Of a DNA stretch of 64,000 bases, positions 1-64,000 are shown one piece after another. Source of the DNA: Bacillus sp. N1-1 (GTDB lineage Bacteria; Bacillota; Bacilli; Bacillales; Guptibacillaceae); assembly GCF_009818105.1 (NCBI RefSeq), contig NZ_CP046564.1, forward strand, positions 1,984,001-2,048,000, given 5' to 3'. The notes below the pieces were generated by a model that did no database searches, had not been told where the DNA came from, and saw nothing but the letters and a program-made list of their open reading frames with translations. Every line of letters starts with the position of its first letter. Within the stretch, counting starts at the first letter, position 1. The position numbers and the translations under genes are program-made.

Positions 1-8
1 TGTTCTGA

Positions 9-1262
9 ATGAAAGTCATCGTGCAGAAGTTTGGCGGTACTTCATTAAAAAGTGAAGACGGCAGACTGAGAGCTGTTAACCATATTAAAGACGCAGTGAA
101 CGATGGATATAAAGTTGTTGTCGTTGTTTCCGCAATGGGCCGTAAAGGCGATCCCTATGCAACCGACACGCTTCTAAGCCTCATTGGCGACCGAGATCGA
201 AAAGTAACTTCTAGAGAGTACGATTTGCTTGTATCATGTGGCGAAAGCATCTCCTCTGTTGTGTTTTCCAATCTCCTTTTAAACGAAGGTTTGAAAGCAA
301 CAGCCTATACTGGTGGTCAGGCAGGCTTCATGACAACAGCTGAGCATAGCAAAGCTAGAATTTTGGAAATGAAGTCTGAACGTTTGATGGAAGAGTTAAA
401 GCTCATGGATGTGGTTGTCGTAACAGGCTTTCAGGGTGTTACAAAAGATGGTGATGTAACGACGCTTGGCCGTGGCGGTAGTGACACGTCAGCAGCCGCA
501 CTTGGTGCTGCTCTTTCGGCTGAATGGGTTGATATCTTTACCGATGTGGAAGGCATTATGACGGCTGATCCAAGAATTGTGGAAAAAGCCCGACCGCTTT
601 CGATCGTAACCTATAATGAAGTATGCAACATGGCGTATCAAGGAGCGAAAGTTATTCATCCGCGCGCTGTTGAAATTGCGATGCAGGCAAAAATCCCGCT
701 AAGAATTCGATCAACGTATTCCTCGTCGACTGGGACCCTGGTCACATCTGCGACTGGAAAACCAACTGGCGAACAAGTTATTGATCGGCTCATTACGGGT
801 ATTGCACATGTGAGCGGCGTTACGCAAATTAAAGTGTATGCTAAAGAAGGACAATATGACCTACAATCACGCGTATTTAAAGCGATGGCACTTGAAGGCA
901 TTAGCGTGGACTTTATTAACATTAGCTTAACTGGTGTTGTGTACACCGTCATGGAAGAAATGACGGAGCGCGCCGTGGCCACGCTAAATAACATGGGTTA
1001 TGAGCCAGAAGTAATCGAAAATTGTGCAAAGGTTTCAGCAGTTGGTGCTGGCATGAGCGGTGTGCCGGGCGTAACGGCAAAAATTGTCGAGTCATTAGCG
1101 GTAGAAAACATTGATATTCTGCAATCAGCTGATTCCCATACCACAATCTGGGTACTCGTGAGACAGAGTGATCTTTCAGCAGCTGTGAACGCCCTCCATG
1201 AAACATTTAACCTCCATCTGGATCCAGCGCAAGAAATGGAACAGATGATGGATCAGCTTTAA
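9..1262 (+). CDS. dapG: Aspartate kinase I
   Basis: Phosphorylates L-aspartate, the first step toward diaminopimelate, lysine, threonine and methionine. The 417-aa product has the amino-acid kinase signature KFGGTS at residues 7-12 and a GRGGSDTSA loop near residue 155, followed by two ACT-like regulatory segments in the last 150 residues (start near ITGIAHVSGVTQI). Length fits the DapG class. The true upstream flank lies outside the window, so the ribosome site cannot be judged; TGA at 6-8 may be the stop of an upstream gene. It is followed after 23 bases by dapA, the next enzyme branch, in the same order as B. subtilis. Feedback by meso-diaminopimelate is known for B. subtilis DapG and is inferred here. 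Confidence 0.95.
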   Translation: MKVIVQKFGGTSLKSEDGRLRAVNHIKDAVNDGYKVVVVVSAMGRKGDPYATDTLLSLIGDRDRKVTSREYDLLVSCGESISSVVFSNLLLNEGLKATAYTGGQAGFMTTAEHSKARILEMKSERLMEELKLMDVVVVTGFQGVTKDGDVTTLGRGGSDTSAAALGAALSAEWVDIFTDVEGIMTADPRIVEKARPLSIVTYNEVCNMAYQGAKVIHPRAVEIAMQAKIPLRIRSTYSSSTGTLVTSATGKPTGEQVIDRLITGIAHVSGVTQIKVYAKEGQYDLQSRVFKAMALEGISVDFINISLTGVVYTVMEEMTERAVATLNNMGYEPEVIENCAKVSAVGAGMSGVPGVTAKIVESLAVENIDILQSADSHTTIWVLVRQSDLSAAVNALHETFNLHLDPAQEMEQMMDQL

Positions 1263-1285
1263 GTGAAAGGCAAGGAGTGAACGAG

Positions 1286-2152
1286 ATGAATTTTGGAAAA
1301 GTACTTACGGCAATGGTGACCCCATTTGATCGTAAAGGATACGTTGATTTTGCTAAAACAGAGCAACTCATCAACTATTTAATCAATAATGGAACAGATG
1401 GCCTTGTTGTAGCAGGTACCACTGGTGAATCACCAACGCTTTCTTCGGAAGAGAAAATTGCGCTCTTTAAGCATTCGGTGAAAGTAGCAGACGGCAGAGT
1501 ACCAATTATTGCAGGAACAGGCAGTAACAATACGCATGCGTCTATCGAATTAACGAAAAAAGCAGAAGCTGTAGGTGTCGATGCGATTATGATCGTAGCG
1601 CCTTACTATAGCAAACCAGGCCAAAAAGGTCTTTATGAGCATTTTAAAGCGATTGCTGAGTCAACGAAGCTTCCCGTTATGATCTATAACATTCCAGGTC
1701 GCTCTGTTGTCAACATGACTGGAGACACGATTGTTGAGCTTTCAAAAATTAGCAACATTGTCTCAGTAAAAGAAGCGAGCGGTGATCTTGATCAAATTAC
1801 TGACATTATTACCCGCACAGAAGAGTCTTTCTCTGTTTATAGCGGAGACGATGGCTTAACGTTACCGATCTTATCAGTAGGTGGGGATGGCGTCATTTCA
1901 GTAGCTTCACATGTTCTTGGCAATGAAATGCAACAAATGGTTTCTGCCTATGAATCTGGTGAGGTGAAAGAAGCGGCATCGATCCATCAACGAATTTTAC
2001 CAATTATGAATGAACTCTTTAAGGCACCAAGCCCATCTCCTGTAAAAACAGCCCTTCAATTAAAAGGAATGGATGTTGGAAGTGTTCGTTTGCCGATGGT
2101 TCCTCTAACAGCAGAAGAACGCTCATCGCTTGCGGCAGCTCTAAATAAGTAA
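1286..2152 (+). CDS. dapA: 4-hydroxy-tetrahydrodipicolinate synthase
   Basis: Condenses pyruvate with aspartate semialdehyde in the diaminopimelate/lysine pathway (cytosol). The 288-aa TIM-barrel protein shows the GTTGESPTL substrate loop, the Tyr in YNIPGR and the Schiff-base Lys in SVKEASGDL. A GTG at 1277 would extend the frame, but it sits inside the AAGGAG ribosome site (1272-1277), which is placed 8 bases before ATG 1286, so I use 1286. Co-directional with dapG and probably in one transcript; a strong terminator follows. Confidence 0.95.
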   Translation: MNFGKVLTAMVTPFDRKGYVDFAKTEQLINYLINNGTDGLVVAGTTGESPTLSSEEKIALFKHSVKVADGRVPIIAGTGSNNTHASIELTKKAEAVGVDAIMIVAPYYSKPGQKGLYEHFKAIAESTKLPVMIYNIPGRSVVNMTGDTIVELSKISNIVSVKEASGDLDQITDIITRTEESFSVYSGDDGLTLPILSVGGDGVISVASHVLGNEMQQMVSAYESGEVKEAASIHQRILPIMNELFKAPSPSPVKTALQLKGMDVGSVRLPMVPLTAEERSSLAAALNK

Positions 2153-2161
2153 GGAATTGAA

Positions 2162-2187
2162 ACGGACGCAGCTGCGTCCGTTTTTTT
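2162..2187 (+). terminator. Intrinsic terminator after dapA
   Basis: Perfect stem ACGGACGCA/TGCGTCCGT with a tiny loop, followed by a run of T; closes the dapG-dapA unit. Confidence 0.9.
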
Positions 2188-2296
2188 ACATTATAAAACA
2201 GTAAATCGAATAACTCATTGTTTCGCTTTTTCGGATGAATGGTAAATTCACCTCTCGTTCATACTACTAGTACCAGAGTAAGGAAGGGGTACCAGT

Positions 2297-3043
2297 ATGA
2301 ACAGTGAGTATCGAAATGAAAACCCGGGCCAAGAGCCCGATAAAAAAGATGATCAATCAAAATCAACGCTAGTGGATAAAATTCAGCAGCTTGGGCAAAC
2401 GAACGTTCCAAGTATGGATCAGTCGAATATTCATTGTTTAACGATCATCGGCCAAATAGAAGGGCATGTGCAGCTACCACCACAAAATAAAACAACGAAG
2501 TATGAGCATCTTATACCACAAATTGTTGCGATCGAACAAAATCCCAAAATCGAAGGCGTGTTAATTCTTCTAAATACAGTAGGGGGCGATGTGGAAGCAG
2601 GACTCGCCATATCTGAGATGATCGCGTCTCTCTCAAAACCGTCGGTATCCATCGTTCTCGGCGGTGGACATTCGATAGGCGTTCCAATCGCGGTTGCGGC
2701 GAACCATTCTTTTGTTGCTGAAACGGCAACAATGACGATTCACCCCGTGCGATTGACCGGCTTAGTGATCGGTGTCCCGCAAACATTTGAGTATTTAGAT
2801 AAGATGCAAGAGCGTGTTGTAAGTTTTGTTACGAGGCATTCGAATATTACTGAAGAGAAGTTTAAAGAACTAATGTTTTCACGAGGGAATTTGACGAGAG
2901 ATATTGGAACAAACGTTGTCGGTGATGATGCGGTAAGCTACGGTTTAATTGATGAGGTAGGTGCCGTAGGACCTGCAATGAAAAAGCTAAATGAATTAAT
3001 TGAAGAATACAAAGGCAAACAAGAGGGTGACATTGTCCAATGA
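2297..3043 (+). CDS. tepA: ClpP-like serine protease TepA
   Basis: Member of the ClpP/crotonase-fold family known in B. subtilis as TepA (YmfB), described as helping protein export and as able to cleave signal peptides. The 248-aa protein has a polar N-terminal 30 residues, then the protease fold with nucleophile Ser126 in GGGHSIGVP and His149 in TIHPV. Ribosome site AAGGAAGGGG lies just upstream. It overlaps ylzJ by 4 bases (ATGA), so the two are translationally coupled, the same order as in B. subtilis. Substrates cannot be read from the sequence. Confidence 0.9.
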
Positions 3044-3267
3044 TTCTTTATACCATTCTCCCGAACGAAGCGGTTTTCCCACCGGACCAGAGCGTGTATG
3101 AGCAACAAAAGATCATCGAATGGAATGGCGTACAGTTACTCGTTGAGAGAACGTCGCTTACCGAGTGTCGCGTCGTTCAGGTGCTGAGCACAGACCCACA
3201 AGACTATTTAAATGACGCTACACAGCCGGGACAAATGTTAACGCTATCGACTTCTCCGCTGAAATAG
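3040..3267 (+). CDS. ylzJ: YlzJ-like small protein
   Basis: A 75-aa protein beginning [16 protein letters not shown], the recognisable start of the YlzJ family found between tepA and spoIIIE in Bacillaceae. No membrane segment or catalytic motif is visible; function is unknown. The ATG overlaps the tepA stop codon, indicating translational coupling. A terminator follows before spoIIIE. Confidence 0.85.
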
Positions 3268-3320
3268 AGCCTATAGGACCACGGGAAGATGTGGTATACT
3301 AGGAATAGATTGGTGAACAA

Positions 3321-3347
3321 AAAGCAGCCCGAGATGGCTGCTTTTTT
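3321..3347 (+). terminator. Terminator between ylzJ and spoIIIE
   Basis: Nine-base-pair stem AAAGCAGCC/GGCTGCTTT with 6-base loop and T run. It lies inside an in-frame 5' extension of spoIIIE, which is one reason to reject that extension. Confidence 0.85.
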
Positions 3348-3378
3348 CACCAGCTATGGCTTGTATAGAGGTGAGAAA

Positions 3379-5724
3379 ATGGCAAAACGTAAAAGAAAAA
3401 AAGCAACGAAGAAACAGGCCGCCTGGCAGTCACAGGTCAAAATTGAATTTATCGGTTTAACCGTTCTGGCGTTTACCGTTTTAGGTGTTTTGAAAATGGG
3501 AGTTGTCGGACGAGCCATTTACCATATGTTTCGTTTTTTTGCAGGAGAATGGTATGGCCTTATTATTGCAGGTCTCGTTCTGTTCGCAGGTTATTTAATT
3601 GTGAAGCGGAAGCTCCCGTCGTTCTGGTCAAGGAGATTGGCTGGATTTTATTTGCTTGGAACGTCCTTTTTATTGTTAAGTCACGTTGGCTTATTTGAAA
3701 CGCTGTCTCGTGAAGGGCAGTGGGATAGTCCGTCGGTTATTGCCAATACATATGAACTCTTCCGAATGGATGTTAGCGATCCATCAGAATCTAGCCCGCT
3801 CGGCGGGGGCATGATCGGTGCGCTTCTCTTTGCTTTTTGCTACAGACTATTTGACGCAACAGGAACGCAGCTTATGGCGTTTCTAATGATTTTACTTTCT
3901 TTCGTTCTCATAACAGGAAAGTCTTTCAGCGATGTGCTCGGAAAAGCGCTCGACTGGGTAAAGAACTTTGTCATGAACACATATGATGAAGCGAAATCTC
4001 TTCTGTCTGAAAGCAAGAATGCAAGAAGAGAAAAGAAAGAACAGCGTGCTGCTTTAAGAGAGCAAGAATCGTCGATTGAGCCAGAAGAAACGTATGATGT
4101 TTCTGAAGTACCAAAGAATGCTCAAGAAGAAGAAGCACCATTTGAACCTGAAATACGAACCTTTACAGAAAGTGCTTATCCAACGCAAGCCGAACCACCT
4201 GTTGAGAAAGAAGCGACAGAAGGAAGCGAGTCGAATAAGGAAACAGCAGATGGTACGCCAATTCAATCGTTAACGGTGGGAGAATTGGAAAACAAGGATT
4301 ATCGTCTGCCATCTCTTTCATTACTTCAGCCGCCAAAGAAAGTGTCACAGGACAATGAACGTCAGCAAATTTCCGCGAACGCACGTAAATTAGAAAAGAC
4401 GTTTGAGAGTTTTGGTGTAAAAGCGAAAGTGATGAAAGTTCATTTAGGACCAGCCGTTACTAAATATGAAGTTTACCCCGATACGGGTGTGAAGGTAAGT
4501 AAAATTGTGAATTTAACGGATGACCTTGCCCTTGCTCTTGCTGCAAGAGACCTTCGAATTGAAGCGCCGATCCCAGGTAAATCGGCAATCGGAATTGAAG
4601 TGCCGAACTCCGAAGTGGCGATGGTGACATTAAGGGAAGTACTTGAATCAAAGGAATACCAGTCTCATGCTTCAAAAGTGGCGATTGGATTTGGTCGCGA
4701 TATTTCTGGTGAAGCCGTCGTCTCCGATTTATCAAAAATGCCTCACTTACTTGTAGCGGGCGCAACTGGTAGTGGTAAAAGTGTTTGTATTAATGGCATT
4801 ATTGCAAGCATAATGATGAAAGCAAAACCGCATGAAGTGAAAATGATGATGATTGACCCTAAGATGGTAGAGCTAAATGTCTATAATGGGATCCCCCATC
4901 TTTTAGCACCGGTTGTAACGGATCCGAAGAAAGCTTCACAGGCGTTGAAGAAAGTTGTAAGTGAAATGGAACGCCGTTATGAGCTGTTTTCCCATACTGG
5001 TACTAGGAATATTGAAGGCTACAACAATCATATTAAGCGCCATAATGAAACGTCAGAAGCGAAGCAACCTTCTTTACCTTACATCGTTGTGATCGTCGAT
5101 GAGCTAGCAGATTTAATGATGGTGGCTTCTAGTGACGTAGAGGATGCGATTACAAGACTTGCTCAGATGGCGCGTGCAGCGGGCATCCATTTAATTATCG
5201 CAACACAGCGACCGTCTGTTGACGTCATCACTGGAGTCATTAAAGCAAATATCCCGTCACGTATTGCATTTAGCGTTTCTTCAATGACGGATTCTCGAAC
5301 AATTCTCGATATGGGTGGTGCTGAGAAACTTCTAGGAAAAGGGGATATGCTCTTCCTTCCTGTTGGAGCCAATAAACCTAAGCGTGTGCAGGGCGCGTTT
5401 TTATCAGATGAAGAAGTAGAAGAGCTTGTTGACTTTGTAATCGCCCAACAAAAAGCGCAGTATCAGGAAGAAATGATTCCTACGGATAAACCTGAAGAGG
5501 CACAGCCAGAAGTGGACGATGATTTATATGATGACGCAGTTCAGCTTATTACGGAAATGCAAACGGCATCGGTTTCTATGCTACAAAGAAGATTTCGAAT
5601 CGGCTATACTCGAGCAGCTAGACTGATTGATGCGATGGAAGCTCGTGGAATCGTTGGACCATATGAAGGCAGTAAGCCTCGTGAAGTACTCATAAGTAAG
5701 GAAGAAGAAGCGCAATCTAGCTGA
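3379..5724 (+). CDS. spoIIIE: DNA translocase SpoIIIE/FtsK
   Basis: Hexameric ATPase at the septal membrane that pumps the chromosome into the forespore. The 781-aa product has a very basic N-terminus ([13 protein letters not shown]), about four membrane segments in residues 25-190, a charged Glu-rich linker near 230-330, then the motor domain with Walker A GATGSGKS and Walker [13 protein letters not shown], and a C-terminal gamma winged helix ([24 protein letters not shown]). The frame is open back to 3289, but ATG 3379 has the GAGGTGAG ribosome site, gives the usual family length, and excludes the preceding terminator. Confidence 0.95.
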
Positions 5725-5740
5725 TTGCGCTTCTTTTTTT
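5706..5740 (+). terminator. Terminator after spoIIIE
   Basis: Twelve-base-pair stem AGAAGCGCAATC/GATTGCGCTTCT plus seven T; the left arm is within the last codons of spoIIIE. Confidence 0.9.
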
Positions 5741-5916
5741 GACGTATGGGCAAATAGACGTTCTAATGTAAAGTAAGAAGCCTTACAATGTTAGAAATCC
5801 TATCATTTTAAATATTGGTAATCGAGCTTTTTTTCAAAAAACTATTTCCTTATCTCCTTGAAAATGGTATAGTTATTGTCGAAATATGACTATTTTTTCA
5901 AAAATATTTCAAGCGT

Positions 5917-5945
5917 GTTTCAAGCCCAATTTTCATTTATATAAT
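5917..5945 (+). promoter_or_regulatory. Possible sigma-A promoter of the nup operon
   Basis: A perfect TATAAT sits at 5940-5945; the best -35 (GTTTCA, 5917-5922, 17-base spacing) is poor. The AT-rich 5741-6039 spacer also holds imperfect TTTTTTCAAAAA palindromes near 5828 and 5892 that loosely resemble CodY sites. CodY control of nupNOPQ is known in B. subtilis; here it is only a suggestion. No gene is seen in the spacer. Confidence 0.35.
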
Positions 5946-6039
5946 TTTTTGGGAGCCTTGAAAACGCAACCAAACAAAGCATAGCTCGATAGAGAGAAGA
6001 TAGAGCGGGCGGCGTTTAAAAAACATGAGGGGGATTAAG

Positions 6040-7137
6040 ATGAAGAAGAAGTACGGTTTTATGTTGTCAGCTGTATTAGCTGCTGGTACGCTTTTATCTG
6101 CTTGTGGGACAAATGAAGCGAACAATGAAAGTTCAGGCGGCGGGAGCAGTGAAGGTGAAAGCAACAACTTTAAAGTAGCTATGGTAACAGATACTGGCGG
6201 TGTAGATGATAAATCATTTAACCAATCTGCTTGGGAAGGTCTTCAGCAGTTTGGTAAAGATAATGGACTTGAGGAAGATAAAGGCTACAAATACGTGCAA
6301 TCCACTGCAGCAAGTGACTACCAACCAAACCTATCAGGTTTGATTCGTGAAGATTATAACTTGATCTTCGGTATTGGTTTCCTTATGCAGCAAGACATTC
6401 AAACGATTGCGACACAAAAGCCTGAAGCGCAGCTAGCACTTGTTGATAGTGTTGCGGTTAATGAGAATGATGAGCCGATGGAAAACGTTGCGAGCATTAC
6501 ATTTAAAGAGCATCAAGGATCATTCCTAGTGGGTGTTATTGCAGGGATGCAGTCTGAATCAAATAAAGTTGGCTTCATTGGTGGAGTTAACTCTGAATTA
6601 ATTAAAAAGTTTGAAAGTGGATTTAAAGCAGGAGTGAAATCGGTTAATCCGGATGCTGAGATTTTCACACAGTATGCAGATGATTTCAACGCAGCTGAAA
6701 AAGGCCAGCAAATTGCGGCAACTCTTTATGATAAAGGTGCGGATATCATTTATCACGCTGCTGGCGGAACAGGGAATGGCGTTTTCACAGAAGCGAAGAA
6801 CCGTGCGAAAAACGGAGAGAAAGTATGGGTAATCGGTGTTGACCGTGACCAGCATGAAGAAGGTATGCCTGAGAACGTAACGCTTACTTCTATGGTAAAG
6901 CGTGTTGATACAGCGGTTATTGAAGTTTCCAAGCAGACAATGGATGGTAACTTCCCTGGAGGACAAGTAACTGAATTTGGTCTTGAAGAAGACGGCATAG
7001 GTATTGCTGAAACACAGGAGAACGTTTCTGAAGAAGCACTACAAAAAGTAGAAGAGTATAAAGAGCAAATCCAGAGCGGCGAATTGGAAGTACCAAGCAC
7101 TGACGAAGAGTACGAAGATTTCGAGAGCTCTCTATAA
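6040..7137 (+). CDS. nupN: BMP-family nucleoside-binding lipoprotein
   Basis: Substrate-binding lipoprotein of a nucleoside ABC importer, anchored outside the membrane. The 365-aa protein has a lysine-rich signal peptide and lipobox LLSAC with acylated Cys22, a low-complexity Gly/Ser/Asn/Glu linker, then the Bmp fold (VAMVTDTGGVDDKSFNQSAWEG). ATG 6025 is possible, but GAGGGGG at 6027-6033 marks ATG 6040 as the start. Followed by the ATPase and two permeases, matching the B. subtilis nupNOPQ guanosine transporter; the exact nucleoside is not shown by sequence. Two hairpins separate it from the ATPase gene. Confidence 0.9.
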   Translation: MKKKYGFMLSAVLAAGTLLSACGTNEANNESSGGGSSEGESNNFKVAMVTDTGGVDDKSFNQSAWEGLQQFGKDNGLEEDKGYKYVQSTAASDYQPNLSGLIREDYNLIFGIGFLMQQDIQTIATQKPEAQLALVDSVAVNENDEPMENVASITFKEHQGSFLVGVIAGMQSESNKVGFIGGVNSELIKKFESGFKAGVKSVNPDAEIFTQYADDFNAAEKGQQIAATLYDKGADIIYHAAGGTGNGVFTEAKNRAKNGEKVWVIGVDRDQHEEGMPENVTLTSMVKRVDTAVIEVSKQTMDGNFPGGQVTEFGLEEDGIGIAETQENVSEEALQKVEEYKEQIQSGELEVPSTDEEYEDFESSL

Positions 7138-7139
7138 GG

Positions 7140-7177
7140 GATCGTCGAACACGTTTCCTCTAGCAGGAAAGGCGATC
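7140..7177 (+). other. Hairpin downstream of nupN
   Basis: Stem TTTCCT/AGGAAA with loop CTAGC, extended by imperfect GATCGTC/GGCGATC arms. No T run, so it more likely protects the 3' end of the lipoprotein message than terminates it (inference). Confidence 0.5.
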
Positions 7178-7217
7178 TACTGGAAATCTCACCTACATTA
7201 TAGCCAAATATGGGACG

Positions 7218-7250
7218 AAGGCTAGTATTTTCATAGACTAGCCTTTGTTT
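7218..7250 (+). terminator. Attenuating terminator between nupN and nupO
   Basis: Nine-base-pair stem AAGGCTAGT/ACTAGCCTT followed by TTGTTTC. A leaky terminator here would give more binding protein than transporter, common for ABC importers. Confidence 0.6.
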
Positions 7251-7279
7251 CATGTTTTGGATAAGGGAGTGGCATCTAC

Positions 7280-8809
7280 ATGGAATACGTCATTGAAATG
7301 AGGAATATCCGTAAAGAATTTCCTGGTATTGTTGCAAACGACAATATTACGCTTCAGCTAAGAAAAGGAGAAATCCATGCCCTTCTTGGAGAAAATGGCG
7401 CTGGGAAATCAACTTTAATGAACGTGCTATTTGGCCTCTATCAACCTGAAAAAGGTGAAATACACGTTCGAGGTAAAAAGGTAAATATCACAGATCCTAA
7501 TGTGGCAAATGAGCTTGGGATTGGGATGGTTCACCAGCACTTTATGCTTGTTGAAAAATTCACAGTTACTGAGAACATTATCTTAGGGAATGAACCGACT
7601 GCTAAAGGTCAGGTTGACGTTAAGAAAGCCGCAAAAGATGTTGAGGCGATTTCGAAGCAATATGGTTTGTCGGTAGATCCTAATGCAAAGATTGAAGATA
7701 TATCCGTAGGGATGCAGCAGCGTGTGGAAATTTTAAAAACGCTTTATCGCGGCGCAGATATTTTGATTTTTGATGAACCAACTGCTGTACTAACTCCACA
7801 GGAAATCAAAGAGCTTATAGCGATCATGAAAAAGCTGATTTCAGAAGGGAAATCAATTATTCTGATCACTCATAAATTAAAAGAAATTATGGAAGTAAGC
7901 GATCGATGTACCGTTATTCGTCGCGGTGTAGGTATCGGAACAGTGGATGTTGCAGACACGAATCAGGATGAACTAGCATCGATGATGGTCGGACGTGAAG
8001 TGAACTTTTCAATTCAGAAAAAACCTTCAGAGCCTTCCAATGAAACACTTGAAATTAGTAGTCTAGTCGTAGAAGATGCGCGAAAAGTTCCTGCTGTGAA
8101 TGGTATGAACTTATCGGTTCGTGCAGGTGAAATCGTTGGAATAGCAGGTGTCGATGGAAACGGACAGTCTGAGTTAATTGAGGCTATTACAGGCTTACGT
8201 AAAGCGAAGTCAGGGAGCGTTAAACTGAATGGAAAAGACGTAACAAACTGGAAGCCGCGACGTGTCACTGAAAGCGGTATAGGACATATTCCCCAGGACA
8301 GGCATAAGCACGGGCTTGTTTTAGATTTTTCGATTGGCGAAAATATGGTTCTTCAGACCTATTATAAAAGACCTTTCTCAAGAAATGGCATTTTAAACTT
8401 TTCTACTATTATGGATAAAGCTAAATCATTAATTAAAGAGTATGATGTGCGTACCCCAAGTGAGATGACACCTGCAAGGGCCCTTTCTGGTGGTAATCAG
8501 CAGAAGGCGATTATTGCGCGTGAAATCGATCGGAGTCCGAATCTATTGATTGCAGCTCAACCAACACGCGGGCTTGATGTTGGGGCGATTGAGTTTATTC
8601 ACTCGAAACTAGTTGAAGAGCGTGACAAAGGAAAAGCGGTTCTTTTGATTTCCTTTGAACTTGAAGAGATTATGAATGTAAGTGATCGGATCGCCGTGAT
8701 TTATGAAGGGAAAATTGTTGCCATTGTAAAGCCGGAAGAAACGACAGAGCAAGAGCTAGGTCTCTTAATGGCTGGCGCAAAGCGCAAAAAGGCTGGTGAG
8801 ACAACATGA
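7280..8809 (+). CDS. nupO: Nucleoside ABC transporter ATPase (double)
   Basis: A 509-aa protein with two fused ABC domains that drives the importer from the cytosolic face. First half: Walker A GENGAGKST near residue 37 and signature SVGMQQRVEIL. Second half: degenerate Walker A (GVDGNGQSE), signature LSGGNQQKAIIARE and the PTRGLDVGA Walker B region. This uneven pair is typical of BMP/ribose-type ATPases. Its stop overlaps the nupP start by 4 bases. Confidence 0.93.
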   Translation: MEYVIEMRNIRKEFPGIVANDNITLQLRKGEIHALLGENGAGKSTLMNVLFGLYQPEKGEIHVRGKKVNITDPNVANELGIGMVHQHFMLVEKFTVTENIILGNEPTAKGQVDVKKAAKDVEAISKQYGLSVDPNAKIEDISVGMQQRVEILKTLYRGADILIFDEPTAVLTPQEIKELIAIMKKLISEGKSIILITHKLKEIMEVSDRCTVIRRGVGIGTVDVADTNQDELASMMVGREVNFSIQKKPSEPSNETLEISSLVVEDARKVPAVNGMNLSVRAGEIVGIAGVDGNGQSELIEAITGLRKAKSGSVKLNGKDVTNWKPRRVTESGIGHIPQDRHKHGLVLDFSIGENMVLQTYYKRPFSRNGILNFSTIMDKAKSLIKEYDVRTPSEMTPARALSGGNQQKAIIAREIDRSPNLLIAAQPTRGLDVGAIEFIHSKLVEERDKGKAVLLISFELEEIMNVSDRIAVIYEGKIVAIVKPEETTEQELGLLMAGAKRKKAGETT

Positions 8810-9864
8810 AGTTATTAAAAGGGAAATGGGCGAGCATTACTGTACCGTTGCTTTCGGTAGCTCTTGGATTACTCGTCGGCGGGATCATTATGCTTGTGAG
8901 TGGCTATAATCCCATTGTTGCGTATGCAGCATTGTTTAACGGTATTTTCTCAAACACGTATGTATTAGGTGAAACCGTTCGGCAGATGACTCCGCTCATT
9001 TTGTCCGGGTTAGCCGTGGCATTTGCTTTCCGTACAGGTCTTTTTAATATTGGAGTAGAAGGGCAGCTGCTTGTCGGTTGGCTAGCATCTGTTTACATCG
9101 GGCTTCAGTTTGAAGGGTTAAGTCCTGTAGTTCATATTCCTCTTGCCATTATTGCAGCAGCATTAGCGGGAGCGATTTGGGCCTTTGTACCTGGATTCTT
9201 GAAAGCGAAGTATCAAGTTCATGAAGTTATTACAACGATCATGATGAACTATGTTGCTCTTCATGTCGTTAACGCGATTATTCGTACGTATTTACTCGCT
9301 CCTGGTGAGCGAACGGATCAAATTAACGCTTCAGCATCGCTTCAATCGCCGTTCTTAGAATCCATCACCGATTTCTCACGTCTTCACTACGGTTTTGTTG
9401 TGGCGATTATTGGAGCGATTATTATGTGGTTCCTTCTATGGAAAACGACGACAGGCTATGAACTACGCTCTGTTGGATTTAACAAATATGCGTCAGAATA
9501 TGCTGGAATCAATGTGCAACGAAACATCGTTCTCTCCATGGTCATTTCGGGTGCTTTTGCTGGAGCAGCAGGAGCGATGGAGGGGCTTGGAACATACGGT
9601 TATATGACCGTTATGGCTGACTTTACTGGCGTTGGATTTGACGGAATCGCAGTTGCGCTTTTAGGTGCAAATGGGGCGCTTGGTGTTGTCCTTGCTTCTG
9701 CACTGTTTGGTGGGCTTAAAATTGGTGCGCTTAATATGCAGTCTGTTGCACAGGTGCCAACACAGCTTGTTGAAATCGTGATTGCGATGATTATTTTCTT
9801 TGTCGCATCCAGTTACTTGATTCACTGGATCAGCAACAGGGTGAGCAAAAGGGGGAAAATTTAA
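8806..9864 (+). CDS. nupP: Nucleoside ABC transporter permease
   Basis: Hydrophobic 352-aa membrane protein of the branched-chain/BMP permease family with roughly eight to ten membrane segments and the conserved FRTGLFNIGVEGQLL cytoplasmic loop motif. Start ATG overlaps the nupO stop (ATGA) and the stop overlaps nupQ (TAATG), so the operon is tightly coupled. It pairs with NupQ to form the channel. Confidence 0.92.
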   Translation: MKLLKGKWASITVPLLSVALGLLVGGIIMLVSGYNPIVAYAALFNGIFSNTYVLGETVRQMTPLILSGLAVAFAFRTGLFNIGVEGQLLVGWLASVYIGLQFEGLSPVVHIPLAIIAAALAGAIWAFVPGFLKAKYQVHEVITTIMMNYVALHVVNAIIRTYLLAPGERTDQINASASLQSPFLESITDFSRLHYGFVVAIIGAIIMWFLLWKTTTGYELRSVGFNKYASEYAGINVQRNIVLSMVISGAFAGAAGAMEGLGTYGYMTVMADFTGVGFDGIAVALLGANGALGVVLASALFGGLKIGALNMQSVAQVPTQLVEIVIAMIIFFVASSYLIHWISNRVSKRGKI

Positions 9865-10826
9865 TGGATTTCATGCAGATTCTTCAGCTCATTATTCCTG
9901 CCGCTATCTTTTCAGCAGCTCCCCTGATTTTCACGGCTCTTGGAGGAGTATTCAGTGAACGGTCAGGCGTTGTAAACATCGGACTTGAAGGGTTAATGTT
10001 AATGGGGGCTTTCACAGGCGCACTGTTTACAATCCTTGGCGAACAGTGGGGAATGGGGGCTGCTTCTCCATGGTTTTCACTAGTCGTTGCGATCATTATC
10101 GGCATGCTGTTCTCTTTGCTTCATGCAGTGGCAAGTATTTCGTTTCGAGCCGATCAGGTTGTCAGTGGCGTGGCCCTTAACTTCCTTGCGGCTGGTCTTG
10201 CCATCTTCCTTGTAAAGAAAATCTTTGATGCAGGGCAAACGCCGATTATTCAAGAACGTATTTATAAAACTGATGTCCCATTTTTGAGCGATATCCCGTT
10301 TATTGGACCTTTGTTTTTCTCAAGCGCGTATTATACATCTTATATTGCGGTTGCGCTCGCCTTCCTCGTATGGTGGGTTCTCTATAAAACCCCATTCGGC
10401 TTACGACTCCGTTCAGTAGGAGAGCACCCTATGGCGGCAGATACGATGGGGATTAATGTGACGAAAATGCGCTATGTAGCGGTTATGCTAAGTGGTGGAT
10501 TTGCCGGTCTTGGCGGTGCGGTTTACGCGACGTCAATCGCCGGGAACTTCAGCCATGCAACGATTTCTGGACAGGGCTTTATGGCACTGGCCGCGATGAT
10601 CTTTGGTAAATGGCACCCGCTCGGTGCAATGGGAGCAGCGTTATTCTTTGGTCTTGCTCAATCGCTAAGTATAACCGGCCAACAAATTCCGGGATTAAAA
10701 GAAATTCCAGAAGTTTATCTTCTTATTTCCCCTTACGTGTTAACGATTCTTGCTCTTGCAGGACTTGTTGGACGAGCGGATGCGCCAAAAGCAATTGGTC
10801 AGCCGTATGAAAAAGGGAAGCGATAA
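9864..10826 (+). CDS. nupQ: Nucleoside ABC transporter permease
   Basis: Second permease of the importer, 320 aa, highly hydrophobic, with the family motif SERSGVVNIGLEGLMLMG near residue 35. Last gene of the nupNOPQ-like operon, followed by a terminator. In B. subtilis this operon lies elsewhere in the chromosome; here it sits between spoIIIE and ymfF. Confidence 0.92.
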   Translation: MDFMQILQLIIPAAIFSAAPLIFTALGGVFSERSGVVNIGLEGLMLMGAFTGALFTILGEQWGMGAASPWFSLVVAIIIGMLFSLLHAVASISFRADQVVSGVALNFLAAGLAIFLVKKIFDAGQTPIIQERIYKTDVPFLSDIPFIGPLFFSSAYYTSYIAVALAFLVWWVLYKTPFGLRLRSVGEHPMAADTMGINVTKMRYVAVMLSGGFAGLGGAVYATSIAGNFSHATISGQGFMALAAMIFGKWHPLGAMGAALFFGLAQSLSITGQQIPGLKEIPEVYLLISPYVLTILALAGLVGRADAPKAIGQPYEKGKR

Positions 10827-10835
10827 CTTTTAGAT

Positions 10836-10868
10836 AAAAGCTCTTCGTGAAAACGGAGGGCTTTTTGT
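10836..10868 (+). terminator. Terminator after nupQ
   Basis: Thirteen-base-pair stem with two G-U pairs (AAAAGCTCTTCGT against ACGGAGGGCTTTT), loop GAAA, then T run. Confidence 0.85.
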
Positions 10869-10935
10869 TTTGACAATAGGAAAGACAGTAACGCTCTAAA
10901 AAAGCGTGTTCTAGTTCAAGAGCTCCAATAGCTCC

Positions 10936-11082
10936 GTTTCTAACCGCTCGTCTCCGCTTTTCATGATCTAGCTGCAGTGGGCAGGGTCTCGATCGCTTCA
11001 GCATTTCAAATGAACACAAAGACCGTGTTCTTTTGAAATGCCTCCAGCGCTTGTCGACCCTAACCGCCCACTTTCGCTTTTC
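10936..11082. repeat. Large cruciform intergenic repeat
   Basis: A long imperfect inverted repeat runs from GTGGGC (10977-10982) to GCCCAC (11066-11071), with matching inner blocks AGGGTC/GACCCT, GCATTTCAAA/TTTTGAAATGC and GAACAC/GTGTTC around a 7-base loop (11018-11024). A partial direct repeat (CTAACCGC...CGCTTTTC) occurs at 10940-10962 and 11060-11082. The words ctagctgcag and ctccagcgcttgtcg resemble intergenic repeat families seen in Bacillaceae genomes. It occupies most of the 10869-11191 gap, which otherwise holds no gene. Confidence 0.7.
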
Positions 11083-11191
11083 TTTTAAAAAGTACTAATT
11101 GCTTACACTATGACACATACTATGGTATAAAGGGGGTAAGTTTTACTTTCCTCTAATGGTAGGTAATGGATTTAAAAAAGGAGTGAGGTCA

Positions 11192-12469
11192 ATGGCGATT
11201 ATCCCTCATGAGAAAACCTCGTGCGGCGGTTTGACGCTACATAGGATCCAGACGGATAAATATAAAACAACGACGGTTGTGGTTCAATTTAAAGCGCGTT
11301 TGACGAAGGAGACGGTGACGGAGAGGGCTCTTTTGCCTTATGTGTTGCAAAGCGGTACAGAAAACTATTCTTCTTCGAAAGCGGTTCGTACGGAGCTTGA
11401 GAAGCTCTATGGGGCGACGCTTGGTGTGGATCTTGCCAAGAAAGGTGATTTTCATGTGATGACGTTCCGGATGGACTTCGCGAATGAAAAGTTCCTTTCT
11501 GAAGATGAGCCTTTGTTTAAGAAAGCCCTTTCTTTACTTTCAGAGGTGATCATGAATCCGAAGACGGATGGATCTGGCTTCGATTCTTCGATTGTTGATA
11601 AAGAAAAGCGGACGATGAAACAGCGTATTCAATCGATTTATGATGATAAAATGCGCTATTCAAATATGAGACTAACGCAAGAAATGTTCCCGAATGAAGC
11701 TTTTGGCTTGCATATTTACGGAGAAAAAGAAGAAGTGGATGGCGTGACAGCGCAGTCTCTTTATGATTACTATAAAAAAGTTTGTGCAGAAGATGAAATT
11801 GATCTTTATTTAGTTGGTGACTTAGAAGGCGTTAATGCTGAAGAAGTTGTAAAAGAGCTTTTCCCGTTTCAAGAACGTAGCGATCGAAAGTCTGAAACAA
11901 CTGAAAAAGCCTCTCTTGATGTAGAAGAAAAAGAGATCCTTGAAACACAGGAAATCAAGCAAGGGAAGCTGCATATGGGCTTTCGCTCTGGCGTTGGCTA
12001 TGCGGATGATGAATACTTCGCCCTTCAAGTATTTAATGGCATGTTTGGAGGCTTCTCACACTCCAAGCTTTTCCGGAACGTACGGGAAAAAGAGAGCCTT
12101 GCTTATTACGCCGCGTCGCGCTATGAAAGTCATAAAGGCTTAATCATTGTGATGTCAGGCATTGAGTTTAAAAACTTTAAAAAGACGGTTGATATTATTA
12201 AAGAGCAGCTTACGGCTATGAGAGAAGGCGACTTCAACGAGGAAGAAATGAAGCAAACAAAAACCATGATTCGCAATCAGCTCCTTGAGACGGTCGATGA
12301 CGCAAAAGGAATGGTCGAGCTGCTCTATCACGGTGTTGTCTCTCAAAAGTTACGGACAATTGAAGAGTGGCTTGATGGTGTGGAAGCTGTGACAAAAGAA
12401 GATATTTTAGCGGTTGCGGATAAGGTTAAGCTTGATACCGTTTATTTCTTAAAAGGCGAGGAGGCTTAA
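11192..12469 (+). CDS. ymfF: M16-like protein YmfF (EF-P modification)
   Basis: A 425-aa homologue of M16 metallopeptidases that lacks the HXXEH zinc motif: the equivalent region reads LLPYVLQSGTENY. In B. subtilis ymfF is linked with ymfH and ymfI to the 5-aminopentanol modification of elongation factor P. Start chosen at ATG 11192, preceded by AAGGAG at 11178-11183, giving exactly the B. subtilis length; an in-frame ATG at 11156 lacks a site. It lies 2 bases before ymfH, and the pair probably forms a heterodimer as M16B proteins do. Confidence 0.88.
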   Translation: MAIIPHEKTSCGGLTLHRIQTDKYKTTTVVVQFKARLTKETVTERALLPYVLQSGTENYSSSKAVRTELEKLYGATLGVDLAKKGDFHVMTFRMDFANEKFLSEDEPLFKKALSLLSEVIMNPKTDGSGFDSSIVDKEKRTMKQRIQSIYDDKMRYSNMRLTQEMFPNEAFGLHIYGEKEEVDGVTAQSLYDYYKKVCAEDEIDLYLVGDLEGVNAEEVVKELFPFQERSDRKSETTEKASLDVEEKEILETQEIKQGKLHMGFRSGVGYADDEYFALQVFNGMFGGFSHSKLFRNVREKESLAYYAASRYESHKGLIIVMSGIEFKNFKKTVDIIKEQLTAMREGDFNEEEMKQTKTMIRNQLLETVDDAKGMVELLYHGVVSQKLRTIEEWLDGVEAVTKEDILAVADKVKLDTVYFLKGEEA

Positions 12470-12471
12470 TC

Positions 12472-13758
12472 ATGAAAACTATTCCATTTAATCAGTTGCA
12501 GGAAACGCTGTATCACCAAACGATGGATAACGGACTTGACGTGTATGTTCTCCCTAAGAAGGGTTTCAATAAAACGTACGCAACGTTTACAACAAAGTAC
12601 GGATCAGTAGACAATCACTTTGTTCCTTTAAACGGTTCAGAGAATGTGCAAGTGCCAGATGGCATTGCTCACTTTCTTGAGCATAAAATGTTCGAAAAAG
12701 AAGACCGTGATGTATTTCAAGATTTTAGTAAGCAGGGTGCGTCTTCGAATGCATTTACATCGTTTACAAGAACAGCTTACTTGTTTTCAACAACTCAGAA
12801 TGTGATGCAGAACCTTGAAACGCTTGTGAACTTTGTTCAAGATCCGTACTTTAGTGACCAGAGTGTTGAAAAGGAAAAGGGTATTATCGGTCAAGAAATT
12901 GAAATGTATAATGACAATTCTGATTGGCGTGCGTATTTTGGCGTCATTGAAAATATGTTCCACCACCATCCGGTTAAAATAGATATCGCTGGAACGATTG
13001 AATCTATCGCAAAAATCACGAAGGAATCACTTTATACGTGCTATGAAACGTTCTACCATCCTTCAAACATGGTGTTGTTTGTAGTAGGTGCTGTGGAGCC
13101 GAATGAAATTATGTCCTTTGTGGAGAAAAATCAGGCAGCAAAATCGTATAAAGATCAGCCGCCAATCGAACGTTTCTTTGATGCAGAACCAAAGACAGTA
13201 GCAGAAAAGAAGAAAGTGTTGCCGATGTCTGTTCAAGTGGCTAAATGCCTGGTTGGATTTAAAGAACCAAATCCAGGACGCCAGGGAGAAGATCTTCTTA
13301 AACATGAGCTATCCATTAATCTTGCGCTCGATTTAATGTTTGGTCAGAGTTCAGAGAACTATGAGAAGCTTTATAATGAAGGGCTCATCGATCAAAGCTT
13401 TTCATATGATTTTACCGAAGAAGAGAAGTTCGGTTTTTCAATCGTAGGAAGTAACACAAGCTCACCTGATGAGCTTGCGAACCGATTATATGAGATGATT
13501 CAATCATTTAAAAATGAATCAGTGGATACTGATCAACTTGAGCGCATCCGTAAGAAAAAAATTGGGAGCTTCTTAAGGGCGTTAAATTCACCAGAGTTTA
13601 TTGCAAACCAATTTACTCGCTATCGTTTCAACGACATGGATTTATTTGAAGTTGTCCCAATGCTTGAGTCCATTACGGCAAAAGACATTGAAGAGGTAAT
13701 GAAAGGGCACTTTGCAGAAGATTCGTTTACTGTCTGTCAAGTCGTTCCAAAAGGTTAA
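12472..13758 (+). CDS. ymfH: M16 zinc metallopeptidase YmfH
   Basis: A 428-aa M16 family protein with the zinc/catalytic motif HFLEH at residues 67-71 and the downstream Glu-rich helix, so it is the active partner of the inactive YmfF. It is associated with EF-P 5-aminopentanol modification in B. subtilis; its peptide substrate is not known to me. Translation is coupled to ymfF (2-base gap, GGCGAGGAGG ribosome site within the ymfF end). A terminator separates it from ymfI. Confidence 0.9.
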   Translation: MKTIPFNQLQETLYHQTMDNGLDVYVLPKKGFNKTYATFTTKYGSVDNHFVPLNGSENVQVPDGIAHFLEHKMFEKEDRDVFQDFSKQGASSNAFTSFTRTAYLFSTTQNVMQNLETLVNFVQDPYFSDQSVEKEKGIIGQEIEMYNDNSDWRAYFGVIENMFHHHPVKIDIAGTIESIAKITKESLYTCYETFYHPSNMVLFVVGAVEPNEIMSFVEKNQAAKSYKDQPPIERFFDAEPKTVAEKKKVLPMSVQVAKCLVGFKEPNPGRQGEDLLKHELSINLALDLMFGQSSENYEKLYNEGLIDQSFSYDFTEEEKFGFSIVGSNTSSPDELANRLYEMIQSFKNESVDTDQLERIRKKKIGSFLRALNSPEFIANQFTRYRFNDMDLFEVVPMLESITAKDIEEVMKGHFAEDSFTVCQVVPKG

Positions 13759-13782
13759 AAAGCACCCAGTCGGGTGCTTTTT
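13757..13782 (+). terminator. Terminator between ymfH and ymfI
   Basis: Stem AAAAGCACCC/GGGTGCTTTT with loop AGTC and T run. It is contained in a long in-frame extension of ymfI, which is therefore rejected. Confidence 0.85.
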
Positions 13783-13816
13783 CATTGAAAGATTTAACGG
13801 GAGAGGAAGAGCAATT

Positions 13817-14527
13817 ATGAAAGAAATATTAATCACTGGGGCGAGTGGGGGTATAGGAAGAGCGATAGCAAAGAATTATGTAAAAAACGGTAACCGTGTT
13901 TATGCTCATTACAATACGAATGCTGCCTCTATACAAGATCTACAAGCGGATTATCCTGAAGCAGATATTTTCCCAGTTCAAGCTAACTTAGCGCAAAAAG
14001 ACGGCGTAGAGGTTTTAACAGAGAAGGTTGGGGAAGTTGATACGCTTATTCTTAATGCTGGAAATAGCTACTTTGGTTTATTAACCGATATGGCAGGGGA
14101 TGAAATTGATGCAATGATTCAACTCCACCTCACATCGTCCATTAAACTTGCGAAGCACTACATTTCTTCGATGGTGCAAAAGAAGCAAGGATCCATTATC
14201 GTTGTCTCTTCTGTCTTCGGTTTAACAGGAGCTTCTTGTGAAGTGGTTTATTCTTCCGTAAAAGGTGGTTTGAATGCTTTTGTGAAGGGCATAGCGAAGG
14301 AATTAGGGCCAAGCGGTGTCAGGGTGAATGCCGTAGCACCAGGCTATATTTCAACGGAGATGAACGCACGGTTGACAGAGGAAGATGAACACGATTTAAT
14401 GGATGAAATTCCGATGGGACGATCGGGAGCGCCTGAAGAGGTAGCTTCTTTGATTTCATTTTTAGATTCTAATCAAGCTTCTTACATAAGCGGTCAAATT
14501 ATTTCCATTGATGGGGCCTGGCAATAA
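13817..14527 (+). CDS. ymfI: EF-P 5-aminopentanone reductase
   Basis: Short-chain dehydrogenase/reductase of 236 aa. The NAD(P) motif TGASGGIGRA is at residues 7-16, the NAG motif is LILNAGNSY, and the catalytic Tyr and Lys lie in YSSVKGG. In B. subtilis YmfI reduces the 5-aminopentanone on EF-P to 5-aminopentanol. Start is ATG 13817 after a GAGAGGAAG site; the frame is open to 13712 but that would cross the ymfH terminator. The neighbours ymfF and ymfH support this role over a generic SDR. Confidence 0.9.
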   Translation: MKEILITGASGGIGRAIAKNYVKNGNRVYAHYNTNAASIQDLQADYPEADIFPVQANLAQKDGVEVLTEKVGEVDTLILNAGNSYFGLLTDMAGDEIDAMIQLHLTSSIKLAKHYISSMVQKKQGSIIVVSSVFGLTGASCEVVYSSVKGGLNAFVKGIAKELGPSGVRVNAVAPGYISTEMNARLTEEDEHDLMDEIPMGRSGAPEEVASLISFLDSNQASYISGQIISIDGAWQ

Positions 14528-14596
14528 AAAACGATGCATAATGTCTATTCCTTCGAGACAACATATAGGTGATGACTTGATAAAGGAGGGACATAG

Positions 14597-14848
14597 ATGT
14601 CTGTACTAGATAATTTTGAATCATGGAAAGGGTTCTTGCATGACCGCCTAAGTCAGGGCGAGCAGCAAGGGCTTTCTCAAGAAGTTGTCTCAGATGTTGC
14701 TTATCAGATCGGCGGATATCTTGCTGATGGAGTGAAAGCAAAGAATGAGCAAGAACAGCTTCTTGCTGACCTATGGCATGTAGCAAGTCAAGAAGAACAG
14801 CATGCGATCGCAAATATGATGGTAAAGCTTGTTCAAAACGAAAGATAA
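14597..14848 (+). CDS. ymfJ: YmfJ, DUF3243 family
   Basis: An 83-aa acidic helical protein starting MSVLDNFESWKGFLHDRL, matching the DUF3243 proteins placed between ymfI and ymfK in Bacillus. Strong AAAGGAGG site before the ATG. No catalytic motif; function unknown. Confidence 0.85.
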   Translation: MSVLDNFESWKGFLHDRLSQGEQQGLSQEVVSDVAYQIGGYLADGVKAKNEQEQLLADLWHVASQEEQHAIANMMVKLVQNER

Positions 14849-14860
14849 AAGATGACTCTA

Positions 14861-14895
14861 AAAAAAAGGAGGGTGCACTAACACCCTTCTTTTTT
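14861..14895 (+). terminator. Terminator after ymfJ
   Basis: A-rich stem ending GGGTG/CACCC with a 6-base loop and long T run. Symmetric A and T tracts could make it bidirectional. Confidence 0.85.
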
Positions 14896-15018
14896 CTATG
14901 AAAATGTTCAAATGTTGTAAGAAAAGTAAACAAAATCCCTATTCATCTCTTTTAACCTTTATGAAAATCATTTATGATTAAAGGAACATAGGAAATTTGT
15001 GGCTAAAGGAGTTGGCGT

Positions 15019-15801
15019 ATGGAGAAGAAGGAATGGTATCTGGAGTATGAAATACATAAAAATAGGCCGGGTCTTTTAGGCGACGTCGCTTCCCTGTTAG
15101 GGATGCTCGGTATTAATATCATTACGATCAATGGTGTTGACGATATGCGAAGAGGCCTGCTTCTCCTCGTTGATGAAATTGAGCAAATCGAGCGACTTGA
15201 GTCCATTTTAAATACAATGGATAATATTACAGTGACAAAAATGAGAGAACCAAAATTACGCGATCGTCTAGCAGTACGTCACGGAAGATATATCCAGCGT
15301 GATGCGGACGATAAGAAAACGTTTCGATTTATTCGAGACGAGCTTGGCTTGCTAGTTGATTTTCTAGCTGAAATCTTTAAACAGGATGGCCATAAACTCG
15401 TTGGAATTCGTGGAATGCCGCGAGTTGGGAAAACAGAATCAATTGTTGCTTCTAGCGTTTGTGCAAACAAACGATGGGTATTTTTATCTTCTACGATGTT
15501 AAAACAAACGGTTCGCACGCAAATTGCGGACGATGAATTTAATAGCGATCATATTTTTTTAATTGATGGTATCGTTTCCGCCAGAAGAGCTTCAGAGCGG
15601 CACTGGCAGGTGCTTCGTGATATTATGAGACTACCGGCAACGAAGGTTGTCGAGCATCCTGATATATTTGTTCAAGAAACAGAGTATACGATGAACGATT
15701 TTGATTATATAATTGAATTGCGAGACGATCCGGAACAAGAAATTACATATCAGGTAATTGAAAATCGATCTTCTGGATTTTCAAACTTAGACTTTAACTA
15801 A
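15019..15801 (+). CDS. ymfK: YmfK, DUF3388 family
   Basis: A 260-aa protein with an ACT-like N-terminus (YEIHKNRPGLLGDVASLLGMLGI...) and a P-loop-like segment RGMPRVGKTES around residue 135, the layout of the Bacillus DUF3388 proteins. No function is established. It sits 17 bases before rodZ in the conserved ymfK-ymfM order. The P-loop suggests nucleotide binding; this is inference. Confidence 0.85.
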   Translation: MEKKEWYLEYEIHKNRPGLLGDVASLLGMLGINIITINGVDDMRRGLLLLVDEIEQIERLESILNTMDNITVTKMREPKLRDRLAVRHGRYIQRDADDKKTFRFIRDELGLLVDFLAEIFKQDGHKLVGIRGMPRVGKTESIVASSVCANKRWVFLSSTMLKQTVRTQIADDEFNSDHIFLIDGIVSARRASERHWQVLRDIMRLPATKVVEHPDIFVQETEYTMNDFDYIIELRDDPEQEITYQVIENRSSGFSNLDFN

Positions 15802-15818
15802 TTGGTAGGTGTTTTTCA

Positions 15819-16769
15819 TTGACAGAGCTAGGTCAACGTCTGAAGGATGCTCGAAATGATAAGGGATTATCGCTCGAGGAAATTCAGTCCATTACTAAGA
15901 TTCAAAAACGCTATCTTCATGCCATTGAAGAAGGAAATTACGAACTGCTTCCAGGTAATTTTTATACGCGTGCATTCATTAAAAACTATGCGGAAGCAGT
16001 TGGCCTTCACGGAGATGAATTGCTTGAGGAGTACGCTTCCGAAATTCCAAAAGCAAACGCAGATGTGCCTGAAAGTTTACCACCAAGGAAAATGAGAAGG
16101 CCTTCAACACCGAGCAAGTCATCTTCTGTATCATCAAAATGGTCTTCCGTTTTTCCATCTGTTCTTGTCGTGCTACTCATTGTAGGGGTTGCAGCGTTAA
16201 TCTGGTATGTTGTTCAGAGTGGTGATCAGAAGACGAATCAGAACGCAACGACGAATCAGGCCGAGGAGCAAGTGACAAGCGATGAAAACAGTGCCAGTGC
16301 TCCAGACTCAGATGAAGTAAGTAACGAAGATGAGGCAGCCTCAGATGAAGCAACAACTTCTGAAGAAGAGCAAAAATCAAAAGATGAAGAATCAGCAGAG
16401 GAAGAAAAGGCTGCTGAGCCAGAGGAAGAGCCAGAGAAAGAAGAAGCTCCTAAGATGGAGATTAAGAAAGTAAAGAGTGATGCTGACAACTCTACGTTTG
16501 AAATCACAAACGCAGATAAGTTTGAAGTGAAGCTAGAAGCATCTGGATCTAGCTGGGTAGCTTTAACGGGTGCGAGTGACAAAAAGTATGTATACGAGAG
16601 TCTTGCTAAAGGGAAAAACGTCACGCAAGATTTATCAAAAGAGTCTTCTGCTACGCTTCGACTGGGAAGTTCTCCAAGCATTGAAGTGTTTGTGAATGGC
16701 GAGAAAATTGACATTCCAAAAGAGCCAGTTGTTCAAAATGTAACCTTTACTTTTAAAAAAGCAGAATAA
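15819..16769 (+). CDS. rodZ: Cell-shape protein RodZ (YmfM)
   Basis: Bitopic membrane protein that links MreB filaments to the wall synthesis machinery. Of 316 aa, residues 1-70 are an Xre-like helix-turn-helix (RLKDARNDKGLSLEEIQSIT), one membrane helix follows near residues 110-132 (VFPSVLVVLLIVGVAALIWYVV), then a very acidic Ser/Glu linker to about residue 215, and the extracytoplasmic DUF4115 beta domain. TTG start with GGTAGGTG site. Same position as B. subtilis rodZ, upstream of pgsA. Confidence 0.9.
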   Translation: MTELGQRLKDARNDKGLSLEEIQSITKIQKRYLHAIEEGNYELLPGNFYTRAFIKNYAEAVGLHGDELLEEYASEIPKANADVPESLPPRKMRRPSTPSKSSSVSSKWSSVFPSVLVVLLIVGVAALIWYVVQSGDQKTNQNATTNQAEEQVTSDENSASAPDSDEVSNEDEAASDEATTSEEEQKSKDEESAEEEKAAEPEEEPEKEEAPKMEIKKVKSDADNSTFEITNADKFEVKLEASGSSWVALTGASDKKYVYESLAKGKNVTQDLSKESSATLRLGSSPSIEVFVNGEKIDIPKEPVVQNVTFTFKKAE

Positions 16770-16778
16770 ATTCACACG

Positions 16779-16806
16779 GAGTCATCTTTTCGGATGGCTC
16801 TTTTCT
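16779..16806 (+). terminator. Terminator after rodZ
   Basis: Eight-base-pair stem GAGTCATC/GATGGCTC (one G-U) followed by TTTTCTTT. Confidence 0.65.
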
Positions 16807-16951
16807 TTCAATTCTCGTTGGTGAAGTTTCCCTTTCTGCATGAATGAAACAGTGATAGAATAGAATACGATTTAGTGGGGTTGTGACGAAGAACAGTAAA
16901 AAGAGATCAGCGCACGATCAATAGGTTACATAACATTTAGGAGGAAGACAC

Positions 16952-17530
16952 GTGAATTTGCCTAATAAAATTACTGTATCACGCATTTTTTTAATTCCTG
17001 TTTTTCTAATTTTTCTCCTCGCGCCACTGCCGCTTGGTGAAACTGAAATCGCAGGCACCGTCTTATTGAATTCCCAATTAATTGCAACAGCGATTTTTAT
17101 TTTCGCATCGGTAACTGATTGGATTGACGGTTATATAGCTAGAAAACATAACCTAGTTACGAATCTTGGGAAATTCCTCGATCCGCTTGCTGATAAGCTA
17201 CTCGTTACTTCAGCGTTTGTTTCACTCGTCGAGCTCGGGGCTGCGCCTGCATGGATTGTTGTGGTTATCCTTAGTCGTGAATTTGCTGTTACAGGGCTAA
17301 GATTAGTTGCTTCTTCTGAAGGAGAAGTACTTGCAGCAAGCAACCTTGGGAAATTGAAAACCTGGATTCAAATCATCGCGATCATTATGCTATTGATTGA
17401 GAATGTTCCATTTGAAGCCATTGGCTTTCCTTTTGCAACGATTTCCCTGTGGGCAGCGCTCATTATTACCGTCTATTCGGGATGGGATTACTTCTCGAAG
17501 AATAAAGAGGTCCTACTTAAATCACGTTAA
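16952..17530 (+). CDS. pgsA: Phosphatidylglycerophosphate synthase
   Basis: Transfers a phosphatidyl group from CDP-diacylglycerol to glycerol-3-phosphate, the committed step to phosphatidylglycerol. The 192-aa membrane protein has the CDP-alcohol phosphotransferase signature DG-x2-AR-x8-G-x3-D-x3-D in DWIDGYIARKHN...GKFLDPLADK, and four to five membrane segments. GTG start with a strong AGGAGGA site. Essential in related bacteria. Confidence 0.95.
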   Translation: MNLPNKITVSRIFLIPVFLIFLLAPLPLGETEIAGTVLLNSQLIATAIFIFASVTDWIDGYIARKHNLVTNLGKFLDPLADKLLVTSAFVSLVELGAAPAWIVVVILSREFAVTGLRLVASSEGEVLAASNLGKLKTWIQIIAIIMLLIENVPFEAIGFPFATISLWAALIITVYSGWDYFSKNKEVLLKSR

Positions 17531-17537
17531 CACCTTT

Positions 17538-17564
17538 AGGGAACAGATTATTCTGTTCCCTTTT
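17538..17564 (+). terminator. Terminator after pgsA
   Basis: Ten-base-pair stem AGGGAACAGA/TCTGTTCCCT with 4-base loop and TTTT. Confidence 0.85.
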
Positions 17565-17643
17565 GAGCCCTCAAAAGCCATTCAATTTAAGCGTATCTTT
17601 GTTTCTCTAGTGCGCATTCTTATACGTAATGGCAAAACCATTG

Positions 17644-17694
17644 TATAATGGAAGAGGAAGAATTATGAGCTATTGAATCAGAACCTTGATTCAA
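17644..17694 (+). promoter_or_regulatory. cinA promoter region with inverted repeat
   Basis: TATAAT at 17644-17649 has no convincing -35. Downstream, TTGAATCA (17673-17680) and TGATTCAA (17687-17694) form an 8-bp inverted repeat with a 6-base loop in the 5' leader. It could be an operator or a leader hairpin; no family is recognised. Confidence 0.4.
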
Positions 17695-17713
17695 ATAGAG
17701 GGGATGGTTACAA

Positions 17714-18943
17714 ATGAATGCTGAAATAATTGGAATCGGTTCAGAGTTATTACTCGGACAAATCGCAAACACGAACGCACAGTTTATCTCACAACGCCTA
17801 GCTGATCTTGGCATTAATGTTTTCTATCACACGGTTGTTGGCGACAATAATGAGCGTTTAAAGCAGGCAATTGAAGTCGCTCAGACGCGCTCAGATCTAC
17901 TCGTTTTTACAGGTGGACTTGGTCCGACAAAAGATGATCTTACGAAAGAAACGATCGCGGAAACTCTTAATAAACAGCTTGTTTATAACGAAGAGGCGAT
18001 GAAAACGATTCAAGCCTATTATGACAAAACAGGTGCTCCAATGTCGGAAAATAACCGTAAACAGGCACTAGTCCTAGAAGGTGCTGCCGTGCTTCGAAAT
18101 GATAATGGCATGGCTCCCGGTATGGCACTTACGGAGAACAACCACACGTACATGCTTTTCCCTGGTCCTCCGAAAGAACTTTACCCGATGTTTACAAACT
18201 ACGCAGAGCCCTATTTACTTGGCCAGCTGAAGCAGGGAGATACGATTGTCTCACGTGTTCTTCGGTTTTTTGGTATTGGAGAATCGAGGCTTGAAACAGA
18301 ACTTGAAGACTTAATTGATCAGCAAACGAACCCTACAATTGCGCCGCTTGCAGGGGAGTGGGAAGTGACGCTTCGTTTAACTGCAAAAGCTGACTCAAAA
18401 GAAGAAGCAAACAAGTTGATTGATGAAACAGAAAAGAAAATTCATGCACGCGTTGGAACTTTTCTGTATGGGTATGGAGAGACATCACTTCCAAAAGAAG
18501 TCTTTTCAATGCTAACGGATCGGAACTGGTCGATCTCAACAGCAGAAAGTCTAACAGGCGGGATGTTTAGTCAGGAGTTAACAGATCTCCCTGGAGTATC
18601 ATCACTTTTCTACGGTGGGGTTGTGTGTTACTCTAACGAAGTAAAGCGAGAGATCGGCGTATCAAAAGAGACACTGGAAGCATACGGTGCCGTAAGTGAA
18701 GAATGTGCGATTGAACTCGCAAGAAGCGTAAAAGCGAAATATAAAACAGACGTCGGCATCAGTTTTACAGGGGTTGCAGGCCCGGATCCTAGTGAAGGGA
18801 AAGACGCTGGCACCGTTTATATCGGCGTGGCCGCACCATCTGGTGAAAAAGTGGTTGCCCTGAATCTTGCTGGGAACCGCAATGCGATTCGCAAACGTAC
18901 TGTGAAACATGGATTTAATACATTATTGAAGTTAGAAAGGTGA
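17714..18943 (+). CDS. cinA: CinA, competence/damage-inducible protein
   Basis: A 409-aa two-domain protein: an N-terminal MoCF-like domain ([36 protein letters not shown]) and a C-terminal nicotinamide-nucleotide amidohydrolase-type domain ([26 protein letters not shown]). CinA proteins act on pyridine nucleotide by-products, and in Gram-positives are linked to competence through RecA. The gene stands two genes before recA here, where in B. subtilis it is adjacent. GAGGGG ribosome site before the ATG. Confidence 0.93.
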
Positions 18944-18955
18944 ATGTCCTAAGTT

Positions 18956-20524
18956 ATGAAGAATTTTGAAGACTTTGCACTATCAAACGAAGTGAAAAAA
19001 GCTGTGCTTGAGCTTGGCTTTAAAGAAGCCACTCCAATCCAAGAAAAAGCTATTGAACCAATTTTAGAAGGAAGAGATATGATTGGTCAGGCGCAGACGG
19101 GTACAGGGAAAACGGCCGCTTTTGGTATTCCTGTGATTGAAAAAGTAAAGAAAATTGGTGGTCCTGAAGCGATCATTTTAACACCGACACGTGAGCTCGC
19201 GATGCAGGTAGCGATTGAACTGCAGAAGCTTTCAAAATACAAAGGCTTAAATGTTCTCGCGGTATATGGCGGAGAACCAATCTATCATCAAATTCGCGCT
19301 TTAAAAAGAGGCGTTAACATTGTGGTTGGAACACCGGGACGTATGCTTGACCATTTGAAGCGTAAGACGCTTCGCACGGATAATATTCATACAGCGATTC
19401 TTGATGAAGCAGATGAAATGCTTGATATGGGCTTTATTGATGATATTGAACTGATTTTTAAGCAGCTTCCTGTTAAGCGTCAGTCACTTTTATTTTCCGC
19501 TACTATTCCTGCACCAATCCGTAAGCTTTCAAGTAAGTATTTGAAAGATCCAATTACCATTTCCGTTTCTAAAGGGGATGTAACCGCTGATACAGTGGAG
19601 CAAGTGTATTACCGCACGTTTGAAAGTGACAAATTTGATACGCTCTGTCGCGTGATTGAAAGCGAAGATATTCGCCTTGGTATTATTTTTACCAAGACGA
19701 AAAAAGGAGCTGCGCAAGTAACGGAATCATTAAAAAAGCGTGGGTACCGAGCAGAAGAGCTTCATGGTGATCTGACACAGCAACAGCGATCTAAAGTCAT
19801 GAATCTCTTTAGACGATCACAAGTGAACTTCCTTGTCGCGACAGATATCGCTGCAAGGGGCATTGATGTGGCACACGTAAGCCACGTCATTAACTATGAT
19901 ATCCCTGAGGATCCGGAGCGCTATGTCCATCGTATTGGACGCACGGGTCGCGCTGGAAATAAAGGGATTGCGCTAACGCTTGTAACGCCGAAGGATATGC
20001 GCTTCCTACAGTCAATTGAATCAAAGATCAAGTTAAATCTTTCAGCTGAGCCTCTCCAAGATGAGACGGTAGATCTTGATAATATCGTCAAATCTGTTGA
20101 AAAGCAGCTAAAAAAACAAAAGCCTGATTCAACGGCCCGGGACACGGCTGATCTTCTACTTGCAAAATACAACGCTGAAGATCTTGTTCAAGCATTTCTT
20201 GAAAATGCCATTCAAGAGAAGCAAAACACGACGCCTTCTGAATATAACTTCGGTGAAACCGGAGGGCAGAACGGAATGGTTCGTTTCTTCTTGAATGTGG
20301 GTCGTAACATTGATCTTCACCCTAAAAAATTGCTAAGTGAGCTTTCAGCGATGGCGGGTGTTGAGACAGAATCAGTAGGCCGCATTGATATCTTTGAGAA
20401 ATTCTCGTTCTTTGAAGTGCATGAAGACGTTGCACCGTTCGTCTACGAAGCGCTTCGAGCTGGTGGTGTTGATGGTAAATCAATCCACTTAGAACCTGCA
20501 AAACCACAAAAAAGCAGAGTGTAA
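18956..20524 (+). CDS. DEAD-box RNA helicase with DbpA-like C-terminus
   Basis: ATP-dependent RNA helicase of 522 aa. Q motif GFKEATPIQ, motif I AQTGTGKT, motif II DEAD (LDEADEML), SAT in LLFSATIP and HRIGRTGRAG are all present. The last about 75 residues (GMVRFFLNVGRNIDLHPKKL...) resemble the RNA-binding domain of DbpA/DeaD-type helicases. Starts 12 bases after the cinA stop; the AAGGTGA site is 13 bases away, so expression may depend on coupling to cinA. B. subtilis has no helicase at this place between cinA and recA. Roles in ribosome assembly or cold growth are possible but not shown. Confidence 0.9.
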   Translation: MKNFEDFALSNEVKKAVLELGFKEATPIQEKAIEPILEGRDMIGQAQTGTGKTAAFGIPVIEKVKKIGGPEAIILTPTRELAMQVAIELQKLSKYKGLNVLAVYGGEPIYHQIRALKRGVNIVVGTPGRMLDHLKRKTLRTDNIHTAILDEADEMLDMGFIDDIELIFKQLPVKRQSLLFSATIPAPIRKLSSKYLKDPITISVSKGDVTADTVEQVYYRTFESDKFDTLCRVIESEDIRLGIIFTKTKKGAAQVTESLKKRGYRAEELHGDLTQQQRSKVMNLFRRSQVNFLVATDIAARGIDVAHVSHVINYDIPEDPERYVHRIGRTGRAGNKGIALTLVTPKDMRFLQSIESKIKLNLSAEPLQDETVDLDNIVKSVEKQLKKQKPDSTARDTADLLLAKYNAEDLVQAFLENAIQEKQNTTPSEYNFGETGGQNGMVRFFLNVGRNIDLHPKKLLSELSAMAGVETESVGRIDIFEKFSFFEVHEDVAPFVYEALRAGGVDGKSIHLEPAKPQKSRV

Positions 20525-20530
20525 AAATGT

Positions 20531-20566
20531 GACGATCAGCTCCATTAGGGGGCTGGTCGTTCTTCT
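20531..20566 (+). terminator. Terminator after the helicase gene
   Basis: Stem of about 13 pairs beginning ACGATCAGC and ending GCTGGTCGT, loop ATTA, followed by TTCTTCTTT. Confidence 0.75.
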
Positions 20567-20624
20567 TTCATAGTTTATTCATAGAGCGAAAGAAAAAGTC
20601 AATAGACTCTTGAAATAAAAAAGA

Positions 20625-20638
20625 CGAATAAATGTTCG
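20625..20638 (+). promoter_or_regulatory. LexA (DinR) SOS box of recA
   Basis: CGAATAAATGTTCG matches the Bacillus SOS operator CGAAC-N4-GTTCG in all but one base of the half-sites. Located about 70 bases before the recA start, as expected for LexA repression. Confidence 0.8.
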
Positions 20639-20708
20639 GTTTTCTATTGGCAAATGACCTAAAAAGAGATATGATAGTGATAGCTTAATAACGAGGAGGA
20701 ATTCATTC

Positions 20709-21755
20709 GTGAGTGATCGTAAAGCTGCCTTAGATATGGCACTTAGACAAATAGAAAAACAATTCGGTAAAGGTTCAATCATGAAACTCGGCGAACAAGC
20801 TGAGCAAAGAGTCTCTACGGTATCCACTGGTTCACTGGCTCTTGATATTGCTCTTGGTGTAGGAGGGTATCCAAGAGGCCGTGTCATCGAAGTATACGGC
20901 CCGGAATCTTCTGGTAAAACAACCGTTGCTCTTCATGCCATTGCAGAAGTTCAGCGTAACGGCGGTCAGGCTGCATTTATCGATGCTGAGCACGCACTTG
21001 ATCCGGTTTATGCAGAAAAGCTTGGTGTTAACATCGATGAGCTATTGCTTTCTCAACCTGACACAGGAGAGCAAGCCCTAGAAATCGCTGAAGCGCTCGT
21101 ACGAAGCGGAGCAGTTGATATGGTCGTTGTTGACTCCGTTGCTGCCCTTGTACCTAAGGCTGAAATCGAAGGTGAAATGGGAGATGCACACGTTGGTTTG
21201 CAGGCGCGTTTAATGTCTCAAGCGCTTCGTAAGCTTTCTGGTGCGATTAATAAATCCAAAACAACCGCGGTCTTTATTAACCAGATTCGTGAAAAAGTTG
21301 GGGTTATGTTCGGAAATCCAGAAACAACTCCAGGCGGACGTGCGCTGAAGTTCTATTCATCTGTTCGATTAGAAGTTCGTCGTGCCGAGACGCTGAAACA
21401 GGGTAATGACATGGTCGGTAATAAAACGCGTATTAAAGTTGTAAAGAACAAGGTGGCTCCGCCGTTTAAACAGGCAGAAGTTGACATCATGTACGGGGAA
21501 GGTATTTCCAAGCAGGGTGAGATCCTTGATATTGGTTCTAACCTTGAAATCGTTCAGAAGAGCGGCGCATGGTTCTCATTCGAAGGCGAACGCCTTGGAC
21601 AGGGTCGCGAAAATGCGAAGCAATTCTTGAAAGAAAACCCAGCAATGGAAGCTGAGATTGAAGGGCGTATTCGCGCTCATCATAATCTTGATGCCGATAA
21701 GCAAGTGGATGAAGCGGCTGCAGGTAAAGAAACGCTTCTTCCTGACGAAGAATAA
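20709..21755 (+). CDS. recA: Recombinase RecA
   Basis: Forms filaments on single-stranded DNA for strand exchange and triggers LexA cleavage. The 348-aa protein has Walker A GPESSGKT, the [20 protein letters not shown] region and the PGGRALKFY motif; the acidic C-terminus is typical. GTG start after GAGGAGG. Preceded by an SOS box and followed by a strong terminator, so it is a single-gene unit. Confidence 0.98.
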
Positions 21756-21762
21756 AAGCTTT

Positions 21763-21793
21763 GAAAAAGCCGGTCATTAAGACCGGCTTTTTC
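21763..21793 (+). terminator. Terminator after recA
   Basis: Thirteen-base-pair perfect stem GAAAAAGCCGGTC/GACCGGCTTTTTC with 5-base loop. Confidence 0.92.
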
Positions 21794-21946
21794 TCTAACT
21801 ACATAGTCTTCTCACCATAAATCTTACTGGATTTCCATGATCAGGCAGTGAATGACCATTCAATTGCGGAGTTTTTAAGAGAAGTTTAAGGCGTAAAAAT
21901 GAGCTAGAAAGAGATATTTGAAGGGATTTTGCCTCTATGTGCTCTC

Positions 21947-21975
21947 TTGACAACCTTTACGCTGAAAGATACAAT
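21947..21975 (+). promoter_or_regulatory. Strong sigma-A promoter of rny
   Basis: TTGACA (21947-21952), 17-base spacer, TACAAT (21970-21975). This lies in the 21797-22118 gap; the 140-base leader downstream is AT-rich and shows no other feature I can support. Confidence 0.8.
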
Positions 21976-22118
21976 ATTAATTGTATAATTATAATTTTCT
22001 AGTAAAATTATACTTTACTCTTAAAAGATGACATGTGCTGGATTGAAATCTTGCAAGTGGTACTAAGAATTAACATGACAGCAAACCAACAAGTTGATAG
22101 CAGGAGGAGGTGAGTTCG

Positions 22119-23681
22119 ATGGATATAGTGATCATCATCTCCACTATGCTGGTCTCTGCAGTAGTCGGAGCAGTTGTTGGATTTCTTGTTCGCAAAACGA
22201 TTGCTGAAGCGAAAATCTCCAGTGCAGAAATGGAAGCGCAACGGATTATCAAAGAGGGTAAAAACGACGCTGAAGCTTTGAAAAAGGAAGCTATGCTTGA
22301 AGCGAAGGACGAGAATCATAATCTTCGCGTTGAAGCTGAGCGTGAAATTCGTGAACGCAGAAATGAGTTACAAAAACAAGAGAATCGTTTGGTACAAAAA
22401 GAAGAGGTCCTTGATCGTAAAAGTGAGACTCTTGACAAAAAAGAGGATTCCCTCGAAAGAAGAGAGGACTCTCTCACCAAAAAACAACGACAAATTGAAG
22501 AGATGGAAGGCAAAGTGGAGGAGTTGCTTCAAGAGCAACAACACGAGCTTCAGCGAATTTCCGGTTTAACGAGGGAAGAAGCGAAGCAAATCATCTTCCG
22601 TGAAAGCGAGCAGGAACTTGAGCATGAATTAGCGCAGATGGTGAAAGAGCGCGAGAACTTTGCGAAAGAAGAAGCTGATAAGAAAGCGAGAGAAGTTCTA
22701 TCGCTTGCGATTCAGCGCTGTGCAGCGGATCATGTTGCAGAAACAACGGTTTCCGTTGTTAACCTGCCTAATGATGAGATGAAAGGTCGGATCATTGGTC
22801 GTGAAGGCCGAAACATTCGAACTCTTGAAACGCTAACGGGGATTGACCTAATTATCGATGATACACCTGAGGCAGTTATTTTGTCCGGTTTTGATCCGAT
22901 TCGAAGAGAAATTGCTCGTAATGCCCTGGATAAACTCGTACAGGATGGTAGAATTCACCCTGCACGAATTGAAGAAATGGTTGAGAAATCACGCAGGGAA
23001 GTGGATGAATACATTCGCGAGGTGGGAGAACAATCCACATTTGAAATTGGAGTTCACGGACTCCACCCAGATCTTATTAAGATTCTGGGCCGATTGAAGT
23101 TCCGTACAAGTTATGGACAGAATGTCTTGAAGCATTCTATGGAAGTAGCTTATCTAACCGGTCTAATGGCCGCAGAGCTTGGAGAAGATGTACAGCTTGC
23201 ACGTCGCGCTGGCCTACTTCACGATCTCGGTAAAGCGATTGACCACGAAGTTGAAGGTAGCCACGTTGAAATTGGCGTTGAGCTTGCAACGAAGTATAAA
23301 GAGCATCCGGTTGTTATTAATGCAATCGCATCTCACCATGGTGATACGGAAGCAACATCAGTAATCTCCACGCTTGTGGCAGCAGCCGATGCTTTATCAG
23401 CTGCACGTCCAGGAGCGCGTCGTGAAACGCTTGAGACGTACATTCGTCGTCTTGAGAAGCTTGAAGAAATTTCTGAGTCGTTTGAAGGCGTTGAGAAATC
23501 ATTCGCTATTCAAGCAGGTCGAGAAATTCGGATCATGGTAAAACCTGATCTAGTCGATGACGTTTCATCGTATCGTCTTGCACGAGAGATTACGAAGAAA
23601 ATCGAAAATGAACTGGACTACCCTGGGCACATTAAGGTCACGGTCATCCGTGAAACAAGGGCAGTTGAGTATGCAAAATAA
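22119..23681 (+). CDS. rny: Ribonuclease Y
   Basis: Membrane-bound endoribonuclease that starts mRNA decay. The 520-aa product has one N-terminal membrane helix ([20 protein letters not shown]), a long coiled coil rich in Glu/Lys/Arg to about residue 200, a KH domain ([15 protein letters not shown]) and an HD domain ([15 protein letters not shown]). The GTG at 22110 overlaps the AGGAGG site at 22105-22110, so ATG 22119 is the start and gives the B. subtilis length. RicA, which partners RNase Y in B. subtilis, is encoded about 10 kb downstream. Confidence 0.96.
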
Positions 23682-23710
23682 AGCGATGCCGCGCGCATCG
23701 CTTTATTTAA
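23679..23710 (+). terminator. Terminator after rny
   Basis: Perfect stem TAAAGCGATGC/GCATCGCTTTA with CGCGC loop. Confidence 0.85.
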
Positions 23711-23786
23711 TTTCACCAAAAACTTACGAACGATACTTTCTTTTGATAAACTAATAAAGAATGAAAACAGAGATTGGAGCATTACT

Positions 23787-24581
23787 ATGAAGATTTTATT
23801 TATTGGAGACGTTGTTGGTTCTCCTGGACGCAATATGGTTTCAACCTATTTACCTCGCTTAAAGAAAAAATATAAACCTACCTTTACGATTGTAAATGGA
23901 GAGAATGCTGCAAGTGGGCGTGGCATTACAGAGAAAATTTATCGTGGTTTTCTTGAGTCGGGTGCTCAAGTTATTACAATGGGGAACCATACGTGGGATA
24001 ACCGAGAGATTTTTGAATTTATTGATCGTGCTCCGAAACTCGTTAGACCTGCGAATTATCCAGAAGGAACACCTGGAAATGGATCAACGATTGTAAACAT
24101 AAATGGCGTTGAAGTTGGCGTCATTAACCTGCAGGGTCGAACGTTTCTTCCTGCGATGGATGATCCATTCCGTAAGGCGGATGAACTGATTGAAGAAATG
24201 AGAGAAAGAACACCGGTTATCTTTGTTGATTTTCATGCAGAAACGACGAGTGAAAAACAAGCGATGGGCTGGTACCTTGATGGAAGAGTAACCGCGGTTG
24301 TTGGAACGCATACTCATGTGCAAACGGCTGATGAGCGCATTTTGCCTGGTGGGACAGCTTACTTAACAGATGCTGGGATGACGGGACCTTACGATGGCAT
24401 TCTAGGTATGGAGCGAGAAGCTGTCATTAATAAGTTCCTGACAACGATGCCTGTGAGGTTTGAAGTGACGAAAGGGCGGGAACAACTTAGTGGGGTCTTT
24501 TTAACACTGGATCCAAAAACTGGTAAGGCCACTAAGATTGAACGGATTGCCATCAACGACGACCATCCATTCTATGATTAA
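23787..24581 (+). CDS. ymdB: YmdB phosphodiesterase
   Basis: A 264-aa binuclear metallophosphoesterase (MKILFIGDVVGSPGR, NGENAASGRGI, GNHTWDNREI, VDFHAETTSEK, GTHTHVQTAD). In B. subtilis YmdB hydrolyses 2',3'-cyclic nucleotides and influences biofilm and motility gene expression. Its place after rny is conserved, fitting a role in RNA turnover. Confidence 0.95.
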   Translation: MKILFIGDVVGSPGRNMVSTYLPRLKKKYKPTFTIVNGENAASGRGITEKIYRGFLESGAQVITMGNHTWDNREIFEFIDRAPKLVRPANYPEGTPGNGSTIVNINGVEVGVINLQGRTFLPAMDDPFRKADELIEEMRERTPVIFVDFHAETTSEKQAMGWYLDGRVTAVVGTHTHVQTADERILPGGTAYLTDAGMTGPYDGILGMEREAVINKFLTTMPVRFEVTKGREQLSGVFLTLDPKTGKATKIERIAINDDHPFYD

Positions 24582-24609
24582 AGAACGTTTGGAAAAAATG
24601 GCGGAAACA

Positions 24610-24639
24610 GCAGGAATACAAGCTTCTTACAAGGAATAT
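24610..24639 (+). promoter_or_regulatory. Sigma-H promoter of spoVS
   Basis: GCAGGAATA (24610-24618), 12-base spacer, AAGGAATAT (24631-24639) fits the sigma-H consensus RNAGGAWWW / RNNGAATWW at every fixed position. B. subtilis spoVS is sigma-H dependent, which supports the match. Confidence 0.75.
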
Positions 24640-24682
24640 AGTCTAGAGTGGTAATGGATGATCAAATTAAGGAGGGGCTATA

Positions 24683-24943
24683 ATGGATATATTAAAAGTT
24701 TCAGCAAAATCCAATCCTAATTCTGTAGCTGGTGCACTTGCGGGCGTCCTTCGGGAACGCGGAAATGCCGAGATTCAAGCGATTGGAGCAGGTGCACTAA
24801 ATCAGGCTGTGAAGGCAGTAGCCATCGCAAGAGGGTTTGTAGCACCTAGTGGCGTTGACCTCATTTGTATCCCTGCTTTCACCGATATTTTAATTGATGG
24901 TGAAGAGCGTACCGCAATTAAGCTTATTGTAGAGCCTCGCTAA
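24683..24943 (+). CDS. spoVS: Stage V sporulation protein S
   Basis: An 86-aa Alba-like protein almost identical across Bacillaceae (MDILKVSAKSNPNSVAGAL...). Needed for coat assembly and dehydration at stage V in B. subtilis, and affects septation. Strong AAGGAGGGG site; sigma-H type promoter just upstream; own terminator. Confidence 0.97.
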   Translation: MDILKVSAKSNPNSVAGALAGVLRERGNAEIQAIGAGALNQAVKAVAIARGFVAPSGVDLICIPAFTDILIDGEERTAIKLIVEPR

Positions 24944-24956
24944 ATAGTTCCGTCAG

Positions 24957-24987
24957 AAAAACCTGTTTGTTTTTACAAACAGGTTTT
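24957..24987 (+). terminator. Terminator after spoVS
   Basis: Stem AAAACCTGTTTGT/ACAAACAGGTTTT with TTTT loop and T run. Confidence 0.92.
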
Positions 24988-25031
24988 TTATACTTTTATT
25001 TGACCCATAGGAAGCATGAAGGAGGATCATC

Positions 25032-25955
25032 ATGAATATAGTAGATGCACATTGTGACGTGCTGTGTAAAATGTGGCTTAACCCGTCTCTCTCATTTGAG
25101 AATGGTCAAAGCCTTCATACGAATCTTGAACAAATGAGGAAAGCGGGAGCAAAGCTACAGCTCTTTGCGATTTACGTTCCGGAAAGCGTGCCAGATTCCG
25201 CTAAATTTGATTGTGCGCTAGAGATGGTGGATATTTTCCATGAGAAAATTGTAAAACCTTATGATGACGTCGTAGCAGTCTATTCGAAAAAAGAAGCAGA
25301 GCAGCTTCCTAAAGGGAAAATAGGTGTGATGCTAACACTAGAGGGTGTTGATGCAATTGGAAGAGAAGCAACTAGACTAAAAACGCTGATCAGACTAGGC
25401 GTGCGATCCGTTGGTTTAACATGGAACTATGGGAATGCAACGGCGGACGGTATCCTTGAATCACGAGGCGCAGGATTAACCGATTTTGGTAGAAGTGTTG
25501 TTGATTTACATAACCAGCATCGGATTTGGACGGATGTGTCCCATCTTTCTGTACGGGCCTTCTGGGATGTCGTCGAACATGGACGTTATGTTATCGCAAG
25601 TCATTCCAATGCAAAAGCCATTTGCACGCACCCAAGAAACCTTGATAACCAGCAGTTAACGTCCTTAATCGAAAAGGATGCCTTAATCGGCGTTACTTTT
25701 GTACCAAAGTTTTTGCGTAATGACCGCAATGCTAGTGTTTCGGATATTATCCATCATATTGAACACATTTGTAGCCTTGGTGGTGCGGAGAATATAGGAC
25801 TTGGCTCTGATTTTGATGGTATTGATCAAGTTCCGAAAGACCTAACATGCTACAGCGACTATCCTCGACTTATTGAGGAGCTACATCGCTATTACAATGA
25901 TGACCAGGTAAAGGGCTTTTTAGGTGAAAATCTGATTGCTAGAATCCCTAGCTAA
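25032..25955 (+). CDS. Membrane-type dipeptidase (M19)
   Basis: Zinc dipeptidase of 307 aa. The first metal-ligand motif DAHCD is at residues 5-9; downstream are EGVDAIG, TWNYGN, VSHLS, ASHSNAKAICTHPRN and GLGSDFDG, all M19 landmarks. Despite the family name there is no signal peptide, so it is probably cytosolic. A dipeptidase occurs at this place in several Bacillus relatives. Substrate unknown; likely dipeptides containing D-amino acids. Confidence 0.9.
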   Translation: MNIVDAHCDVLCKMWLNPSLSFENGQSLHTNLEQMRKAGAKLQLFAIYVPESVPDSAKFDCALEMVDIFHEKIVKPYDDVVAVYSKKEAEQLPKGKIGVMLTLEGVDAIGREATRLKTLIRLGVRSVGLTWNYGNATADGILESRGAGLTDFGRSVVDLHNQHRIWTDVSHLSVRAFWDVVEHGRYVIASHSNAKAICTHPRNLDNQQLTSLIEKDALIGVTFVPKFLRNDRNASVSDIIHHIEHICSLGGAENIGLGSDFDGIDQVPKDLTCYSDYPRLIEELHRYYNDDQVKGFLGENLIARIPS

Positions 25956-26064
25956 GTAAGTATTTAGTAATTGTGAGTTTTATGAGCAGGGAATTATCAT
26001 CCTATTTCGAACTAGTAATATAAGCAAACGGTTTCAGGTACTAGATTAGAAAGGGTGGGACGTT

Positions 26065-27816
26065 ATGATCGAACAACTTTCGTGGAAAGTTGGAGGACAG
26101 CAGGGTGAAGGAATAGACAGTACAGGAGAAATATTTGCAATCGCATTAAATCGACTTGGCTACTATTTATACGGTTACCGGCATTTCTCGTCCCGTATTA
26201 AAGGCGGGCATACGAATAATAAAATTCGCGTTAGCACGAAAGAAGTTCGAGCGGTTTCAGATGATCTCGACATGCTGATTGCGTTTGATCAAGAAACGAT
26301 TGACGTCAATGCTCATGAACTTCATAGCAGAGGAATCATTATAGCCGATGCCAAATTTAAACCAGTTAAGCCTGATCATTGTCAGGCGACACTTGTTATC
26401 ATTCCCTTTACTGAAATCGCAACTGAACTTGGCACTTCTTTAATGAAAAACATGGTAGCAATCGGAGCTACGAGTGCTGCTCTTGGTATAGACACTGCAA
26501 CGTATCAAGCCGTAGTAGAAGAAATTTTTGGCCGAAAAGGCGAAAAAGTAGTCAACAATAACATGGAGGCTATTCAGCGTGGTGCCGATGCTTATGCAGC
26601 TTCTGCTGGAGAAAGTGTCCAAACTCTTTCTCTTAAAAAAGCAGATGGAAAAAATCGCCTGTTCATGATTGGCAATGACGCGATTGCGCTAGGGGCGCTT
26701 GCAGGTGGAGCTAGGCTAATGGCAGCTTACCCAATCACCCCAGCATCAGAAATCATGGAATACTTAATTAAGAAGCTTCCGGAATTTGGTGGCACCGTTG
26801 TGCAAACAGAGGATGAAATCGCGGCGGCAACGATGGCCATAGGTTCAAACTATGCGGGGGTTAGAACGTTAACGGCATCTGCCGGACCGGGGTTATCGCT
26901 CATGATGGAAGCCATCGGGTTATCTGGTATTACCGAAACGCCGCTCGTCATCGTCGACACCCAGCGCGGTGGGCCAAGTACTGGACTTCCAACGAAGCAG
27001 GAGCAGTCGGATTTGCTGGCGATGATTTACGGAACACATGGGGAAATTCCTAAGATTGTCATTGCGCCGAGTACTGTTGAGGAAGCATTCTATGATGCTA
27101 TTGAAGCGTTTAATCTCGCGGAGGAATATCAGTGTCCCGTTATTTTACTCTCAGATCTTCAATTATCTCTTGGCAAGCAATCCGTTGAGCCGCTTGATTA
27201 CAATAAGATCAACATTCGAAGGGGTAAGCTAAACGATCAAGAAATCGCTGAACGGGAAGATAAGTCGTACTATAAGCGCTTTGAAATTACAGATGATGGC
27301 GTTTCAAATCGTGTCATTCCAGGAACGAAAAATGGTATTTTCCACGTAACCGGTGTTGAGCACGATGAAACAGGTAAACCGTCAGAAGTTCCACAAAACC
27401 GAAAAGATCAGATGGAGAAAAGACTCCGTAAAATTCAAAACATCTCCTTTCAAAATCCGATTTACACAGTGGCGCCGCATGATGCGCCTGATTTGCTGCT
27501 AATTGGTTTTAACTCTACAAGAGGAAGTATCGAAGAGGTTATCCCAAGACTTGAAGCGGATGGCTTAAAAGTCAATCATGCTCAAATTCGTCTCGTACAT
27601 CCTTTTCCAGCAGATGAGCTTAAGCCATTGTTACAGGCGGCGAAGAAAGTGATTGTGATTGAACACAATGCAACAGGCCAGCTGGCAAGTCTCGTGAAAA
27701 TGAACGCTGGGTACGGTGAAAAGATTGAAAGTATATTAAAATACGACGGCAATCCATTCTTACCAGGTGATATCCATCAACAATGTAAGGAGATGTTCGC
27801 GAATGGCCACATTTAA
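26065..27816 (+). CDS. korA: 2-oxoacid:ferredoxin oxidoreductase alpha (fused gamma-alpha)
   Basis: Oxidatively decarboxylates a 2-oxoacid (probably 2-oxoglutarate) with ferredoxin as acceptor. The 583-aa protein joins a gamma domain (GGQQGEGIDSTGEIFA, residues 10-185) to the pyrimidine-binding domain (YPITPASEIMEYL, QTEDEIAAATMAIG, TASAGPGLSLM) and a C-terminal transketolase-like domain. It overlaps korB by 14 bases. The substrate is assigned by analogy with two-subunit KorAB enzymes of aerobic Gram-positives; pyruvate is not excluded. Confidence 0.88.
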   Translation: MIEQLSWKVGGQQGEGIDSTGEIFAIALNRLGYYLYGYRHFSSRIKGGHTNNKIRVSTKEVRAVSDDLDMLIAFDQETIDVNAHELHSRGIIIADAKFKPVKPDHCQATLVIIPFTEIATELGTSLMKNMVAIGATSAALGIDTATYQAVVEEIFGRKGEKVVNNNMEAIQRGADAYAASAGESVQTLSLKKADGKNRLFMIGNDAIALGALAGGARLMAAYPITPASEIMEYLIKKLPEFGGTVVQTEDEIAAATMAIGSNYAGVRTLTASAGPGLSLMMEAIGLSGITETPLVIVDTQRGGPSTGLPTKQEQSDLLAMIYGTHGEIPKIVIAPSTVEEAFYDAIEAFNLAEEYQCPVILLSDLQLSLGKQSVEPLDYNKINIRRGKLNDQEIAEREDKSYYKRFEITDDGVSNRVIPGTKNGIFHVTGVEHDETGKPSEVPQNRKDQMEKRLRKIQNISFQNPIYTVAPHDAPDLLLIGFNSTRGSIEEVIPRLEADGLKVNHAQIRLVHPFPADELKPLLQAAKKVIVIEHNATGQLASLVKMNAGYGEKIESILKYDGNPFLPGDIHQQCKEMFANGHI

Positions 27817-28669
27817 AGATTTTCGTAATCAGGTAAAGCCAAACTGGTGCCCTGGCTGTGGAGATTTCTCCGTACAAGCCGCCATTCAACGAGCGGCTGC
27901 GAATGTGGGACTAGAACCAGATGATCTTGCCGTCATTTCCGGAATTGGCTGCTCGGGTCGTATTAGTGGCTACATTAATGCGTATGGTTTCCATGGGATT
28001 CATGGCCGCTCGCTACCAATTGCACAAGGCGTAAAAATGGCAAATCGCGATTTAACCGTGATTGCGTCCGGGGGAGATGGAGATGGCTTTGCGATCGGAA
28101 TGGGGCACACCATTCATGCGATGAGGCGAAATATAGACATCACGTATATCGTGATGGACAATCAAATCTATGGTTTAACGAAAGGGCAGACATCTCCAAC
28201 GAGTGCAGAAGGGTTTAAAACGAAAAGTACGCCTTCTGGATCAATTGAATCTTCCCTCTCCATCATGGAACTCGCGCTCTCAAGCGGCTGTGGTTTTGTA
28301 GCACAAAGCTTTTCAACCGATTTAAAGGACCTCGTAGCGATCATTGAAAAAGGAATTCAACATAAAGGTTTTTCTTTGATTAACGTGTTTAGCCCGTGCG
28401 TAACGTTTAATAAAGTGAATACGTATGATTGGTTTAAACAAAACCTTATTAGTTTAAATGATATTGAAGGCTATGATCCACACAATCGGATGATGGCGAT
28501 GCAAACGTTAATGGAGCACAATGGACTTGTGAAAGGACTGATTTACGAGAATCCAACTCGTCCATCTTACCAAGAATCAGTTCGAGGCTATAGTTCTAGT
28601 GCGTTATCAAAACAAGACTTAAACCTTCCTGAAGAAAAATTTACAGAGTTAATGGCCGAGTTTATGTAA
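27803..28669 (+). CDS. korB: 2-oxoacid:ferredoxin oxidoreductase beta
   Basis: Thiamine-diphosphate subunit, 288 aa. WCPGCGDF at residues 13-20 and GIGCSGR supply Fe-S ligands, and GGDGDGFAIGMGH followed by MDNQIYGLTKGQTSPTS is the ThDP motif. The frame is open to 27767, but ATG 27803 has a TAAGGAG site and starts at MATFKDFRNQVKPNWCPGCG as in relatives. Partner of KorA in a two-gene operon closed by a terminator. Confidence 0.9.
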   Translation: MATFKDFRNQVKPNWCPGCGDFSVQAAIQRAAANVGLEPDDLAVISGIGCSGRISGYINAYGFHGIHGRSLPIAQGVKMANRDLTVIASGGDGDGFAIGMGHTIHAMRRNIDITYIVMDNQIYGLTKGQTSPTSAEGFKTKSTPSGSIESSLSIMELALSSGCGFVAQSFSTDLKDLVAIIEKGIQHKGFSLINVFSPCVTFNKVNTYDWFKQNLISLNDIEGYDPHNRMMAMQTLMEHNGLVKGLIYENPTRPSYQESVRGYSSSALSKQDLNLPEEKFTELMAEFM

Positions 28670-28676
28670 GGCGACG

Positions 28677-28704
28677 AACCCTTCAAGTAATGAAGGGTTT
28701 TTTT
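28677..28704 (+). terminator. Terminator after korB
   Basis: Stem AACCCTTCA/TGAAGGGTT, loop AGTAA, followed by seven T. Confidence 0.9.
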
Positions 28705-28856
28705 ATGCTGAAATGGACGTACGAATCTTTTCCATAAATAAAACTATAAGTGTCCTTATATGGAGGACATATCACCTTTACGTTATAAGTGATAAATGAT
28801 ACGATGTTTGTGATAACGGTGTTTGAAGAACGTTTTGAAAAAGTGAGGTGTACGCT

Positions 28857-29897
28857 GTGGAAGGAAAAATGAAGGCGATTGTGAAACATGAACGTAGCAA
28901 AGGTGCTCAGCTGCAAACCGTCGATATTCCACAAATTAATGATAATGAAGTATTAATTCAAGTAAAAGCAACTTCGATTTGCGGTACAGATGTACATATT
29001 TATACGTGGGATGAATGGTCCCAGAGTCGCGTCAATCCTCCTTATGTTTTTGGACATGAGTTTGCGGGAGTTGTGGTAGAAAAAGGAAAGAACGTAACGA
29101 ACCTGGAGGTTGGAGACCATGTTTCAGCAGAAACACATATTGTTTGCAACCAATGTCCACAATGTTTAACAGGGAAGTTTCATATTTGCGAAAACACTAA
29201 AATTATTGGTGTCGACACGGATGGCTGCTTTGCAGAATACGTAGCGCTCCCATCTCAAAACATCTGGAAAAATCCTGAGTCACTATCATTTGATGTGGCT
29301 TCTGTACAAGAGCCGATGGGTAACGCCGTTCATACAGTACTCGCTGGAGACGTAGCTGGAAAGACAGTAGCGATTATTGGTTGTGGCCCAATTGGGATTA
29401 TGGCTGTAGGAGTTGCAAAAGCAGCTGGTGCTTCACAGGTTATCGCACTTGATTTAAATGATTATCGTCTGAACCTTGCGAAAGAAATGGGCGCAACGAC
29501 TGTCATTAATTCTCGAAATGAAGATCCACTTCAAGTTGTGAAAGAGCTGACTAACGGTCACGGTGTTGACGTTGTCTGTGAAATGTCAGGACATCCAATC
29601 GCGATGAATCAGGGCTTCAAAATGGTAACAAACGGTGGACGTGTTTCCATCCTTAGTTTGCCAGTCCGTCCTGTCGAAATTGATGTTACGAATGACATTG
29701 TTTTTAAAGGCATAACCGTTCAAGGCATTACAGGAAGAAAAATGTTCGAAACTTGGCGCCAGGTGTCCGGGCTTTTGCAGTCAGGACAGGTAGATGTGGA
29801 GCCGATGATTACGCATCACTTCCCGCTTGAAGACTTTGAAAAAGGCTTCGAATTAATGATTGAAGGTAAATGTGGTAAGGTAGTATTACATCCATAA
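28857..29897 (+). CDS. tdh: L-threonine 3-dehydrogenase
   Basis: NAD-dependent oxidation of threonine to 2-amino-3-ketobutyrate. The 346-aa zinc medium-chain dehydrogenase has the catalytic SICGTDVHIY, GHEFAGVV, the structural-zinc block CNQCPQCLTGKFHIC and the Rossmann motif GCGPIG. I place the start at GTG 28857 (GAGGTG site 6 bases before), which gives the MxGKMKA beginning seen in B. subtilis; GTG 28848 and ATG 28869 are alternatives. Forms an operon with kbl. Confidence 0.93.
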   Translation: MEGKMKAIVKHERSKGAQLQTVDIPQINDNEVLIQVKATSICGTDVHIYTWDEWSQSRVNPPYVFGHEFAGVVVEKGKNVTNLEVGDHVSAETHIVCNQCPQCLTGKFHICENTKIIGVDTDGCFAEYVALPSQNIWKNPESLSFDVASVQEPMGNAVHTVLAGDVAGKTVAIIGCGPIGIMAVGVAKAAGASQVIALDLNDYRLNLAKEMGATTVINSRNEDPLQVVKELTNGHGVDVVCEMSGHPIAMNQGFKMVTNGGRVSILSLPVRPVEIDVTNDIVFKGITVQGITGRKMFETWRQVSGLLQSGQVDVEPMITHHFPLEDFEKGFELMIEGKCGKVVLHP

Positions 29898-29940
29898 GGC
29901 TCACACGTGAGCCATTACATACTAATGAGGAGGCCGATCA

Positions 29941-31116
29941 ATGAAAGGTTTTGAATATCTCCAAGAAGAGCTTGATCAAATGCAGGAGGAAGGCGTTTTT
30001 CGTAAATTGATTCCACTTGAGTCTGCTCAAGGGTCACGCGTTACGATTAAAGGAAAAAACGTCATTCAGCTATCATCAAACAACTATCTCGGACTGACGG
30101 ACCATCCGAAAATGAAGCAAGCAGCGATTGAAGCAGTTGAGAAATACGGTGCAGGAACAGGTTCTGTTCGAACCATTGCTGGAACGCTCTCCATGCACGA
30201 ACAGTTTGAAGAAAAGCTTGCTGAGTTTAAACATACGGAAGCAGCGCTTGTTCTCCAATCAGGATTTGCTACGAATCAGGCGGTCCTTTCAGCGATCCTA
30301 ACAAAAGAAGATGTCGTCATTTCTGATGAACTAAACCACGCTTCGATTATCGATGGCATTCGCTTAACAAAAGCGGGACGTCGTATTTACAAGCATACGG
30401 ACATGGAAGACCTCGAGAACGCATTGAAAGAAACGCAAGATTATCGCACGCGTCTTGTTGTCACAGACGGCGTCTTCTCAATGGACGGAAATATTGCGCC
30501 GCTAACTGAAATTGTCGAGCTATGTGAAAAGTATGATGCGCTTGTCATGGTTGATGACGCTCATGCAAGTGGCGTTCTTGGTGACAATGGCCGTGGAACA
30601 GTTGACCACTTCGGTTTAAACGGACGCGTTCACATTCAGGTTGGTACACTTAGTAAGGCGATTGGCGTTCTTGGCGGTTACATTGCAAGTACGAAAACAC
30701 TTCGCGATTACTTGATTCATAAAGGTCGTCCGTTCTTATTTAGTACATCTCATCCTCCCGCAGTAACAGCAGCTTGCTCAGCCGCAATTGATGTTCTTGT
30801 GGAAGAGCCTGAGTTGATTGAGAAGCTTTGGGACAATACAAAGTTCTTTAAAGCTGGGTTAAAAGAGCTTGGTTTTGATACAGGGATTAGTGAAACGCCA
30901 GTAACACCTGTCATCATTGGTGATGAGGCACTTACGCATAAGTTTTCAGATAAGCTATTTGAAAATGGTGTGTTTGCGCAGGGTATTGCGTTTCCAACTG
31001 TTGCAAAAGGAAAAGGCCGCGTTCGTACGATCGTAACGGCTCAGCATTCAAAAGAAGACCTTCAAGAAGCGCTAGACGCATTTGAGAAGTCTGCAAAAGA
31101 GCTTGGAATTTTATAA
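29941..31116 (+). CDS. kbl: Glycine C-acetyltransferase (KBL)
   Basis: PLP enzyme that splits 2-amino-3-ketobutyrate with CoA into glycine and acetyl-CoA, the step after Tdh. The 391-aa product belongs to the alpha-oxoamine synthase family: [28 protein letters not shown], and the PLP Lys in [14 protein letters not shown] site before ATG. BioF/8-amino-7-oxononanoate synthase is the close alternative, but the tdh neighbour decides. Confidence 0.93.
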
Positions 31117-31126
31117 ATGAAAGTGG

Positions 31127-31152
31127 GAGGGGGAGCAATCCTCCTCTTTTTT
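31127..31152 (+). terminator. Terminator after kbl
   Basis: Stem GAGGGGGA/TCCTCCTC with one mismatch, loop GCAA and six T. Confidence 0.7.
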
Positions 31153-31414
31153 GAGCTCATTTCGTAAACGGTGCTTCGATGAATCACTTATACCTCGATC
31201 CTTTTCCGGGTTTTATTGATTAAATACTCTGAACCCCTTATAATAAAGGAATGTCCATTAGTTACACATTTCTTAATTGACAATAAAGGATAACGAATAA
31301 AACGGAAGCTTTTATAGAATTTATTTCTATTAGCGAGGTTTTTCTAAGTTTAGGAGCATTTAGCTCTTTTTCATAGCAGGGTCATCCTTTTTAATTAGAA
31401 AGGAGTCGAACGAC

Positions 31415-32947
31415 ATGAACGAACAGCAACGCCTGGATTCGCAAATCAATGTAAAGAAAACAGAGAAAACGACTGAAGATTACGCGAAGTATTTCCAGAC
31501 AACGTACCAGGCACCTAACTTAAAAGATGCCAAGCGCAGAGGAAAAGAAAATGTAAACGTTCATTACGATTTTGAAATTCCAGAGAATATTAAAAACCTT
31601 GGAAAAGATAAGAAGTTTTTGATTCGCACGTACGGATGTCAAATGAATGAACACGATACAGAAGTAATGGCAGGGATTTTTGAAGAAATGGGCTTTGAAG
31701 CCACAACTGAAGTGACAGAGGCAGATGTCGTTCTCCTCAATACGTGTGCCATTCGCGAAAATGCGGAAAACAAAGTATTTGGTGAGCTTGGCCATTTAAA
31801 ACCATTAAAGATGGAAAATCCGGATCTGATCATTGGTGTATGTGGATGTATGTCACAGGAAGAATCTGTGGTCAACCGCATCATGCAAAAGCATCAGTTC
31901 GTTGATTTAATCTTTGGTACACATAACATTCACCGCCTTCCAGAACTGATGGAGCAAGCAGTCTTTGGTAAAGAAATGGTGATGGAAGTATGGTCAAAAG
32001 AAGGCGACATTATTGAAAACCTTCCGCGGACAAGAAAAGGCGAAATTAAAGCATGGGTTAACATCATGTACGGCTGTGATAAATTCTGTACATATTGCAT
32101 CGTGCCTTATACACGAGGTAAGGAAAGAAGCCGTCGCCCTGAAGATATCATTCAGGAAGTACGCCACTTAGCAGCAAAAGGCTATAAAGAAGTGACGCTC
32201 CTTGGACAGAATGTAAACGCCTACGGGAAAGATTTAGAAGATATCGAGTACGGCCTCGGTGATCTTATGAACGAGATTCATAAGATTGATATTCCTAGAG
32301 TACGTTTCACGACGAGTCATCCACGTGACTTTGATGATCGTCTTGTGGAAGTACTTGGTCAGGGAGGCAATCTTGTCGATCATATCCATCTTCCTGTTCA
32401 AAGTGGAAGCAATGAGGTTCTGAAGTTGATGAACCGTCGCTATACGCGCGAGACGTATTTAGAGCTAGTTAGTAAAATTAAAAAGGTTATGCCAAACGCG
32501 ACCTTTACGACGGATATTATCGTTGGTTTTCCGAATGAAACGGACGAACAGTTCGAAGAAACGATGGAACTCGTAAAAGAAGTAGAGTATGACAGTGCGT
32601 ATACGTTCATTTACTCCCAACGTGATGGCACGCCAGCAGCTAAAATGACAGATAACGTACCAATGGAAGTGAAGAAAGAACGCCTTCAGCGCTTGAATGC
32701 TCTTGTGAATGAAATGGCTGCGAAAAACAACGCTGTTTTTGAAGGGCAAATCGTGGAAGTTCTTGTAGAAGGTGAAAGTAAGAAAAATGCGGATGTTCTT
32801 TCTGGCTATACGAGCAAGAACAAAGTGGTTAACTTTAGAGGTCCTAAATCATTAGTTGGTCAAATTGTCCAGGTGAAAATCACAAAAGCAAAAACGTGGT
32901 CACTTGATGGCGAATATATTGAAAAAACGGCTGAGGTGAATGCATAA
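31415..32947 (+). CDS. miaB: tRNA-2-methylthio-N6-isopentenyladenosine synthase
   Basis: Radical-SAM methylthiotransferase that adds the ms2 group to i6A37 of tRNA. The 510-aa protein has the N-terminal MTTase domain ([34 protein letters not shown]), the radical-SAM motif CDKFCTYC, and a TRAM domain at the C-terminus. It acts on the product of MiaA, encoded 8 kb downstream. Its stop overlaps the ricA start (TAATG). The 31153-31414 spacer is AT-rich and contains no gene. Confidence 0.96.
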
Positions 32948-33363
32948 TGGTATCAAGAATGGAAGTTATTGCAAAAGCAAAAGATCTTGCGAAGCTCGTT
33001 TCAGAAACAGAAGAAGTCGATTTCTTCAAACGGGCAGAAGAAAAGATCAATGAAAATAAAAAAGTGCAAAGCTTGATTGCGCGAATTAAGTTAGAGCAAA
33101 AAGAAGCGGTAAATCTTCAGCACTATAGCAAGCATGAAGCGTTGAAAGAGAAAGATGAGCGGATTGATAAGCTCATGCAGCAGCTTGATGAAATTCCTGT
33201 CGTCCAGGAATTCAAGCGCTCGCAATCTGATGTAAATGACCTTCTTCAGCTTGTCGCTAACACTATTTCTAATACAGTGACAGATGAAATTATTGAATCA
33301 ACTGGTGGGAACGTTCTTGAAGGAACAACAGGCTCAACCCAGCAGGGACCTGGTTGTAAGTAA
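32947..33363 (+). CDS. ricA: RicA (YmcA), RNase Y specificity factor
   Basis: A 138-aa helical YlbF/YmcA-family protein ([21 protein letters not shown]...). In B. subtilis RicA joins RicT and RicF in an Fe-S complex that directs RNase Y processing and supports competence, biofilm and sporulation. The near C-terminal Cys in GPGCK is the expected cluster ligand. Starts on the miaB stop codon, so it is coupled; M5 is an alternative start. Terminator follows. Confidence 0.9.
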   Translation: MVSRMEVIAKAKDLAKLVSETEEVDFFKRAEEKINENKKVQSLIARIKLEQKEAVNLQHYSKHEALKEKDERIDKLMQQLDEIPVVQEFKRSQSDVNDLLQLVANTISNTVTDEIIESTGGNVLEGTTGSTQQGPGCK

Positions 33364-33382
33364 CAGCTACAATATGAATACG

Positions 33383-33416
33383 AAAGCCTTCCAATCGTGC
33401 ATTGGAAGGCTTTTTT
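33383..33416 (+). terminator. Terminator after ricA
   Basis: Thirteen-base-pair stem AAAGCCTTCCAAT/ATTGGAAGGCTTT with loop CGTGC and T run. Confidence 0.92.
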
Positions 33417-33573
33417 AAATGCAAAGCGACCTCCTTTTTTCAAAATATTCTCTTAATAATCTGGGATATTATGCTAATATAAGCGAGAAGAGTTAATCGT
33501 GTTTACTAATTACATAACGAAAGAAGTTCTAGCCTACTTGGTATGACAACTGAATCGTGGAGGGGGTGATCGT

Positions 33574-34092
33574 TTGCGCATTTTTCATGTTAGTGAAGAA
33601 GACGATATTCATGAATTTCAGCCAAGAATTCCTACGCGTCAAGATCTTGACCAATCAAAAGGGCTTGTATGGGCGGTTAATGAAACCTGTTTACCGAACT
33701 TTTTAACACCACGAAATTGTCCGCGCGTTTGCTTTCATGTTGGGCCAAATACGTCAGATGCTGATAAGCAAACGTATTTATCTTCGACCTGTCAACATGC
33801 TGTTGTTATTGAAAATAGATGGTTTGAAACGATAACGAAAACAAAACTTTATTTATATGAGTTGGATCCGATCCATTTTAAACTACAAGACGATAATGCC
33901 GGCTACTATGTGAGTGATACAGCTCAAGTTCCAATCAATAAGATTAAGGTTGATCATCCTATTCAGGAGTTATTTCGTCGTCAGGTAGAAGTGAGATTTG
34001 TTGATCAGCTGTGGGATATACATGATGAGATCCAACATACAACATTTCATTGGTCAATATGTCGGATGAAGTTTGCCGTTTTGAGGAGGTAA
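33574..34092 (+). CDS. Conserved uncharacterised protein (DUF6886-like)
   Basis: A 172-aa soluble protein of unknown function starting MRIFHVSEEDDIHEFQPR. The opening and the WAVNETCLPNFLTPRNCPRV segment recall a family of hypothetical proteins in Firmicutes that I believe is DUF6886, but I cannot confirm it. TTG start with an excellent GGAGGGGGTGAT site. No signal peptide or membrane helix. It lies 24 bases before a kinase-like gene and may be co-transcribed with it. Confidence 0.75.
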   Translation: MRIFHVSEEDDIHEFQPRIPTRQDLDQSKGLVWAVNETCLPNFLTPRNCPRVCFHVGPNTSDADKQTYLSSTCQHAVVIENRWFETITKTKLYLYELDPIHFKLQDDNAGYYVSDTAQVPINKIKVDHPIQELFRRQVEVRFVDQLWDIHDEIQHTTFHWSICRMKFAVLRR

Positions 34093-34116
34093 GAAAAGTT
34101 AAAAGGAGAGAAGAAG

Positions 34117-34854
34117 ATGATGAAGCTTGGAAATCCAATTGCTGCTGGCAATACAGCGAAAATCTATTCTGTTCAAAATCAAATTGTGAAGGTCTTCAGG
34201 GATGACCTTCCAGATGGAAACTCTTCCTATGAAGCTGAGAAGCAACGTTACGCTTTATCAAAAGGTCTTCCGGTCCCGGAAATTATTGATGTAACGAAAA
34301 TAGACGGTAGACAGGCGATCATCATGGAAAAAATTAGCGGTCGCACATTAGGCGAGCGTCTTTTAGAGAATAAGAATCTAGCACATGATTATATGGAGAT
34401 GTCAGTCAACATTCAACAAAACATTCATCGGATCAACGCCGATGCGTTTGAACCGATGACTGAAAAGCTAACACGCCAAATAGGTACAGCGGATCGATTA
34501 AGCCGATCTCAAAAAACAGCATTACTCTTTAAATTAAGTGAAATGCCAGTCAAGAAGCAGCTTTGCCATGGTGATTTTCATCTATTTAATTTGATAATGG
34601 GCGATCAGGTGACGATTATTGATTGGGTTGATGCAAGTGCGGGGGATAGCCGAGCAGACGTTTACAGAACGTATCTATTGTATACTCAATTTTCAAGTGA
34701 GTTAGCGGAACTGTATTTACAGCTCTATTGCATGAAAACCGGCGTATCAAAAGAAGAGATCATGGAGTGGGCACCGATTATTGCTGGTGCACGCTTAGCT
34801 GAAGGAGTATTATCAGAAGACAGTGGGCGCTTGATAGATATTGAAATATGTTAA
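34117..34854 (+). CDS. Aminoglycoside phosphotransferase-like kinase
   Basis: A 245-aa kinase-fold protein. GNPIAAGNTAKIY is the glycine loop, IIMEKISGRTLGE the hinge, HGDFHLFNLI the catalytic loop (Asp as base), and IIDWVDASAGD the metal-binding Asp. Such APH/choline-kinase-like proteins phosphorylate small molecules; the substrate cannot be told, and resistance should not be assumed. AAGGAG lies 8 bases before ATG 34117. The last codons and stop lie inside a 23-bp perfect inverted repeat, so the C-terminus (IDIEIC) may be recent or shortened. Confidence 0.82.
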   Translation: MMKLGNPIAAGNTAKIYSVQNQIVKVFRDDLPDGNSSYEAEKQRYALSKGLPVPEIIDVTKIDGRQAIIMEKISGRTLGERLLENKNLAHDYMEMSVNIQQNIHRINADAFEPMTEKLTRQIGTADRLSRSQKTALLFKLSEMPVKKQLCHGDFHLFNLIMGDQVTIIDWVDASAGDSRADVYRTYLLYTQFSSELAELYLQLYCMKTGVSKEEIMEWAPIIAGARLAEGVLSEDSGRLIDIEIC

Positions 34855-34896
34855 GCCTAAGAGGATAAAGCGTTTAGGCTTAACATATTTCAATAT
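34838..34896. repeat. Perfect 23-bp inverted repeat over a stop codon
   Basis: Left arm 34838-34860 and right arm 34874-34896 are exact reverse complements around a 13-base loop. The left arm includes the final six codons and stop of the kinase gene. There is no T run after it, so it is not an ordinary terminator, though it may stop transcripts or protect the 3' end. Confidence 0.85.
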
Positions 34897-35116
34897 ATAT
34901 AATTTTCACGTACCATACTTTTTTAAAAAAATAACAAAAGGTTGTAAAGCATTGGACATTCGAGACATAGACTGATAGTGGAACAGCCTTTATATATAAA
35001 AAAACTTTTATTCTATGGTGTTGGTTATGTTCTTTTGCTGTGAAGAAAAAAAGAGGAACACTGGTCGTTTGTCTTGCATAGGATGAGAATGAAGATTGGA
35101 AGAGGAGGTATGATCG

Positions 35117-35668
35117 ATGTCAGAGGAATATAATTACAGAGAGATATTCGCCAAAGCTGTTTGCGGAAAAGGGCGTAAATTTACACAGGATACAAACACA
35201 GTAACACCTACTCATAAGCCTTCTAGTATTCTGGGTTGCTGGATTATTAACAATCAATTCACTGCCAAGAAGCGTGGTGACGTTGTCCAAGTGGAAGGCT
35301 CTTACGACATTAATATCTGGTATTCTTACAGCCATAATACCAAAACAGAAGTTGTAACAGAAACGGTTAAATACCATGAAGAAATTCCTCTTCGCTACAA
35401 AGACAAAGACTGTGTTGCTGATGAAGTTGTTGCAAAAGCGATTCAGGAGCCTAACTGTCTCGAAGCTACCATTGCGCCGAGCGGTCATAAGGTGATTGTA
35501 CAAGTGGAAAGAGAATTTCTTGTTGAAGTTATCGGCGAAACGAAGATTTGCGTTTACGTGAATCCAGATGGCTGTGAAGACGATGACGATGATTGGGATT
35601 ACGATGTAGATGATGAAGAGTTTGAAGATTTAGATCCGAACTTCTTAATTGGTGATTTAGAGGAATAG
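35117..35668 (+). CDS. cotE: Outer spore coat morphogenetic protein CotE
   Basis: Organises the outer coat on the forespore. The 183-aa protein begins [22 protein letters not shown] and has the central [11 protein letters not shown] region, ending in a strongly acidic Asp/Glu tail (residues about 153-183), all typical. GAGGAGG site. Mother-cell sigma-E/sigma-K control is known for B. subtilis; in the upstream spacer (34897-35116) I see only weak CATA-type -10 candidates. Own terminator. Confidence 0.95.
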
Positions 35669-35673
35669 TACGT

Positions 35674-35709
35674 CCAGGGAGAAGCAATCCTTCTTCCTGG
35701 TTTTTATTT
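35674..35709 (+). terminator. Terminator after cotE
   Basis: Eleven-pair stem CCAGGGAGAAG/CTTCTTCCTGG (one G-U) then TTTTTATTTT. Confidence 0.85.
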
Positions 35710-35734
35710 TGTCATAAAGTACTTCTGTTCGGTT

Positions 35735-35809
35735 TAAACTGAGGCTTCCTCTTTACTGATCCAGCTCAAGCGCCGGTCGTGTCTAAACAGAGGTTTCCTC
35801 TTTACTGAT
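35735..35809. repeat. Pair of 26-bp direct repeats upstream of mutS
   Basis: 35735-35760 and 35784-35809 match at 24 of 26 positions (TAAAC-GAGG-TTCCTCTTTACTGAT type, period 49). Each copy contains a GAGG/CCTC mini-hairpin. They lie just before a TATACT -10 candidate (35814-35819), so they may bear on mutS-mutL expression. Confidence 0.7.
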
Positions 35810-35856
35810 ATGCTATACTGTTAGGTGACTAGATTTAAGATTGGTGGAGAAGAAAC

Positions 35857-38463
35857 ATGGCTCGATATACCCCGATGATGGAACAATATTTGCGAATTAA
35901 GGCAGAGTATCAGGATGCCTTTTTATTTTTTCGTTTAGGCGATTTTTATGAGATGTTCTTCGATGATGCGATGCGCGCATCGAAGGAACTAGAGATTACA
36001 TTAACGAGCAGAGATGGTGGGGGAGAAGACCGCATTCCGATGTGTGGTGTGCCTTATCATGCTGCTGAAAATTATATATCACAGCTGGTGACAAAAGGAT
36101 ACAAAATAGCGATTTGTGAGCAAACGGAAGATCCAAAACAGGCGAAAGGCGTCGTCCGAAGAGAAGTTGTTCAGCTTATTACACCAGGAACGGTTATGTC
36201 AGACCATTTAATAAAAGAAAAAGAAAACAACTACATCGTTGCGATCTCATCGTTTGATGATGAGACTTTTGCGCTTGCAGCAAACGATTTAACGACCGGA
36301 GAATCCATGGCAACGATTTTAGCTGGCGATCATCATGAAGTGATCGGTGAGCTTTCAAATCTTGCCCCACGTGAAGTGATTCTTGCGAACGACAGCGAAG
36401 CGCTATCGAACGCCATTCAAGAGCGCATGACTGTGACTGTATCCATTGAAGATGACGTGACGATTCCAGACGCATTAAAGACGTTAAGCGACCATATCGA
36501 CCAGCCAAAGCTCCTGCAAGTGTTTGGCAGATTGCTTCAGTATTTGATTCGTACACAGAAGCGATCGATGGATCACCTCCAGCCGCTTCGTCACTACCAC
36601 GTTTCTCAATACATGAAGCTAGATGTGAACTCAAAACGAAACCTAGAGCTTGTTGAAACGATTCGTGATAAAAAGCGGACAGGCTCTCTCGTCTGGTTCT
36701 TAGATAGCTCCGTAACGGCAATGGGTGGGCGTTTGTTAAAGCAATGGGTCGAGCGACCGCTCTTACAGCAGCGAGAAATCGAGAAGCGTCAGGAGCTTGT
36801 TGAGACGCTTATGAAACAGTTTTTTGAACGTGAGACGATTCGCGAACAGCTTCAAGGCGTCTATGATTTGGAGCGACTTGCAGGGAAAGTGGCGTTTGGT
36901 AACCTAAATGCGCGTGACCTCGTGCAGCTACGAAAATCACTTGAGAAAATTCCAGAGATCAAGCAAGCGGTGGGATCTCTAGATAATCCGTATGCGAAAG
37001 AGCTTGCAGAAGAAATCCTTCCATGTGATGACCTTGTTCAGCTACTGCAAGAAGCGATTGAAGACAACCCACCGCTTTCTGTGAAAGATGGGCAAATGAT
37101 TCGAGACGGCTATCATGCCGATCTTGATAAATACCGAGATGCGAGCCGGAACGGGAAAGATTGGATCGCGGCGCTTCAAATGCAGGAACGTGAGCGTACG
37201 GGTATCAAATCGCTTAAAATTGGCTACAACAAAGTGTTTGGCTATTATATTGAAATAACGCGATCAAACCTTGCGAACCTCCCAGAAGGTCGCTATGAGC
37301 GGAAACAGACGCTTTCCAATGCGGAGCGTTTTATTACCCCTGAATTGAAAGAAAAAGAAACGCTTATTTTGGAAGCTGAAGAAAAGATTGTTGATCTGGA
37401 GTATAGCTTGTTTACAAAACTGCGTGAAGAAGTAAAGGCCTACATCCCTGAGCTTCAGCAGCTTGCGAGAAAAATTAGTGAGCTTGACGTTCTTCAGTCA
37501 TTTGCGGTTGTTAGTGAAGAGAACCGCTTCACAAAGCCCATTTTCTCAAAAGAGCGCAAAGTGGCTGTCGAAGGTGGGCGTCACCCGGTTGTTGAGAAAA
37601 TGTTAAAAGGCAGAGAGTACGTCGCAAACGACGTGATGATGGATCGCGATCGTGAAATTCTCTTAATTACTGGGCCAAACATGAGTGGTAAAAGTACGTA
37701 CATGCGCCAGCTTGCGCTCATTTCCATTCTTGGGCAAATCGGCTGCTTCGTTCCGGCAGAATCGGCGGTGCTTCCTGTGTTTGACCAAATCTTTACGCGA
37801 ATTGGTGCGGCGGATGACCTCGCGGCAGGGCAAAGTACGTTTATGGTGGAAATGCTTGAAGCGAACTACGCGATAACGCGTGCTACGCAAGATAGTTTGA
37901 TCTTATTAGATGAAATTGGTCGCGGCACCTCAACGTATGACGGCATGGCGCTTGCGCAGTCAATCATTGAATATGTGCATAGCGAAGTACGAGCGAAAAC
38001 GCTGTTCTCCACTCACTACCACGAGCTGACAACGCTTGAGGAAGATCTTGATCGCGTAAAGAATGTACACGTTAAAGCGGTAGAAGAAAAGGGAAGAGTT
38101 GTTTTCCTACACCGCGTGCATGACGGATCTGCTGATAAAAGTTACGGCATTCACGTGGCGCAGCTTGCGAACTTACCTGATGCGCTCATTCAGCGTGCGG
38201 AAGCGATATTAGCTGAGTTTGAAGCAGAGCCAGATGTTGCGAAAGCGCCAAAAGCTCCTGTAGAGAAGAAGGAAACGGTGGAAGTCAAAGAAGACGAAGC
38301 GCAGCTTGCCTTCTTCGATCAGGCGGAAAATAAAAAAAAGCCCGCTCGTACGTCAGGAGAAAAAGCGATTCTCGATCGACTGAAATCAGTTGATATTATG
38401 GAAATGACGCCGATGGATGCGATTAATACGCTATATGAATTAAAGAAGCACTTAAAGTCATAG
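35857..38463 (+). CDS. mutS: DNA mismatch repair protein MutS
   Basis: Recognises mismatches and small loops. The 868-aa protein carries the mismatch-binding domain I with [11 protein letters not shown] (Phe of the GxFYE-type wedge), lever and clamp domains, and the ATPase with Walker [10 protein letters not shown] and [18 protein letters not shown]-type site before ATG. mutL follows after 7 bases, so the two repair proteins are made from one message. Confidence 0.97.
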
Positions 38464-38479
38464 AGAAAGGGTGAGGAAG

Positions 38480-40360
38480 ATGGGAAAGATCGTACAGCTT
38501 GATGATCAGCTTTCAAACAAAATAGCTGCCGGTGAAGTGGTGGAAAGACCGGCCTCTGTTGTGAAGGAACTTGTGGAGAATGCGATTGATGCAGAAAGCA
38601 GTGAAATCACAATTGAAATTGAAGAGGGCGGTCTTTCCAAAATTCGCATCGTAGATAACGGGAGCGGCATGGATGAGGAAGACTGCAAGCTTGCTTTCTT
38701 TCGTCATGCGACGAGCAAAATCAAAAATGAGCGTGACTTATTTCAAATTGAAACGCTCGGTTTCCGTGGAGAAGCTCTACCTAGTATCGCAGCGGTTTCT
38801 CACTTAGAATTGAAAACCTCTACAGGAGATGCGGCCGGAACGTACGTTAAAATTGAAGCAGGGAAAGTAGCTGAATTTAAAGCGACTGATAGTCGAAAAG
38901 GAACGGAAATGACGATTACGGGTTTGTTTTACAACACCCCAGCTCGCTTGAAACACATGAAAACCGTTCATACTGAGCTTGCGAACGTAGCGGACGTGAT
39001 TAACCGTCAGGCAATGGCTCATCCTGACATCGCTTTTCGCTTCTATCATAACGGAAAGAAGCTGTTGTCGACGACAGGAAACGGTGATCTTCTTCAAGTG
39101 ATTGCGGCGATCTATGGCTATAACACTGCGCGTAAAATGCTCCCGTTGAAGGCAGAGACAATCGACTTTTCTGTTAGTGGTTATGCGGCAAAGCCAGAGT
39201 TAACGCGCGCTTCTCGTCAATATATTTCACTGATTATTAACGGGCGTTACATTAAGAACTTTCCGATAGCAAAAGGGATACAGCAGGGCTACCATACGCT
39301 TCTTCCAATCGGACGCTATCCTATCATTGTGCTTCATATTAAAATGAACCCAACGCTCATTGATGTGAACGTACATCCGTCAAAATTGGAAGCGCGGATT
39401 AGTAAAGAACAGGATCTGGCGCTCGCCATTGAAAATGCGATTAAAGGGATTTTTAAACAAATTGAACTGATTCCTGAGCAAGCTCCTCCAAAGAAAAAAG
39501 AGGAGGAAAGCGAGCAGCCAGCATTCCAGTTTCAACACAATGTTCAGGAGAAAGAGCCGGAAAAAATTCCGATTCGGCGAGAATGGACGCCAGAGAAGGT
39601 GGAACATTCGGAAGAGCAGTCGAAGCAACGGGAAGATTTCCTTCAACCTTTTAGTATAAAGGAAGAAATTCAAATAGAGCATTACGAGTCGATGGCTAAA
39701 ACACATTCGCGGCCATCTGAAACCCGAGATGAGCTTGAGATGGCCATGGACTATGTAAAGGAAGCGAACGGTGATTCACGTATTCCGCCGCTTTATCCGA
39801 TCGGTCAAATGCACGGAACGTATATCCTAGCTCAGAATGAGAATGGACTCTACATTATTGATCAGCACGCCGCGCAGGAGCGGATAAAGTACGAGTTCTA
39901 TCGGGAAAAAGTTGGCGAAATCGATCCTGTTGTACAGGAGCTTCTCGTTCCAATTACGCTCGAATACAACACTTCAGAGTCTGCGATCATTGATAGTCGG
40001 ATAGATGATCTTGCGAAGGTAGGCGTTTTCTTAGAATCATTCGGAACCAACAGCTATATGGTGAGCGCTCATCCAGTTTGGTTCCCTAAAGGGGCTGAAC
40101 AAAATACGATTGAGGAATTGATTCAGGAAGTCGTTGATAATCGTAGAATTGACGTGAAGAAACTACGTGAGGAAGCGGCGATTATGATGTCCTGTAAGAA
40201 GTCGATTAAAGCCAATCGTCATTTACGTGATGACGAAGTGTTCACGCTTTTAGAGACGCTTAGACAATCAATTGATCCCTATACCTGTCCACACGGACGG
40301 CCGATCATTATTCATTACTCCACTTATGAGATGGAAAAAATGTTTAAGCGGGTTATGTAA
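38480..40360 (+). CDS. mutL: DNA mismatch repair protein MutL
   Basis: GHKL ATPase and latent endonuclease that follows MutS. The 626-aa protein has the ATP-binding block ([42 protein letters not shown]), an acidic linker near 345-430, and the C-terminal endonuclease motif DQHAAQERI plus CPHGRP metal site, as expected in bacteria without MutH. GTG 38471 lies within the AAAGGGTGAGG site, so ATG 38480 is used. About 38 bases before miaA. Confidence 0.96.
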
Positions 40361-40398
40361 CGAGCACAATGAAATGAGAAAAGAATGCAGGAAAGTAC

Positions 40399-41343
40399 GT
40401 GAGAGTGATGACTAAACAGAAACTAGTAACGGTTCTAGGTCCCACTGCGGTTGGGAAAACAAAAACAAGCATTGAACTTGCGAAGGCGCTTGACGGTGAA
40501 ATTATTAGCGGCGACTCGATGCAAATTTACCGTGGCATGGACATTGGGACAGCGAAAGTAACAGAAGAAGAGATGGAAGGCATTCCTCATTATTTAATTG
40601 ATATTAAGGAGCCAACGGAAAGCTTTTCAGCTGCTGAATTCCAAAATCTTGCCACCGAGCTTGTTACGGATATTAATAGCCGGGGAAAAGTGCCGATTAT
40701 TGCTGGGGGGACAGGTCTTTACGTGAAATCCGTTACCCATCAGTACGCTTTTTCAGAAGCAAAGGAAGATCCGGCATACCGACAGCAGCTTGAGCAACAA
40801 GCGGAAGAAGAAGGGCCGGTCACGTTTCACGCACGATTAAAAGATGTTGATCCAGAGAGTTACGAGACGATCCATCCAAACAATGTGCGAAGAGTGATTC
40901 GAGCATTAGAAGTGTATCACGTGACGGGTGAACCTGTCTCTGCTTCAAAAGATGCCCTACCTGAGCAGTCTCCTTACAATCTTGTCAATGTCGGCCTTAC
41001 GATGGATCGCGATGTGCTTTATGAGCGCATTAACAAGCGTGTGGATCTGATGATGGAGGCTGGACTACTTGAAGAAGCCCAGCGACTTTATCATGGGGGC
41101 GTTCGTGACTGTCAATCGGTCCAGGCGATTGGCTACAAGGAAATCTATAATTATCTTGAAGAGCGTGTTTCATTAGAAGATGCGGTCCTCGAGTTAAAGC
41201 AGAACTCAAGACGATATGCAAAACGGCAATTAACGTGGTTTCGTCATCAGATGGCCATGGACTGGTACGACATGACAGCGCATCGTGAAGAAAAAATTCA
41301 AGAAATCTTGAAAGTTGTTGCAGGAAAGTTAGCAGAAAGATAG
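40399..41343 (+). CDS. miaA: tRNA dimethylallyltransferase
   Basis: Adds the isopentenyl group to A37 of tRNAs reading UNN codons; MiaB then thiomethylates it. The 314-aa enzyme has P-loop GPTAVGKT, SGDSMQIYRGMDIGTAK and AGGTGLYVKS. Two starts compete: GTG 40399, with AGGA 6 bases upstream, and ATG 40408, which lacks a well-placed site; I keep GTG. Followed by hfq as in most bacteria. Confidence 0.95.
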   Translation: MRVMTKQKLVTVLGPTAVGKTKTSIELAKALDGEIISGDSMQIYRGMDIGTAKVTEEEMEGIPHYLIDIKEPTESFSAAEFQNLATELVTDINSRGKVPIIAGGTGLYVKSVTHQYAFSEAKEDPAYRQQLEQQAEEEGPVTFHARLKDVDPESYETIHPNNVRRVIRALEVYHVTGEPVSASKDALPEQSPYNLVNVGLTMDRDVLYERINKRVDLMMEAGLLEEAQRLYHGGVRDCQSVQAIGYKEIYNYLEERVSLEDAVLELKQNSRRYAKRQLTWFRHQMAMDWYDMTAHREEKIQEILKVVAGKLAER

Positions 41344-41388
41344 AAATGTAGTTAAGAATGCCTTTAGAGAAAAAGAGGAGGACTGACA

Positions 41389-41622
41389 ATGAAGCAGCAA
41401 ATTAACATCCAGGACCAATTCCTGAACCAATTAAGAAAAGACAACGTTTTTGTAACGGTATACCTGCTTAACGGATTTCAGCTAAAAGGGACAATTAAAG
41501 GATTTGATAATTTCACGATTATCCTTGAGTCCGATGGAAAACAGCAGTTGATTTACAAACACGCCATTTCTACGTTCGCTCCACAGCGATCCGTTGAAAT
41601 AAATTTTGAATCTGACAAGTAA
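41389..41622 (+). CDS. hfq: RNA chaperone Hfq
   Basis: Sm-like hexamer that binds small RNAs and mRNAs. The 77-aa protein has the Sm1 motif ([22 protein letters not shown]) and the Sm2 motif with YKHAIST. AAGAGGAGG site. Conserved miaA-hfq pair; terminator downstream. Confidence 0.97.
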
Positions 41623-41628
41623 ACACAT

Positions 41629-41667
41629 AGTCCCTCGTTCTGGTAAAAGCAGGATGAGGGACTTTTT
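41629..41667. terminator. Terminator between hfq and the convergent recombinase
   Basis: About 14-pair stem starting AGTCCCTC and ending GAGGGACT, followed by TTTTT on the + strand. It could serve hfq; the convergent gene ends 9 bases further on. Confidence 0.8.
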
Positions 41668-41675
41668 CATATTTA

Positions 41676-42656
41676 CTAGGATGACATTTGTTGTTTTTCC
41701 ATATAATCGAAATAGCGTTTCAGTGTGAGATCGGCTTTTAATCCAAACTGCATGCGCAGCTGGTCGACGGAAAGATCATTTTCAATGGCTTTAATGACGC
41801 ATGTTCGTCTCATATGCTGAGCAGATACGCCTTTTCGCAAGCCGGCACGCTGAACTTCAAGGCGAATCATTTTTTGAATCGCGATTTCGGTTAGGCGCTT
41901 CGGGCGATCCACTTCATAACTCCAGCGATACGTTTGGCGCTGAAAATCAAATGAAACAAACAGCGGATCATCGCTATGCAGCCTTGGTCTAACGGGCGCG
42001 GGAATCGTATGATAATAATCGAACAAAATTTTCTTATGCTCAGGATTTAGATGAACGGTGCGTTTTCCGGAAGCCGAAGTGACGATTAGTTCATTTTGTT
42101 CGAAAGATAGATCTTTCATAGAAAGAGCAGATAGCTCTTGTAACGTTAAACCGTAATTGAGGAAAAGCCTGGCAATGATCAAATTCCGATCAATTAGAAA
42201 TTCGCGTGCTCTTAGCTGGTTGTCCGTTAAATCTTCAAGTGACACGATCGTCTCAAGAAGTTTTTGAGCTTCTTCTTCTTGGAGAAAATCTGTCTCGAGA
42301 TAACCGGCATCTTCATTCGTAGGTAGGACGACTTCTTTCATTGGATTGGTCTTTGTTCGATTTAACGACATATAATAACGATATACTTGATTTAGTACAG
42401 TCATAATTCTCTTTAATGTTCGTTCTGAATAGTGACGCTCAAGGTGCAAATAGCGAATATACTCCTGTAGCTGCTCCGTTGTTAGATTACGAAAGTTCTC
42501 GAAATCGACCTTTCGATGGAGAGTACGATGCCAGACGGTAAAATCAACGAGGTCATAGCGATAGCGCCGGAGTGTAGATGCCTTGCGTCCCTTTCGTTCG
42601 AGCGACTGCAGGTACGCTTCTAGAAAGTCTGGAAGCGGCTGATTAAAAAGCTCCAT
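41676..42656 (-). CDS. Degenerate tyrosine recombinase/integrase-like protein
   Basis: A 326-aa protein with an N-terminal SAM-like core-binding domain (DFLEAYLQSLERKGRKASTL...) and a C-terminal domain of XerC/D type. Several catalytic residues are changed: the first Arg region reads YGLTLQEL (Arg to Thr), the HxxR motif reads QHMR, and the LGH motif reads FGL, while the second Arg and a Tyr in LKRYFDY remain. It is therefore probably unable to recombine DNA and may only bind it. The upstream in-frame ATG at 42674 is rejected because GAGAGGTGATC precedes ATG 42656. Convergent with hfq. Confidence 0.8.
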   Translation of the reverse strand: MELFNQPLPDFLEAYLQSLERKGRKASTLRRYRYDLVDFTVWHRTLHRKVDFENFRNLTTEQLQEYIRYLHLERHYSERTLKRIMTVLNQVYRYYMSLNRTKTNPMKEVVLPTNEDAGYLETDFLQEEEAQKLLETIVSLEDLTDNQLRAREFLIDRNLIIARLFLNYGLTLQELSALSMKDLSFEQNELIVTSASGKRTVHLNPEHKKILFDYYHTIPAPVRPRLHSDDPLFVSFDFQRQTYRWSYEVDRPKRLTEIAIQKMIRLEVQRAGLRKGVSAQHMRRTCVIKAIENDLSVDQLRMQFGLKADLTLKRYFDYMEKQQMSS

Positions 42657-42784
42657 TCGATGATCACCTCTCATTTTGTTCTATTATAACAAAATCTGTG
42701 CGTGTCTTGTTTTACAATGGGTTACATGTTTTTGGGATAATTGGAAATACTATTGATAACCAAATCGTAAAGGAGCGGTTAGAC

Positions 42785-42970
42785 ATGGCCTTTTTTTCAA
42801 AACAGCAGCAGGAACCTATTCCAGAAGTAGATACGGACGTCTGGTCTTGTGCGAGTGGAGATTGTGCTGGCTGGATGCGAGCCGATTACTCGTTTTCCGA
42901 TACACCAGCTTGCCCTTTGTGTGGCGCTGAGATGATGAGTGAAGTTCGAAACCTACCAGAAATTAAATAA
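42785..42970 (+). CDS. YdjO-like cold-inducible zinc-ribbon protein
   Basis: A 61-aa protein with two Cys pairs (SCASGDC and CPLC) in a WMR...YSFSDTPACPLCGAEM context, the pattern of the YdjO family. Probably a small zinc-binding protein; function unknown, with cold induction reported by the family name. The frame is open to 42698 but AAAGGAG lies 9 bases before ATG 42785. Confidence 0.8.
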   Translation: MAFFSKQQQEPIPEVDTDVWSCASGDCAGWMRADYSFSDTPACPLCGAEMMSEVRNLPEIK

Positions 42971-42984
42971 TCATGGGGGAACAC

Positions 42985-43341
42985 ATGAATAAAATTGTTG
43001 AGAAAATTAGGGATAAAGCTGAACAAATTGTTAGCGTGACGAAAGCAGCGGGAAAAGGGAAGCACGTTGCCTCCATGCAGCACTTTTATGACGTTTTTAC
43101 CGAACTTCCCGAAGTGCAAAAGAAAGAGGTTTCTTATTTAAGAAGTCGTTTTGTTTTATATACGCTCCACGAAGACGATATATTCATGAAGATGCTCGAA
43201 CGTTCAGATCGGCATGTACTTGAGATTGATGTCGTTGAAAAAGGTGATGTGCTCACTCGGTACAGATCGTATGAAGCGAAGAGAGGCGAACAGAAAATTC
43301 ATATTCCTGAATCCTTTGTTGATCGGATCGGAACAAGTTAA
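42985..43341 (+). CDS. Hypothetical protein
   Basis: A 118-aa soluble protein I do not recognise. It begins MNKIVEKIRDKAEQIVSV and contains a likely helical N-terminal half and a strand-rich C-terminal half (HVLEIDVVEKGDVLTRYRSYE). GGGGA site before ATG 42985; ATG 42973 is also possible. Lies 14 bases after the ydjO-like gene and before a terminator, so the two probably form a unit. Confidence 0.7.
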   Translation: MNKIVEKIRDKAEQIVSVTKAAGKGKHVASMQHFYDVFTELPEVQKKEVSYLRSRFVLYTLHEDDIFMKMLERSDRHVLEIDVVEKGDVLTRYRSYEAKRGEQKIHIPESFVDRIGTS

Positions 43342-43366
43342 ACACTCTTAAGGAGTGTTTTTCTTT
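43340..43366 (+). terminator. Terminator before spoVK
   Basis: Palindromic stem AAACACTC/GAGTGTTT with TTAAG loop and TTTTTCTTTT. Confidence 0.8.
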
Positions 43367-43375
43367 TGGGCGTTT

Positions 43376-43406
43376 GTCACGGATTTTGGGCAGGTGCGTA
43401 TACTAT
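43376..43406 (+). promoter_or_regulatory. Possible sigma-E promoter of spoVK
   Basis: GTCACGGA (43376-43383), 15-base spacer, TATACTAT (43399-43406) partly fits the sigma-E consensus (GKCATATT / CATACAHT). spoVK is sigma-E dependent in B. subtilis, which raises an otherwise modest match. Confidence 0.4.
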
Positions 43407-43434
43407 CGTGTCAGATTAAAGCGAGGTGAGCATC

Positions 43435-44358
43435 GTGCAGCAAACCGTAACGCAGCGAAAAGGTCAAATTAATATCGTCCTTCGTCAAACGGAAGGACTA
43501 CAAGAGACGGCGGATGCCGCATTAAGTCAAGCAACGAAAAAGCATATGCCGCTTGAGCGAATTCAGCAGGAAATGGAACAGCTAATCGGGTTAAAAGAAA
43601 TGAAATACTTACTAAAAGAAGTCTATGCGTGGCTTTATGTGAACAAGTGCAGAGAAGAAAATGGCTTAAAACAAAATACGCAGGCGCTTCACATGATGTT
43701 CAAAGGAAATCCCGGCACAGGGAAAACAACGGTAGCCCGCCTGTTAGGAACGCTTTTTCTTGAGATGAACGTTCTTTCTAAGGGACATCTGATTGAAGTG
43801 GAGCGGGCCGATCTTGTTGGGGAATACATTGGTCATACCGCTCAAAAAACGAGAGAGCTTGTTAAGAAAGCAAAAGGTGGCATTCTATTTATCGATGAAG
43901 CGTATTCGCTTGCGCGTGGAGGCGAGAAGGATTTTGGAAAAGAAGCGATCGATACGCTTGTGAAGGCGATGGAAGATCATCATAAAGACTTTATCCTGAT
44001 TCTAGCGGGCTATTCAGATGAAATGGAGCACTTTCTCTCGCTAAATCCTGGCTTGCCGTCACGGTTTCCACTTGTGATTGACTTTCCGGATTATTCAAAT
44101 GAGCAGCTGCTTGAGATCGCAAAAAAGATGGCGGCAGAGAGACAGTACCGGTTTTCAAGAGAGACAGAGTGGAAGCTAAAGCAAAGCTTTGTGAAGAAGC
44201 GTGAGCGGGAAACAAGTGCATTTAGCAACGGTCGCTTTGTTCGGAACATCATTGAAAAAGCGATCCGTAAGCAGGCGGTCCGCTTACTTCAGGCAGACGT
44301 CATTGATCGCTCGGCGCTCGAGCTGCTCTTACCAGAAGACATCCCTATAGAAGATTAA
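43435..44358 (+). CDS. spoVK: Stage V sporulation protein K (AAA ATPase)
   Basis: CbbX-like AAA+ ATPase of 307 aa needed for spore maturation. Walker A GNPGTGKTT, Walker B ILFIDEAYSL, sensor region GYSDEMEHFLSLNPGLPSRF and Arg finger are present. GTG 43426 falls in the GAGGTGA ribosome site, so GTG 43435 is preferred. Order spoVK-hflX-ynbB matches B. subtilis spoVK-ynbA-ynbB. Confidence 0.92.
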   Translation: MQQTVTQRKGQINIVLRQTEGLQETADAALSQATKKHMPLERIQQEMEQLIGLKEMKYLLKEVYAWLYVNKCREENGLKQNTQALHMMFKGNPGTGKTTVARLLGTLFLEMNVLSKGHLIEVERADLVGEYIGHTAQKTRELVKKAKGGILFIDEAYSLARGGEKDFGKEAIDTLVKAMEDHHKDFILILAGYSDEMEHFLSLNPGLPSRFPLVIDFPDYSNEQLLEIAKKMAAERQYRFSRETEWKLKQSFVKKRERETSAFSNGRFVRNIIEKAIRKQAVRLLQADVIDRSALELLLPEDIPIED

Positions 44359-44413
44359 ATGCGCATCTGGTATGATGGGAACAGACTGATTAATAAAGGC
44401 AGGGAACGTACAT

Positions 44414-45676
44414 TTGAATAAAGAACGAATTGAAGCAGCTGAACCGGCGATTTTGATCGGCATTCAGCTTCAAAATCAAACAGATGAACAGTTTGCATAT
44501 ACGATGGATGAACTTGCGGCTCTAACAGAGACGGCAGGAGGCGTCGTGGAAGGAACGCTCTCACAAAAGCGTGAGCGTATTCATTCGGCAACGTTTATAG
44601 GAAAAGGGAAAGTTGAAGAGCTTGCGTCGTTAATTGAAGAAAAAGAAGCAACGATCGTTATCTTCAATAGTGAGCTCTCTCCTAGTCAGCTTCGAAACTT
44701 ATCAGAAGCATTAGACGCAAGAGTAATTGACCGTACACAGCTCATTTTAGATATTTTCGCACAGCGAGCGAGATCACGAGAAGGCATGCTTCAGGTTGAG
44801 CTCGCTCAGCTTCAATACATGCTGCCGCGCCTTGCAGGACAGGGAACGTCCTTATCAAGGCTTGGAGGCGGTATTGGTACAAGAGGTCCAGGGGAAACGA
44901 AGCTTGAAACGGATCGTCGTTACATCCGGAACCGCATCACAGATCTGAAGCGACAGCTCGACAATACGGTCAAGCACCGGGATCAGTACCGCGCACGACG
45001 AAAGCGGAACGAAACGCTTCAAGTGGCGTTAGTCGGGTATACAAACGCGGGGAAATCAACGATTTTTAATCGACTAACGAAAGCCGATTCCTATGAAGAG
45101 GACAAGCTTTTTGCGACACTTGATCCGATGACAAGGCAGCTGAAGCTTCCGAATGGTTACAACGTGCTGTTAACAGACACGGTAGGATTCATTCAGGACC
45201 TCCCAACAACGCTTGTCGCGTCGTTTAAATCAACGCTTGAAGAAGCAACAGAAGCGGATTTAATTCTTCATGTCATTGATGCATCCCATCCCGATCGGGA
45301 GCGTCATGAAGAAATCGTGCTAAAGCTATTAAAGGATTTAAAAGCGTCGCACATTCCTGTCCTTACCGTATTTAATAAAATCGATCGAGCGGATCCGTCT
45401 GTGCAAAGTAGCGTGAATGAACAGATTCTCATCTCAGCTCTAAAGCAAGCTGATTTGAAGCGATTAAACGACCGTCTACAAAGCGAAGTGTTAAAGCAAA
45501 TGGAGTACTTCTCGATTTCGATTAATGCGGACCAGGGCGATAAGCTCGCTTACTTGCAGCGAAATACTGTTTTGATTGAGCGGAAGTGGGATGAAGAAAA
45601 AGATCACTACAGATGTAAGGGATACGCCCCTGAACATTTATACAAGCGCATTATTAACGAGTGGAACAACGACTAG
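44414..45676 (+). CDS. hflX: GTPase HflX
   Basis: Ribosome-associated GTPase that splits stalled or hibernating ribosomes. The 420-aa product has the N-terminal HflX domain with the glycine-rich GGGIGTRGPGETKLETDRR, a coiled linker, then the G domain: G1 GYTNAGKST, G3 DTVGF, G4 NKID. TTG start after AGGGAA. It is 12 bases before ynbB. Confidence 0.94.
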   Translation: MNKERIEAAEPAILIGIQLQNQTDEQFAYTMDELAALTETAGGVVEGTLSQKRERIHSATFIGKGKVEELASLIEEKEATIVIFNSELSPSQLRNLSEALDARVIDRTQLILDIFAQRARSREGMLQVELAQLQYMLPRLAGQGTSLSRLGGGIGTRGPGETKLETDRRYIRNRITDLKRQLDNTVKHRDQYRARRKRNETLQVALVGYTNAGKSTIFNRLTKADSYEEDKLFATLDPMTRQLKLPNGYNVLLTDTVGFIQDLPTTLVASFKSTLEEATEADLILHVIDASHPDRERHEEIVLKLLKDLKASHIPVLTVFNKIDRADPSVQSSVNEQILISALKQADLKRLNDRLQSEVLKQMEYFSISINADQGDKLAYLQRNTVLIERKWDEEKDHYRCKGYAPEHLYKRIINEWNND

Positions 45677-45688
45677 GAGTAGAAAACT

Positions 45689-46957
45689 ATGTTTATGAAT
45701 TTTACCCATCAAGAAGAACTAAAAACACTATCACAGCAGGCTGAAGAAAAGATCCAGCCAGTTTTAAGAGAAATCGATGCGCGAGTTGAAGCGAATCAAT
45801 ACCGCGTTCTTGAGGCATTTCACAAAAATCGCATTAGCGACTTTCATTTCACACCATCTACAGGCTACGGCTATGACGATACGGGAAGAGATACGCTAGA
45901 ACAGCTTTATGCGGACGTATTCGGTGGAAACGCAGGACTCGTGAGACCTCAAATCGTCTCCGGTACACATGCGATTTCAACCGCACTTTTCGGCGTACTG
46001 CGTCCAAACGATGAGCTCCTTTATATTACGGGAGCGCCGTATGATACGTTAGAAGAAATTGTTGGAACGCGCGGCGAAGGCAAGGGATCGCTAAAGGATT
46101 TCCACATCGGCTATCAAGCCATTCCGTTAGCGAATGGAGCGGTAGATTTTGACGCTGTCGAGAGGGCCATCACCCCGCAAACGAAAATGATTGGGATTCA
46201 GCGCTCGAAAGGGTATGCAAATCGGCCATCTTTTACAATCGCAGAAATTAAAAAAATGATTGCTTTTGTTAAATCGATCAAAGAAGATGTGATTGTTTTC
46301 GTGGATAACTGTTACGGAGAGTTTGTTGAAGAGCAGGAGCCATGTCACGTTGGTGCAGATCTCATTGCAGGATCTTTAATTAAAAACCCTGGAGCAGGTA
46401 TCGTCAAAACTGGCGGTTACCTTGTAGGGAGAGAAGATTTAATTGAGCTTTGCGGCTATCGCTTAACGTCCCCTGGAATCGGAAGAGAAGTAGGTGCATC
46501 GCTTTATTCGTTACAGGAAATGTATCAAGGCATCTTTCTCGCACCACACACGGTTGGTCAAGCGGTCAAAGGCGCTGTCTATAGCTCAGCGCTCCTTGAA
46601 GAAGCAGGGTTCAACACAACACCTCACTGGAACAGCAAGCGAACCGACCTCATTCAATCGGTTCAGTTCGATGACAGAGAGCGAATGGTTGCGTTTTGTC
46701 AGGCGATTCAGGCGGCATCTCCGGTCAATGCACACGTTCGTCCTGAACCTGCCTATATGCCAGGATACGAGGATGATGTCATCATGGCAGCGGGAACGTT
46801 TATTCAAGGAGCTAGCCTTGAATTATCAGCTGACGGACCGTTAAGACCGCCTTACGTTGCGTACGTTCAAGGCGGCCTAACGTTTGAACACGTGAAAATC
46901 AGCGTCCTTCGTGCCGTTGATGATTTGTTGAAAAAAGGTTTGATTACTGTTTCATAA
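45689..46957 (+). CDS. ynbB: YnbB, PLP-dependent cystathionine beta-lyase-like protein
   Basis: A 422-aa fold-type I PLP enzyme of the group called aluminium-resistance or methionine-gamma-lyase-like proteins. Landmarks: STGYGYDDTGRDTLEQLYA, IVSGTHAISTALFGVLRP, VDNCYGEFVE, and the probable PLP Lys in SLIKNPGAG. Its reaction is not established. AGGAG site. In B. subtilis glnR follows; here a terminator and then glnA follow. Confidence 0.9.
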   Translation: MFMNFTHQEELKTLSQQAEEKIQPVLREIDARVEANQYRVLEAFHKNRISDFHFTPSTGYGYDDTGRDTLEQLYADVFGGNAGLVRPQIVSGTHAISTALFGVLRPNDELLYITGAPYDTLEEIVGTRGEGKGSLKDFHIGYQAIPLANGAVDFDAVERAITPQTKMIGIQRSKGYANRPSFTIAEIKKMIAFVKSIKEDVIVFVDNCYGEFVEEQEPCHVGADLIAGSLIKNPGAGIVKTGGYLVGREDLIELCGYRLTSPGIGREVGASLYSLQEMYQGIFLAPHTVGQAVKGAVYSSALLEEAGFNTTPHWNSKRTDLIQSVQFDDRERMVAFCQAIQAASPVNAHVRPEPAYMPGYEDDVIMAAGTFIQGASLELSADGPLRPPYVAYVQGGLTFEHVKISVLRAVDDLLKKGLITVS

Positions 46958-46962
46958 GGGTA

Positions 46963-46995
46963 AAAGGTAGGGATTTAAGTCCCTGCCTTTTTTTT
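46963..46995 (+). terminator. Terminator after ynbB
   Basis: Stem AAGGTAGGGA/TCCCTGCCTT with 6-base loop and a long T run. Confidence 0.9.
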
Positions 46996-47008
46996 ACGCG
47001 AAAAAGCA

Positions 47009-47045
47009 TGTGAGATTATCTCACGTACGTTAACACGGTAACGTA
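47009..47045 (+). promoter_or_regulatory. GlnR/TnrA-type operator(s) of glnA
   Basis: 47009-47025 (TGTGAGATTATCTCACG) fits the GlnR/TnrA site TGTNA-N7-TNACA at all but the last base and is a 15-bp palindrome. Next to it, TACGTTA (47026-47032) and TAACGTA (47039-47045) form a second palindrome with 6-base spacing. A TATGAT -10 candidate lies at 47056-47061. This suggests nitrogen control of glnA. Confidence 0.7.
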
Positions 47046-47234
47046 AACATTCGTGTATGATGAGAGTAAGTGAAGAAGGGAGCGGCAATTTCGAATGTTA
47101 ATGCGATTCTGAATTTTAGAATTGCTTGAAACTGTCCTCAAGTGGAGAGAGCAAAAGAGCGTGAAGACGTGAAGCACTCGGTTATCCAAAGCATTCACTA
47201 AATCTTTTTATTTCTTAAGGAGGATTCATTTTAC

Positions 47235-48572
47235 ATGGCGAACAAATTCACAGCAGACGATATTAAGAAAATGGCGCAGGACGAGAACGTTAAGTTCATT
47301 CGCTTGCAGTTTACTGACCTACTAGGGATTATTAAGAACGTTGAAATTCCAGTTGATCAGCTTGAGAAAGCTCTTGATAATAAAATGATGTTTGACGGTT
47401 CTTCGATCGAAGGTTTCGTACGCATCGAGGAATCCGATATGTATCTTTACCCGGATCTTGATTCATGGGTAGTCTTCCCATGGTCTTCTGAAAAAGGAAG
47501 AGTTGCTCGTCTTATTTGTGACATCTACAGCCCAGACGGCACGCCGTTCGAAGGGGATCCTCGTTCAGTTCTAAAACGCGTTCTAAAAGAAATGGAAGAG
47601 CTTGGCTTCTCTGACTTCAACATTGGACCAGAGCCAGAATTCTTCCTATTCAAAATGGACGAAAACGGTGAACCAACGCTTGAACTTAATGACAAAGGTG
47701 GATACTTCGACCTTGCGCCAACAGACCTTGGTGAAAACTGCCGTCGTGATATCGTTCTTGAGCTAGAAGACATGGGCTTTGAAATCGAAGCATCTCACCA
47801 TGAAGTAGCGCCAGGACAGCACGAAATTGACTTTAAATACGCTGATGCTCTTACAACGTGTGACAACATCCAGACGTTTAAGCTAGCAGTTAAAACAATT
47901 GCTCGTCAGCACGGTCTGCACGCAACGTTCATGCCAAAGCCACTTTTCGGTGTTAACGGATCTGGGATGCATGCGAACATGTCCCTCTTTAAAGATGGAG
48001 AAAATGCATTCTACGAGCCGAAAAATGAGATTGGTCTAAGCGAAACAGCACGTCAATTCATTGCTGGAACAATGAAGCATGCTGAAGCATTCACAGCGAT
48101 CACAAACCCAACAATTAACTCTTACAAGCGTCTAGTACCTGGATACGAAGCTCCTTGCTACGTAGCATGGTCTCTTCGTAACCGTAGCCCGCTTATCCGT
48201 GTTCCTGCTTCCCGCGGAATCAGCACACGTATCGAAGTACGTAGCGTAGATCCATCTGCGAACCCGTACCTTGCAATGGCAGCACTACTTGCAGCTGGAC
48301 TTGACGGCATCAAGAACAAAATGACGCCACCAGCGCCAACAGAGCGCAATATCTACGTGATGGATAAGCAAGAACGTGTAGAAGAAGGCATTACAGACCT
48401 TCCAGCAACACTACACGATGCGCTTGAACTTCTTAAGAAAGACGAAGTGATGATGAAAGCACTAGGCGAGCACGCAGCCGAGCACTTTATCGAAGCAAAA
48501 GAGATCGAATGGGATATGTTCCGTACGCAAGTACACCCTTGGGAACGCGAACAGTATATGACGACTTATTAA
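47235..48572 (+). CDS. glnA: Glutamine synthetase type I
   Basis: Makes glutamine from glutamate, ammonia and ATP. The 445-aa protein is of the GSI-alpha class (length, no adenylylation site loop): [88 protein letters not shown] site. Its last 18 codons are repeated 2.3 kb downstream, marking it as the insertion site of a mobile element; the reading frame here is intact. glnR is absent upstream. Confidence 0.97.
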
Positions 48573-48575
48573 GAT
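48517..48575 (+). repeat. Left attachment-like repeat in the glnA 3' end
   Basis: 59-base block covering the final glnA codons and stop; matches 50820-50878 at 58 of 59 positions (T at 48569 against C at 50872, silent in Tyr). Read as an att site of an element that inserted in glnA and restored its end. Confidence 0.85.
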
Positions 48576-48577
48576 CC

Positions 48578-48613
48578 AAACCCCTTGATACGACTAGTAT
48601 TAAGGGGTTTTTC
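48578..48613 (+). terminator. glnA terminator (proximal copy)
   Basis: Fourteen-pair stem starting AAACCCCTT and ending AAGGGGTTT, then TTTTTC. Clearly related to the terminator after the second glnA-end copy at 50885-50914. Confidence 0.9.
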
Positions 48614-48616
48614 TTA

Positions 48617-48692
48617 TTTTGGTCAAAAACACTTTTTTTTGTGAGTCGTTGTTTTGACCAAAAAAAGTTCAAAAAAAAAGGTTTTGACCAAA
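48617..48692. repeat. TTTTGACCAAA word cluster
   Basis: TTTTGGTCAAAA (48617-48628), TTTTGACCAAAA (48652-48663) and TTTTGACCAAA (48682-48692): the first two are exact inverted copies. A further copy is at 49973-49983, and GACCAAAA variants occur near 50699-50718. Possible integrase or excisionase arm-type sites. Confidence 0.6.
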
Positions 48693-48730
48693 TGATTAGA
48701 TTGGCCAAAATCACTTCAAAAGATTCTTCA
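48682..48730 (-). pseudogene. Tail of a second integrase gene
   Basis: Read on the minus strand, the last codons give MKNLLK-stop, followed by TTTTGGCCAATC and TTTGGTCAAAA. The same arrangement (MKNILK-stop and the same downstream words) ends the integrase at 49996. Upstream codons do not continue as an integrase, so only the extreme 3' end is left. Confidence 0.55.
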
Positions 48731-48880
48731 TTAATTCAGTCTTTTATAGAAATCTATAATAAATTACAATGATACATAAATTGCTTGTTTGCTTTATCAA
48801 AATGCTTCACCTGTAGGTTTAAACGACCATGAGATTATAATTAACGCAACAAAGATAGCACCCATATAATCAATATTCAG

Positions 48881-49663
48881 TTAAGGAGTTTTTTGCTGTT
48901 CAATTTGTATTCCTAAAGAGTGAAGTGCATCTTTAACAGTTGTCTTTGTGGGGATAGAGCTTAGTCTTGTATCAATCTGTGCGGCAATTGGTGCTAGTTC
49001 AGGTCTAATTCCTGTGAAAATAGGATGCACGCCAAGTAGTGATAGTACTCGATAAATTTGAAAGAGGTGTTTTGTAACAATATGGTCTAACGTGTAAATT
49101 CCAGAAAAATCAATGATTAAATATTGTATGTGTTTGTTTTGTACTTTAGTAGGGATGTCTTCTAAAAGCTGTCTAGCCCTTTCTTCATCAAATGAACCTA
49201 CCAAAGGAAGTACTCCAATACCGTTTAGAAGTGGAACAACTGTAGCAGATAATTCGTTTACTTGATTAATTATTTCTTTTTGTTTCTTTTCAGCATTTTT
49301 TCTTTCAGTTATATCCTTAACATAAGTCTGAATCGCTAAAATATCTCCTATTTGTACTGGATGACAATATAATTCCACATCGACTGTTGTACCATCAAGC
49401 CTATAAATTGTTTCTTCGATGACGTTGGCTGGTTCCATATATGCAGAATGTATTCTTTTTTCTATACTTGCCTTAGAACTTTCTTGGAATATATCTAAAG
49501 GACTAGCACCTATAAGATCTTCTTTTGAAGCTCTAAAAAACTCTTCTGCAACACGATTAATATCAATTATTCTAAGCTCTGAATGTATAATTAGCGGGTC
49601 AAGAGAAAAATCCATAATTTGACGGTAATCAATATCTTCTATTTTTTCTATCAAAATATTCAC
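48881..49663 (-). CDS. PAS-STAS domain stress-signalling protein
   Basis: A 260-aa cytosolic protein: PAS domain at residues 12-120 (LDPLIIHSELRIIDINRVAEEFF, PAC-like VKDITERKNAEKKQ), a short coiled linker, then a STAS domain (QYLIIDFSGIYTLDHIVTKHLF, GVHPIFTGIRPELA). This is the layout of RsbR/YtvA-type stressosome proteins. There is no LOV photoactive Cys motif, so light sensing is unlikely. In RsbRA two Thr are phosphorylated; the site in FTGIRPE is kept, while the earlier one reads LDHIV (His). Only complete gene in the island; unlinked to rsb genes here. Confidence 0.8.
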   Translation of the reverse strand: MNILIEKIEDIDYRQIMDFSLDPLIIHSELRIIDINRVAEEFFRASKEDLIGASPLDIFQESSKASIEKRIHSAYMEPANVIEETIYRLDGTTVDVELYCHPVQIGDILAIQTYVKDITERKNAEKKQKEIINQVNELSATVVPLLNGIGVLPLVGSFDEERARQLLEDIPTKVQNKHIQYLIIDFSGIYTLDHIVTKHLFQIYRVLSLLGVHPIFTGIRPELAPIAAQIDTRLSSIPTKTTVKDALHSLGIQIEQQKTP

Positions 49664-49995
49664 CTTCTAAAAGATTATTTTTATATTAAAGCTATATGTT
49701 TTACTACTTATATCCTACTAATATCGTAACAAAAATTTATGGTTCTATGGGACTACATTCAAAATTCCATATCTTAAATAAGAAAACTCCATACAATGTC
49801 TTCTACAGATTCAGATAAAATTTCTGCGTATTTCCCTATAGTTTGTCCAAGACTCTTTCCTTTCTTAAAATATAAGGAGGTGATATTTTTTGAGGACTTT
49901 TAAAGAGGCTTTTTCAAATCGTTTACTAAAACGGAAAAACAGAATGATGAATAATTTGTTATCAGATATGATTTTGACCAAAAGATTGGCCAAAA
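49664..49995. other. Island spacer with one possible short ORF
   Basis: AT-rich, with no gene I can support except a short TTG ORF at its right end. It contains the TTTTGACCAAA word at 49973-49983 and GATTGGCCAAAATCA at 49984-49998, repeated from 48696. Confidence 0.6.
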
Positions 49996-50063
49996 TCATT
50001 TCAAGATATTCTTCATGTATTCCTCGTATTTCTCTAGTGTATCTGTCTCGATTTTTTTACTAA
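49890..50063 (+). CDS. Possible truncated small ORF
   Basis: 57 codons from TTG 49890 behind a perfect AAGGAGGTGAT ribosome site (49874-49884). The first 25 residues (MRTFKEAFSNRLLKRKNRMM) look protein-like and basic, but from about 49970 the frame runs antisense through the integrase fragment, so the true 3' part was probably replaced. Best read as the 5' stub of a lost gene. Confidence 0.35.
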   Translation: MRTFKEAFSNRLLKRKNRMMNNLLSDMILTKRLAKIISRYSSCIPRISLVYLSRFFY

Positions 50064-50384
50064 CGTGTGCATAAACGTTTGATGTAATTTCCATACTTCC
50101 ATGACCTAACCGAGTCTGAACGTATTTCATATCTGCACCGGCTTCTAAAAGTAAAACAGCATGAGTATGGCGAAGAGAGTGAGGACCAGGTTCAAATCGT
50201 GGTGATAAATTTCATTAAGTGCTAATTTATTTTGATTCTGTTGTTTTTTATGAAAATGCAGATCATTAGTTAGACTCTTACTTATTGTAATTGTTCTCTT
50301 TGAATTAAAGGCTTTAGTGTCTCCAAACAACTCTCCTTTTGAACGTGCTTTGAAATCTAGAGTCTTATTAATAGTAATGGACAT
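49996..50384 (-). pseudogene. int: Tyrosine integrase catalytic-domain pseudogene
   Basis: Two pieces in different frames. 50190-50384 encodes FNSKRTITISKSLTNDLHF and KLALNEIYHHDLN, the middle of a phage/ICE integrase catalytic domain. From about 50181 down to the stop at 49996-49998 a second frame encodes HSLRHTHAVLLLEAGADMK, RLGHGSMEITSNVYAHV and a C-terminus ending MKNILK, with His/Arg, GH and Tyr catalytic motifs intact. Between them roughly 35-40 residues are deleted with a frame change, and the N-terminal half is missing altogether. Confidence 0.9.
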
Positions 50385-50419
50385 GACAAAATGCCAGTCA
50401 GTTGCTTTTACAATCTCAT

Positions 50420-50452
50420 AAAAAAGAGCCTATCTTTATTGCAGATAAGCTC
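50420..50452 (-). terminator. Terminator of the hydrolase fragment
   Basis: On the minus strand, GAGCTTATCT pairs with AGATAGGCTC around a 7-base loop and is followed by six T. Confidence 0.75.
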
Positions 50453-50481
50453 CGAGATCATCGAAGATCTTGATCGTTCAT

Positions 50482-50694
50482 TCAGTTCCTTAAAGAAACT
50501 GTTTCTCGAGCCTCTAAAGATGATTTGGTTAACTTCCTAATTTGTTCAGGTTGCTCAAGTATTGTCCAATGACCGCTTTCCTTCACTTCTACAAGTTCAG
50601 CATTCTTCAAGTGTTTCATTACATTTTTATCAATGAACCCCGGAGATAAGATATCGTGTGAGCCCTGAGCAATTAATATAGCAAGTTGAAAAAT
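50482..50694 (-). pseudogene. Alpha/beta-hydrolase C-terminal fragment
   Basis: About 70 open codons without a start, bounded upstream by an in-frame TGA. It encodes LAILIAQGSHDILSPGFIDK and VKESGHWTILEQPEQI: the acid (Asp of GSHD) and His (SGHW) of an alpha/beta-hydrolase triad and the usual final helix. The nucleophile half is gone. Its terminator survives downstream. Confidence 0.85.
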
Positions 50695-50819
50695 TCATGA
50701 CCAAAATTCAGACCAAAAAAAGTTAAAAAAGTACAATGATTTTTAAATGACGTATTTCCTAAACACTAATAAATATAGGTATTTAAAGCATGTTTAATAT
50801 CTATTTAAACCGTAAAATC

Positions 50820-50878
50820 TGTTCCGTACGCAAGTACACCCTTGGGAACGCGAACAGTATATGACGACTTACTAAGAT
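50820..50878 (+). repeat. Right attachment-like repeat (displaced glnA end)
   Basis: Second copy of the glnA 3' end, with no gene attached upstream; it still encodes the last 17 GlnA residues and TAA. Probably the original chromosomal end displaced by insertion. Confidence 0.85.
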
Positions 50879-50884
50879 AGAGAG

Positions 50885-50914
50885 AACCCCTTAACACAAT
50901 TGTGTTAAGGGGTT
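50885..50914 (+). terminator. Terminator after the displaced glnA end
   Basis: Perfect 30-bp palindrome (15-bp arms AACCCCTTAACACAA/TTGTGTTAAGGGGTT) followed by TTGTGTTG; likely the ancestral glnA terminator. Confidence 0.85.
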
Positions 50915-50999
50915 TTGTGTTGAAAAATCTAAGTATCATCCCATCATCCGAGCAGGGAGCGAGTACAATTTGAAAAAGGATAGGCACCTAAACAAGCAA

Positions 51000-51028
51000 T
51001 TGAGTCAATTGGAAATAAAGTATATTAT
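51000..51028 (+). promoter_or_regulatory. Possible sigma-A promoter of the sulfotransferase gene
   Basis: TTGAGT (51000-51005), 17-base spacer, TATTAT (51023-51028), about 80 bases before the start codon. Confidence 0.5.
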
Positions 51029-51108
51029 GACTGAAGTTAAAGGTTAAATGATTGAGATGGTTGAAAATTTTAAATCTACTATGCTTCTAATTGAAAAGAG
51101 GAGAAAAT

Positions 51109-51879
51109 TTGGATCAAGAGCTGCATCCTTTTATATTGAATACTATTCCTAAAAGTGGAACTCATTTATTGAAACAATTGTTACTTGGAATGAATCCCAA
51201 TGTCATCACAAATAATCCACATCATGTTTTATATGGGGCGCCGGAATTTAATAAAAACGAAGATATCGAGCGATTAAATCACATGGAAGCGAATCAATTT
51301 ATCCATGGCCACTTTTACTATATGCACTTCTGGAAAGATCTTTTTGATAAAAATGATTTGAAGCAAATTTTTTTAATTCGGGATTTGCGAGATATTGTCT
51401 TATCCTATAGTTATTTCATTGATAAACTACCAAATCATCCACTATTTAAATCCTTTTATGAAAATCAAACATCCACGCAGGATCGCTGTCTTACTCTAAT
51501 TAATGGAATGACTGATCCAAAGTTAAATTTAGTTTATCCTTCGATTGACACATGGTTTGGAAGCTTTCAAGGGTGGATGGAGTTGTCAAATGTCCTTACT
51601 GTCAAATATGAAGATCTTAATCCTTCGCATCCAGCGTGCGATGAAACCCTAGAAAGAATAATTGCATTTCTGTGGGAGGATGGGCCAATGCCAATGAATA
51701 AAGACGAGATGATCAAGCAAATGATTCAAAGTATAAATCCAAAAAGCTCTCCAACCTTTAGAAAAGGGAAATCAGGTGGATGGATGAATGAGTTTGATAA
51801 GCGATGTAAACATGCATTTAAAGAAAGAGCGGGACAGATCCTTATCGATTTAGGGTATGAACATGATATGGAGTGGTAG
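51109..51879 (+). CDS. Sulfotransferase-like protein
   Basis: A 256-aa cytosolic protein with three sulfotransferase landmarks: PKSGTHLL near residue 14 (5'-phosphosulfate loop), the RDLRDIVLSYSYF 3'-phosphate loop, and the C-terminal FRKGKSGGW motif matching RKGxxGxW. It should move sulfate from PAPS to a small acceptor, which is unknown. TTG 51109 follows a GAGGAG site; TTG 51091 lies upstream of that site. Single-gene unit between two terminators, immediately outside the glnA island. Such genes are uncommon in Bacillaceae, suggesting transfer. Confidence 0.82.
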   Translation: MDQELHPFILNTIPKSGTHLLKQLLLGMNPNVITNNPHHVLYGAPEFNKNEDIERLNHMEANQFIHGHFYYMHFWKDLFDKNDLKQIFLIRDLRDIVLSYSYFIDKLPNHPLFKSFYENQTSTQDRCLTLINGMTDPKLNLVYPSIDTWFGSFQGWMELSNVLTVKYEDLNPSHPACDETLERIIAFLWEDGPMPMNKDEMIKQMIQSINPKSSPTFRKGKSGGWMNEFDKRCKHAFKERAGQILIDLGYEHDMEW

Positions 51880-51941
51880 TGAGGAATCACTCAATGCTAC
51901 TCACAGGACTGGTTGGTTAGTATAACAACTAGATTAAAACG

Positions 51942-51988
51942 AAAAGCGACGAATCTTACATTAATGAAGTAAGATTTGTCGCTTTTTA
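51942..51988. terminator. Bidirectional terminator
   Basis: Eighteen-pair stem (AAAAGCGACGAATCTTAC with one G-U partner) around a 9-base loop, T run on the + side and A run on the other, so it can serve both the sulfotransferase gene and the convergent reductase gene. Confidence 0.88.
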
Positions 51989-52021
51989 TATGGCTGTACT
52001 GGCTACAGGTCGAATTCATTA

Positions 52022-53680
52022 TTATATCAAACTAGTTCTCTTAACCTGCTCATATGTTCGGTATCCGCCATCTAGATTAATTGCCTGAAACCCATTTTCC
52101 TTAAGGATGCGTGTAGCAATATAACCGCGAAACCCAACTTGACAATGTACAAAAATTGTTTGATTCTTCGGTAGTTCATGAAGGTGATTTCTTAATTGAT
52201 CAACTGGAAGATTAACAGCTCCTTTAATAAAACCATTATTAAACTCTGATGGGTTTCGCACGTCTATAAGCGTGCCGCCGTTTTCCGCGATCGCATCAAT
52301 CTCATGCCACTGAACGGTTTCCATCATGCCTTCGACGATATTACTCGCTACATATCCCGCCATATTCACTGGATCTTTCGCTGAAGAGTAAGGTGGGGCG
52401 TAGGCTAGTTCTAAGTCAGGTAGGTCGAGAACGGTTAAGCCTCCTTTAATCGCGGTGGCGATTACATCGATTCGCTTATCCACGCCATCCTTACCGACTG
52501 CTTGAGCACCGAAGATCTTTCCGGTTTCTTTATCAAAAATGAGCTTCAAGGCAATAGGGGAGGCGTTTGGATAATATCCGGCGTTTGAACCTGGATGAAC
52601 GTGCACGACTTCATAAGCAATGCAAAGGCTTTTTAAGGTTTTTTCATTATTACCGGTCGTAGCAACAGCATAGTCAAATACTTTGGCAATGGATGTTCCA
52701 AGTGTCCCTTTATACGGCGTTTTTTTGCCGTAAATGTTATCAGCAACGAGTCGTCCGTGTCTGTTTGCTGGCCATGCTAAAGGAATCATGGTTGGTTGCT
52801 TGTTAATATAACATGTTACTTCGATGGCATCGCCAATCGCATAAATGGAAGGATCGCTCGTTTGGAGGTATTCGTTTACTTGAATTCCGCCTCGTGTACC
52901 TACAGATAACCCGGCATGAACAGCTAGTTCATTTTCAGGGCGGACGCCGATTGACAAAATGATCAGATCTGTATCGATTTCTTTTCCGCTTACGGTGAGT
53001 ACTTTCGTTCCATTGTTTTCGAATGCCTGTACACCGTCATTTAAAATCAGGTTAATGCCTTTATCTTTAAGGTGCTGGTGAACGATTGTGGCCATTTCAT
53101 AATCGAGTGGTGGCATGATTTGATTTGCCATTTCAATCAGTGTGACGTTCATGCCAAGGTCGCTCAAGTTTTCTGCCATTTCAACCCCGATAAAGCCACC
53201 GCCCACGACAACAGCTTGGGATGGCTTCTCTTTATCAACATAAGCTTTGATCCGATCGGTATCAGGAATATTGCGAAGCGTAAAGAGTGTCTTTGCTTCG
53301 TTAAGACCGGGAATAGGTGGAACGATCGGACGGGCTCCTGGTGAAAGAATCAGTTGGTCATAAGTTTCCTCGTATGTTTGATCAGATTTTAAATCATGTA
53401 CAGAAATGGTTTTCTTTGCGCGATCAATTCGTGTTACTTCGCTCAAGGTACGAATATCAAAGTTATACCTTGCGGCCATGCTTTCTGGTGTTTGGACGAG
53501 TAGTTTCTTGCGGTCTTTAATCGTTCCACCTATATAATAAGGGAGCCCACAGTTGGCGTAAGAAATATACTCACCTTTATCAAACATGACAATCTCTGCC
53601 GTTTCATCTAATCTTCTTAAACGAGCCGCTGCTGTTGAGCCACCAGCTACGCCACCAACAATTACAATTTTCTTACTCAT
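52022..53680 (-). CDS. CoA-disulfide reductase with rhodanese domain
   Basis: A 552-aa FAD/NAD(P) oxidoreductase fused to a rhodanese. FAD motif GGVAGGSTAAARLRR at the N-terminus, single redox Cys in YANCGLPYYIGG (about residue 44), NAD motif VVGGGFIGVEMAE, FAD motif YAIGDAIEV, and a rhodanese domain from about residue 460 with catalytic Cys in VHCQVGFRG. CoADR-RHD enzymes reduce CoA disulfide or CoA persulfide and handle polysulfide. AAGGAG site. A CsoR/CstR-type palindrome overlaps the promoter, pointing to sulfide-responsive control. Confidence 0.92.
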   Translation of the reverse strand: MSKKIVIVGGVAGGSTAAARLRRLDETAEIVMFDKGEYISYANCGLPYYIGGTIKDRKKLLVQTPESMAARYNFDIRTLSEVTRIDRAKKTISVHDLKSDQTYEETYDQLILSPGARPIVPPIPGLNEAKTLFTLRNIPDTDRIKAYVDKEKPSQAVVVGGGFIGVEMAENLSDLGMNVTLIEMANQIMPPLDYEMATIVHQHLKDKGINLILNDGVQAFENNGTKVLTVSGKEIDTDLIILSIGVRPENELAVHAGLSVGTRGGIQVNEYLQTSDPSIYAIGDAIEVTCYINKQPTMIPLAWPANRHGRLVADNIYGKKTPYKGTLGTSIAKVFDYAVATTGNNEKTLKSLCIAYEVVHVHPGSNAGYYPNASPIALKLIFDKETGKIFGAQAVGKDGVDKRIDVIATAIKGGLTVLDLPDLELAYAPPYSSAKDPVNMAGYVASNIVEGMMETVQWHEIDAIAENGGTLIDVRNPSEFNNGFIKGAVNLPVDQLRNHLHELPKNQTIFVHCQVGFRGYIATRILKENGFQAINLDGGYRTYEQVKRTSLI

Positions 53681-53700
53681 ATGATCGTCTCCTTTTTATT

Positions 53701-53714
53701 ACCCTGTGGGGTAT
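53701..53714 (-). promoter_or_regulatory. CsoR/CstR-type operator
   Basis: TACCC-TGTG-GGGTA palindrome about 20 bases before the reductase start and just downstream of a minus-strand TATAAT (53726-53731), so it would cover the transcription start. CstR sites of this type govern persulfide-response genes. Confidence 0.6.
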
Positions 53715-54083
53715 TTACATTTTTATTATAGATCATTGAATCAAAAAGAAATGTGACATACCTCACGTTTTAATAGATTGGTGGAGAAATGAAACGAAGG
53801 TATGGTCACTACTAATAGAGCTTCTAAATGTTAATTAGAGTGAAGAGCGTAGGATGAGTGTTAAGGTATTACAAAGATACTCCTTTTTGTAAAAAGCGAT
53901 CATCTAGGCTTAATGACAGTGAAACCTCATTACAGAACTTTTCTGTTAGACTAAGTGAATCGGCTCGAAGGCGTGTGGAAATCACACAGCAACACTTAGT
54001 TTGCTAGTAGTTACATATCCTACATTTTCATCTGTCTATCAAGTTGCACACTTCAGCTAGAATCAGTTACAGGAGGAATTTAC
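53715..54083. other. Divergent intergenic region with a structured segment
   Basis: No gene seen. Besides the reductase promoter it contains ACTAAGTG (53950-53957) paired with CACTTAGT (53993-54000), enclosing GTGTG/CACAC (53973-53977 and 53983-53987). It lies 84 bases before the NlpC/P60-like gene and could be part of its leader. It does not match the c-di-AMP (ydaO) riboswitch consensus. Confidence 0.5.
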
Positions 54084-54845
54084 ATGAACAAGTCTAGATT
54101 AACCGCACGAATTGCTTCATCTACTTTGGTGGCCGCGATGGTCTTTTCTCCGGTCTTAAGTGAAGGAGCTTTTGCTAATGTCGATTCAAATGACGTGAAG
54201 CAAAGCGATTCAGTTAGTTCATCAATTAACATTCTGGGTAGTGGGGATCGTGGCGAGGCTGTTACGGCGCTGCAAACAGAACTTGAATCACTCGGTTACT
54301 ATACCTATCATGTCGATGGTATTTTTGGTCAGATCACAGAAGATGCTGTTGAAGATTTTCAAGAAGACAAGGGACTTACTGTTGACGGTATAGCTGGACC
54401 TGAGGTTATGGGTGCGCTATCTACTGCTGATAATTCCGGTGCTACTGAACCTACTTCAGATGAAGCACCTACTGAGTCCGTCTCGCAATCTGATGTTGTA
54501 TCCACTGCGAAAAGCTTAATTGGAACGCCATATGTTTGGGGCGGCACAACACCAGACGGGTTTGACAGCAGTGGCTTCATCCAATATGTGTTTAACGAAG
54601 CTGGAGTCGACATATCACGAACGGAACGTGATATGTGGAAATATGACGGGACAGAAGTAGAGTCTCCGGTGATCGGGGATGTTGTCTTTTTTGAAGGCAC
54701 TTATGATGTAGAAGGAGCTTCACATAGCGGAATCTATATCGGCGACAACAAAATCATCCACGCTGGTAGCGGCGGTGTAGAAGTCACTGATCTTAGCTAC
54801 GACTTTTGGCAAGACCATTATTTAGGCGTTAAATCATTCAAATAA
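54084..54845 (+). CDS. Exported NlpC/P60-like protein, catalytic Cys replaced
   Basis: A 253-aa secreted protein: signal peptide to about residue 32 (AFAN), a PG_binding_1 domain at residues 50-112 (GDRGEAVTALQTELESLGYY), a Thr/Glu/Ser linker, and an NlpC/P60 domain from residue 135 (IGTPYVWGGTTPDGF). The family nucleophile in FDCSG is Ser162 here (FDSSG, codon AGC at 54567-54569), while His214 (SHSGIYIG) and His226 remain. Wall binding is likely; peptidase activity is doubtful. ACAGGAGGA site; terminator downstream. Confidence 0.88.
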   Translation: MNKSRLTARIASSTLVAAMVFSPVLSEGAFANVDSNDVKQSDSVSSSINILGSGDRGEAVTALQTELESLGYYTYHVDGIFGQITEDAVEDFQEDKGLTVDGIAGPEVMGALSTADNSGATEPTSDEAPTESVSQSDVVSTAKSLIGTPYVWGGTTPDGFDSSGFIQYVFNEAGVDISRTERDMWKYDGTEVESPVIGDVVFFEGTYDVEGASHSGIYIGDNKIIHAGSGGVEVTDLSYDFWQDHYLGVKSFK

Positions 54846-54899
54846 CCATCAAATTTAGCCGTTGCACGTTATTTCTATCGCGCGGTTGGTTCAAAAGGG

Positions 54900-54935
54900 G
54901 TGCTAATCATTGAGAAAATGATTAGCACTTTTTTT
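54900..54935 (+). terminator. Terminator after the NlpC/P60-like gene
   Basis: Perfect 12-bp stem GTGCTAATCATT/AATGATTAGCAC, 5-base loop, seven T. Confidence 0.92.
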
Positions 54936-55182
54936 ACGCGTTTTAAAAGTAGTTTGCAAGATTATGGAGCACAACGCTTTAAATCTTCTAATTCATTTAC
55001 AATCAGCATCTGTATGGATATCATTGTCATTGGGAAAGAAATTTTATGAAAGCGAAATATGATAGGGGGATAGTTTGTGATCAGGAAGTGGAACTAGTTA
55101 CGCAGATCCATACACCTCTCACCTTCGGATAAAACAGCTTTGAAGCAAGAAGTGACATTAAAGCAATATAAGCAACGCTTAT

Positions 55183-55473
55183 TTAATGAAAATCGCCATT
55201 ATCAAACGTTTTCTCTTTATCGGATCCCGAGTAGATACCAAAGAGTGACATCTCTTTTAGCACAAGTCCAGTCTCTTCCAACACTTCTCTTCTTGCCGTT
55301 TCCTGTACTGATTCGTTAAGGTCCATAAACCCACCTGGTAGACCCCACGACTCGCTATCGGTACGAAGCTGCAGCAACAAGCGATTCTCCGTATCGAAAA
55401 CCATTGCCCCTGCGACGACCATAATCACTTTCTCGTGACCTACCATTGAGCGTAAGTGCTGTATGTAATCCAT
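55183..55473 (-). pseudogene. Nudix hydrolase, N-terminal part (inverted)
   Basis: Encodes 96 residues with a complete Nudix box (GGFMDLNE...REVLEETGL) and its own GGAGG ribosome site, but stops at DNGDFH, about 50-60 residues short of the family length. The missing C-terminal part lies on the opposite strand at 55503-55685. Pyrophosphohydrolase activity of the fragment is unlikely to be normal. Confidence 0.85.
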
Positions 55474-55502
55474 GAATAACCTCCATAATTGTTTATGGTT
55501 AG

Positions 55503-55685
55503 TCTACTTATCCTGTTCAAATCCTCTTTCGTTGTCATGATTTTGAAGGAGAACTGCGCGGAAGTGAAGAATCGTTCGAGACAGCATTCTTTTCGCTAGA
55601 TGCGCTTCCTGATCAACTTTTTACCGAACACAAACTGATGATCAGCGATTTAATAAATGGTAAAGAACTGCCTATAATAGGGTGA
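55503..55685 (+). pseudogene. Nudix hydrolase, C-terminal part
   Basis: Open frame without a start codon, bounded upstream by TAG at 55500-55502, encoding YPVQILFRCHDFEGELRG and FETAFFSLDALPDQLF, the usual last strands and helix of the Nudix fold (ILFxCxDxEGEL, FFSLDELP). It is the natural continuation of the minus-strand fragment, so an inversion has split the gene. Confidence 0.82.
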
Positions 55686-55713
55686 GGGAAATAAGTTTAA
55701 AAGGAGGAATTCA

Positions 55714-56247
55714 ATGACAAATCGAAAAGTATCTGTTTACATCGCGACAAGCGTTGACGGCTATGTGGCAACGGAAGATGACTCACTCGACTGGCTTTTT
55801 AAAACCGATCCTGAGGGAGACGCGGGCTATGAAGACTTTATGAAAGATGTCGACACCATGATTATGGGGCGTCGTACGTATGACTGGGTGATGGAACAAG
55901 AGAACGGAGTAAATCCTTATAAAGGGAAAATGTCCTATGTGTATACGACTCAATCTAGAGAAAACATAGAAGATGTCACATTCACATCGGAAGATCCAAC
56001 GTCACTCATTGAACGATTAAACGAGCAGGGTGGTGGAACGATCTGGCTTATCGGTGGTGGTGGAGTCGTGCATGAATTTCTTGAGAAAAATTTGATTAAT
56101 GAGTTTATTATCTCTCTAGCACCAGCGCTAATTGGCAAAGGGATTCCGCTGTTTCAGAAAAGCGACGTTACACATGATCTTGAATTAACCGATGTGCGCC
56201 GGTACGGACAGTTTGCACAGCTTCATTATCGTGTGAATAATGATTAA
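55714..56247 (+). CDS. Dihydrofolate reductase-family protein (YwjB/YyaP-like)
   Basis: A 177-aa protein of the RibD C-terminal/DHFR-like superfamily: VYIATSVDGYVATEDDSLDWL, MIMGRRTYDWV, IWLIGGGGVVHEFL, and a closing strand QFAQLHYRV. These proteins probably reduce a pterin- or flavin-like compound with NADPH; the substrate is unknown. Strong AAGGAGG site. Own terminator. Confidence 0.88.
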   Translation: MTNRKVSVYIATSVDGYVATEDDSLDWLFKTDPEGDAGYEDFMKDVDTMIMGRRTYDWVMEQENGVNPYKGKMSYVYTTQSRENIEDVTFTSEDPTSLIERLNEQGGGTIWLIGGGGVVHEFLEKNLINEFIISLAPALIGKGIPLFQKSDVTHDLELTDVRRYGQFAQLHYRVNND

Positions 56248-56261
56248 TAATCTAATAATAG

Positions 56262-56312
56262 AAAGCCGATCTAAGAGTGCAGCAAGCCTGATGTGTCTTA
56301 GACGGCTTTTTT
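56262..56312 (+). terminator. Terminator after the DHFR-like gene
   Basis: Long-loop stem: AAAGCCG and TCTAAGA pair with TCTTAGA and CGGCTTT, with one bulge, followed by TTTTTT. Confidence 0.75.
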
Positions 56313-56487
56313 GGTTGAGATGATAACCGATTCTAATTAAATGGTAAAATTATGGTATCGTGTAATGGTAGAATCGTTTTTCTTAGAAAAGCGTTTAATT
56401 GGAGTGGTTATTTGTATTGACTATTAAAGATGATTTTAGGATTTCTTTTAATCATGCTTGGTCCTAAAGAAACTGGAGGTGGCGTTA

Positions 56488-56658
56488 ATGAAATGGAAGC
56501 CATTTTTCTATGCCGTTTTAGCTGGAATACTGGCTGTTTTTGTTGTTTTCCTTCTGAATGGTTTCGTATTCGAATGGGCACCGTCAATAGGTATTTTTCT
56601 TGGGATCGCAATGAGTCAGTATTATGGACAACGATTACTAAATCGGAAAAAGATATAG
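56488..56658 (+). CDS. Small membrane protein
   Basis: A 56-aa protein with two hydrophobic segments (FFYAVLAGILAVFVVFLLNG and PSIGIFLGIAMSQYYG) and a basic tail NRKKI. GGAGGTGG ribosome site 6 bases before ATG 56488. Family and function are not recognised. A different frame is open over the same DNA but lacks these protein-like features. Confidence 0.65.
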   Translation: MKWKPFFYAVLAGILAVFVVFLLNGFVFEWAPSIGIFLGIAMSQYYGQRLLNRKKI

Positions 56659-56754
56659 GTTGTGTCAGCTTGTTTGAGAAGGCCATTCGTAAGGCACTCT
56701 GCTTGGTTAGTTTTTCGTGATGGACAAACTAATCAAAAAAGAGTGAGGTGTAAA

Positions 56755-57201
56755 ATGAAGTCGTTTCTTTGGAGCTTGTGTTTTGTGAGCTTCTTTCTAT
56801 TTCCTACACAATTAAAAGCGCTCACACTCCCCTGTACCATGGTCTTAAACCCAGTGGAGGATACTCTTTCGAATGCAAAAGGGAGTGCGCTAGTCTACAA
56901 GGTGCAACTGAATCCACCAAGTTTTGCTCGTACAAATGTAAGCGTATTGGCGGTGCACCTTCCAGAACCATCGACCTTTGGTGCGTATGATCATTATGAA
57001 GGATTCACTTACATACCAGGTGAAATAAGCTGGAGATTTAGGCTTCATCCTACTCCTGAAGAGAGACCAACTTGGGCAGGGAGGTTCGATCTCATCACTG
57101 CAAAATTAAAGAATGCCCGTGTTCAAGTAAGGGCTGCGAATTCCAATATGGAGAAATTAGGCCCGCTAGTATTAATAAATGATATAAAAGCCTGTAGGTA
57201 A
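56755..57201 (+). CDS. Hypothetical exported protein
   Basis: A 148-aa protein with a signal peptide (MKSFLWSLCFVSFFLFPTQLKA) and a mature part rich in beta-prone segments, beginning LTLPCTMVLNPV and ending with Cys, so one disulfide is possible. Proposed to be secreted; I do not recognise the family. GAGTGAGGTG site before ATG 56755; the frame upstream to 56662 has no good start. Confidence 0.7.
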   Translation: MKSFLWSLCFVSFFLFPTQLKALTLPCTMVLNPVEDTLSNAKGSALVYKVQLNPPSFARTNVSVLAVHLPEPSTFGAYDHYEGFTYIPGEISWRFRLHPTPEERPTWAGRFDLITAKLKNARVQVRAANSNMEKLGPLVLINDIKACR

Positions 57202-57523
57202 TTTAATTAAAGCAGTGAAAAATTAACTTTTACACGTATTCAGATATTCGATAATCAAGCGCTCACTTTTTAATGTGAGCGCTTATTTGCGTATTCGGCA
57301 AGTGTTTTAGTGAATTGCGTAAATTCTAGTATCATGATCCTGTTTTTTTATCAGCTTTTGAAGATAAACCATTAAGACAAAGCGATCATATCTCTATTTT
57401 AAAAATATTTTTCTTTTTATTACTATTTTAGTTGTAATGAAACTTATAATTATGTAATAATAGAAAATAATTAATGAAAGCCCTTACTTATAGGGGTCAG
57501 GCGCATTAGAGGAGGAAGGCGGC
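57202..57523. other. Intergenic region before the GH2 gene
   Basis: Contains a 10-bp hairpin AAGCGCTCAC/GTGAGCGCTT (57257-57284) that may terminate the upstream gene though its T run is weak, and TTGTAA-N18-AATAAT (57432-57461), a possible promoter of the glycosidase gene. Otherwise AT-rich with no gene seen. Confidence 0.5.
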
Positions 57524-59335
57524 ATGGCGATCAAGACCACATATGTTTTACAAAAAAGAGCGAGTACGGAAGAGGAGTATCCTCGACTGCAGTTCAAACG
57601 GACTGAATGGTACGACTTAAATGGAGAATGGCAGTTTGAATTTGATGATGAAGATCGTGGCGAAGCTGAACAATTGTATGATCAAAAAAAAGATTTTACG
57701 CAAACGATTCAAGCGCCTTACGCCCACCAGAGTAAAAAATCTGGCGTTGAGCTAGATGGAAACCATGAAGTGGTTTGGTATAAGCGTGAATTTCATTGGG
57801 AGAAATACACTGATAAAAACCTTTTGCTACATTTTGAAGCCGTTGATTATCACACCAAAGTTTGGGTGAATGGAGAATTTATTGGTGAGCATGAGGGTGG
57901 CCATACCCCATTTAGCTTTTCCATTACGAATGCCATCTGTAACGGTGAGAACACGATCGTGGTTCGGGTGGAAGATCCAAATAGTGTGGAGCAGCCGATT
58001 GGAAAGCAGTCATGGAAAGATGACAACTTTTTATGCTGGTATTCAAGAACGACGGGTATTTGGCAATCGGTTTGGCTTGAGGAAGTGCCTCTTCAGTATA
58101 TTCAGGATGTCAAGATGACGCCTCGAGTGGAAGAAGGGAAACTCTCGATTGAAGCGAGTCTACCACGTCAAAAGAAAAAAGTTTACTTCGAGGCAAATGT
58201 TTATTTTAATGAGGAGTGGATTGATACCGTAGGCGTATGGATAAAAGAAAACCAAACGCGTGTTGAGCTCACCGCAAAAGTTGAATCGGATCTAGCTGAT
58301 TTTCGCGTCTTTTATTGGACGCCAGATACACCGAATCTATATGATGTAACGTTTCAACTATATGTCGATCAAGAGATTGTGGATACGATTGAAAGTTATT
58401 TTGGGATGAGGAGTATTGAAATTCAGGAGGGTAGAATTCTACTTAACAAAGATACCTTTTATCAAAAACTAATTCTCGATCAGGGCTATTATAAAGATTC
58501 GTTGATGACAGGGGATTACAAGCAGATGAAGTCTGATCTTCTTAAAGTGAAGGAGATGGGGTTCAACGGTGTTCGGCGCCATCAAACAATTGCGGACAGA
58601 CGGTACTTAGCTCTTTGTGACGAATTAGGCTTAGTCGTGTGGGCTGAGATGCCAAGTAGTTTTAAGTTTAGTAGCACCTCGATGTTTCGCATGATGAAAG
58701 AAACGAGAGAGATGGTGCAAAAACATTATAACCATCCGTCGGTTATTATTTATACCCTTATGAATGAATCGTGGGGCGTGAATGAAATCTACCACCGAGA
58801 AGATCAGCAGGCATTTGTAAACGCTCTCTATTATCAGACAAAGGCTCAGGATCCGAGTCGCCTTGTAGTAGGAAATGATGGATGGGAACATACACTAACC
58901 GATATCTTGACAATACATGATTACAATTCTGATGCGGAATCTTTAAGAAATAGCTATGAGAAGATGGAATTTGTAAATGGGAGTCCTTCGAAAACAAGCC
59001 GAAAGCAAAATTATGCGAAAGGCTATGCATATCGAGGGGAACCGATCATGATCAGTGAATATGGCGGTATAGCTTACGGTAATGAACAGAGCGATGTTGA
59101 GTGGGGCTATGGTAGTCGACCTCAAACAGAGGAAGAAGTACTCGAACGCCTAGAGGCACTAACAAAAGTGATAATGGAGAATGACGCCATTCAAGGTTTT
59201 TGCTACACACAACTGACAGATGTAGAGCAAGAAGTGAATGGGCTTCTTGATCATCATCATGACTATAAATTTGATCCTAAAAAAATTAAGAAGATCTTAT
59301 TATCCAGGCAGTCCAACGGTTTTATCTTTGAATAA
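57524..59335 (+). CDS. Glycoside hydrolase family 2 (beta-galactosidase/glucuronidase-like)
   Basis: A 603-aa cytosolic retaining glycosidase: sugar-binding jelly roll (VVWYKREFHWEK, residues 75-190), an immunoglobulin-like domain, and a TIM barrel with acid/base Glu in LMNESWG and nucleophile Glu in ISEYGG. No signal peptide. GH2 includes beta-galactosidases, glucuronidases and mannosidases, and sequence alone does not decide; the hexuronide-type symporter next door favours a small beta-glycoside taken up intact. GAGGAGG site. Operon with the symporter. Confidence 0.9.
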   Translation: MAIKTTYVLQKRASTEEEYPRLQFKRTEWYDLNGEWQFEFDDEDRGEAEQLYDQKKDFTQTIQAPYAHQSKKSGVELDGNHEVVWYKREFHWEKYTDKNLLLHFEAVDYHTKVWVNGEFIGEHEGGHTPFSFSITNAICNGENTIVVRVEDPNSVEQPIGKQSWKDDNFLCWYSRTTGIWQSVWLEEVPLQYIQDVKMTPRVEEGKLSIEASLPRQKKKVYFEANVYFNEEWIDTVGVWIKENQTRVELTAKVESDLADFRVFYWTPDTPNLYDVTFQLYVDQEIVDTIESYFGMRSIEIQEGRILLNKDTFYQKLILDQGYYKDSLMTGDYKQMKSDLLKVKEMGFNGVRRHQTIADRRYLALCDELGLVVWAEMPSSFKFSSTSMFRMMKETREMVQKHYNHPSVIIYTLMNESWGVNEIYHREDQQAFVNALYYQTKAQDPSRLVVGNDGWEHTLTDILTIHDYNSDAESLRNSYEKMEFVNGSPSKTSRKQNYAKGYAYRGEPIMISEYGGIAYGNEQSDVEWGYGSRPQTEEEVLERLEALTKVIMENDAIQGFCYTQLTDVEQEVNGLLDHHHDYKFDPKKIKKILLSRQSNGFIFE

Positions 59336-59352
59336 TAGAGGGGGAATAAACG

Positions 59353-60732
59353 ATGGAAACAGCGAGAAAGTATGCTTCACCTAATATCGAAACGAAAGAG
59401 GATATTCGACCGAAAGAATTTGCTTCTTATTTCGGGTATGGGTTTGGGCAGTGTATTAGCTTTGGATTAGTAGGATCTTACATTCTCTTTTTTTATACGG
59501 ATATTCTTGGAATATCCGCTGCAGCAGCAAGTATTATTTTCCTTATTGCCAGAACGTGGGATGCGATTAATGATCCGATGATGGCTTCTGTGATGGACAC
59601 GCTCCATTCAAAACACGGAAAGTTTCGACCTTATTTAAAGTACATGCCGTTTTTCGTTGCGATCATCACGATTGTCTGTTTTCTCCCATTAGATGGTTTA
59701 AGTCCTACAGCTAAGTTAATTTATGCTGGTGGAACATATATTCTTTGGGGAATGATTTATACGGTTTCTGATGTACCGTACTGGTCGCTCTCCTCCGTGA
59801 TGAGTCAGGATGCTCAGCAGCGGACGAAATTAATTACGTTTGCGAATATGGGGGTTTTCGCTGGGATTGCTTTATCGCCAGTCTTATTTGTCCCCCTTGC
59901 TGAGTGGTTAGGTGGAGACGATATTGGGCAGGGGTATTTCCTTGCAACAGTGGTGCTCATGATTTTTGCACTACCGATCATGCTGAATGGGTTTAAAAAT
60001 ACGAAGGAACGTGTCAAAGCTCCTAAGACAAAAGTAAAGCTCTCTGATGCAGCACGTGCCATTAAAGCAAATAAACCGATGTTCGCCGTATTAGTCGTTT
60101 TCTTTTGCAACGTCTTTATGAATATTACTCAAGCCTTAAACGTCTTCTTTTTCACATACAATCTTGGAAGCGCTTCACTCATGTCCATTTTCGGTATTAT
60201 TAGTTTAGCTAGCTGTATCGGGTTTTTCATTATCCCAACGCTAGCAAAGCGATTCAAGAAGAAGCATATGCTCATGACCATTGTTGCCCTTGATATTGTG
60301 ATCCGAGTCATCTGGTATACTGTAGGTTACTCCAGTGTATTTGTTTCCTTTATATTTATTGCGATCACAATGCTACTTTACACTGCAACGGGACCATTGA
60401 TTTCCTCAATGCTAGCGGAAACAATCGAATATACCGAATTGAAAACCGGTAAACGAAATGAAGCAATCATCTTCTCTGGACAAACCTTTACGGGGAAACT
60501 ATCTGTAGCAATTGCTGGTGGTGCGACTGGACTAATCTTAACATGGATTAACTATCGTCCAAATGAAGCTCAAACTGATTTTACACTTGATATGATGTTT
60601 TTCGTTATCGCTCTATTACCTGCATTAGGTTCACTTATAAGATTAATTGTGATGTATTTCTACTCTTATACAGAAGACGAGTACAATATAATTGTTGAAA
60701 AACTGCACGAAAGAAAATTGAGAGAGCAATAA
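59353..60732 (+). CDS. GPH-family sugar:cation symporter
   Basis: A 459-aa membrane protein with about twelve hydrophobic segments and the MelB/GusB-like motif RTWDAINDPMMASVMD (cation-binding Asp residues in helix 2). Imports glycosides or hexuronides with Na+ or H+. It lies 17 bases after the GH2 gene, so uptake and hydrolysis are probably coupled. A weak GTAGC-CCC/GGG-GCTAC hairpin (60749-60772) follows. Confidence 0.9.
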   Translation: METARKYASPNIETKEDIRPKEFASYFGYGFGQCISFGLVGSYILFFYTDILGISAAAASIIFLIARTWDAINDPMMASVMDTLHSKHGKFRPYLKYMPFFVAIITIVCFLPLDGLSPTAKLIYAGGTYILWGMIYTVSDVPYWSLSSVMSQDAQQRTKLITFANMGVFAGIALSPVLFVPLAEWLGGDDIGQGYFLATVVLMIFALPIMLNGFKNTKERVKAPKTKVKLSDAARAIKANKPMFAVLVVFFCNVFMNITQALNVFFFTYNLGSASLMSIFGIISLASCIGFFIIPTLAKRFKKKHMLMTIVALDIVIRVIWYTVGYSSVFVSFIFIAITMLLYTATGPLISSMLAETIEYTELKTGKRNEAIIFSGQTFTGKLSVAIAGGATGLILTWINYRPNEAQTDFTLDMMFFVIALLPALGSLIRLIVMYFYSYTEDEYNIIVEKLHERKLREQ

Positions 60733-60837
60733 GTCACATTTAAAAATCGTAGCTCCCTTAGCAGGGGGCTACTACTGTTATTTCGATAGTTTGTTATAAT
60801 TGGTCCTAGGAATAAAAGATAGGGAGGTCTAAGTCAT

Positions 60838-61764
60838 TTGAAAAAGTTACAGCTATCTTTTGATAACATGCTGCCAATTAATAAAGCTCTTGCGAATCAA
60901 ACAAGAGTGCAAATTCTTAAGTTGCTTAGTGACAAACCATATAATGTGAACGATCTAGCAGAAAAACTTGGATTGCCTTTTTCGACAACAGCTTCACATG
61001 TTAGTAAATTAGAAGAAGTTGATCTCATTGCCACCGAGCTAGTACCGGGAAGAGGAACTCAAAAAGTGAGTGCGATGAATTATGATCGCATTGTCGTTGA
61101 TTTATATACTTCGGATGAAAAAAAGGAAGAGCAACAAGTGACCTACGAAATGCCGATAGGAGATTATCTCGACTGCCATGTGGTTCCCAATTGTGGAATC
61201 GTAGATGAGAACGGTTTTATCGGGATGCAGGATGATCCTCGTTCCTTTTATGAACCAGACCGAAAGCAGGCACAGCTCCTGTATTTTAAGGATGGGTATG
61301 TCGAGTATCGTTTTCCAAACCGCATTCCTTATGGCTTTAGAGCAAGTGAGTTAGAAATAAGTGCTGAAATTTGTTCGGAAGCCCCCAATCACAAACTAGA
61401 TTGGCCATCTGATATAACGGCATGGGTGAATCATGAAGAAGTTGGAACGTGGACCTCACCAGGGGATTTTGGTGGTGAGCGAGGTCAGTTAACACCTGAA
61501 TGGTGGCGAACCAATTTAACGCAATATGGATTGTTAAAGCATTGGAAACTGAATAAGAGCGGTTGTTTTTTAGATGGAGAGAAAATATCTGACCGAACAA
61601 TTGATGATTTTCAGTTGTCTAACTACCCCTACATTGCCTTTCGTTTAGGGATAAAACAAGATGCTGTAAATAGTGGTGGAATGAATTTATTTGGTCCAAA
61701 GTTTGGGAATCATGAACAGGGGATTGTTGTCCATATTAAATACGAACCAAATACAGAAAACTAA
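60838..61764 (+). CDS. ArsR-type regulator with large C-terminal domain
   Basis: A 308-aa protein. Residues 10-85 form a winged helix of ArsR type (LANQTRVQILKLLSDKPYNV, FSTTASHVSKLEEVDLIA). There are no metal-binding Cys pairs. Residues about 100-300 form a beta-rich domain of unknown family (EYRFPNRIPYGFRASELEIS, DITAWVNHEEVGTWTSPGDF, PYIAFRLGIKQDAVNSGG). Adjacent to GH2 and GPH genes, so it may sense a sugar and control them (inference). TTG start after AGGGAGG; TATAAT at 60795-60800. Confidence 0.85.
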   Translation: MKKLQLSFDNMLPINKALANQTRVQILKLLSDKPYNVNDLAEKLGLPFSTTASHVSKLEEVDLIATELVPGRGTQKVSAMNYDRIVVDLYTSDEKKEEQQVTYEMPIGDYLDCHVVPNCGIVDENGFIGMQDDPRSFYEPDRKQAQLLYFKDGYVEYRFPNRIPYGFRASELEISAEICSEAPNHKLDWPSDITAWVNHEEVGTWTSPGDFGGERGQLTPEWWRTNLTQYGLLKHWKLNKSGCFLDGEKISDRTIDDFQLSNYPYIAFRLGIKQDAVNSGGMNLFGPKFGNHEQGIVVHIKYEPNTEN

Positions 61765-61846
61765 AAGAAAGCCGTTGAAACGTTTCTGTTTATCTATTTA
61801 TAATCACTTACTGGTACGTTCGTCATAAATAGATTGGGGGATCTAG

Positions 61847-62359
61847 ATGAAAGTTCGCATTGAAAAACTACAAGAAACTGATGCTGAACCATTATTTCAG
61901 TTTGAAGTCGAAAACCGGTCTTACTTTAGGACGATGGTGCCTGATCGTGGGGATAATTATTATCACTATGAATCGTTCAAAAACAAACTTGATCAGTTAT
62001 TATTGGAGCAGTCACAGGGCCAATCAACATTCTATTTAATTAGAGATGAAAGTTCCGCTATTTTAGGGAGAATCAATTTAGTAGACTTCGATGCGTCTAA
62101 TGGAAAGGCCGAGTTAGGTTATCGAATCGGTGAGAGGTATAGTGGAAAAGGGATTGCTTCGATCGCCCTCAAACTACTTTTAGACGAAATGAGTAAGAAC
62201 CTAGACGTGAAACACATTACCGCAAGGACGACAAAAGATAATGTGGCCTCACAGAAGATTCTTACGAAAAATGGATTTACATACACATATACCGATCGTG
62301 ATGAAGTTTTCTTAAATGGCAAAGAAGTAAAATTACTTCATTACCAGTGGAAGAATTAA
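61847..62359 (+). CDS. GNAT N-acetyltransferase (RimJ/RimL-like)
   Basis: A 170-aa acetyl-CoA-dependent acyltransferase. ILGRINLVDFD and AELGYRIGERYSGKGIASIA contain the acetyl-CoA loop (R/Q-x-x-G-x-G/A type), and ARTTKDNVASQKILTKNGF is the typical C-terminal region. Such proteins acetylate ribosomal or other N-termini or small amines; the target is unknown. GGGGGA-type site before ATG. Confidence 0.88.
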   Translation: MKVRIEKLQETDAEPLFQFEVENRSYFRTMVPDRGDNYYHYESFKNKLDQLLLEQSQGQSTFYLIRDESSAILGRINLVDFDASNGKAELGYRIGERYSGKGIASIALKLLLDEMSKNLDVKHITARTTKDNVASQKILTKNGFTYTYTDRDEVFLNGKEVKLLHYQWKN

Positions 62360-62391
62360 TTAGCACCACTTGAAAAATAGAGTACTCCCTA

Positions 62392-62437
62392 TAAGCTGTC
62401 GTTTCTTACCTCAGGTGGAGAAGCGATGGCTTTTTTG
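62392..62437 (+). terminator. Terminator after the acetyltransferase gene
   Basis: Imperfect long stem from AAGCTGTCG to CGATGGCTT with G-U pairs, followed by TTTTTTG. The rest of the 62438-62621 spacer shows no gene. Confidence 0.65.
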
Positions 62438-62621
62438 TTTAGAAAAAAGGATTGCACGTAACGTTCAAGTAAATGGTATGCTTTAAACGTCAGAAAATTC
62501 AGTTATAAGAAGTGGGCAGGTTGGAGCGGTAAACGATATCGGGATTACTGAACTTTTGACCTATTCAAATAGTGAGCTGCGGTAATTTACTGCACGAAAC
62601 TATTCATTCGAAAGGAGCAAA

Positions 62622-64000
62622 ATGATGAGAAACTTTTATACCGAGGATCCAAATTTGGCATTTCTATTAAAAGACTACCTTGATCTAAATTTCTTTCAGT
62701 GGGCGGAAGAAGAACTGATCGAATATGGTGAGCTTTGTGCGAATGAGATTGATGAACGCGCACGTCATACCGATCAAGAGGGACAGCCAAGATTGGTGAA
62801 GTATGACAAGATGGGCAATGACATTTCCTATGTCTGGCGAAATGAAGGCTACCTCAAAACCGTTAAGCAAACTTATGACCGTGGAATTGTAGGCTATCTT
62901 CATAAAGAAATTCCTGCGTTAGGCAAGAGAGGGAATTACATTTATTCGTTTGCGCAAGGGTATCTTCTTTCGCAAACCGAACCGGGATTTTATTGTCCTG
63001 TAACCTTAACGATGGCAACGGCTTATTTACTTGATCACTATGCGGAAGAGAAATTGAAGAACAAATTTTTGCCGCACGTCCTTGCGACAGGGGATGTTGA
63101 GCTATATGAAGGAGCGACTTTTCTAACCGAACGCCAGGGTGGATCGGACGTAGGAGCGAATGAAACGCGTGCTGTAAAGGAAGGGGATCATTACCGATTA
63201 ACTGGAGAAAAGTACTTTGCGAGTAATGCAGGCGCATGCGGTGTTGCGATGGTATTAGCACGCATCGATAACCAAACGCCAGGTACGAAGGGATTAAGTT
63301 TGTTTTTAGTTCCGTGGAAAAAAGAAGATGGATCGAACAATGATCTCTCCATTAGAAGGTTAAAAGATAAGCTAGGGGTAAAGGCAGTTCCTTCCGCTGA
63401 AGTCCTCCTTGAAGGCTCGAAAGCATACCTTGTTGGGGAGGCATCAAAAGGTTTTTCCTATATGGCAGAAGCATTAAACTTGTCTCGCCTTTGCAATGCG
63501 ATTGCGTCAGTAGGGATTATGCAGCGAGCTTATCTTGAAGCGAAAAGCTATGCGTATGAGCGAGGTGCTTTTAAACAAAAATTAAAGGACTTTCCGATGA
63601 TACGAGAATCACTTGTGAATATGAAGGTGAAGCAGGAAGTAGAAATGAGTGCGATTTTCTCGAGTATTGCGCTTTTTGATAAAGTCGCAAGCGGGCAAAG
63701 TGTGAGCGAAGAAGATCAGGCGCTAAATCGTTTGCTGATTGCGCTAGTGAAAAAAGAGTCGGCAGAGCAGGCGGTTCACTTCTCCCATGAAGCGATTGAA
63801 ATGCATGGAGGAAACGGCTACATTGAGGATTTTGTTACACCGCGGCTACTCCGGGATGCCCAAGTATTAACCGTATGGGAAGGAACGGGGAATATTCTTG
63901 GACTTGAAGTGCTACGTTTAATTCAGAAGTATGAAGTTCATCATTTATTTTTCTCTAAAATGAAGAAGGAGCTCGATGATCTCCCTAAAGGTTTATCGGA
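62622..64000 (+). CDS. Acyl-CoA dehydrogenase family protein (partial)
   Basis: Flavoprotein dehydrogenase whose 459 visible residues run off the window end. It starts MMRNFYTEDPNLAFLLKDYL after an AAAGGAG site (62611-62617). Visible landmarks are YCPVTLTMATAYLL, LTERQGGSDVGANET, GEKYFASNAGA and EMHGGNGYIEDF...AQVLTVWEGTGNI. The N-terminal extension and VWEGTGNI resemble the AidB-like branch, as opposed to classical fatty-acid dehydrogenases. FAD binding is expected; substrate and downstream partners are not visible. Confidence 0.92.
   Translation, partial: MMRNFYTEDPNLAFLLKDYLDLNFFQWAEEELIEYGELCANEIDERARHTDQEGQPRLVKYDKMGNDISYVWRNEGYLKTVKQTYDRGIVGYLHKEIPALGKRGNYIYSFAQGYLLSQTEPGFYCPVTLTMATAYLLDHYAEEKLKNKFLPHVLATGDVELYEGATFLTERQGGSDVGANETRAVKEGDHYRLTGEKYFASNAGACGVAMVLARIDNQTPGTKGLSLFLVPWKKEDGSNNDLSIRRLKDKLGVKAVPSAEVLLEGSKAYLVGEASKGFSYMAEALNLSRLCNAIASVGIMQRAYLEAKSYAYERGAFKQKLKDFPMIRESLVNMKVKQEVEMSAIFSSIALFDKVASGQSVSEEDQALNRLLIALVKKESAEQAVHFSHEAIEMHGGNGYIEDFVTPRLLRDAQVLTVWEGTGNILGLEVLRLIQKYEVHHLFFSKMKKELDDLPKGLS

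Follow-up and report, generated by a model that had tools for sequence, protein, structure and literature searches.

The repeated glnA 3′ end of Bacillus sp. N1-1 as the probable scar of a temperate phage, and an integrase family at the glnA end in Bacilli

The gene glnA encodes a central enzyme of nitrogen assimilation. In Bacillus sp. N1-1 it is followed by a second copy of its own 3′ end, which raises the question of how this copy arose and whether it is a peculiarity of one genome. A stretch of 64,000 nucleotides (contig NZ_CP046564.1, positions 1,984,001 to 2,048,000), further referred to as the window, was analyzed together with related genomes. The features of the locus are listed in Table 1.

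The two gene ends and the DNA between them

The repeat search of the window yielded two 62-nt copies, 48514–48575 and 50817–50878, with 97% identity. An earlier note on this DNA had described a 59-bp glnA-end block repeated 2.3 kb downstream with one silent difference. This was confirmed, the only change being TAT/TAC (both Tyr). The glnA-end sequence occurs at just these two places in the entire 4.50-Mb genome, and hence a chance repeat was ruled out. The reading frame of glnA is intact despite the scar. No tRNA or known RNA was found as a target in the window, including the region 46000–52500. The note had also placed related terminators after both copies. Hairpins are indeed present 3′ of each, but the terminator scan lists the left one and not the right one.

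The DNA between the copies was said to be AT-rich and to contain integrase remnants, which agrees with our data: its GC content is 0.28–0.35 versus 0.40–0.51 leftward, and two pieces are 91% and 97% identical to the integrase of a prophage in genome G008. The GC content stays at 0.31–0.38 rightward of the second copy, up to about 52000, so that the right boundary of the element cannot be told from low GC by itself.

Table 1. Features of the glnA locus in the window (att sites, arm sites and element assignments are predictions)
Feature	Position	Strand	Basis
glnA, type I glutamate--ammonia ligase, intact; last codons are the putative target site	47235..48572	+	ORF of 445 aa; NCBIfam TIGR00653 above cut-off
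Putative attL, left glnA-end copy	48517..48575	+	59-bp direct repeat, one silent difference
Phage-type terminator-like hairpin	48578..48610	+	passes terminator scan; first 50 bases are the post-attL sequence of G002 and G008
Predicted P′ arm sites TGACCAA: inverted 48619–48625, direct 48655–48661 and 48685–48691	48619..48691		repeat motif; family-wide triads
Integrase 3′ end, probable element A, sole remainder of that gene	48698..48737	-	88% to 49983–50022; 90% to G006 remnant L030
PAS-STAS gene, intact, 260 aa; probable cargo of element A	48881..49663	-	Pfam STAS and PAS_4
Arm-like site beside second integrase remnant, TGACCAAA	49975..49982	+	
Second integrase (probable element B), C-terminal 61 residues and stop, with HxxR, H and Tyr motifs	49996..50181	-	97% to G008 prophage integrase; Pfam PF00589
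Element B integrase, further 70 residues, other frame	50178..50387	-	91% to G008 prophage integrase
Fragment, may be an alpha/beta hydrolase end	50485..50685	-	Pfam PF08386 E 0.008, below its cut-off
Predicted P arm sites, two direct copies of GACCAAAA	50698..50718	+	
Putative attR, right glnA-end copy	50820..50878	+	59-bp direct repeat
Hairpin after attR, probably the host's own glnA terminator	50885..50916	+	50817–50921 94% identical to empty glnA site of G009

The integrase of the G008 prophage scores above the cut-off for PF00589, PF14659 and PF14657, and thus has the Phage_integrase catalytic, SAM-like core-binding and arm-binding domains. Relative to it, the integrase assigned to element B lacks the first 219 residues, and 30 residues are lost between its two pieces. 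Only the piece 49996–50181 matches the Phage_integrase domain of Pfam, with no match for 50178–50387; the catalytic part alone is kept. In the alignment of seven integrases, R203, H319, R322, H345 and Y355 are invariant; we take them to be the catalytic Arg...HxxR...H...Tyr residues, and the window fragment holds the last four only. As the window integrase is dead, activity can be read from its relatives only. No packaging, head, tail or lysis genes are left in the scar. Integrase traces from two genes are present there, and thus the scar probably contains leftovers of two related elements. The second integrase tail, the PAS-STAS gene and the repeated GACCAAAA motifs near both ends had not been mentioned in the earlier note.

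Prophages, empty sites and rival explanations in Guptibacillus

A single glnA end is present in 11 of the 14 Guptibacillus genomes. The other two genomes with a double copy, G002 and G008, have the copies about 38 kb apart with a prophage-sized interval between them; hence in these two genomes, as in the window, a direct repeat of the gene end bounds the element on both sides. Ten proteins of the G008 interval were scanned, and the terminase large subunit, head protease, major head protein, tape measure, Dit and endolysin were found among them. Judging from these sequences, apparently whole viruses with a matching integrase occupy the glnA site in two close relatives. Seven other integrases were found in the genus, none of them near glnA. 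The window region 50691–50916 and the right end of the G002 prophage share 74% identity, and past the right copy the sequence corresponds to the empty glnA site of G009. Likewise, the attR flank of G008 corresponds to that of G005, beyond a gap that leaves out the host hairpin. The family-wide pattern search yielded one genome beyond the genus search and nothing more (15 genomes in total), with no match in G014.

Given the 38-kb prophages with a matching integrase between the same copies in two congeners, the single copy in others and the empty-site match after the right copy, the two glnA ends very probably represent attL and attR sites from a temperate phage, which is likely to have integrated at the glnA 3′ end via its own tyrosine integrase and then decayed to the 2.3-kb scar. 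The same observations bear out the suggestion of the earlier note that the locus is a footprint of site-specific insertion at glnA. We propose the following course of events. The integrase, with its arm-binding, SAM-like and catalytic domains, would join attP to attB, the attP core being a duplicate of the last GlnA codons. This core would lie between a P arm, with roughly three arm sites in direct orientation, and a P′ arm, where one inverted site is accompanied by two direct ones at an 11-bp period. Strand exchange would most likely take place near the codons for Trp-Glu-Arg-Glu, the crossover point being a statistical guess. The end of the gene, and mostly its terminator as well, would then come from the phage, so that the gene would stay whole. 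A second related element, suggested by the two integrase tails only, probably stood in tandem with the first. Subsequent deletions would have removed the att site between them along with the greater part of the two elements.

A local duplication of the gene end, with phage genes lying between the copies by chance, would likewise yield two near-identical copies. We consider it extremely improbable, as the copies are 59 bp long and no tandem unit was found in its support. Moreover, a phage terminator follows attL, phage-like sequence lies to the left of attR and the G009 flank follows it, and the same layout surrounds the 38-kb prophages of the two congeners, so that a duplication is in practice refuted, given an empty site and full elements in congeners. 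The integration scar being preferred, one may ask how many elements formed it. A single element with its integrase end duplicated internally is unlikely, even though the second tail is only 40 bp long and there is no middle att copy: this tail shares 88% identity with the other one and 90% with the G006 remnant, which is likewise followed by a PAS-STAS gene, and tandem arrays are present at glnA in G193, G282, G341, Domibacillus mangrovi and Paenibacillus ottowii.

It is likewise somewhat doubtful, though a real possibility, that the PAS-STAS gene belongs to the host and was trapped at or moved to this place. PAS-STAS proteins are common in Bacillus, and more distant homologs (39–46%) occur elsewhere in five congeners. 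However, close orthologs adjoin glnA in no genomes other than the three whose glnA terminator is of phage type, and in two of these they neighbor integrase remnants; apart from the window, the orthologs adjoining glnA are those of G006 (85%) and G010 (73%) only. Cargo of element A thus remains the preferred assignment.

The integrase family and its predicted arm sites

In a species-level collection of loci of this integrase family, the GlnA C-terminus was found past the integrase stop in 75 of 79 cases, and in two more by eye; 67 of the 75 loci contain the whole glnA frame. Of the two outcomes that the earlier note named as refuting an insertion, island-free relatives with both copies and a lack of related integrases at glnA, neither was thus encountered. 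The hosts belong to Bacillaceae, Paenibacillaceae, Caryophanaceae and Guptibacillaceae, and the Staphylococcaceae branch of integrases has the same arrangement in four of five loci. At L104 a transposase-like sequence occupies the expected position of the GlnA end, and at L124 only the last eight GlnA codons are present; in the staphylococcal L208 the GlnA end was not seen within a contig that stops about 200 bp past the match. Among 397 genomes drawn from the order, 38 contain the family, and 39 of the 40 integrase places adjoin a GlnA end. All 34 glnA integrases of the tree fall in one branch (SH-aLRT 93, not starred). Since integrase relatives are found at glnA in dozens of other species, the glnA end is a widely used docking point in Bacilli and not a rarity. 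The earlier opinion that glnA is an uncommon target does not hold, two Macrococcus prophages at glnA also being in print (PMC12016501). Small islands were noticed in the ORF listings at G190, G193, G282, G341, G344 and G378.

Nine integrase relatives come from viral contigs, with a GlnA end in L072 only; at least some of these contigs (L067, L068) end at the integrase stop or within a few bases of it. GlnA-like ends were found in 11 phage and 10 plasmid records; four of the plasmid records carry an annotated glnA, the Listeria phage records, short and unannotated, were set aside, and several further record matches are weak (E above 1).

In the family the final codons of GlnA come from the element, as in most cases does a terminator. 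The core is fixed, and the predicted arm sites next to it form one inverted and two direct copies with an 11-bp period; such triads were predicted in 66 of 75 loci, 49 of them perfect. The predicted motif is not the same in all integrases and follows the arm-binding domain, changing at least 20 times on the tree of 45. The motifs predicted at the two ends of an element agree in 11 of 14 simple sites and in one of six arrays, compared to 65 of 322 in the control with other motifs; they disagree in G172 and G344, and in the P arm of the window just one copy was counted under the comparison rule.

These predictions suggest that the integrase family held its core site across Bacilli while the arm sites and the arm-binding domain changed together. 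We tentatively propose a broader scheme, which may or may not prove correct: one clan of Bacilli integrases would have locked its core onto the last glnA codons and diversified by rewriting the arm-site code, with at least 20 motif switches on the tree of 45. With the rewritten code, different phages and islands would share one attB, sit in tandem and, as a guess, excise independently, and the hosts would inherit GlnA ends and terminators from successive phages. The last glnA codons are conserved enough to be a landing site for one integrase family in Bacillaceae, Paenibacillaceae, Caryophanaceae, Guptibacillaceae and Staphylococcaceae, and the glnA end can serve as a fixed locus when Bacilli genomes are searched for prophages, islands and scars. 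The family forms a natural series where the core site is constant and the predicted arm code alone varies; therefore arm-site recognition can be tested directly, as can the insulation between tandem prophages.

Comparison with known systems

An isolated relative is Bacillus phage SPbetaL5 (OQ921345), whose 57% identical integrase adjoins a GlnA end with the same ending. It differs in being a 127-kb SPbeta-like phage, and its record calls the integrase a hypothetical protein. Further integration loci of SPbeta-like prophages are reportedly named in a 2022 Environmental Microbiology paper, and glnA might be among them. The parts consulted of a review of SPbeta list integration at spsM, kamA and an intergenic site, with glnA unmentioned there (PMC8270828). 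The integrase of Staphylococcus phage PhiSepi-HH1 (MT880870) is 38% identical, and this phage also has arm-like TTGCCCA-type repeats and a GlnA-like end, but the latter lies 3.2 kb inward from the right end of the record; the consulted sections of its description do not name the integration site (PMC7891712).

In the consulted portions of papers on integration at glnA or glutamine synthetase, glnA is given as a prophage site by PMC12016501 only. The two Macrococcus prophages described there are located “downstream of the glnA gene”, a place that corresponds to that of the window element, and their host is likewise one of the Bacilli. As far as the excerpt goes, the report devotes one sentence to this and names neither an att site nor an integrase family, a range or arm sites. 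The dusA integrase family (PMC4482086) is likewise tied to one conserved protein-coding gene and includes both prophages and islands. It uses the 5′ end of dusA, whereas the glnA family uses the 3′ end of glnA.

The glnA end in the window and in other Guptibacillus genomes

The earlier note had read in the window a repeat of the glnA 3' end with one silent difference, and integrase remnants between its two copies (attL and attR); both observations were confirmed (see the table). A repeat search of the window extends the copies to 62 nt with 97% identity, and the block occurs at only these two places in the whole 4.50-Mb genome. The GC content is 0.28–0.35 between the copies and is still low (0.31–0.38) to the right of the second one, up to approximately position 52000. 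The main remnant, from a tyrosine integrase, lacks the first 219 residues, and a further 30 residues were lost between its two pieces. The PAS-STAS gene is located between this remnant and a second integrase trace.

Features of the window at and near the glnA scar
Feature	Position	Strand	Description
Tyrosine recombinase-like ORF	41676–42674	−	332 aa; by eye, resembles a further tyrosine recombinase
Interval from the upstream gene to glnA	46958–47234	+	no ORF of at least 60 aa on the glnA strand
attL	48517–48575		59-bp block containing the final GlnA codons
Second integrase trace	48698–48737		3'-terminal 40 bp of a further integrase gene (sequence comparison)
PAS-STAS gene	48881–49663	−	260 aa, intact
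Integrase remnant, piece 1		−	70 residues, 91% vs intact relative
Integrase remnant, piece 2		−	61 residues and stop, 97% vs intact relative
attR	50820–50878		second copy of the block
Sulfotransferase-like gene	51091–51879		Pfam Sulfotransfer_1; within low-GC 50925–52021

The genomes of the genus Guptibacillus were searched with a GlnA-end pattern allowing for synonymous codons, which was found in all 14, as one copy in 11 and as two copies in three. As the earlier note had anticipated for relatives, both empty sites and full elements are present, the latter in genomes G002 and G008, where the copies are about 38 kb apart and a 380-aa integrase adjoins attL. Ten proteins scanned in the G008 interval include a repressor-like protein, terminase, head protease, major head protein, tape measure, Dit and endolysin; the scan was done for G008 only, and the ORF sizes in G002 are similar. 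The first 50 bases after attL in the window, including the terminator, are those of both prophages, and the region of attR with the predicted arm sites on its left (P arm) is 74% identical to the right end of the G002 prophage over 240 bp. Beyond attR, the flank in the window corresponds to that of the glnA site in G009, which is empty; likewise, the DNA beyond attR of G008 corresponds to the flank in G005, past a gap lacking the host hairpin. Other Guptibacillus integrases (29–35% identical, seven places in five genomes) are at a distance of 280 kb or more from glnA, or on different contigs.

The most likely history of the window is that two related elements were inserted in tandem at glnA; the rival explanation of the same remains is a single element with an internal duplication. 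Under the tandem arrangement, the left element, with the 40-bp integrase tail and the PAS-STAS gene, would be partly common to genomes G006 and G010, the right one, starting from 49970, would be close to the G008 and G002 phages, and deletions would have removed almost every phage gene along with the middle att. Both G006 and G010 have a phage-type terminator after glnA, a PAS-STAS gene and a single att, with an integrase remnant in G006 and no integrase match in G010; they look like further scars.

Downstream, the sulfotransferase-like gene separates the host terminator of glnA from the gene found shortly after glnA in some congeners. Its best matches elsewhere in the genus, about 43% identical, are at other loci in 12 of the 14 genomes, and it may be a separate insertion. 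Upstream, the position between the preceding gene and glnA is occupied by glnR in B. subtilis, and the genus Guptibacillus may be without a glnRA operon.

Integrases beside glnA across Bacilli

A profile built from seven integrases was run on the species-level genome collection. Of 115 confirmed relatives, the 80 best, representing 79 loci, were retained. In this set, 75 of the 79 loci encode the GlnA C-terminus past the integrase stop, on the other strand; it lies within about 250 bp at 73 of them and at 1.6–1.7 kb at L079 and L137, and the whole glnA reading frame is present at 67 of the 75. The four misses are a divergent glutamine synthetase end (L138), a GlnA end at the contig edge (L116), a transposase-like sequence, labelled by eye, in place of the GlnA end (L104), and L124 from Bacillus xiamenensis (7100–7327), where, at the contig edge, only the last eight GlnA codons are found and unrelated sequence replaces the earlier ones. 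The latter is perhaps an insertion into a secondary site, which would place the crossover near the Arg-Glu/Asp codons. By record titles, the 79 loci (best 80 of 115) belong to Bacillaceae (49), Paenibacillaceae (26), Caryophanaceae (2) and Guptibacillaceae (1), with one unplaced, and span 26 genus labels, one perhaps a blank. No NCBIfam model matched the glnA integrase at its cut-off.

In a sample of the order, the family was found at E 1e-90 or better in 38 of 397 genomes and 23 of 135 genera, at 40 places; these counts are not independent of the species-level ones, since genomes and species overlap. Twenty places are beside a GlnA end by pattern coordinates, 17 by further comparison and two by eye; the remaining one (genome G382, the contig of L124) has the eight codons only. 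The pattern itself occurs in 134 of the 397 genomes, which is a lower bound for glnA because the pattern is strict, and in two or three copies in 22 (hand count), at least five of which (positions taken for all but G021) have the copies on different contigs.

In the phage PhiSepi-HH1, a GlnA-like end and arm-like repeats accompany an integrase of 38% identity. Five of the 398 genomes sampled from the class carry integrases of this type; all five are from one family, by the phage's host presumably Staphylococcaceae. Four are beside a whole glnA; at the fifth (L208) no GlnA end was seen, on a contig that continues for only about 200 bp past the match. A quick maximum-likelihood tree with 45 rows has a branch (SH-aLRT 93, not starred) one side of which holds 29 Bacillales-type and five staphylococcal glnA integrases. 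The other side is made up of 11 integrases with no GlnA end in the sequence examined, six of them judged by genomic position because the flank was only about 50 bp.

Small islands of approximately 2–11 kb between glnA ends were seen at six loci (L167, L172, L164, L176, L162 and L173 in genomes G282, G341, G193, G378, G190 and G344, respectively), some being arrays with three att copies. A 33-kb circular plasmid of Bacillus glycinifermentans (NZ_MF996511, L180) carries an unannotated GlnA end with a terminator, which may represent the att site of an element after excision; the annotation of the plasmid stretch examined includes no integrase. A Priestia megaterium plasmid (NZ_CP065214, L181) has a decayed GlnA-like end.

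Attachment-site anatomy and predicted arm motifs

Among 19 pairs of neighbouring att sites, taken from 16 genomes, the codons running from His to Arg in VHPWERE show the smallest number of wobble differences, which suggests that the crossover may fall there. Past the GlnA stop on the phage side, 57 of 75 loci (best 80 of the 115 relatives) have a terminator-like hairpin, vs 19 of 750 shuffles; the element therefore supplies the last glnA codons and mostly a terminator. At 66 of these 75 loci, the DNA separating the hairpin from the integrase stop holds a 7-mer three times, once inverted and twice direct, no copy having more than one mismatch. The triads are perfect in 49 loci, a result not reached in any of 50 shuffles of those loci (hand count). 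A CC-anchored definition leaves 63 loci of the same best-80 set, the period being 11 bp for 60 of them and 12 bp for the other three.

Three direct copies of the predicted arm motif are often present to the left of attR. By a script rule, the P arm contains two or more copies of the motif that the same element has on the attL side (P') at 11 of 14 simple sites, failing in the window, G172 and G344; in the window one copy was counted, though two GACCAAAA are present. In arrays one of six passes. The control with other motifs (65/322) is loose because motif registers differ.

The predicted motif varies (TGACCAA, CACCCAC, TGCCCAC, GTCCCCC, TGACCGG and others). For 47 full-length integrases, motif distance correlates with that of the arm domain (r 0.29); the partial correlation given the catalytic domain is 0.25, reached by none of 1000 permutations, vs −0.01 for the catalytic domain given the arm domain. 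This correlation is modest, and motif class depends on the chosen register. The tree of the rest of the protein, with 45 of the 47 integrases labelled, requires at least 20 motif-class changes by raw count. We infer that the core probably stayed on glnA while arm specificity switched repeatedly. Our guess is that arm changes keep tandem neighbours apart; Paenibacillus ottowii has two elements with identical arms, and in the G282 and G341 arrays the members' arms do not match across an element.

The literature searched, most subscription papers being outside its scope, yielded no account of a glnA integrase family, of its range or of its arm code. Tyrosine integrases are known to insert elements into the 3' ends of conserved genes. 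As a prophage site, glnA is in print for two Macrococcus prophages (PMC12016501).
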